NCBI RefSeq assembly: GCF_001570945.1
Contig: NZ_BCSQ01000039.1
Location: 1-34,173 of the forward strand
DNA from: Janibacter anophelis NBRC 107843
Lineage (GTDB): Bacteria > Actinomycetota > Actinomycetes > Actinomycetales > Dermatophilaceae
DNA: 34,173 bases
Direction: 5' to 3'
Each line of letters starts with the position of its first letter. The first letter of the stretch is position 1. The notes beneath the pieces were generated by a model, which was not told the origin of the DNA, did no database searches, and worked only from the letters and a program-made list of their open reading frames with translations. Position numbers and translations under genes: made by a program. Shown here one piece after another: positions 1 to 34,173 of this stretch.

Positions 1-1
1 C

Positions 2-250
2 GAGCCGCTGCCCGCCCTGACCGCGCGGCTCGTCGCGGCCTTCCCGCAGTTCGAACCGTACGAGGGCGCCTTCGGCCCCCACCCGCTCCCGCACGTGACC
101 CTCGACGCGGCCACGCCCACGGTGACGATCGAGAGCACCCGCCGCCGGCTCGCCGCCATGATCCCGGCGTCATGCACGCTGGCCCGGCTGCAGCTGGCCT
201 GGTGGGAGTCCGGCCGGTGCCACGTCATGCACGAGTGGCACCTCGGCTGA
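2..250 (+). CDS. 2'-5' RNA ligase family protein, C-terminal part
   Basis: The gene enters from the left edge, so only the last 82 residues are visible. The reading frame is open from base 2 to the TGA at 248-250. The fragment contains PLPHVTLD, the second HxT[L/V] motif of the 2H phosphoesterase / 2'-5' RNA ligase superfamily, followed by a beta-strand and short tail typical of these proteins (LARLQLAWWESG, ending in HEWHLG). Family members act on 2'-5' phosphodiester or cyclic phosphate ends of RNA, but the bacterial substrate is usually unknown. The first HxT motif would lie outside the window. The next gene starts about 50 bases later from its own promoter, so the two are probably not one operon. 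Confidence 0.6.
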   Translation, partial: EPLPALTARLVAAFPQFEPYEGAFGPHPLPHVTLDAATPTVTIESTRRRLAAMIPASCTLARLQLAWWESGRCHVMHEWHLG

Positions 251-290
251 CCCCGCGAGCCGGAGCCTTCCCTCCCTTCGATCAATCTAT

Positions 291-303
291 TAGTCTATGA
301 CTA
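291..303 (+). promoter_or_regulatory. -10 element and palindromic operator of the Rrf2 gene
   Basis: TAGTCTATGACTA is a perfect inverted repeat (TAGTC, 3-base spacer, GACTA). Its left arm plus one base, TAGTCT at 291-296, fits the actinobacterial -10 pattern TAnnnT. Transcription would then start near 303, the probable start codon, giving a leaderless mRNA. A palindrome sitting on the -10 element and start is what an autorepressor site would look like; that role is inference. Confidence 0.45.
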
Positions 304-713
304 TGAGACTTGAGGTAACTCGACGAGCGGAGTTGGCCGTGCAGGCCGTGGCGACCCTCTCGCCGCGCGACACCCGGCTCAAGGCGCCCGAGCTGGGGGA
401 GGCGCTCGACGCGACCCCGGGCTTCGTCGCGCAGGTGGTCGGGCCCCTCGTCAAGGCCGGTTGGGTCCGCTCGACCCCCGGCCCTTCCGGTGGCTACTCC
501 CTGACCGACGCCGCGGCCGGCGCCAGCGTGCTCGACGTGATCGAAGCCGTCGACGGGCCGACCGCGACGGGTCGCTGCGTCGCCCAGGACCGGGCCTGCG
601 CCACGGGGGACACGTGCGCCCTCCACGACGCGTGGACGCAGGCCCGCACCACGCTCACCTCCACGCTGGCCGCCACCCCGGCGGTCCCCGTCCACCTGAG
701 GGGCGCCGGGTGA
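303..713 (+). CDS. Rrf2-family Fe-S transcriptional regulator (IscR/NsrR-like)
   Basis: A 136-residue DNA-binding regulator. An N-terminal winged helix (about residues 1-70, beginning MRLEVTRRAELAVQA) carries the typical PGPSGGYSL wing. A cysteine cluster follows at C92, C99 and C105, with H108 three residues after the last cysteine. This closely mirrors the three Cys plus His that hold [2Fe-2S] in IscR, and NsrR uses three similarly spaced Cys. It is therefore expected to sense Fe-S status, nitric oxide or oxidants. The ATG at 303 is preferred because it gives the usual family N-terminus and matches the predicted transcription start; an in-frame ATG at 297 would add two residues. No Shine-Dalgarno sequence is visible. 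The gene lies 28 bases upstream of an Fe-S repair gene, its likely target. IscR-like and NsrR-like roles cannot be separated from sequence alone. Confidence 0.85.
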   Translation: MRLEVTRRAELAVQAVATLSPRDTRLKAPELGEALDATPGFVAQVVGPLVKAGWVRSTPGPSGGYSLTDAAAGASVLDVIEAVDGPTATGRCVAQDRACATGDTCALHDAWTQARTTLTSTLAATPAVPVHLRGAG

Positions 714-741
714 CGCCCCCACCATGAAGGGAAGATCGGCC

Positions 742-1449
742 ATGCCAGTCGCCACCACCGCAACCCTCGCCGAGCTGGTCACCGAGGACCCGCGTCGCAG
801 TCGGGTGCTCGAGCAGCTCGGCCTCGACTACTGCTGCAACGGGCATCGTCCGCTCGAGGAGGCTGCCAGCGCTGCCGGCCTCGACCCGACCGAGGTGAGC
901 GCCCGCCTGGACCTGCCCGGCGAGCCGCCCGCGGTGGTCGCCCGCGACCTCGAGATGTCCGCGCTGGCCCACGACATCGTCGACACCCACCACGCGTACG
1001 CGTGGGAGGAGATGCCGCGGTTGACCGCGCTCGTCGACAAGGTCGCCGGGGTGCACGGCGAGCGCCACCTCGAGCTCGCCGAGGTCAAGGCCGCCTTCGA
1101 GGAGGTCACCGCCGAGCTCGACCCGCACATGACGCGCGAGGAGCGGGTGATCTTCCCGGCGATCACCCGACTGGAGCGGACTCAGGCCCCGGTCCGGCTC
1201 GCCTCGGGCACCCTGGCCGATGCGCTGCAGGAACTCATCGACGAACACGACGTCGTCGGCGACCTGCTCAAGCGGATCCGTGAGCTGACCGGTGACCACG
1301 TGCCGCCGGCCGACGCGTGCGGTTCGTACCACGCGATGCTCGCCGGTCTGGCGCAGTTCGAGCGTGACATCCACGAGCACGTGCACCAGGAGAACAACGT
1401 GCTCTTCCCCCAGGTGCTCCGCCTGGACGAGCGCTTGAGGGGTGAGTGA
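742..1449 (+). CDS. ric: Iron-sulfur cluster repair di-iron protein (RIC/ScdA/YtfE family)
   Basis: A 235-residue cytoplasmic protein. Residues 10-60 form the DUF542/ScdA N-terminal domain with the hallmark Cys pair in LDYCCNGHRPLEE (C31, C32). The rest is a hemerythrin-like four-helix bundle with spaced His/Glu ligands (HDIVDTHHAY, DPHMTREERVIFPAI, DEHDVVGDLLKRI, HEHVHQENNVLFPQV). RIC proteins hold a non-heme di-iron centre and repair Fe-S clusters damaged by nitric oxide or peroxide. The ATG at 742 is chosen because AAGGGAAG lies about 7 bases upstream; an ATG at 724 is in frame but has no ribosome site. It is probably co-transcribed with the preceding Fe-S Rrf2 regulator, a frequent pairing for nitrosative-stress control. 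Confidence 0.9.
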   Translation: MPVATTATLAELVTEDPRRSRVLEQLGLDYCCNGHRPLEEAASAAGLDPTEVSARLDLPGEPPAVVARDLEMSALAHDIVDTHHAYAWEEMPRLTALVDKVAGVHGERHLELAEVKAAFEEVTAELDPHMTREERVIFPAITRLERTQAPVRLASGTLADALQELIDEHDVVGDLLKRIRELTGDHVPPADACGSYHAMLAGLAQFERDIHEHVHQENNVLFPQVLRLDERLRGE

Positions 1450-1450
1450 C

Positions 1451-1474
1451 GCCCCGTCCCGACTGCGCCGGGGC
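1451..1474 (+). terminator. Weak hairpin after the RIC gene
   Basis: GCCCCG (1451-1456) can pair with CGGGGC (1469-1474) around a 12-base loop just after the stop codon, followed by CCCTCTCT rather than a T run. It may be a weak or Rho-assisted terminator. Confidence 0.3.
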
Positions 1475-1537
1475 CCCTCTCTGCGGGACATGCAGGGAAA
1501 ACCCGGACGTGTGCACGGCGAACAGTAAGGAAATGTT

Positions 1538-1549
1538 CAGGAAATCCTG
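1538..1549 (+). promoter_or_regulatory. Short inverted repeat upstream of the M6 protease
   Basis: CAGGAAATCCTG consists of CAGGA and TCCTG around a 2-base centre. It lies in the AT-richer 180-base region before the secreted protease. The region must contain that gene's promoter, but I cannot assign -35/-10 elements with confidence. The repeat is a candidate regulator site only. Confidence 0.25.
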
Positions 1550-1631
1550 CGATGCCTGACGTATGCCGCGAATCCTTGGTTGAGTGCGCTCACCCCTGTG
1601 GCACCAGCCACACATGTTTTCTGGAGGATTC

Positions 1632-3989
1632 GTGAAGAGACGCCACACCTATGTCGTGTCCGGTCTCGCCGCGTCCGCCCTCGTCCTGACCCTGGCGCCG
1701 ATGTCGGCGTCCGCGCGGACGACGGCAGGAGTGGCCCCCGATGACCGATCGGCCTCGACCGCCCGGCACGACGACCTGCCCAACCCGCTCGGTGACGCCC
1801 AGCGCGAGCTGCGCGAGGACGCGGTCACCAAGCTCCTGCGGGGCGAGGCGAAGCTGGTCACCAAGAACGGCACCCAGGTCATCGAGATCACGAGCGACGA
1901 CGCGGCCGAGCAGCACACGCAGGCCAAGGGCCACAAGGACCGCACGACGGCGAGCAAGGGCAAGGGCAAGGACAAGAAGCCCCGCACCAAGTACGTCCAG
2001 TACGACGTCGACCGTGAGGCCTCCGTCTTCACGATCCTCACCGACTTCGGCGACCAGACCCTCCCGGCCACCGGCGGCGAGGCCGGCCCGGCGCACAACG
2101 AGATCGCCGAGCCCGACCGCTCGGTCAACAACTCGACGATCTGGACCGACGACTTCAGCCGCGAGCACTACCAGGAGCTGATGTTCGCCGAGGGCCAGGA
2201 GTCCTTCCGCGACTTCTACCTCAAGCAGTCCAACGGCCGTTTCCTCACCAAGGGTGACGTCAGCGACTGGGTGACCGTGCCGTACAACGAGGCGCGCTAC
2301 GGCCACAACCCGGTCGAGGGTGACGGCACCTCCGAGGCGGGCGGCTACTGGAACTACGTCAAGGACACCGCGACGGCGTGGTACGACGACCAGAAGGCCC
2401 AGGGCAAGAGCGACGCCGAGATCAAGGAGTACCTGGCCCAGTTCGACGTCTGGGACCGCTACGACTTCGACGGTGACGGCGACTTCAACGAGTCCGACGG
2501 CTACATCGACCACTTCCAGGCGATCCACGCCGGTGAGGGCGAGGAGGCCGGCGGCGGCGCACAGGGCGAGGACGCCATCTGGAGCCACCGCTGGTACGCC
2601 TTCTCCAACAACATCGGCAAGGAGGGCCCCGCGCAGAACAAGCTCGGCGGGGTGCCGCTGGGTGACTCCGGCCTGTGGATCGGTGACTACACCACCGAGC
2701 CGGAGAACGGTGGCCTGGGTGTCTTCACCCACGAGTTCGCCCACGACCTGGGTCTGCCGGACCTGTACGACACCGCCGGCGGTGACAACGGCACCGGCTT
2801 CTGGACGCTGATGTCGGGCGGCTCCTGGCTCAACGACGGCACCGAGGACATCGGCTCCAGCCCCGGCTACATGGGTGCCTGGGAAAAGCTGCAGCTCGGC
2901 TGGCTCGACTACGACCTCACCGAGCAGGGCCAGACCAAGAACATCGACCTCGGCCCGGCCGACCGCGACCACGCGACCAAGGCCCAGGCCGCGGCCGTGC
3001 TCCTGCCCGAGCAGACCCTGACGACCGGGTACAACACGCCGCACTCGGGTGAGTACGAGTGGTGGTCCGGCTCGGCCGACAACCTCAACAACACGCTCGG
3101 TCGCGAGATCGACCTCACCGGCGCCACGTCCGCGTCCGTCACGGCGCAGGTCGCGACCGACATCGAGGCCGGCTACGACTTCCTCTACACCGAGGTGAGC
3201 ACCGACGGTGGTGCCACCTGGGAGGAGGTCGCCGTCACCGACGGTGGCGACCTCTCGTGGAACGAGGTGACCACCGACCTGAGCGCCTACGCGGGCAGCA
3301 CCATCCAGTTCCGCTGGCGCTACCAGACCGATGGCGGCGTCTCGCAGCCCGGCGCCTTCATCGACGACATCACGATCACCGTCGACGGCAGCCCGGTGCT
3401 GACCGACGACGTGGAGAGCGGGGACAACGGCTGGACCGCTGACGGGTTCACCCGGATGACCGGATCCACCTCGGAGCAGGTGCAGAGCTACTACCTGGCC
3501 GAGAACCGCGTCTACTCGGGCTACGACAAGAACCTCGAGACGGGCCCGTACAACTTCGGGTTCGCCGACCGTCCCGACTGGGTGGAGCGCTTCCCGTACC
3601 AGGACGGCCTGCTCGTCTGGTACATCAACAACGCCTACAAGGACAACAACACGCGGGTCCACCCGGGCTACGGCCAGGTGCTTCCGGTCGACGCGCGTCC
3701 CGCCCCCGTCACCTTCGACAATGGCAAGCTGCTCGGCAACCGTCGCCAGCCCTTCGACGCCACCTTCGGCAAGCAGCGCACCGACGAGGTGACCTTCCAC
3801 AACGCCGGGATCCCCGAGACGGTGCCGTCGAGCAAGGGCATCACGACCTTCGATGACTCCGACCCCGACCGCTACTGGTCTGCGGACAACCCGTGGAGCT
3901 CGACCAAGGTCGCCGGCTCCGGCACCAAGATCAAGGTGCTCAGCGAGAAGAAGGACTCGATGAAGCTGCGGATCGAGGCCGCCGACTGA
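1632..3989 (+). CDS. Secreted M6-family metalloprotease (immune inhibitor A-like)
   Basis: A 785-residue extracellular zinc protease. The GTG at 1632 is chosen because GGAGG (1623-1627) precedes it and it yields a clean Sec signal peptide: KRRHTYVV, a hydrophobic stretch, then cleavage after ...SASA near residue 28. An upstream in-frame ATG at 1584 would put 16 odd residues before the signal. A propeptide-like region (about 30-150) contains a Lys-rich linker. The catalytic domain carries HEFAHDLGLPD at 367-377 (HExxH zinc site) and a Met-turn candidate (LMSGGSW). DFDGDGDFNESDG from residue 278 looks like a calcium loop. Beyond about residue 500 lies a MAM/lectin-like beta-sandwich, then the ImmA C-terminal part. 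Family members degrade host or environmental proteins; here nutrient scavenging is as likely as antagonism. It stands alone as its own transcription unit. Confidence 0.9.
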   Translation: MKRRHTYVVSGLAASALVLTLAPMSASARTTAGVAPDDRSASTARHDDLPNPLGDAQRELREDAVTKLLRGEAKLVTKNGTQVIEITSDDAAEQHTQAKGHKDRTTASKGKGKDKKPRTKYVQYDVDREASVFTILTDFGDQTLPATGGEAGPAHNEIAEPDRSVNNSTIWTDDFSREHYQELMFAEGQESFRDFYLKQSNGRFLTKGDVSDWVTVPYNEARYGHNPVEGDGTSEAGGYWNYVKDTATAWYDDQKAQGKSDAEIKEYLAQFDVWDRYDFDGDGDFNESDGYIDHFQAIHAGEGEEAGGGAQGEDAIWSHRWYAFSNNIGKEGPAQNKLGGVPLGDSGLWIGDYTTEPENGGLGVFTHEFAHDLGLPDLYDTAGGDNGTGFWTLMSGGSWLNDGTEDIGSSPGYMGAWEKLQLGWLDYDLTEQGQTKNIDLGPADRDHATKAQAAAVLLPEQTLTTGYNTPHSGEYEWWSGSADNLNNTLGREIDLTGATSASVTAQVATDIEAGYDFLYTEVSTDGGATWEEVAVTDGGDLSWNEVTTDLSAYAGSTIQFRWRYQTDGGVSQPGAFIDDITITVDGSPVLTDDVESGDNGWTADGFTRMTGSTSEQVQSYYLAENRVYSGYDKNLETGPYNFGFADRPDWVERFPYQDGLLVWYINNAYKDNNTRVHPGYGQVLPVDARPAPVTFDNGKLLGNRRQPFDATFGKQRTDEVTFHNAGIPETVPSSKGITTFDDSDPDRYWSADNPWSSTKVAGSGTKIKVLSEKKDSMKLRIEAAD

Positions 3990-4015
3990 TCGACCCCACC
4001 GGCTGATCACTCGAG

Positions 4016-4057
4016 CGCCGGGCCCGCCCCGTCCACCCGGACGGAGCGGGCCCGGCG
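4016..4057 (+). terminator. Strong terminator hairpin after the M6 protease
   Basis: CGCCGGGCCCGC (4016-4027) pairs perfectly with GCGGGCCCGGCG (4046-4057). The stem continues, after one C-A mismatch, with CCGTCC/GGACGG around an ACCC loop. It is followed by TCGTTGCGT, so it is strong in GC but weak in U. The hairpin separates the protease from glnA2. Confidence 0.75.
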
Positions 4058-4086
4058 TCGTTGCGTCGCAGAGCCTGCCCGTGGGG

Positions 4087-4092
4087 CAGGAT
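4087..4092 (+). promoter_or_regulatory. Putative -10 element of glnA2
   Basis: CAGGAT ends 6 bases before the ATG at 4099. It is a one-base variant of the TAnnnT pattern seen at the same distance from several other first genes here, which would make the glnA2 transcript leaderless. A weak purine-rich stretch (GGATGGGG) could instead act as a ribosome site. Confidence 0.35.
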
Positions 4093-4098
4093 GGGGCC

Positions 4099-5436
4099 AT
4101 GGATCGTCAGCAGGAGTTCGTCCTCCGGACCATCGAGGAGCGCGACATCCGGTTCGTCCGGTTGTGGTTCACCGACGTGCTCGGGACGTTGAAGTCCGTG
4201 GCCATCGCCCCGGCGGAGCTCGAGGGTGCCTTCACCGAGGGCATCGGCTTCGACGGCTCGGCGATCGAGGGCTTCACCCGGGTCTACGAGGCGGACATGC
4301 TCGCGCGCCCCGACCCCTCGACCTTCCAAGTCCTGCCGTGGCGCGGTGAGCATCCCGGCACCGCGCGGATGTTCTGCGACATCCAGCTGCCCGACGGCAG
4401 CCCTGCCCTGGCCGACGCCCGCTACGTCCTGCGGCGCGCGCTGGACAAGGCCGCCGACATGGGGTTCAGCTTCTACACCCACCCCGAGATCGAGTTCTTC
4501 CTCCTCAAGCAGGGCACCCCGCCGGGTGAGCGGCCGGTGCCCGTCGACGACGGTGGGTACTTCGACCACGTGCCGAAGGGGGAGGCCCACGACTTCCGCC
4601 GGGCGGCCATCACCATGCTCGAGTCCGTCGGCATCTCGGTGGAGTTCAGCCACCACGAGGGGGCGCCGGGGCAGAACGAGATCGACCTGCGCTACGCCGA
4701 TGCCCTCTCGACGGCGGACAACATCATGACCTTCCGCACGGTCATCAAGGAGGTGGCCCTCGAGCAGGGGGTCTACGCGACCTTCATGCCCAAGGTCTTC
4801 GCCGAGTACCCGGGCAGCGGCATGCACACCCACATGTCGCTCTTCGAGGGTGACACCAATGCCTTCCACGAGCCGGGCGCCCCGTACCAGCTCAGCCGCG
4901 TGGGCCGCCAGTTCATCGCCGGACTGCTCCACCACGGTCGCGAGTACGCGGCCGTGACCAACCAGTGGGTCAACAGCTACAAGCGCCTGTGGGGCGGCGG
5001 CGAGGCTCCGGCGCACCTGACGTGGGGGCACAACAACCGCTCCGCGATGGTGCGGGTGCCGATGTACAAGCCCAACAAGGGCAACTCCAGCCGGGTCGAG
5101 CTGCGTTCGCTCGACGCCTCGTGCAATCCCTATCTCGCCTTCGCGGTCATGCTCACCGCGGGCCTGAAGGGCATCGAGGAGGGCTACGAGCTGCCGCCCG
5201 AGACCGAGGACGACGTCTGGGGCCTCACCGACCGTGAGCGCCGGGCGATGGGCATCAAGCCGTTGCCGGCGAGCCTCGCCGAGGCCATCGAGGCGATGGA
5301 GGAGAGCGAGCTGGTCGCCGAGACGCTCGGCGAGCACGTCTTCGACTTCTTCCTGCGCAACAAGCAGCAGGAGTGGGCCGACTACCGCAACCAGGTCACC
5401 CCCTTCGAGCTCGAGCGTCTCCTGCCACGCCTGTGA
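4099..5436 (+). CDS. glnA2: Glutamine synthetase type I, GlnA2-like
   Basis: A 445-residue ATP-dependent enzyme making glutamine from glutamate and ammonia, normally a dodecamer. The start MDRQQEFVLRTIEERDIRFV closely resembles mycobacterial GlnA2. Recognisable GS elements in order: FDGSAIEGF, metal ligands in HPEIEFF, EGAPGQNEIDLR, the His metal ligand in GSGMHTHMSLF, the ATP/phosphate loop around YKPNKGNSSRVELRS, and the C-terminal FDFFLRNKQQEW. Where adenylylated GlnA1 enzymes carry NLYDLPPEE, this protein reads DDVWGLTDRER, so the target tyrosine is absent and it should not be an adenylylation substrate. The ATG at 4099 gives the family N-terminus; an in-frame ATG at 4081 adds six unsupported residues. 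glnE follows 7 bases downstream. Confidence 0.93.
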   Translation: MDRQQEFVLRTIEERDIRFVRLWFTDVLGTLKSVAIAPAELEGAFTEGIGFDGSAIEGFTRVYEADMLARPDPSTFQVLPWRGEHPGTARMFCDIQLPDGSPALADARYVLRRALDKAADMGFSFYTHPEIEFFLLKQGTPPGERPVPVDDGGYFDHVPKGEAHDFRRAAITMLESVGISVEFSHHEGAPGQNEIDLRYADALSTADNIMTFRTVIKEVALEQGVYATFMPKVFAEYPGSGMHTHMSLFEGDTNAFHEPGAPYQLSRVGRQFIAGLLHHGREYAAVTNQWVNSYKRLWGGGEAPAHLTWGHNNRSAMVRVPMYKPNKGNSSRVELRSLDASCNPYLAFAVMLTAGLKGIEEGYELPPETEDDVWGLTDRERRAMGIKPLPASLAEAIEAMEESELVAETLGEHVFDFFLRNKQQEWADYRNQVTPFELERLLPRL

Positions 5437-5443
5437 GGTCCGC

Positions 5444-8407
5444 GTGAGCCCGCCGTCCCGACCCGAGCCCACCCTCGCCCGACGCGGCTTCGGGGACGCC
5501 CGTCGCGCCGAGTCGCTCCTCGCCGACCCGGCGCTGGAGCCGCTCGCCGACGTCCACCTGCCGCTGCTCGCGGCGCTGTCGCGGTCGGCCGACCCGGACC
5601 AGGCGCTGCTCGGTCTGGTGCGCCTGATGGAGGCCCGCCAGGACGACGACCTGGTCACCGCGCTGCGGGACGAAGAGGTCGCCCGCGACCGGGTGATCGG
5701 CGCGCTCGGCATCTCGTCGGCGCTCGTCGACCACCTCGTCGCGCACCCGAGCCAGTGGCGCGATGCGGTCGACGCCCGCGAGATGACCCCCGAGGAGCGC
5801 ACCGAGGTCCTCCTCGCGGAGATCGCCGACCACGGCGACCTCGATCCCCAGGACGCGCTGCGCGTGGGCTACCGCCGGCAGCTGCTGGGCATCGCCGCGC
5901 GGGACGTGACCTCCGAGGACCCCGTCGCCGACTTCCCCGACATCGCCCGGGCCCTGGCCGACCTGGCCGGATCGGCGCTCGAGGGGGCCGTGCGCATCGC
6001 CCTCGACGAGCAGGGCGAAGGGCGTCACGGCATCCGGTTCGCGGTGATCGGCATGGGCAAGGCCGGCGGGCGGGAGCTGAACTACATCTCGGACGTCGAC
6101 GTGATCTTCGTGGCCGAGCCCGTCGAGGGCACCGACGAGGCCACCGCGCTCGAGGTGGCCACCCGGGTCGCCACCCGAGCCATGCACGCATGCGCGGACG
6201 TCACCGCGCACGGCAGCCTGTGGCCGGTCGATGCCGCGCTGCGCCCCGAGGGCAAGCAGGGCCCGCTCGTGCGCACGGTGGCCAGCCACCGCACCTACTA
6301 CGAGCGCTGGGCCAAGACCTGGGAGTTCCAGGCGCTGCTCAAGGCGCGCCACCTGGCCGGGGACGCCACCCTGGGTGCCGAGTACCTCCAGGCCGTCCAA
6401 CCCCTGGTGTGGGAGGCCGCCTCGCGCGAGGACTTCGTCGACGACGTCCAGGCGATGCGCCGGCGCGTCGAGCAGCACATCCCGGCCGCCGAGGCCGCGC
6501 GCCAGCTCAAGCTCGGCCCCGGCGGGTTGCGCGATGTCGAGTTCTCCGTGCAGCTGCTCCAGCTCGTCCACGGGCGCACCGACGAGACGCTCCACTCCGG
6601 CACGACGCTCGACGCGCTGGCGGCGCTGTCCGCGGGTGGCTACGTCGGGCGGTCCGACGCCGCCGTGCTCGAGCAGGCCTACCGGATCCTGCGCACCCTC
6701 GAGCACCGCATCCAGCTGCACCGACTGCGCCGCACCCACCTGATGCCCACGTCCGAGGACGACCTGCGGCGACTCGGCCGCTCGATGCGCCTGTGGGACC
6801 AGCCGGGCAAGCAGGTCGCCGAGCTGCGCACCGGGCACGCGCGCGAGGTGCGCCGCCTGCACCAGAGGCTCTTCTACCGACCGCTGCTGTCCGCCGTCGC
6901 CCGGCTCAGCCCCGACGAGGCCTCGCTCAGCCCAGACGCGGCCCGCGAGCGGTTGAGCGCCCTCGGCTACCGCGACCCGGCCGGGGCACTGCGCCACCTG
7001 CAGGTGCTCACCGAGGGCGTCAGCCGCGCCGCCTCGATCCAGAAGCAGCTGCTGCCCGTGATGCTCGAGTGGTTCGCCGAGATGGCCGACCCCGACGCCG
7101 GGCTGCTCGCCTTCCGCAAGGTGAGCGAGGAGCTCGGGACCACCCACTGGTACCTCCGCCTGCTGCGCGACGAGGGGGAGGCCGCGCAGACGCTCGCCCA
7201 CACCCTCGGCGCCAGCCGCTTCGCCGGTGAGCTGCTGCTGGCCAGCCCCGAGGCGGTGCAGATGCTCGGAGACACCGACGGTCTGCGACCGCGCTCACGC
7301 GAGGAGCTGCTGCGACGCATGCGCTCGGCGGCCGGGCGGCGCGAGGACCCCGAGGCCGCGGTGGGGGCCATCCGGGCCATCCGCCGGGCCGAGATCTTCC
7401 GCGTGGCCGTCGCCGACCTCGAGGACCGGCTCTCGCTCGACGAGGTGGGCGAGGCCCTCACCGAGGTCAGCGAGGCGACCATCGAGGCCGCGCTCGAGGT
7501 CGTCGTGCGCAAGGTCGAGGCCGAGCGCGAGGAGCCGCTGCGCACCTCCCTGCTCATCGTCGGCATGGGCCGCCTGGGCGGGCGGGAGGTCGGGTACTCG
7601 TCCGACGCGGACGTGCTCTACGTGCACGACCCGCACGAGGGGACCGACGAGCAGGCAGCCCAGGAGGCGGCCCTCGCCGTCGTGACCGAGCTGCGCCGAC
7701 TCATCGGGGCGGCCGGATCCGACCCACCGCTCGGCCTCGACGCCGACCTGCGCCCGGAGGGCAAGAGCGGCCCGATGGTGCGCTCGCTCGCGAGCTATGC
7801 CAGCTACTACGCCCGGTGGTCGCAGACCTGGGAGGCACAGGCGCTGCTGCGCGCTCGCCCGGTCGCCGGCGACCCCGAGCTCGGCGCCCGGTTCACCGCG
7901 CTCATCGACCCCCTTCGCTGGTCGTCGGAGGGACTGGACGCCCAGCAGGTGCGCGAGGTCCGACGGCTCAAGGCCCGCATGGAGGCCGAGCGGCTCCCGC
8001 GGGGAGCCGACCGCAAGGCGCACTTCAAGCTGGGCATGGGCGGGCTGTCCGACGTCGAGTGGACGATCCAGCTGCTGCAGATGCAGCACGCACACGACCA
8101 CGAGGGCTTGCGGACGCCCCGGACCCTGCCCGCGCTTGCGGCCGCGGTCGAGGCCGGCCTCGTCGACGTCGATGACGCCGACACGCTGCGCCAGGCGTGG
8201 TCGATGGCCTCGCTGCTGCGCAATGCCGGCATGCTCTTCCGCGGTCGCCCCGTCGACTCCGTGCCCTCCAACCTGCGCGAGGCCGACGGCGTCGGACGCA
8301 TCGTCGGCATGGAGCCCCAGTCGGGTCTGGCCCTCGCCGAGTCCTATCGGCGCACCGCCCGGCACGCTCGCCACGTCGTCGACCGGATCTTCTACGGAGA
8401 GCGGTAG
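5444..8407 (+). CDS. glnE: Bifunctional glutamine synthetase adenylyltransferase/deadenylase GlnE
   Basis: A 987-residue two-headed enzyme that attaches AMP to a tyrosine of glutamine synthetase or removes it, according to nitrogen status. Two nucleotidyltransferase domains are visible. The N-terminal deadenylase motif starts at G203 (GMGKAGGRELNYISDVD, acidic pair D217/D219). The C-terminal adenylylase motif starts at G707 (GMGRLGGREVGYSSDAD, D721/D723). Each is followed by RPEGK and a helical GlnD/GlnE C-terminal segment (KLGPGGLRDVEF and KLGMGGLSDVEW). The GTG at 5444 is chosen because GAGG lies 6 bases upstream, 7 bases after the glnA2 stop; the longer in-frame opening upstream overlaps glnA2 and has no family similarity. 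The adjacent GlnA2 lacks the target tyrosine, so the substrate is presumably a GlnA1 encoded elsewhere. Confidence 0.95.
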   Translation: MSPPSRPEPTLARRGFGDARRAESLLADPALEPLADVHLPLLAALSRSADPDQALLGLVRLMEARQDDDLVTALRDEEVARDRVIGALGISSALVDHLVAHPSQWRDAVDAREMTPEERTEVLLAEIADHGDLDPQDALRVGYRRQLLGIAARDVTSEDPVADFPDIARALADLAGSALEGAVRIALDEQGEGRHGIRFAVIGMGKAGGRELNYISDVDVIFVAEPVEGTDEATALEVATRVATRAMHACADVTAHGSLWPVDAALRPEGKQGPLVRTVASHRTYYERWAKTWEFQALLKARHLAGDATLGAEYLQAVQPLVWEAASREDFVDDVQAMRRRVEQHIPAAEAARQLKLGPGGLRDVEFSVQLLQLVHGRTDETLHSGTTLDALAALSAGGYVGRSDAAVLEQAYRILRTLEHRIQLHRLRRTHLMPTSEDDLRRLGRSMRLWDQPGKQVAELRTGHAREVRRLHQRLFYRPLLSAVARLSPDEASLSPDAARERLSALGYRDPAGALRHLQVLTEGVSRAASIQKQLLPVMLEWFAEMADPDAGLLAFRKVSEELGTTHWYLRLLRDEGEAAQTLAHTLGASRFAGELLLASPEAVQMLGDTDGLRPRSREELLRRMRSAAGRREDPEAAVGAIRAIRRAEIFRVAVADLEDRLSLDEVGEALTEVSEATIEAALEVVVRKVEAEREEPLRTSLLIVGMGRLGGREVGYSSDADVLYVHDPHEGTDEQAAQEAALAVVTELRRLIGAAGSDPPLGLDADLRPEGKSGPMVRSLASYASYYARWSQTWEAQALLRARPVAGDPELGARFTALIDPLRWSSEGLDAQQVREVRRLKARMEAERLPRGADRKAHFKLGMGGLSDVEWTIQLLQMQHAHDHEGLRTPRTLPALAAAVEAGLVDVDDADTLRQAWSMASLLRNAGMLFRGRPVDSVPSNLREADGVGRIVGMEPQSGLALAESYRRTARHARHVVDRIFYGER

Positions 8408-8451
8408 CGGCCGGCCGTGAGACACCGGTCAGCCGCCCCGTGGGGCGAATC

Positions 8452-8457
8452 TAGACT
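8452..8457 (+). promoter_or_regulatory. -10 element of the histidine operon
   Basis: TAGACT ends 6 bases before the hisD ATG, predicting transcription start at or within a base of the start codon (leaderless mRNA). No Shine-Dalgarno sequence is visible. The preceding 56-base gap also holds a tight CGCCCC/GGGGCG repeat (8434-8447). No attenuator or T-box-like structure fits in this space. Confidence 0.5.
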
Positions 8458-8463
8458 GGACCC

Positions 8464-9810
8464 ATGCTCGCCACGATCGACCTGCGTTCCCAGCCCCTCG
8501 GGGCCCGGGCGCTGCGCGCTGCCCTGCCGCGTGCGGAGTACGACGTCGAGACCGCACTCGAGGCGGTCCGCCCGATCTGCGACGACGTCCATGACCGCGG
8601 CGCGACGGCGCTGTACGAGCTCGGCGAGCGGTTCGACGGGGTGCGGCCGACCTCCCTCCGCGTCCCGCCTCAGGTGCTCGACGCCGCCGTCGAGGTGCTC
8701 GACGCCGACGTGCGCCGCGCGCTCGAGGTCTCGATCGAGCGCGCCCGGGCCGTGCACGCCGACCAGCGACGCACCGACACCACCACCCGGCTGCACGAGA
8801 GCGGCACCGTCACCGAGCGCTGGGTGCCCGTCGAGCGGGTCGGTCTCTACGTCCCGGGTGGGCGCGCGGTCTACCCGAGCTCCGTGGTGATGAATGTCGT
8901 GCCCGCCCAGATCGCCGGGGTCGGTTCCCTCGCCGTGGCCAGCCCACCGCAGCGCGACAACCAGGGCGTCTTCGCCGGGTACCCGCACCCGACGATCCTC
9001 GCGGCGTGCTCCCTCCTCGGCGTCGACGAGGTCTGGACCATGGGTGGCGCCCAGGCCGTGGCCGGCTTCGCGCACGGTTTCGTCGACGACACCGCCGGCC
9101 AGGACGGCGAGTGTGCCCCGGTGAGCCTCGTGACCGGCCCGGGCAACATCTACGTTGCCGCGGCCAAGCGGTTGCTCAAGGGACTCATCGGGATCGACGC
9201 CGAGGCGGGCCCGACCGAGATCGCCGTGCTCGCCGACGCCACCGCCGACCCCGAGCACGTCGCCGCCGACCTCATCAGCCAGGCCGAGCACGACCCGCTC
9301 GCCGGGTCGGTGCTCGTCACCGACTCGACCGAGCTCGCCGACGCGGTGGCGGCCGTCGTGGAGCGGCGGGCCGCGGCCACCAAGCACAGCGAGCGCGTCG
9401 TCGAGGCCCTCGGTGGGCGCCAGTCGGCGATCGTCCTCGTCGACGACCTCGACGCCGGCCTGCGGGTCGTCGACGCCTACGCCGCCGAGCACCTCGAGGT
9501 CATCACCGTCGACGCGGCCGCCGTCGCCGCGCGGGTGCGCAACGCCGGCGCGATCTTCGTCGGTCCGCACTCCCCGGTCAGCCTCGGTGACTACGTCGCC
9601 GGGTCCAACCACGTCCTGCCGACCGGGGGCAGTGCCGCGCACTCCAGCGGACTGTCGGTGCAGTCCTTCCTGCGTGGCATCCACGTCATCGAGTACTCGG
9701 CCGACGCCCTGGCCGAGGTCGCCCCGCACGTCGTGGCGCTCGCCGAGGCCGAGGACCTGCCCGCGCACGGCGAGGCCGTGACCGCGCGCACCGGCGAGGT
9801 GCGCCCATGA
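8464..9810 (+). CDS. hisD: Histidinol dehydrogenase
   Basis: A 448-residue zinc enzyme for the last two steps of histidine synthesis: NAD-dependent oxidation of histidinol to histidinal and then histidine. Length and order fit the family. Zinc/active-site elements include LISQAEHDP (Q273, H276) and YAAEHLEV (E342, H343). The NAD and substrate region is visible as [29 protein letters not shown] and [15 protein letters not shown]. The ATG at 8464 follows a -10 hexamer directly, so translation is probably leaderless. It is the first gene of the his operon and overlaps hisC by 4 bases (ATGA). Confidence 0.97.
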
Positions 9811-10925
9811 GCGAGGTCGAGCAGCTGCTGCGCCCCGAGCTGCGCGGGCGCACCGCCTACGGCGCCCCGCAGCTGGACGTGCCCGTCCAGCTCAACACCA
9901 ACGAGTCGTCCTACCCGGTGCCGAGCGAGGTGGTCGAGGCCATCCTCGGCGAGCTGCGCGAGCGCCTGTCCGGGCTCAACCGGTACCCGGACCGCGAGTT
10001 CACCGACCTGCGCAAGGCCCTGGTCACCTACCTCGAGGACCGCAGCGGGGTCTCCCTTCGCCCGGAGCAGCTGTGGGCCGGCAACGGGTCCAACGAGGTC
10101 CTGTCGCACATCGTCCAGGCCTTCGGCGGGCCCGGCCGCACGGCGCTGGGGTTCACCCCCGCCTACTCGATGCACTCGATCATCAACGAGACCCTCGGGA
10201 CGACCTGGGTCGACGGGCAACGCCACCAGCAGACCTTCGACCTGACCGTCGAGTCGGCGATCGAGCAGGCGACGGCGGCCGACCCGCACCTCGTCTTCCT
10301 CTGCTCGCCCAACAACCCGACCGGCACCGCGCTGCCCTTCGACGTCATCGAGGCGATGCTCGAGGCCGCCCCGCGCGCCCTCGTCGTCGTCGACGAGGCC
10401 TACGCGGAGTTCGCCCGACCCGGGACGCCCACCGCGCTGTCGCTCCTGGAGCGGCACCCGCGGCTCGTCGTCACCCGCACGATGAGCAAGGCCTTCGCGC
10501 TGGCCGGCGGTCGACTCGGTTACCTGGCCGCCGACCCGCAGGTCATCGACGCGCTGCGGCTCGTGCGCCTGCCCTACCACCTGTCGATCCCGACGCAGAC
10601 GATCGCGCGGGTCTCGCTCGAGCACGCCGACCGGCTGCTCGAGACGGTCGACGCCATCAAGGAGCAGCGTGACCGTCTCGTCAGCGAGCTGACGGCGATG
10701 GGCCTGTCCCCGGTGCCGAGCGACGCCAACTTCGTCCTCTTCGGCGGACTCGCCGACGCCCCCGCGACGTGGCAGGCTCTGCTCGACGAGGGGGTCCTGG
10801 TGCGCGACGTCGGCATCCCGCACCACCTGCGCGTCACCGCCGGCACCCCGGAGGAGACGAGCCGCTTCCTCACGGCGATGGCGCAGCTCGTCCCCACGCA
10901 CGCACTGACCAAGGAGATCCCGTGA
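9807..10925 (+). CDS. hisC: Histidinol-phosphate aminotransferase
   Basis: A 372-residue fold-type I PLP enzyme converting imidazole-acetol phosphate and glutamate to histidinol phosphate. The PLP lysine is K228 in [17 protein letters not shown]. Other family landmarks are [11 protein letters not shown] near the N-terminus, [24 protein letters not shown] and [10 protein letters not shown]. The ATG at 9807 overlaps the hisD stop (ATGA), indicating translational coupling. The stop overlaps the hisB GTG in the same way. Some relatives also take aromatic amino acids, which sequence alone does not exclude. Confidence 0.95.
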
Positions 10926-11533
10926 GCAGCACCGCACCCCGCACCGCGACGGTGACCCGAGGCACCTCGGAGAGCCGCGTCGAGGTGACCGTCGACCTCG
11001 ACGGCACCGGCGTCGGCGAGGTGTCCACGGGGGTGCGCTTCTACGACCACATGCTGCTGTCGCTCGCCAAGCACAGCCTCATCGACCTGACCGTGCGTGC
11101 GGAGGGCGACGTCGACGTCGACGCCCACCACACCGTCGAGGACGTCGCGATCGTCCTCGGTCAGGCCGTCCGTGAGGCCCTCGGCGACAAGCGCGGCATC
11201 AGCCGCTTCGGTGACGCGACCGTGCCGCTCGACGAGGCGCTCGTCCACGCCGTCGTCGACGTCGCCGGCCGCCCGTACGTCGTGCACACCGGTGAGCCCG
11301 AGGGGCAGGAGTACGTCATCATCGGCGGCAACTTCGTCGGGTCGCTCACCCGTCACGTCATGGAGTCCTTCGCGTACAACGCCGGCATCGCCCTCCACGT
11401 GCGCGTCCTCTCCGGCCGCGACCCGCACCACATCGTCGAGGCCCAGTTCAAGGCGCTGGCCCGCGCGCTGCGCGCGGCCGTCGCCGTCGACCCGCGCGTG
11501 ACCGGCATCCCGAGCGCCAAGGGCGCCCTGTAG
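10922..11533 (+). CDS. hisB: Imidazoleglycerol-phosphate dehydratase
   Basis: A 203-residue monofunctional HisB: manganese-dependent dehydration of imidazoleglycerol phosphate to imidazole-acetol phosphate. The two duplicated metal-binding motifs are present, DAHHTVED (H69-H70) and DPHHIVEA, as are the N-terminal [14 protein letters not shown] and the C-terminal SAKGAL. There is no phosphatase domain, so histidinol phosphatase must be elsewhere. The GTG at 10922 overlaps the hisC stop (GTGA) and AAGGAG lies just upstream (10911-10916). After the stop, 8 bases separate it from an unrecognised gene. Confidence 0.96.
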
Positions 11534-11541
11534 AGCATGCG

Positions 11542-12135
11542 ATGACCGAGCAGGGCAGGGGAGTGGTGCTCCTCTCCGCGACCGCGGCGAGAGCGCTCGA
11601 GTGGGTCCGGCGCGGCGTCGTGCCGTGCCACGTCCTCGAGCACAGCACGTGGTCGATCGTCGTCCCCGCCGGGGCGACCAGCCGGGCCGCGGCACCGTAC
11701 GACGACGCGCTCACCGTGCTGGCCTCCCGGCACGTGCCGTCACCGGCCGCGCCGGCCGTGGGCCTGTTCGAGATCGGGGACGCCGCCGTGATCACGGCCC
11801 GCGCGCCCGGGCGATCACCGATCCGCTGGGCACTGCGCGCCGCCGACCGCGAGGTGGTGCGCGGACCGCAGCTGCCGCCGCTGTCGCCGGAGGACCTGCA
11901 CCGCACCCTCGCCGCCGCACCCGGCGTCCGTGAGGTGCCGATCCGCCAGATCCGTGAGCTGTGGGGTCGGAGCGACCTGACGCACCGGGAGTGGCTCGTC
12001 GAGGCCACGACCGTGCTCGGGCTGCCCGGCGGCCGGGTGCTCGACGGGTCCGACACCGATCTGGGCCCGGTCATCGCCCCCGACCCGCGGTCCGTCCAGA
12101 CCTTCGAGTCCGTCGTCAAGGATGTGCACCAATGA
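11542..12135 (+). CDS. Unrecognised protein encoded between hisB and hisH
   Basis: A 197-residue protein whose family I do not recognise. It has no signal peptide, membrane segment or repeat. The first half is Ala/Val-rich and probably alpha/beta ([19 protein letters not shown], then [15 protein letters not shown]). The middle has a Pro-rich linker ([16 protein letters not shown]). The end is predicted helical with an acidic [17 protein letters not shown]. It starts 8 bases after hisB with only a weak ribosome site (GTAGAG). It ends by overlapping the hisH ATG by 4 bases (ATGA), so it is translated within the his operon. Codon and GC use match the neighbours, arguing against recent insertion. 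A role linked to histidine metabolism is inferred only from position. Confidence 0.75.
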
Positions 12136-12782
12136 CCAGTCCCCGCGTCGTCGTCCTGGACTACGGCTCCGGCAACGTGCACTCGGCGGTGCGCGCGCTC
12201 GCGCACGTCGGGGCGCAGGTCGAGCTGACCGCGGACCGCGGTGCCGTCCTGGCGGCCGACGGTCTGCTCGTGCCGGGTGTGGGCAACTTCCACGCCTGCA
12301 TGGCGGGGCTGCGTGCGGCCGACGGCCCGGCACTCATCGACACCCGGCTCGCCGGCGGTCGCCCCGTGCTCGGCGTGTGCGTCGGCATGCAGGTGATGTT
12401 CGACGGCTCGCAGGAGCCGAGCGGCTCGCAGGAGCAGGAGTCCGGCCTGTCGCAGTGGCCCGGCACGGTCGCGCGGCTGTCCGCGCCCGTCGTGCCGCAC
12501 ATGGGCTGGTCCGAGGTCACCGCGCCCGAGGACAGTGCCCTCTTCGCCGGTGTCGGGGCCGAGCGCTTCTACTTCGTCCACTCCTACGGCGTCGGCTCCT
12601 GGGACCTGCCGCCGGCCGACGGCGCGCTCGCTGTGGCGCAGCCGCGCGTCACGTGGAGCGAGCACGGGTCCCCCTTCGTCGCGGCCGTCGAGAACGGTCC
12701 GTTGTCCGCCACGCAGTTCCACCCCGAGAAGTCCGGGGACGCTGGGCTGCACCTGCTGAAGAACTGGGTGATGTCACTGTGA
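12132..12782 (+). CDS. hisH: Imidazole glycerol phosphate synthase, glutaminase subunit
   Basis: A 216-residue class I glutamine amidotransferase that hydrolyses glutamine and channels ammonia to HisF. The catalytic triad is visible: nucleophile C83 in [10 protein letters not shown] and H197/E199 in QFHPEKSG. The oxyanion-strand region [13 protein letters not shown] is also typical. The ATG at 12132 is preferred because it overlaps the preceding stop (ATGA) and gives the family start [13 protein letters not shown]. The partner hisF is not in this window, so it must lie elsewhere. The stop overlaps the GTG of the next gene. Confidence 0.96.
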
Positions 12783-13522
12783 CCACGACCGAGAGCCCCC
12801 GTCTGGAGCTCCTGCCCGCCGTCGACGTGCGAGGGGGTCGGGCCGTCCAGCTGCAGCAGGGCGTCGCCGACTCCGGGTGGGACTTCGGTGACCCCTTCCA
12901 GGCGGCGAGCGCCTGGCAGGAGCAGGGCGCGGAGTGGATCCACCTCGTCGACCTCGACGCCGCCTTCGGAGAGGGCAGCAACCGCGAGCTGCTCGCCGAC
13001 ATCGTCGGTCGCCTCGACATCAAGGTCGAGCTGAGCGGCGGCATCCGCGACGAGGCCTCCCTCGTCGCGGCGCTCGGCTCCGGGTGCGCCCGGGTCAACC
13101 TCGGGACCGCCGCGCTGGAGAACCCCGAGTGGACCGCGGCCGCGATCGCCGAGCACGGGGAGCGGATCGCCGTCGGGCTCGACGTGCGCGGCACCACCCT
13201 CGCCGCGCGCGGCTGGACCAAGGAGGGGGGCGACCTGTGGGAGACCCTCGGCCGCCTCGACTCCGAGGGCTGCGCGCGCTACGTCGTCACCGACGTCGCC
13301 AAGGACGGCATGCTCGCCGGCCCCAACCTCCAGCTGCTGCGCGACGTCGCCGACGCCACCGACGCCAAGGTCGTCGCCAGCGGGGGAGTGACGACCCGCG
13401 AGGACGTCGTGGCCCTGCGCGAGCTCGTGCCGGTCGGCGTCGAGGGCGCGATCATCGGATCGGCGTTGTACAAGGGCACCGTCACCCTGGCCGAGGCCCT
13501 CGACGCGGCGGGTCGCCCGTGA
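12779..13522 (+). CDS. priA: Phosphoribosyl isomerase A (HisA, probably bifunctional HisA/TrpF)
   Basis: A 247-residue (beta/alpha)8 enzyme isomerising ProFAR to PRFAR in histidine synthesis. Catalytic aspartates are D16 ([10 protein letters not shown]) and D172 (VVTDVAKDG); phosphate-binding loops are SGGIRDE and ASGGV/IIGSAL. The segment [15 protein letters not shown] carries the Arg and Trp in the flexible loop typical of actinobacterial PriA, which also performs the TrpF reaction of tryptophan synthesis. Dual use is therefore expected, and would be supported if the genome lacks trpF. The GTG at 12779 overlaps the hisH stop (GTGA). The stop overlaps the GTG of the SseB-family gene. Confidence 0.93.
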
Positions 13523-14244
13523 CGGGCCCGGCGGACTCCGCCGGCATCCCCTGGGGCGGCCGCGAGCTGCCCCTCGGTGGCTTCGCCGGCGACACGGGCG
13601 AGGCCGACCCGACCCTCATGGCGGCCCTGCACAGCGGCGGCGAGGCCGACGTCATGGCGTCGCTCGCGAGCGCCCGGATGCTCGTGCCGGTCAAGGCCGT
13701 CGCGGCCGAGACGGTCGAGGGCGAGCACGGCCACACCGCCGACAAGGAGGCGGACATGGCGGTCGTCCTCCTCGAGCACCCGGACGGCCGCACGGCCCTG
13801 CCGGTCTTCACCTCGATGGCCTCGCTCGCCGCCTTCGACAGCACGGTCCGGCCGGTGCCGGTCGAGGCCGCCCGGGCGGCGCAGGCCGCCGTGAGCGAGC
13901 GGGCCGACCTCATGGTGCTCGACTGCGCGAGCGAGCAGGCCTTCGAGATCCGTCCCTCGATGGTCTGGGCCCTGGCCCAGCAGCGCGCGTGGTTGCCCGC
14001 CCACGAGGACCCCTTCGTGGCGCAGTCCGTCGCCCGGGTCGTCGCCGGCCACGACGAGGTGACCGAGCACGAGCTCGCCGAGGGCGTGCCCGACGGCCAG
14101 GGGATCCTGCAGGTGCGCCTCACCCTCGTCGCCGGTCTCGATGCCGACGGCGTCCGGGACCTCGTCACCGCCGTGGCCGAGGAGCTGGCCACCGACGGCG
14201 AGCTGCGAGCCCGGGTCGACGGTCTGTCCTTCGCCGTCGTCTGA
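13519..14244 (+). CDS. SseB-family protein
   Basis: A 241-residue cytoplasmic protein of the SseB N-terminal-domain family. The core (about 30-140) reads [52 protein letters not shown] and [20 protein letters not shown], a pattern common in actinobacterial SseB-like proteins. The C-terminal part ([28 protein letters not shown]) resembles the companion C-terminal domain. Biochemical function is unknown in this group; the name comes from enhanced serine sensitivity in E. coli. The GTG at 13519 overlaps the priA stop (GTGA), so it is the last cistron of the his operon, although nothing ties it to histidine chemistry. Confidence 0.8.
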
Positions 14245-14315
14245 CGAAGGGGGCAGGCCGGGGGAGGCAGCCCCGACGACCCTCGGCCCGATTTCGGCTC
14301 AGGGCGCGGCGCTGG

Positions 14316-14321
14316 TACCGT
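14316..14321 (+). promoter_or_regulatory. Candidate -10 element for the infC operon
   Basis: TACCGT preceded by TGG (extended -10 style) fits TAnnnT and lies about 245 bases before infC. The -35 region 17 bases upstream (TTCGGC) is a poor match. Transcription would begin near 14328, just before the first hairpin of the leader. Confidence 0.35.
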
Positions 14322-14327
14322 TTGGCA

Positions 14328-14565
14328 ACGACCGGTCATCACCCTCGTGGTGGTGACGCAAGAGGAGCCTCGCTTCCACCCGCGCCGACCATCGTCCACG
14401 GACACAGGTTGCCGGGTCTCAGGTCTCGACGCGACATCGGGTCGCTGGACGCCCAGGCGTTCCGCTCCCTTCGTCGACGTCGTGCTCTGGTGAGGCTCCT
14501 CGCGACCGGCGAGGAGCCTTTCTTCGTCGGTGGCGGGAGTGACACACCGAGCTAAGGAGCAGCAC
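14328..14565 (+). ncRNA. Structured infC leader with apparent terminator/antiterminator switch
   Basis: This leader occupies most of the 321-base gap between the SseB-family gene and infC. Elements in order: a 9-bp hairpin, GTCATCACC/GGTGGTGAC (14335-14343 with 14349-14357, one G-U pair); GAGGAGCCTC at 14362-14371; a GCGAC/GTCGC hairpin (14431-14445); GAGGCTCCTC at 14492-14501; and GCGAGGAGCCT at 14509-14519 followed by a T-rich tract. The segment at 14492-14501 can pair perfectly either with 14362-14371 or with the downstream arm to form an intrinsic terminator. The two pairings exclude each other, which is the architecture of transcription attenuation. The operon encodes IF3, L35 and L20, and L20 or IF3 autoregulation of such operons is known in other bacteria. 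The actual ligand here is unknown. I see no convincing leader peptide. Confidence 0.55.
14493..14524 (+). terminator. Intrinsic terminator inside the infC leader
   Basis: AGGCTCCTCGC (14493-14503) pairs over 11 perfect base pairs with GCGAGGAGCCT (14509-14519) around a GACCG loop, followed immediately by TTCTT. It sits about 40 bases before the infC start codon, so it must be regulated or leaky for infC-rpmI-rplT to be expressed from the upstream promoter. Confidence 0.7.
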
Positions 14566-15195
14566 ATCAGCGAGCCTCGCATCAATGACCGTATCCGCGT
14601 CCCCGAGGTGCGGTTGGTCGGCCCCAACGGGGAGCAGGTCGGCATCGTGCGCGTGGAGGACGCCCTCCGTCTCGCCGCAGAGGCCGATCTCGACCTCGTC
14701 GAGGTCGCTCCGATGGCCAAGCCCCCCGTCGCCAAGCTCATGGACTTCGGCAAGTACAAGTACGAAGCCGCCATGAAGGCGCGTGAGGCCCGCAAGAACC
14801 AGGTCAACACGGTCATCAAGGAGATCAAGCTCCGACCGAAGATCGACAGCCACGACTACGGCACCAAGAAGGGCCACGTCGAGCGCTTCCTCAGCGCCGG
14901 CGACAAGGTCAAGGTGACGATCATGTTCCGCGGCCGCGAGCAGTCCCGCCCCGAGCTGGGCTTCCGACTGCTGCAGCGTCTGGCCGAGGACGTCGTGGAG
15001 CTCGGCACCGTGGAGTCCGCGCCCAAGCAGGACGGGCGCAACATGATCATGGTGCTCGCACCGACCAAGCGGAAGTCCGAGGCGCGCGCCGAGGCGCGAC
15101 GCAAGAAGGACCAGCAGAAGGCGGACTCCGCCGCCCCCGCGGAGGAGACCGCTGCCCCGGTGGAGGAGACCGCCGAGGCCCCGGCCGAGTCCTGA
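14566..15195 (+). CDS. infC: Translation initiation factor IF-3 (apparent AUC start)
   Basis: About 209 residues. IF3 binds the 30S subunit, keeps it apart from 50S and rejects non-canonical start codons and wrong initiator tRNA. The family start [23 protein letters not shown] follows an ATC codon at 14566, preceded at ideal distance (6 bases) by AAGGAG at 14554-14559. In-frame GTG codons at 14530 and 14539 have no comparable ribosome site and would add 9-12 non-family residues. An unusual start codon is a known autoregulatory device for IF3 (AUU in E. coli). Conserved elements include [41 protein letters not shown] and [12 protein letters not shown]. An Ala/Glu-rich tail of about 45 residues is typical of actinobacteria. 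It is first in the operon with rpmI and rplT. Confidence 0.93.
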
Positions 15196-15237
15196 GCCGG
15201 CACAGACCAGCACAGCAACGAGAAGGAGATCGGCGCC

Positions 15238-15432
15238 ATGCCGAAGAACAAGACGCACTCCGGTGCGAAGAAGCGCTTCCGGGTCACCGGCTCGGGCAAG
15301 ATCATGCGCGAGCGCGCCAACCACGTCCACAAGTTCCACGAGAAGACCCCGCAGCACGCGCGTCGCCTCGCGAACGACGTGTTGGTCTCCAAGGCCGACG
15401 AGAAGAAGATCAAGAAGCTGCTCGGTCGCTGA
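15238..15432 (+). CDS. rpmI: Large ribosomal subunit protein bL35
   Basis: 64 residues, highly basic, full family length. It starts MPKNKTHSGAKKRFRVTGSG and ends KKIKKLLGR, as expected for bL35 of the 50S subunit. AAGGAG (15223-15228) lies upstream of the ATG. It is the second cistron of infC-rpmI-rplT, 42 bases after infC and 39 bases before rplT. Confidence 0.97.
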   Translation: MPKNKTHSGAKKRFRVTGSGKIMRERANHVHKFHEKTPQHARRLANDVLVSKADEKKIKKLLGR

Positions 15433-15471
15433 CCTGAGCCACTTGTCCAACGAACTGTAAGGAGAACTCAC

Positions 15472-15855
15472 GTGGCACGCGTGAAGCGGGCGGTCAACGC
15501 CCACAAGAAGCGCCGGGTCGTCCTCGAGCGCGCCAGCGGCTACCGGGGCCAGCGCTCCCGTCTGTACCGCAAGGCCAAGGAGCAGGTCACCCACTCCCTC
15601 GGGTACAGCTACCGGGACCGTCGCGCCAAGAAGGGTGACTTCCGTCGCCTGTGGATCCAGCGCATCAACGCCGGCGCCCGCGCCAACGGCATGACCTACA
15701 ACCGGTTCATCCAGGGCCTGCGCGCCGCGGAGATCGAGGTCGACCGTCGCATGCTCGCCGAGCTCGCCGTCAACGACGAGGCCGCCTTCGCCGCGCTCGT
15801 CGAGATCGCCAAGGCCAATGTGCCGGCGCAGGCCGACGCCAAGGCCTCGGCCTGA
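15472..15855 (+). CDS. rplT: Large ribosomal subunit protein bL20
   Basis: 127 residues. bL20 binds 23S rRNA and is essential for early 50S assembly; in several bacteria it also represses its own operon by binding mRNA. It begins [20 protein letters not shown] and contains [31 protein letters not shown] and [20 protein letters not shown], all characteristic. The GTG at 15472 has AAGGAG (15459-15464) 7 bases upstream. It is the third cistron of the IF3 operon and is followed 56 bases later by an rRNA methyltransferase that is probably co-transcribed. Confidence 0.97.
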
Positions 15856-15911
15856 GCCAGAGTTCCGGACGCCGGGAGCGCCCACCACTGACCAACCCCG
15901 CTGCTGACCGG

Positions 15912-16676
15912 GTGAAGTCGGTGCGCGGGCTCTCCCGGCGTTCTGTGCGTCGCCGCACCGGGCGGTTGCTCGTCGAGGGCCCGCAGGGTGTGCGCGAGGC
16001 GGTGCGCTTCGCGCCCGGACGGGTCGTCGACCTCTACGTCACCGACGAGGCCGCGCAGCGCTATGCCGAGTTCGTCGAGCCGGCGCGCGAGGCCGGCATC
16101 TTCGTGCACCGCACGAGTGACGAGGTGCTCGCGGCCATGTGCGACGCGGACACCCCGCAGGGGACCGCCGCCGTCGTCGAGTGGGCAGCGAGCGACCTCG
16201 AGTCCGTCCTCGCGGCGCAGCCGCGGCTGCTCGTGCTGCTCACGCACGTGCGCGACCCCGGCAACCTCGGCACGGTCATCCGGGGCGCGGACGCGGCCGG
16301 CGCCGACGCGGTCCTCGTCAGCGATGCCTCCGTCGACGTCACCTCGCCCAAGGTCGTGCGCTCCACGGCCGGGTCGCTCTTCCACCTGCCGATCGTCACC
16401 GGGCTCGACATCGACGCCACCCTGGCCGGGCTCGCGGCCGCCGGCGTGCGTCGCCTCGCAGCCGACGGGGCGGGTGAGCGGACCATCGACGACACCGAGC
16501 TCACCGGCCCCCACGTGTGGGTCATGGGCAACGAGGCCTGGGGCCTGGAGGAGCAGACCCGTGCGGCGTGCGACGAGGTCGTCCGGGTGCCGATCCACGG
16601 CCACGCCGAGTCCCTCAACCTCGCGATGGCGAGCACCATCTGCCTCTATGCCTCGGCTCGGGCGCAGCACGCCTGA
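15912..16676 (+). CDS. TrmH/SpoU-family RNA 2'-O-methyltransferase
   Basis: About 254 residues from the GTG at 15912. The N-terminal substrate-binding domain has RTGRLLVEGPQGVREAV. The C-terminal SPOUT knot domain has the three family motifs: HVRDPGNLGTVIRGADAAGAD, VWVMGNEAWGLEEQ and VPIHGHAESLNLAMASTICLY. Such enzymes use SAM to methylate ribose 2'-O in rRNA or tRNA; the exact nucleotide cannot be read from sequence. The start is uncertain. The family-like residues TNPAAD lie upstream of the GTG, and a CTG at 15888 with GGGAG nine bases before it could be the true start (262 residues). The position downstream of rplT is common in actinobacteria and fits a role in ribosome assembly. Confidence 0.88.
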   Translation: MKSVRGLSRRSVRRRTGRLLVEGPQGVREAVRFAPGRVVDLYVTDEAAQRYAEFVEPAREAGIFVHRTSDEVLAAMCDADTPQGTAAVVEWAASDLESVLAAQPRLLVLLTHVRDPGNLGTVIRGADAAGADAVLVSDASVDVTSPKVVRSTAGSLFHLPIVTGLDIDATLAGLAAAGVRRLAADGAGERTIDDTELTGPHVWVMGNEAWGLEEQTRAACDEVVRVPIHGHAESLNLAMASTICLYASARAQHA

Positions 16677-16688
16677 CGGGATGACGAA

Positions 16689-16718
16689 GGGGGCGCCACC
16701 CGCTCGAGTGGCGCCCCC
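16689..16718. terminator. Bidirectional terminator between the rRNA methyltransferase and katA
   Basis: GGGGGCGCCAC (16689-16699) pairs perfectly over 11 bp with GTGGCGCCCCC (16708-16718) around an 8-base loop. It lies between convergent genes and can serve both. It has no T run. The left arm includes a copy of the recurrent CGAAGGGGG motif (16685-16693). Confidence 0.7.
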
Positions 16719-16738
16719 ACGTCGTGCGTGGCTCCGGG

Positions 16739-18298
16739 TCAGGTGCTGGCGAAGGTCTTCTTCTGGGGGATGACCTCGCCCGGGTCCACCGGCGACTCGT
16801 CCGCTGCAGCCTTGCCGTCGCGGATGCGCTGGCCGATCGTGGCGTCGACATTGGTCCAGTACTCGAAGACCCGCGAGAGCACCGGGTCCTCGACGCCGGC
16901 GAGCGAGCCGACGACGGTGGCCACGAGACGGTCGCGCTGGGCGTCGTCGAAGACCTCACGCACGAGCGTGCCCGGCTGACCGAAGTCGTCGTCCTCGGCG
17001 TGCAGCTGGTAGGCCGAGCGCACGATCTCGCCGTCGGCCTCCCACCCGTCGTCGACCGGGCCCTGCTCGTCGGCCGTGGGTCGACCGAAGCTGTTGCCCA
17101 CGTACGTGGGTGCCGCTCCGGAGTGCTCGTAGCGCATCGGACCGTCGAACGAGTAGTGGTTCTCGTGCTCGATCGCCGGACGGTTGACGGGCAGCTGGTG
17201 GAAGTTCGGCCCGATGCGGGCGCGGTGGGCGTCCGCATAGGCGAAGACGCGACCGAGCAGCATCTTGTCGGGCGAGAAGCCGATGCCCGGGACGGTGTTG
17301 CTCGGCGCGAAGGCTGCCTGGTCGATCTGGGCGAAGAAGTTGACCGGGTTCTCGTCGAGGGTCATCGTGCCGACCTCGATGAGCGGGTAGTCCGCGTGCG
17401 ACCAGGTCTTCGTCAGGTCGAAGGGGTTGAAGCGGTAGGTCTTCGCGTCCTCGTACGGCATGACCTGCACGGACAGCTTCCACTGCGGGGCGTCACCGCT
17501 CGCGATGGCCTCGAAGAGGTCGCGACGGTGGAACTCCGCGTCCTGACCGGCGATCCGGTCGGCCGCCTCGCCCGTGAGGCCCTCCACGCCCTGCTGGGAG
17601 TGGAAGTGGTACTTGACCCAGAACCTCTCACCGGAGGCGTTGACCCACATGTAGGTGTGGCTGCCGTAGCCGTTCATGTGGCGCCAGGAGCGGGGCAGGC
17701 CGCGGTCACCCATGAGGTAGGTGACCTGGTGGGCGGACTCGGGGTGCGCCGTCCAGAAGTCCCACTGCATCGTGTTGTCGCGCAGACCGCTGTCGGGCAG
17801 GCGCTTCTGGCTGCGGATGAAGTTGGGGAACTTCAGCGGGTCACGCAGGAAGAAGATCGGCGTGTTGTTGCCGACGAGGTCGAAGTTGCCCTCGGAGGAG
17901 TAGAAGCGCAGGGCGAAGCCGCGCACGTCACGCCACGTGTCGGGGGACCCGAGCTCACCGGCGACGGTGGAGAAGCGGGCGAGCATCCGGGTGGTCGCGC
18001 CCTGCTGGAAGAGGGCCGCCTTGGTGTACTGCGACACGTCGGCGGTCGTCTCGAAGTGGCCGAAGGCGCCGGACCCCTTGGCGTGGGGCTTGCGCTCGGG
18101 GATGTTCTCCCGGTTGAAGTGGGCGAGCATGTCGACCAGGTGGGTGTCGTGCAGCAGCAGGGGGCCGTTGCTGCCGACGGAGAGGCTGTTGCGGTCGCTG
18201 ACGGCCGGGGCTCCGTTGACCTGGGTCGAGGGGCCTGAGACATCGAGCGTGCCCCGGGCGTCCGAGCGCGGCTCCGGGGTGGAAGGGGTGGGTGACAT
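16739..18298 (-). CDS. katA: Monofunctional heme catalase
   Basis: 519 residues; breaks hydrogen peroxide into water and oxygen in the cytoplasm. Active-site elements: distal His H72 in [13 protein letters not shown], distal Asn in [15 protein letters not shown], and the proximal heme-binding tyrosine in [17 protein letters not shown]. Size and the short C-terminus place it among small-subunit catalases. The ATG at 18298 (minus strand) is chosen because GAGGAG lies about 7 bases upstream and the family homology begins soon after; the frame stays open upstream but runs into the regulator gene. It lies 41 bases downstream of a Fur-family regulator on the same strand, the catR-catA type of arrangement for peroxide-inducible catalase. 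Confidence 0.96.
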
Positions 18299-18339
18299 CT
18301 GCTGCTCCTCTTTCTCTGTGGGGTGGGGTGCAGTGCTGG

Positions 18340-18786
18340 TCAGTGGGTGGCGGCCGCCTCGGTCGCGCAGGTGGGGCAGGTGCCCCAGTAGATGACCTCG
18401 GCCTCGTCGATGGCGAAGCCGTGGTCGTCGGCGGCGTCGAGGCACGGCGCCTTGCCGGGAGCGCACTCGACATCGATCATCGTGCCGCACGTACGGCACA
18501 CGAGGTGGTGGTGGTTGTCGCCGAGCTCCAGCTCGAAGCGCGCGGGGTGCCCGGCGGGCTCGAACTTGCGCACGAGGCCGTTGGCGGACAGGGCGGCGAG
18601 GATGTCGTAGATCGCCTGCGTGCTCACCGAGCCGAGCCGCTCGCGGGTGGCGCGGGCGATGGTGTCGACATCGGCGTGCGGGATCGCCGACAGCTCCCGG
18701 AGCACGGCCACCCGGGGGGCGGTGACGCGCAGGGAGTGGCCGCGGAGCAGCTCCGCAGCGGTCTCGGTCTCGATCATGGTCGCCAT
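18340..18786 (-). CDS. Fur-family regulator, peroxide type (FurA/CatR/PerR-like)
   Basis: A 148-residue metal-dependent repressor. It has an N-terminal winged helix ([41 protein letters not shown]) and a C-terminal dimerisation domain. Two CxxC pairs should hold structural zinc: C97/C100 in CRTCG and C137/C140 in CPTC. A His-rich segment NHHH (92-94) precedes them. Its place directly before catalase on the same strand suggests a peroxide sensor controlling itself and katA rather than a general iron regulator. The ATG at 18786 sits just after GGAGGG and near the predicted transcription start; an ATG at 18777 is the alternative. The intergenic region is shared with a divergent gene on the plus strand. 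Confidence 0.9.
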
Positions 18787-18794
18787 TGCCCTCC

Positions 18795-18824
18795 AGAATC
18801 CCACCAGAACTTGAATCAGTCAAG
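18795..18824 (-). promoter_or_regulatory. furA/katA promoter with overlapping inverted repeat
   Basis: On the minus strand, TTGACT (18823-18818) and GATTCT (18800-18795) are separated by exactly 17 bases, a good -35/-10 pair. The inverted repeat CTTGA-ATCAG-TCAAG (18810-18824) overlaps the -35 element, a plausible operator for the Fur-type product. Predicted transcription starts at or within a base or two of the ATG at 18786. Confidence 0.6.
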
Positions 18825-18870
18825 ATAAGGCGGGGGAGTCGTCCCCATCGCCGGATGCCGGTGCCGAACC

Positions 18871-18876
18871 TAGGGT
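18871..18876 (+). promoter_or_regulatory. -10 element of the WXG-propeller gene
   Basis: TAGGGT ends 8 bases before the ATG at 18885, fitting the leaderless pattern seen elsewhere in the window. No Shine-Dalgarno sequence is visible. It faces away from the furA promoter only about 50 bases distant. Confidence 0.45.
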
Positions 18877-18884
18877 GGACGGTC

Positions 18885-20093
18885 ATGACGGTGACCCATG
18901 GCAACGACCCCGACGTGCTTGACGGCATCGCCGACGCCCTGCGGGCGCAGGCCGACCGGGTGGAGACGATCTCCGGGACGGGCGCCTCGGGTGTCGCCGT
19001 GCTGGTGGACGCGTGGGCCGGCCCCGACCTGGAGGTCTTCGGGGAGGACTGGCGTGGCGCACAGCAGCAGCTGGAGTCGGCCGCACAGCTCCTGCGGGCC
19101 GTGGGGGAGCGGGCCAGGGAGCAGGCGCAGCAGCAGCGCGACAGCAGTGGCGAAGGGGGCGCAGCCGGGCCCGGCGCACGTGGCCCGGCGGCCTCGCCGG
19201 CTCGGCACGTCCCACCGCCGTCGCCGGGTGACCGGGTGCCGCACAGCGACTCGGACCAGTCGCAGCTCCCGATCCCGATCCCGGACGACGGGAAGCCGTG
19301 GACACCCCAGGGACTCGGGTACAGCGAGGAGCAGGACGTGTACGTCCACTCGCTCTACAACCACGACAACGGCCAGGAGGGCGTGCTCGCGATCCAGCCG
19401 GCCGACGGCGGGCCCGTCCAGTACGTCCACCTCGAGGGCAATGACCACTACGGCGGGGTGACCGTCGACGGCGACAACGTGTACGTCACCGGCAACGGCC
19501 GGGTGACCGGGTACGACGACGAGGGCGAGCCGATCACCGAGGGCCCCCACGTCGAGCACTACTCGCTCGAGGACCTGCGCGCAGCCGGCGAGGACGAGGT
19601 CGTGGAGCCCATCTCCCGCCACTCCCTCCCCACGGCCTCGACGGTGACGAGCCACGACGGCACGTTGTACGTCGGCGACTACAACGACGGCGAGCCGGGG
19701 AAGATCTACGAGTTCGACCTCGGCGACGGCGGTGGCCTCCCGGCCGAGGGTGCCGACTGGGACCCGACGAACGAATGGGTGGCGCCGAACAACATCCAGG
19801 GAGTCGTCACGGACGGCGAGAACTTCTACGTGACCCAGAGCCACGGGGCGGATGACCCGTCGACGCTCATCCGGATCGACCGTGGCAGCAACGAGTTCCA
19901 TGAGGAGGGCGACCTCAGTCCGCTCTCGCAGGGTCTGGTGATCCGCGACGGCGAGCTGGTCATCACGTCCGAGTCCGGGTCCGCCCCGTACCGGCAGGAG
20001 GTCATCGACTCCGACTCGCCGTGGAAGCCGAACTTCATCGAGCAGCCGGTCGACCCCGAGGACGACCTGCAGACGCACGACCTGCCCTCCTGA
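18885..20093 (+). CDS. WXG100-like domain fused to a predicted beta-propeller
   Basis: 402 residues; I do not recognise an exact family. Residues 1-85 look like a WXG100/ESX-type helical hairpin: helix [20 protein letters not shown], a turn with W44-A-G46 and W56-R-G58, then helix [20 protein letters not shown]. Residues 86-135 are a Gly/Pro/Ser-rich linker. From about 135 come repeated beta-strand units with [34 protein letters not shown] and [16 protein letters not shown], spaced as in beta-propeller proteins. There is no Sec signal peptide. The WXG part suggests export by a type VII (ESX) system or partnership with an ESX substrate; the propeller would be the passenger. No ESX genes are nearby. 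Start chosen at the ATG after a -10 hexamer. It is a single-gene unit between furA and pheS. Confidence 0.7.
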
Positions 20094-20129
20094 CGCCAAA
20101 CCCGGGTGTGGGCCCCCTTCGTCCCGCCG

Positions 20130-20135
20130 TAGACT
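20130..20135 (+). promoter_or_regulatory. -10 element of pheST
   Basis: TAGACT ends 8 bases before the GTG of pheS. No ribosome site precedes the GTG, so the transcript is probably leaderless. The 50-base gap leaves no room for an attenuator or T-box leader. Confidence 0.5.
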
Positions 20136-20143
20136 CGGGCCTC

Positions 20144-21237
20144 GTGTCAGGACCCAACACCAACTACGACCCGGTCGAGGTCGCGGCGCTCGACCCGCAG
20201 GCGATCGACGACGCCGTGACGGCGGCGCTCGCTGCGGTCGCTACGGCGACGACCCTCGACGAGCTCAAGCGGATCCGCGGTGCGCACCAGGGCGACAAGA
20301 GCCCGCTCGCGCTGGCCAACCGCGAGATCGGCGCCCTGCCGCCGAGCGCCAAGGCCGAGGCCGGCAAGCGCGTTGGCCAGGCCCGCGGCCGGGTCGGTCA
20401 GGCCTTCACGGCCCGGCAGGCCGAGCTCGAGGCGGAGCGTGACGAGCGGATCCTCGTCGAGGAGACCCTCGACCTGACCGTCCCGAGCCCCCACCAGCGA
20501 CTCGGTGCGCGCCACCCGATCAGCCTCGTCACCGAGCGCGTCGAGGACATCTTCGTCGGCATGGGCTGGGAGATCGCCGAGGGCCCGGAGATCGAGTCCG
20601 AGTGGCTGACCTTCGACGCGCTCAACATCGGTCCCGACCACCCGGCCCGCGGGGAGCAGGACACCTTCTTCGTCGAGCCGGCCGACGCCGGCGTCGTCCT
20701 GCGCACGCACACCTCGCCGGTGCAGGTGCGCACCATGCTCGACCGCGAACCGCCGATCTACGTGCTGTGCCCGGGCAAGGTCTTCCGCACCGACGACCTC
20801 GACGCGACGCACACGCCGGTCTTCCACCAGTTCGAGGGACTCGTCGTCGACAAGGGCATCACGATGGCCCACCTGCGCGGCGCTCTCGACACCTTCGTCC
20901 AGGGCCTCTTCGGCGAGGGCATCGTCACGCGCCTGCGGCCGAACTACTTCCCCTTCACCGAGCCGAGCGCCGAGATCGACTGCCAGTGCTGGGTCTGCCG
21001 CGGCGAGGACAGCGCCTGCCGCACGTGTGGTGGCACCGGCTGGATCGAGCTCGGCGGCTCGGGCATGGTCAACCGCCGCGTGCTCGCCGCGTCCGGGATC
21101 GACCCGGACGAGTACACCGGCTTCGCCTTCGGCCTGGGCATCGAGCGCTCGCTCATGCTGCGCCACGGCGTCGCCGACATGCGCGACATCATCGAGGGAG
21201 ACGTGCGCTTCTCGGCCGCGTTCGGGATGGAGATCTG

Positions 21238-21238
<1 letters not shown>
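20144..21238 (+). CDS. pheS: Phenylalanine--tRNA ligase alpha subunit
   Basis: 364 residues; catalytic subunit of the alpha2-beta2 enzyme charging tRNA-Phe. An N-terminal coiled coil (about 10-100, KAEAGKRVGQARGRVGQAF) precedes the class II core with motif 1 (HPISLVTERVEDIFVGMGW), motif 2 (GKVFRTDDLDATHTPVFHQ) and motif 3 (GFAFGLGIERSLMLRHG). Four Cys in the CQCWVCRG ... CRTCGGTGW region form the zinc-finger-like insertion seen in many bacterial PheS. The GTG at 20144 gives the expected length and lies just after a -10 hexamer. The stop overlaps the pheT ATG (TGATG). Confidence 0.97.
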
Positions 21239-26023
<4,785 letters not shown>

Positions 26024-26032
26024 GGACCAGCG

Positions 26033-26989
26033 ATGCCCGACAACTCCACCCTGCGCGGCGCGATCGACGCCGCGGCGCTGCGCGTCGCCCAGACCAAGGC
26101 GACGACCCTCGTCGAGGCGCTCCCGTGGCTCGAGCGCTTCCGCGGCGCCCTCGTCGTCATCAAGTACGGCGGCAACGCGATGACCGACGACTCGCTCAAG
26201 GCGGCCTTCGCCGAGGACATCGTCTTCCTGCGCTACGCCGGGCTGCGACCCGTCGTCGTCCACGGTGGCGGGCCGCAGATCCAGGCGATGCTCGACCGCC
26301 TCGGGCTCGAGAGCGAGTTCAAGGGCGGCCTGCGCGTCACCACCCCCGAGGTCATGGAGGTCGTGCGCATGGTCCTCACCGGGCAGGTCGGCCGCGAGCT
26401 CGTGGGCCTGCTCAACCAGCACGGGCCGGTCGCCGTGGGGCTCTCCGGCGAGGACGCCGGGCTCTTCGGCGGGCGGCGCAAGGGCGTGGTCATCGACGGT
26501 GAGCCGGTCGACATCGGCCTCGTCGGTGACGTCGAGTCGGTCGACCCCGCAGCGGTGCTCGACATCCTCGACGCCGGCCGCATCCCGGTCGTCTCGACGA
26601 TCGCCCCCGACCTCGACGCCGAGGGGCAGGTGCTCAACGTCAACGCCGACACCGCCGCTGCGGCACTGGCGGTCGCGCTCCGGGCGCACAAGCTCGTCGT
26701 GCTCACCGACGTCGACGGCATCTACGCCGACTGGCCCGACCGCGACTCCCTCCTGTCGCACCTGACCGCCTCGGGCGCCCGCGAGCTGCTCGCCAGGGTC
26801 GACTCCGGCATGATCCCCAAGCTCGAGGCCTGCATCCGCGCGGTCAGCCAGGGGGTGCCGCAGGCGCACGTCGTCGACGGGCGGCAGCCGCACTCGATGC
26901 TCCTCGAGCTGTTCACCTCCGAGGGCTTCGGGACGATGATCCTGCCCGACGAGGACGACGACGAGCAGGGCGAAGGGAGCCCCTCATGA
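26033..26989 (+). CDS. argB: Acetylglutamate kinase
   Basis: 318 residues; phosphorylates N-acetylglutamate with ATP, second step of arginine synthesis. Amino-acid-kinase motifs: [41 protein letters not shown] and [13 protein letters not shown]. The N-terminal extension before the core (about 35 residues, ending [10 protein letters not shown]) is the kinked helix that lets arginine-inhibited kinases form hexamers, so feedback inhibition by arginine is expected. The C-terminal tail is acidic ([10 protein letters not shown]). The ATG at 26033 has GAGGA just upstream. The stop overlaps the argD ATG (ATGA). Confidence 0.96.
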
Positions 26990-28191
26990 CCGTCTCCGCC
27001 GCACAGCAGGCGCTCCTCGAGCGCTACCGCGCCAGCCACATCGGCGTCTTCGGCCTGCCCGGGCTCGTCCTCGCCCGCGGGGAGGGCGCCCACGTCTGGG
27101 ACGTCGACGGCAACCGCTACCTCGACCTGCTGGGTGGCATCGCCGTCAACGCGCTCGGCCACGGGCACCCCGAGCTCGTCGCCGCGATCTCCAAGCAGGC
27201 CGGCGAGCTGGTCCACGTCAGCAACTTCTTCACCACCACCGCGCAGATCGAGGCGGCCGAGGCGGTCCTGCGCATCGCGCAGGCGCCCGAGGGCTCCGGG
27301 GTCTTCTTCTGCAACAGCGGGTCCGAGGCCGTCGAGACCGCGATCAAGCTCTCCCGTCGTACCGGCCGCACCGGGATCGTCGCCGTCGGCGGCGCCTTCC
27401 ACGGCCGCACGACGGGTGCGGTCAGCCTGACCCACAAGGAGGCCTACCGCGCCCCCTTCGAACCGCTGCTGCCCGGCGTGACGCACGTCGAGCCCGGCGA
27501 CCTCGACGCGCTGCGGGCGGCCGTTGGACCGGACACGGCGATGGTCCTGCTCGAGCCGATCCAGGGAGAGGCCGGGGTGGTCCGTCCGCCCGAGGGGTAC
27601 CTTGCGGCCGCCCGGGAGATCACCCGTGACGCGGGCGCGCTGCTCGTCCTCGACGAGATCCAGACCGGCATCGGCCGCACCGGTGCGTGGTTCGCGCACC
27701 AGCTCGAAAGTGTCGTCCCGGACGCGATCACCGTCGCCAAGGGACTCGGCGGGGGAGTGCCGATCGGAGGCCTCGTGACCTTCGGACCCGAGGTGACCGG
27801 GCTGCTCACCGCGGGCCAGCACGGCTCGACCTTCGGCGGCAACCCGCTCGCCTGCAGTGCGGCCCTGGCGGTCCTGGCCACCATCGAGTCCGAGGGCCTC
27901 ATTGAGCACGCCGTGACCGCCGGGGACTTCCTCGTCGACCGCGTCGCCGCGCTGGGCCACCCGCTCGTGACGGGGGTGCGTGGCGCCGGCCTCCTGCGTG
28001 CCGTCACCCTCGCCCAGCCGCTCGCCCCGGCGGCCGCACTCGCCGCGCGTCGGCACGGCTTCATCATCAACCCCGTGGCACCCGACGCGCTGCGGCTCGC
28101 GCCGCCGCTCGTCGTGACCACCGACCAGCTCGCCACCTTCGTCGACGCCCTCCCGGCGATCCTCGACGAGGCCGTCAAGGAGACCGCATGA
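26986..28191 (+). CDS. argD: Acetylornithine aminotransferase
   Basis: 401 residues; class III PLP aminotransferase converting N-acetylglutamate semialdehyde to acetylornithine with glutamate as amino donor. The PLP lysine is K252 in [17 protein letters not shown]. Other motifs are [36 protein letters not shown] and [13 protein letters not shown]. The enzyme may also act in lysine synthesis in organisms using the acetyl or succinyl branch. The start ATG overlaps the argB stop and the stop overlaps the argF ATG, both ATGA. Confidence 0.96.
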
Positions 28192-29122
28192 CCGTCCGCC
28201 ACCTGCTCGCCGACGACGACCTCACGGCCGAGGAGCAGGCCGAGGTCCTCGACCTCGCTGCCGCGCTCAAGGCCGACCGCCACGCCGAGCGGCCGCTCGC
28301 CGGCCCGCAGGCCGTGGCGATCATCTTCGACAAGCCGACGCTGCGCACGCAGCTGTCCTTCACGACCGGCGTCGCCGAGCTCGGCGGGTACCCGATGGTC
28401 GTGGACGGCAACCTGGCGCAGATCGGCACCCGCGAGTCCATCGCCGACGTCGCCCGGGTCGTGGGCCGACAGGTCAGCGCGATCGTCTGGCGCACGCACG
28501 GACAGGACCGGCTGCAGGAGATGGCCGACCACGTCGACGTCCCGGTCGTCAACGCCCTGACCGACGACTACCACCCGTGCCAGCTGCTCGCCGACCTGCT
28601 GACGATCCGTGAGCACAAGGGCGGCACGGCCGGTCGCACCATCGCCTACGTCGGCGACGGCGCCAACAACATGGCCCACTCGTACCTGCTCGCCTGCGCC
28701 CTCGCCGGCATGCACGTGCGCATCGGCACGCCCGCCACGCACCAGCCGGCGGCCGACGTGCTCGCCCGCGCGGAGCGCATCGCGGCCGAGCAGGGCGGCT
28801 CCGTCGTCGTCACCGACGACCCTGTCGCGGCCGTCTCCGGGGCCGACGTCGTCGCCACCGACACCTGGGTCTCGATGGGCATGGAGGGGGAGAAGGGCGA
28901 CCGCACCGGCCAGTCCTCGCCCTTCGCCCCCTTCGCCGTCACGCGGCAGCTGCTCGGCCACGCCGCGGGCGACGCCGTCGTCCTGCACTGCCTGCCCGCC
29001 TACCGCGGCCTCGAGATCGAGGCGGACGTCATCGACGGGCCGCAGTCGGTCGTCTGGGACGAGGCCGAGAACCGGCTCCACGCGCAGAAGGCACTGCTCA
29101 CCTTCCTGCTGCGCGCCTCGTC

Positions 29123-29126
<4 letters not shown>
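28188..29126 (+). CDS. argF: Ornithine carbamoyltransferase with an altered carbamoyl-phosphate loop
   Basis: 312 residues; makes citrulline from ornithine and carbamoyl phosphate. Family features: [14 protein letters not shown], the [12 protein letters not shown] segment, the ornithine-binding [13 protein letters not shown], and catalytic C268 in LHCLPAYRG. The loop that reads S-T-R-T-R in most ornithine carbamoyltransferases reads T51-L52-R53-T54-Q55 here ([12 protein letters not shown]). The phosphate-binding R and T are kept, but the last Arg is Gln and the second position is Leu. The ornithine site is intact, so it is still called OTC rather than an acetyl- or succinyl-ornithine enzyme. 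The ATG overlaps argD and the stop overlaps argR. Confidence 0.92.
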
Positions 29127-31077
<1,951 letters not shown>

Positions 31078-31080
31078 GGG

Positions 31081-31704
31081 ATGGCGGGCCGGGCGCGTCG
31101 ATGGACCAGGGCCGACCTGGCCCGCGACCCCCTGTCCGTCGCCCGGTCCCTGCTCGGCACCCACCTCGTCGCCGGCCCCGTGACCCTGCGGCTGACGGAG
31201 GTCGAGGCCTACTGGGGGACCGGCGACCCCGGGTCGCACGGCTACCGCGGCATGACCCCGCGGACCGAGGTGATGTTCGGACCTCCGGGTCACCTCTACG
31301 TCTACCGCTCGTACGGCATCCACTGGTGCGCCAACATCGTCTGCGGGACGAAGGGGGAGTGCGCCGCCGTCCTCCTGCGTGCCGGTGAGGTCGTCGCCGG
31401 GCACGACATCGTGGCCGCGCGACGCCCGGACGTACGTGAACGGGACCTCGCGCGCGGTCCGGGGCGCCTGACCGTCGCGCTCGGGCTGCACGGCGACGAC
31501 AACGGCGCGGCCCTCGTCGGGCGGGGATCCCCCTTCGTCCTGACGGCACCGGCCGACCCCGTCGACGACGCACGCGTGCGCACGGGTCCCCGGGTCGGGG
31601 TCTCCGGCCCCGGGGGTGACGGTGCGACGTACCCGTGGCGGTTCTGGATCGAGGGCGAGCCGACCGTCTCGACCTACCGCCCCGGCAAGGTCAGGCGGGG
31701 TTGA
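31081..31704 (+). CDS. DNA-3-methyladenine glycosylase (AAG/MPG family)
   Basis: 207 residues; removes alkylated or deaminated purines such as 3-methyladenine and hypoxanthine, starting base excision repair. Family features are LLGTHLV near the N-terminus, the catalytic glutamate E42 in LTEVEAYWG, SHGYRGMTPRTEVMFGPPG and HLYVYRSYGIHWCANIV. GPGRLTVALGL is the region contacting DNA near the C-terminus. The ATG at 31081 lies 3 bases after the argH stop, so it is probably read through from the arg operon. Its last 14 bases overlap the end of the convergent bfr gene. Confidence 0.93.
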   Translation: MAGRARRWTRADLARDPLSVARSLLGTHLVAGPVTLRLTEVEAYWGTGDPGSHGYRGMTPRTEVMFGPPGHLYVYRSYGIHWCANIVCGTKGECAAVLLRAGEVVAGHDIVAARRPDVRERDLARGPGRLTVALGLHGDDNGAALVGRGSPFVLTAPADPVDDARVRTGPRVGVSGPGGDGATYPWRFWIEGEPTVSTYRPGKVRRG

Positions 31705-32179
31705 CCCCGACGTCGACCTGCTGCGCCAGGTAGTTCTCCAGACCCACGCGGGCGACGGCGTCGAGCTGTGCCTCGAACCAGTCGGCGTGCTGCTCCTCGT
31801 CGCGGGCCATCTCCTCGAAGATGGCTGCCGTGGCGTGGTCGCCGAGGTCGTGGCACTCCTGGGCCGCAGCGTTGAACTGCTTGACGGCGACGATCTCGCT
31901 GGCCAGGGCCAGCTCGAGCATCTCCTTGGCGTCCTCGCCGATCGGGATGTTGTTGAGCTTCTGCACGTTGGGGTGGCCGTCGAACATCAGGATGCGCTCG
32001 ATGAGCTCGTCCGCGTCCTTCATCTCCCCGATGGACAGGTCGTAGAAGACCTTGCCCAGACGCGGCAGGCCCCAGTTGTCGAGCATGCGTGCGTGGAGGA
32101 AGTAGCCGTTGACGACGGTGAGCTCGAGGGTGAGGGCCTCGTTCAGGAGCGTGACGACTCGGGGATCAACTGGCTGCAC
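31691..32179 (-). CDS. bfr: Bacterioferritin
   Basis: 162 residues; forms a 24-subunit heme-containing iron-storage shell. The heme-ligand methionine is M53 in SIGEMKDADELIERIL. Ferroxidase-site residues by alignment with E. coli Bfr: E19 (LTLELTVVNGYFLHARM), E52, a Glu in ALASEIVAVK, and the Glu and His of RDEEQHADW. The ligand equivalent to His54 of E. coli is Asp55 here, which may alter iron oxidation. The GTG at 32179 (minus strand) follows GGAGG at a good distance. It overlaps the end of bfd by 14 bases, so the two are co-translated. The 3' end overlaps the glycosylase gene on the other strand. Confidence 0.93.
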   Translation of the reverse strand: MQPVDPRVVTLLNEALTLELTVVNGYFLHARMLDNWGLPRLGKVFYDLSIGEMKDADELIERILMFDGHPNVQKLNNIPIGEDAKEMLELALASEIVAVKQFNAAAQECHDLGDHATAAIFEEMARDEEQHADWFEAQLDAVARVGLENYLAQQVDVGVNPA

Positions 32180-32387
32180 GGTCTACCTCCGCGGACGTGG
32201 TGAAGAGACCGTGATCGGTCTCACTCCCCACACTCTCGCAGAGGATGCGACGTACTGAGAAGACACAGGACCCGCAATCGCGGCCCGCTCCGGTGCTCGC
32301 GCACACCTGGGAGAGGGTCGAGGCGCCGGCGGCGGCTGCCGCGGCGATCTCGCGGTCACCGACGACCGCGCAGTGGCACACGATCAC
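32166..32387 (-). CDS. bfd: Bacterioferritin-associated ferredoxin (Bfd-like, 2Fe-2S)
   Basis: 73 residues, full length for the BFD-like [2Fe-2S] domain. Four cysteines in the family pattern: C4 and C6 (VIVCHCAVVGDREI), then C38 and C41 (GRDCGSC). Bfd docks on bacterioferritin and passes electrons to the stored iron so it can be released. The GTG at 32387 (minus strand) is chosen because AAGGGAG lies about 6 bases upstream and the Cys motif then starts at residue 4. The frame stays open further upstream without family similarity. It is first in a two-gene operon with bfr, behind an IdeR/DtxR-like box. Confidence 0.9.
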   Translation of the reverse strand: MIVCHCAVVGDREIAAAAAAGASTLSQVCASTGAGRDCGSCVFSVRRILCESVGSETDHGLFTTSAEVDRAAS

Positions 32388-32408
32388 GTGAGGCTCCCTT
32401 CGGGTCAC

Positions 32409-32427
32409 TGAGGTGAGGCACACCTTA
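32409..32427 (-). promoter_or_regulatory. IdeR/DtxR-like iron box upstream of bfd-bfr
   Basis: Plus-strand TGAGGTGAGGCACACCTTA matches the 19-base consensus TTAGGTTAGGCTAACCTAA at 14 positions and contains the inverted repeat AGGTG/CACCT. The box ends 21 bases before the bfd start codon, so it overlaps or adjoins the promoter. That position would suit iron-dependent repression; known mycobacterial bfr genes are instead activated from further upstream. The sign of control here is open. Confidence 0.55.
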
Positions 32428-32557
32428 TCCGGTCGAAGGGGGCGGCTGTCACCGGGTGTTCCACATGCCGGATCGGTGCGCCTGCCGGGGGCCCGCCTGA
32501 GGCATGGCAGGCTGTGACGGGCGCGTGATCGCGTGCCCGTGACACCCGGAAGGACCG

Positions 32558-33835
32558 ATGACGACCGTGACCGACATCCTCGACGAGCTGCAGTGGCGCG
32601 GAGCGGTGGCCCAGACCACCGACGAGACGGCCCTGCGACAGGCCCTCGCCGACGGACCGATCACGGTGTATTGCGGTTTCGACCCGACGGCGCCCTCGCT
32701 CCACTTCGGCAACTTCGTCCAGCTCGTCGCCCTGCGTCGGCTGCAGCGCGCCGGCCACAAGGTCATCTGCCTCGTCGGGGGCTCGACGGGCCTGATCGGC
32801 GACCCGAAGCCGACGAGCGAGCGGCAGCTGCGCACCAAGGAGCACACGGCGCAGAACGTGGCCCGCATCAAGGAGCTGGTCCGTCCCTTCCTCGACTTCG
32901 AGGGGACGCAGACCCAGCACCCGGCGATCCTCGTCGACAACCTCGACTGGACGGCGCCGATGAGCGCGCTGGACTTCCTGCGCGACATCGGCAAGCACTT
33001 CCGCGTCAACCAGATGATCCGCAAGGACGCCATCTCGGCTCGTCTGGAGAGCCAGGAGGGCATCTCCTACACCGAGTTCAGCTACCAGCTCCTGCAGGCC
33101 CTCGACTACCTCGAGCTCTACCGCCAGCACCGGTGCACCCTCCAGCTCGGGGGATCGGACCAGTGGGGCAACCTCACCGCCGGCGTCGACCTCATCCACC
33201 GCACGGAGGGAGTGTCGGTCCATGCGCTGACCTCGCCCCTGCTCACCGACTCACACGGGGTCAAGTACGGCAAGTCCGAGGGCAATGCCATTTGGCTGTC
33301 GGCCGACATGACCAGCCCGTACGCCTTCTACCAGTACTTCCTCAACGTCGAGGACGCATCGGTGGTCAAGCTGCTCAAGGTCTTCACCGACCGCAGCCGG
33401 GAGGACATCGCGGAGCTGGAGCGACTCGTCGCGGACGAGCCGCACCGACGCGCGGCCCAGAAGGCGCTCGCGGCGGACATGACGACCCTCGTCCACGGGG
33501 CCGAGGCGACGGCGTCGGTTCAGGCGGCCTCGGAGGCGCTCTTCGGCAAGGGCGACCTCGCGGCCCTGGATGAGCGCACACTCCTCGACGCGACGGCCGA
33601 GCTGCCGGGCGCCGACGTGCCGGTGGGCACCGGTGTCCTCGATGCGCTCGTCGCGGCCGGCCTCGTCGACTCCAAGAAGGCCGCGCGGCGGGCCATCTCG
33701 GACGGCGCTGTGTCGGTCAACGGTGCCAAGGTCTCCGATGAGGCACACACCCTCGGGCCGGGGGACTACCTCCATGGCCGGGTGGCGATCCTGCGCCGTG
33801 GTCGCAAGAACCTCGCCGCGGCCCGTCAGGCCTGA
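32558..33835 (+). CDS. tyrS: Tyrosine--tRNA ligase
   Basis: 425 residues; class I synthetase charging tRNA-Tyr. The HIGH-type motif appears as PSLHFGNFVQ and the KMSKS-type loop as VKYGKSEGNA. The tyrosine-binding CGFDPTAPS and SDQWGNLTAGVDLI segments are intact. The C-terminal S4-like RNA-binding domain reads DSKKAARRAISDGAVSVNG. The ATG at 32558 has GGAAGGA 4-10 bases upstream, so unlike many first genes here it has a normal leader. The 130-base upstream gap shows no T-box-like structure; a weak CAGGCT (32508-32513) is the only -10 candidate I noted. A hairpin terminator follows. Confidence 0.97.
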   Translation: MTTVTDILDELQWRGAVAQTTDETALRQALADGPITVYCGFDPTAPSLHFGNFVQLVALRRLQRAGHKVICLVGGSTGLIGDPKPTSERQLRTKEHTAQNVARIKELVRPFLDFEGTQTQHPAILVDNLDWTAPMSALDFLRDIGKHFRVNQMIRKDAISARLESQEGISYTEFSYQLLQALDYLELYRQHRCTLQLGGSDQWGNLTAGVDLIHRTEGVSVHALTSPLLTDSHGVKYGKSEGNAIWLSADMTSPYAFYQYFLNVEDASVVKLLKVFTDRSREDIAELERLVADEPHRRAAQKALAADMTTLVHGAEATASVQAASEALFGKGDLAALDERTLLDATAELPGADVPVGTGVLDALVAAGLVDSKKAARRAISDGAVSVNGAKVSDEAHTLGPGDYLHGRVAILRRGRKNLAAARQA

Positions 33836-33853
33836 CGCCTCAGCGCACCCTTC

Positions 33854-33891
33854 GGGGGCGGAACCCTTGATTTTCCGGGGGATCCGCCCCC
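33854..33891 (+). terminator. Terminator after tyrS
   Basis: GGGGGCGGA (33854-33862) pairs perfectly with TCCGCCCCC (33883-33891). The 20-base loop includes a further CCC/GGG possibility. GATTTGGTTTC follows, giving a T-rich tail that also forms the -35 region of the next promoter. Confidence 0.7.
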
Positions 33892-33894
33892 GAT

Positions 33895-33924
33895 TTGGTT
33901 TCTGCCCCAGCGGTGTTCTAATGT
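33895..33924 (+). promoter_or_regulatory. Outward promoter P1 at the right edge
   Basis: TTGGTT (33895-33900), an 18-base spacer and TAATGT (33919-33924) form a reasonable sigma-70-type promoter facing out of the window. It lies in a clearly AT-richer stretch with no credible coding frame. Confidence 0.5.
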
Positions 33925-34173
33925 TCTCGACGTCAGCCCGAGAGGGAGGAACGGACACCACGCGGCGGCCCTTGCAGGGTCGCACCAAGCAGGCCGGTCC
34001 CACCGAGCTGACACCCCACTCCGAGCGAGTCACCAGGCACTTCGGTGCCACGAGGACGGACTTGGAAGCACAGCAGCTCGACTGCTAGTGTGGGAGATCG
34101 CCGCAGGCGACAGACCCGCAGATCGATCCGCAAGGACATCGCGAGTTTGACCCGCGACGATCACAGTAGTAGG
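33925..34173 (+). other. Non-coding leader region, possibly of an rRNA operon beyond the edge
   Basis: Together with the terminator and P1, this makes a 338-base stretch after tyrS without a gene. It holds P2, a GGCAC-UUCG-GTGCC tetraloop hairpin (34036-34049) and a TCGCC/GGCGA hairpin (34097-34109). Short open frames here lack ribosome sites. Tandem promoters, stable tetraloops and absence of coding suggest a stable-RNA (rRNA) leader, but no 16S sequence or boxA is reached before the window ends, so another leader type is possible. Confidence 0.35.
34062..34091 (+). promoter_or_regulatory. Outward promoter P2 at the right edge
   Basis: TTGGAA (34062-34067), an 18-base spacer and TAGTGT (34086-34091) form a second promoter 167 bases downstream of P1, in the same orientation. 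Confidence 0.5.

What the first reader, a model, noticed from the sequence alone, without database searches (positions are those of the whole stretch)
14328..14565. Attenuator-like switch in the actinobacterial infC-rpmI-rplT leader
The sequence directly shows three mutually related segments: GAGGAGCCTC (14362-14371), GAGGCTCCTC (14492-14501) and GAGGAGCCT (14511-14519). The middle one can pair perfectly with either neighbour. Pairing with the last gives an 11-bp hairpin with a T-rich tail (an intrinsic terminator) about 40 bases before infC. Pairing with the first would prevent it. A separate 9-bp hairpin caps the leader. Intrinsic attenuators are uncommon in high-GC actinobacteria. Autoregulation of this operon by L20 is known in Bacillus and E. 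coli, but I do not recognise this leader as a described RNA family.
Basis: partly seen in the sequence, partly recalled or inferred. Interest (0 to 1): 0.75.

Follow-up and report, generated by a model that had tools for sequence, protein, structure and literature searches.

The report
Class-wide RNA switch before infC
The start of the messenger RNA for a translation factor and two ribosomal proteins carries a conserved RNA switch, shared by a large class of bacteria that includes Streptomyces, that can stop transcription early, probably so that the cell makes only as much of these proteins as it needs.

Summary
In detail: the three segments, the 9-bp cap hairpin and the terminator lie where stated, before infC (AUC start, 14566). 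The attenuator reading is supported and sharpened. The leader belongs to an RNA class found before infC-rpmI-rplT across the window's taxonomic class: model hits in 86 of 88 sources at E<=1 (30 are training) and 93 of 100 further infC upstream regions at E<=0.01. A conserved core (P1; variable hairpin Pa; CAAG; P2; P3) precedes a terminator. This antiterminator covaries: own partners beat swapped ones in 71 loci (0 of 20,000 permutations) and 69 held-out loci (0 of 20,000); linker controls are far weaker or flat. So P2, antiterminator and terminator exclude one another. Rfam RF02830 (Scr1601, filed as a Streptomyces sRNA) spans P1 to the T-run before infC and is most likely the terminated form. 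No cis-regulator of this kind was found in Rfam or in the paper listings seen. Ligand: probably L20 (inferred, not shown).

The parts
14316..14321 (+). putative -10 box TACCGT (extended TGGTACCGT); transcription start expected near 14327
   Evidence: TANNNT starts 8-26 nt upstream of P1 in 62 of 86 leaders against 9 of 86 in an equally long control window; Scr1601 begins 3 nt before P1 with the same AACGACC; the consensus promoter scan found none
14330..14333 (+). P1 5' strand GACC, pairs with 14422-14425
   Evidence: GACC/GGUC, GAUC/GAUC in L067, L072, L081; 4 of 4 pairs formed in 30 of 30 sequences of A1 (the ends were chosen by these words, so partly by construction) and 96.1% of cells in A2 (alignment fitted to the model)
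14335..14357 (+). Pa, the 9-bp cap hairpin, variable in sequence between relatives
   Evidence: in relatives 77 of 83 Pa segments hold a run of 4 or more pairs, median z -2.08 against mononucleotide shuffles
14359..14362 (+). conserved CAAG with unpaired AA
   Evidence: invariant in the 30 sequences of A1; AAG was required by the word search, so its full conservation in 185 cores is by construction
14364..14376 (+). P2 hairpin (GGAGC/GCUUC), competes with the antiterminator
   Evidence: 98.8% of cells paired, 4 of 4 pairs with a change on both sides; 100% and 2 of 4 on A1; -3.9 kcal/mol in the window
14378..14417 (+). P3 (ACCCG/CGGGU base, bulged inner helix)
14422..14425 (+). P1 3' strand GGUC
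   Evidence: 12 bp with 14490-14501; covariation
14490..14501 (+). antiterminator 3' strand, overlaps the terminator 5' arm
14492..14520 (+). intrinsic terminator hairpin with T-rich tail
   Evidence: -24.9 kcal/mol for 14488-14522; my scan accepted a hairpin of -12 kcal/mol or better with T-rich tail in 71 of 86 leaders
14554..14559 (+). Shine-Dalgarno AAGGAG of infC
   Evidence: sequence
14566..15195 (+). infC (IF3) with AUC start codon
   Evidence: Pfam IF3_N and IF3_C; ATC at the same place in 8 of 8 aligned rows, window included
15238..15432 (+). rpmI (L35)
15472..15855 (+). rplT (L20)

Best explanation
It is an actinobacterial transcription attenuator of infC-rpmI-rplT. Transcription starts about 3 nt before P1. 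Without ligand, the 5' side of P2 (14362-14373) pairs with the terminator's 5' arm once that is transcribed; this antiterminator lets polymerase read into infC. When a ligand holds the P1-Pa-P2-P3 core, P2 stays closed, the arm is free, the terminator forms and a transcript of about 195 nt is released. Shown by comparison: conserved core, conserved terminator, antiterminator covariation. Inferred: the direction of the switch, and L20, made by the last gene of the operon, as ligand, giving feedback. I put the three-helix attenuator at about 0.9 and the whole statement with L20 as ligand at the confidence below.
For: Antiterminator: own versus swapped partners, 71 of 86 leaders used, mean duplex -17.2 versus -13.8 kcal/mol and 7.28 versus 6.83 pairs of 9, 0 of 20,000 permutations each; 24 non-redundant loci 14 of 20,000. 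Controls: linker 2,927 and terminator 3' arm 12,604 of 20,000. Held-out, 69 of 100 used: z 4.03 for pairs and -6.31 for energy, 0 of 20,000 each. Core covariation. Folding: with the transcript ending at 14501 the antiterminator state is -88.7 against -72.6 kcal/mol with P1 and P2 held; ending at 14530, antiterminator -105.5, terminator -101.6, terminator with P1 and P2 -96.5, so read-through is the predicted default. Scr1601 spans P1 to the T-run and is transcribed in S. lividans (PMC8079986, passage). In M. tuberculosis the 326-nt infC 5' UTR has 2.6 (exponential) and 4.9 (stationary) times the read density of the coding region (PMC3207917, passages). Ligand: in a search not aimed at infC, 20 of 20 same-class genomes with a hit have it within about 300 nt upstream of IF3 on the same strand, one copy each at E<=0.01, which points to a product of this operon. 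The core's unpaired AA and its G-C pairs fit the two features reported for L20 leaders (PMC7247131, passage); AAGUGGA or AAGUGGG sits in 23S rRNA at the place that I recall as H40/H41, the L20 site, and AAGUGGA starts 17 nt before E. coli rpmI.
Against: No experiment on this leader. In the 24 non-redundant loci the linker control was borderline (1,009 of 20,000), and the terminator 3' arm control was slightly positive for energy in the held-out set (316 of 20,000); no tree-based test was run. Several leaders have a poor own antiterminator (L033, L039, L084, L037: 55 to 65 of 71 arms pair better). 26 of 100 held-out leaders had no terminator by my scan, though 21 of these 26 have a core hit at E<=0.01, so attenuation may not be the only output (by eye some of the 26 do have hairpins with weak tails). 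L20 binding is untested; the shared word is short, recurs elsewhere in the fetched 23S loci, and the window itself reads AAGAGGA, not AAGYGGA. 'AA plus two G-C pairs' is a weak signature. The simple scan missed terminator and promoter.
Confidence: 0.62

Rival explanations
1. Same attenuator, but the ligand is IF3 or L35 (or an assembly intermediate), not L20.
For: IF3 is said to control its own gene through the non-canonical start codon, ATC in Streptomyces (PMC5472188, passage); the leader lies directly before infC; one copy per genome.
Against: L20 controls this operon by attenuation in Bacillus (review PMC10931766, passage); I recall no leader of this type known for IF3 or L35.
Confidence: 0.17
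2. Ribosome-mediated attenuation: a leader peptide is translated and ribosome position decides between antiterminator and terminator.
For: 45 of 71 leaders hold an ATG in some frame and 21 of 71 a Shine-Dalgarno-like word plus a start codon.
Against: 50 of 71 lack SD plus start; I saw no shared reading frame, though frames were not aligned systematically; what is conserved is a structured junction that starts about 3 nt after the expected start site.
Confidence: 0.05
3. The short RNA is the product: Scr1601 is a trans-acting sRNA, and read-through into infC is incidental.
For: Rfam files RF02830 as Gene; sRNA; it is annotated as a separate transcript in S. lividans (PMC8079986).
Against: 20 of 20 same-class genome hits lie just before IF3; antiterminator covariation has no role in this reading; in S. 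ambofaciens the homolog was found in a UTR and not among the predicted sRNAs, and re-examination gave separate ncRNA signals for two other RNAs only (PMC8388888, passages).
Confidence: 0.05
4. A metabolite or ion riboswitch: the junction binds a small molecule that reports growth rate.
For: A highly conserved junction with invariant unpaired bases looks like an aptamer and is present also where no terminator was found.
Against: Found only before one operon, which encodes possible protein ligands; no second copy at E<=0.01 in 22 genomes with a hit.
Confidence: 0.06

Closest known systems
Rfam RF02830 Scr1601 (Streptomyces RNA 1601)
   Same: Upstream of infC: in G107 and G182 the match ends about 90 nt before IF3; IF3 is SCO1600 in S. 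coelicolor (PMC3897704, passage). Spans P1 to the T-run with the same P1, P2, P3. Homologous to a leader here: 33.9 bits, E 0.0011 in L027, below cut-off.
   Different: Filed as an sRNA gene; over its cut-off in 7 of 198 phylum genomes, all of one genus; no match in the window region at E<=10; its structure line shows no antiterminator.
Firmicutes L20 leader (RF00558; number recalled)
   Same: Same operon, leader upstream of infC, alternative structures of which one is a terminator (review PMC10931766, passage).
   Different: No L20 family among the matches to the window or to six tested loci at E<=5; by the text seen the B. subtilis site lies at a junction of helices H1 and H2 (PMC6097659, passage), here a core of P1, Pa, P2, P3 with P2 as the switch strand.
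E. coli L20 operator before rpmI and Deltaproteobacteria L20 motif
   Same: L20 autoregulation; AA dimer and G-C pairs as shared binding features (PMC7247131, passage).
   Different: Translational in E. coli, acting on the r-protein genes and not on infC.
Actinobacterial r-leader candidates for L17 and L31 (Eckert and Weinberg 2020)
   Same: Comparative r-leader predictions in the same phylum (PMC7247131, section 5).
   Different: Other genes; no actinobacterial infC or L20 leader among the 20 listed in its Table 1. Its supplementary list of earlier r-leaders was not seen.

Membership tests
RF02830 Scr1601 | Score above the gathering cut-off (100 bits) | tested here: not met
   no match in the window, nor in 14250-14600 at E<=10; met by 7 of 198 phylum genomes
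RF02830 Scr1601 | Position before infC, from P1 to the terminator T-run | tested here: met
   L083 1501-1707; R1 hits L082-L088 at the same place (L083 and L084 are in its training set)
RF02830 Scr1601 | Independent trans-acting sRNA | not testable with these tools
   -
L20 leader of Firmicutes | Match to an Rfam L20 covariance model | tested here: not met
L20 leader (functional kind) | Leader of an operon that encodes L20 | tested here: met
   that the three genes form one transcript is inferred from spacing
L20 leader (functional kind) | Mutually exclusive terminator and antiterminator | tested here: met
   (covariation, not experiment)
L20 leader (functional kind) | rRNA-like L20 site: AA dimer and two consecutive G-C pairs | tested here: inconclusive
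   both present; shared word with 23S and the E. coli rpmI upstream region, but the signature is weak and the word recurs elsewhere
L20 leader (functional kind) | L20 binds the RNA and represses | not testable with these tools
   -

The most novel reading that the evidence does not exclude
A single conserved aptamer-like junction governs IF3, L35 and L20 supply across a whole bacterial class, with interchangeable outputs: an intrinsic terminator in most families and some other, perhaps translational, output in families that kept the core but lost the terminator. It would be a further, independently built L20 sensor that re-uses the 23S word AAGUGGA, and Scr1601 would be its released product.
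Probability: 0.35. Interest if true: 0.75.

Novelty: new variant of a known kind. Interest (0 to 1): 0.62.

Why it matters
It gives a class of bacteria that (recalled) includes antibiotic producers and major pathogens a defined, testable RNA control of translation-factor and ribosomal-protein supply, reinterprets a filed 'sRNA' as a terminated leader, offers a further structure in which L20 may recognise RNA, and suggests that intrinsic attenuation without an evident leader peptide is common in high-GC genomes.

Tried and rejected
Leader peptide: start codons are present in part of the leaders but no shared frame was seen. Second gene targets: no second R1 copy at E<=0.01 in the 22 genomes with a hit and only an E=1.12 hit in the own genome, so the infA/infC leader homology reported for M. 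tuberculosis (PMC3207917) finds no support from this model; infA leaders were not examined directly. Hits outside the class (L109, L112; E 0.002-0.004) have no IF3 in the fetched 2.7-3.1 kb and are treated as chance; likewise the weak RF02830 hit L089. The own genome has no 23S in its assembly, so 23S was taken from four other genomes and E. coli.

A first regex failed on most loci and two automatic P1 parsers were noisy, so the seed sequences were cut by hand-chosen end words; 32 were cut and 30 used (L008 and L015 left out), and P1 counts on A1 are partly by construction. In one search the enforced terminator pairs were shifted by mistake; the state energies used are. A2 was fitted to the model structure, so its counts lean towards it.

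Rows dropped: in the first covariation test 15 of 86 leaders (6 with no hairpin found, 9 weaker than -12 kcal/mol), and in some used rows (for example L064, L082) the scan may have picked a hairpin other than the real terminator; in the held-out test 1 without core word, 4 identical in the core to earlier loci or to each other, 26 without terminator, leaving 69 of 100. L043 and L076 were missed by R1, though by eye both carry the core words. Of 152 class genomes with IF3 only 100 infC upstream regions were fetched, chosen by me for spread and room on the contig.

Full report
Observation. The three segments, the cap hairpin and the terminator were found at the stated places. The segment followed by its reverse complement at this distance is absent from 100 shuffles of the window. 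The downstream genes are infC, rpmI and rplT. infC starts with AUC at 14566; Streptomyces infC is stated to use ATC too (PMC5472188, passage).

Relatives. Their infC leaders share one architecture: a -10-like box, then GACC, a variable hairpin, CAAG, a hairpin GGAG...CUCC, then CACCYG...CGGGU, GGUC, further hairpins, usually a terminator, and in most an AUC or AUU start. I aligned 30 hand-cut cores by sequence only (A1) and built model R1 with 14 pairs. Among 88 sources (window, 80 loci, 7 RF02830 loci) R1 hits 86 at E<=1, and 79 matches are at E<=0.01; 30 sources are its training set. In the own genome it finds this place at 2.5e-10 and otherwise only one match, E=1.12. Of 296 phylum genomes, scored with stricter filters, 22 have a hit at E<=0.01, one each; by the kinship column 20 of 26 genomes of the window's class and 2 of 270 others. 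By coordinates 20 of 20 class hits lie within about 300 nt upstream of IF3 on its strand. Five of the six class misses were found when only their infC upstream regions were searched (L192, L196, L200, L207, L211); the sixth was not fetched. Of 100 infC upstream regions chosen from 158 class genomes, 152 of them with IF3, 93 hit at E<=0.01; 4 of the 100 were identical in the core to earlier loci or each other.

Core covariation. On A1, 99.5% of cells pair, 20 cells change on both sides (shuffles 4.1; 0 of 500), 4 pairs do so (shuffles 1.9; 6 of 500), and sliding the partner destroys the signal. Clear cases are GACC/GGUC to GAUC/GAUC in P1, GGAG/CUCC to GAAG/CUUC in P2, and the variable pair in P3. 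On the larger A2, 11 of 14 pairs change on both sides, but A2 was fitted to the model.

The switch. For each leader the P2 region was paired with the 5' arm of its own terminator and with those of all other leaders. Own pairs are better: -17.2 against -13.8 kcal/mol in 71 of 86 leaders, 0 of 20,000 permutations of the row- and column-centred matrix; 7.28 against 6.83 pairs of 9, again 0. With a linker segment (2,927 of 20,000) or the terminator 3' arm (12,604) there is no effect. In 24 non-redundant loci the arm gives 14 of 20,000 and the linker a borderline 1,009. The held-out set repeats it in 69 of 100: 7.14 against 6.84 pairs and -18.4 against -16.5 kcal/mol, 0 of 20,000 each; the linker is flat (5,352 and 2,934), the 3' arm flat for pairs (7,792) and slightly positive for energy (316). 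The pairing keeps its place while its letters change, for example GAGGAGCC with GGCUCCUC in the window, GUGGAGGCUC with GAGCCUCCGC in L074, GCGGAGACCUGA with UCAGGGUCUCCGC (one bulge) in L046. Some leaders pair poorly with their own arm (L033, L039, L084, L037). P2 and the antiterminator share their 5' strand, and antiterminator and terminator share theirs, so the three exclude one another.

Direction. When the transcript ends at 14501 the antiterminator state is 16 kcal/mol better than the state with P1 and P2 held; ending at 14530 it is still 4 kcal/mol better than the terminator state and 9 better than the terminator with P1 and P2. Hence read-through is the predicted default and a ligand that holds the core would cause termination. 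This is inference from energies.

Known RNA. Rfam has no match in the window and none of relevance in the leader at E<=10. RF02830 Scr1601 matches the leader of L027 at E 0.0011, below its cut-off, and in the one genus where it passes the cut-off it spans, in L083, from 3 nt before P1 to the T-run before infC. It is filed as an sRNA. In S. ambofaciens its homolog was found in a UTR and not among the predicted sRNAs; the authors treated this as a possible misclassification and recovered separate signals only for two other RNAs (PMC8388888, passages). It is transcribed in S. lividans (PMC8079986, passage). I conclude that Scr1601 is most likely the terminated infC leader. For M. tuberculosis a 326-nt infC 5' UTR was reported with a UTR to coding ratio of 2.6 and 4.9, and regulation analogous to B. 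subtilis L20 was suggested (PMC3207917, passages). Ten paper searches (one listed only 25 of 1,853 papers) showed me no description of an actinobacterial infC attenuator; the papers opened were seen as passages or single sections, and the original Scr1601 paper did not appear.

Ligand. One copy per genome before this operon points to a product of the operon. L20 is favoured because it regulates this operon elsewhere, because the core shows the two features described for L20 leaders, and because of a word, AAGYGGA in 156 of 185 cores: 23S rRNA has AAGUGGA in L114, L116 and L117 and AAGUGGG in L113 (E. coli) and L115 at the place I recall as the L20 site, and AAGUGGA starts 17 nt before E. coli rpmI. 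Against this, AAGYGGA also occurs elsewhere in the fetched 23S loci (once in L113, twice in L116, three times in L117), the 185 cores were selected by a pattern containing AAG, and the window reads AAGAGGA. This is suggestive only.

Limits. 26 of 100 held-out leaders had no terminator by my scan, 21 of them with a core hit at E<=0.01, so the output may differ there. No experiment and no tree-based covariation test was done. S. coelicolor infC is said to have further promoters, one SigR-dependent (PMC5472188, passage), so the leader need not be on every infC transcript.

Noticed in passing
window 14566-14568: infC begins with AUC, as in the near relatives (8 of 8 rows with the window), so IF3 start-codon feedback and the attenuator would act as two layers on one gene.
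   Followed up: partly
L195, L199, L202, L203, L205, L208 (one large-genome family): The core reads AAGCGGGGGUUCGCCCUCCACC; by eye there is no terminator like those of the other leaders (my scan accepted a hairpin in five of the six), and another conserved block lies near the start codon. Another expression platform is likely.
   Followed up: no
L209, L213, L216, L217 (reduced genomes of 1.2-2.2 Mb): The core words are present but no terminator was found before infC; R1 hits are weak or absent in three of the four.
   Followed up: no
L164 and L187 (family f95): No terminator found; in L164 GCAAGCGG can pair with a downstream CCGCUUGC, as if the switch strand were used in another way.
   Followed up: no
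L219 (E. coli infC-rplT), 17 nt before rpmI: GAAGUGGAA resembles the 23S word AAGUGGRAA and the leader word; possible shared L20 recognition element.
   Followed up: partly
window 16739-18238, minus strand: An open frame that reads like a catalase (recognised by eye, no call) lies convergent to a frame that looks like an rRNA methyltransferase downstream of rplT.
   Followed up: no
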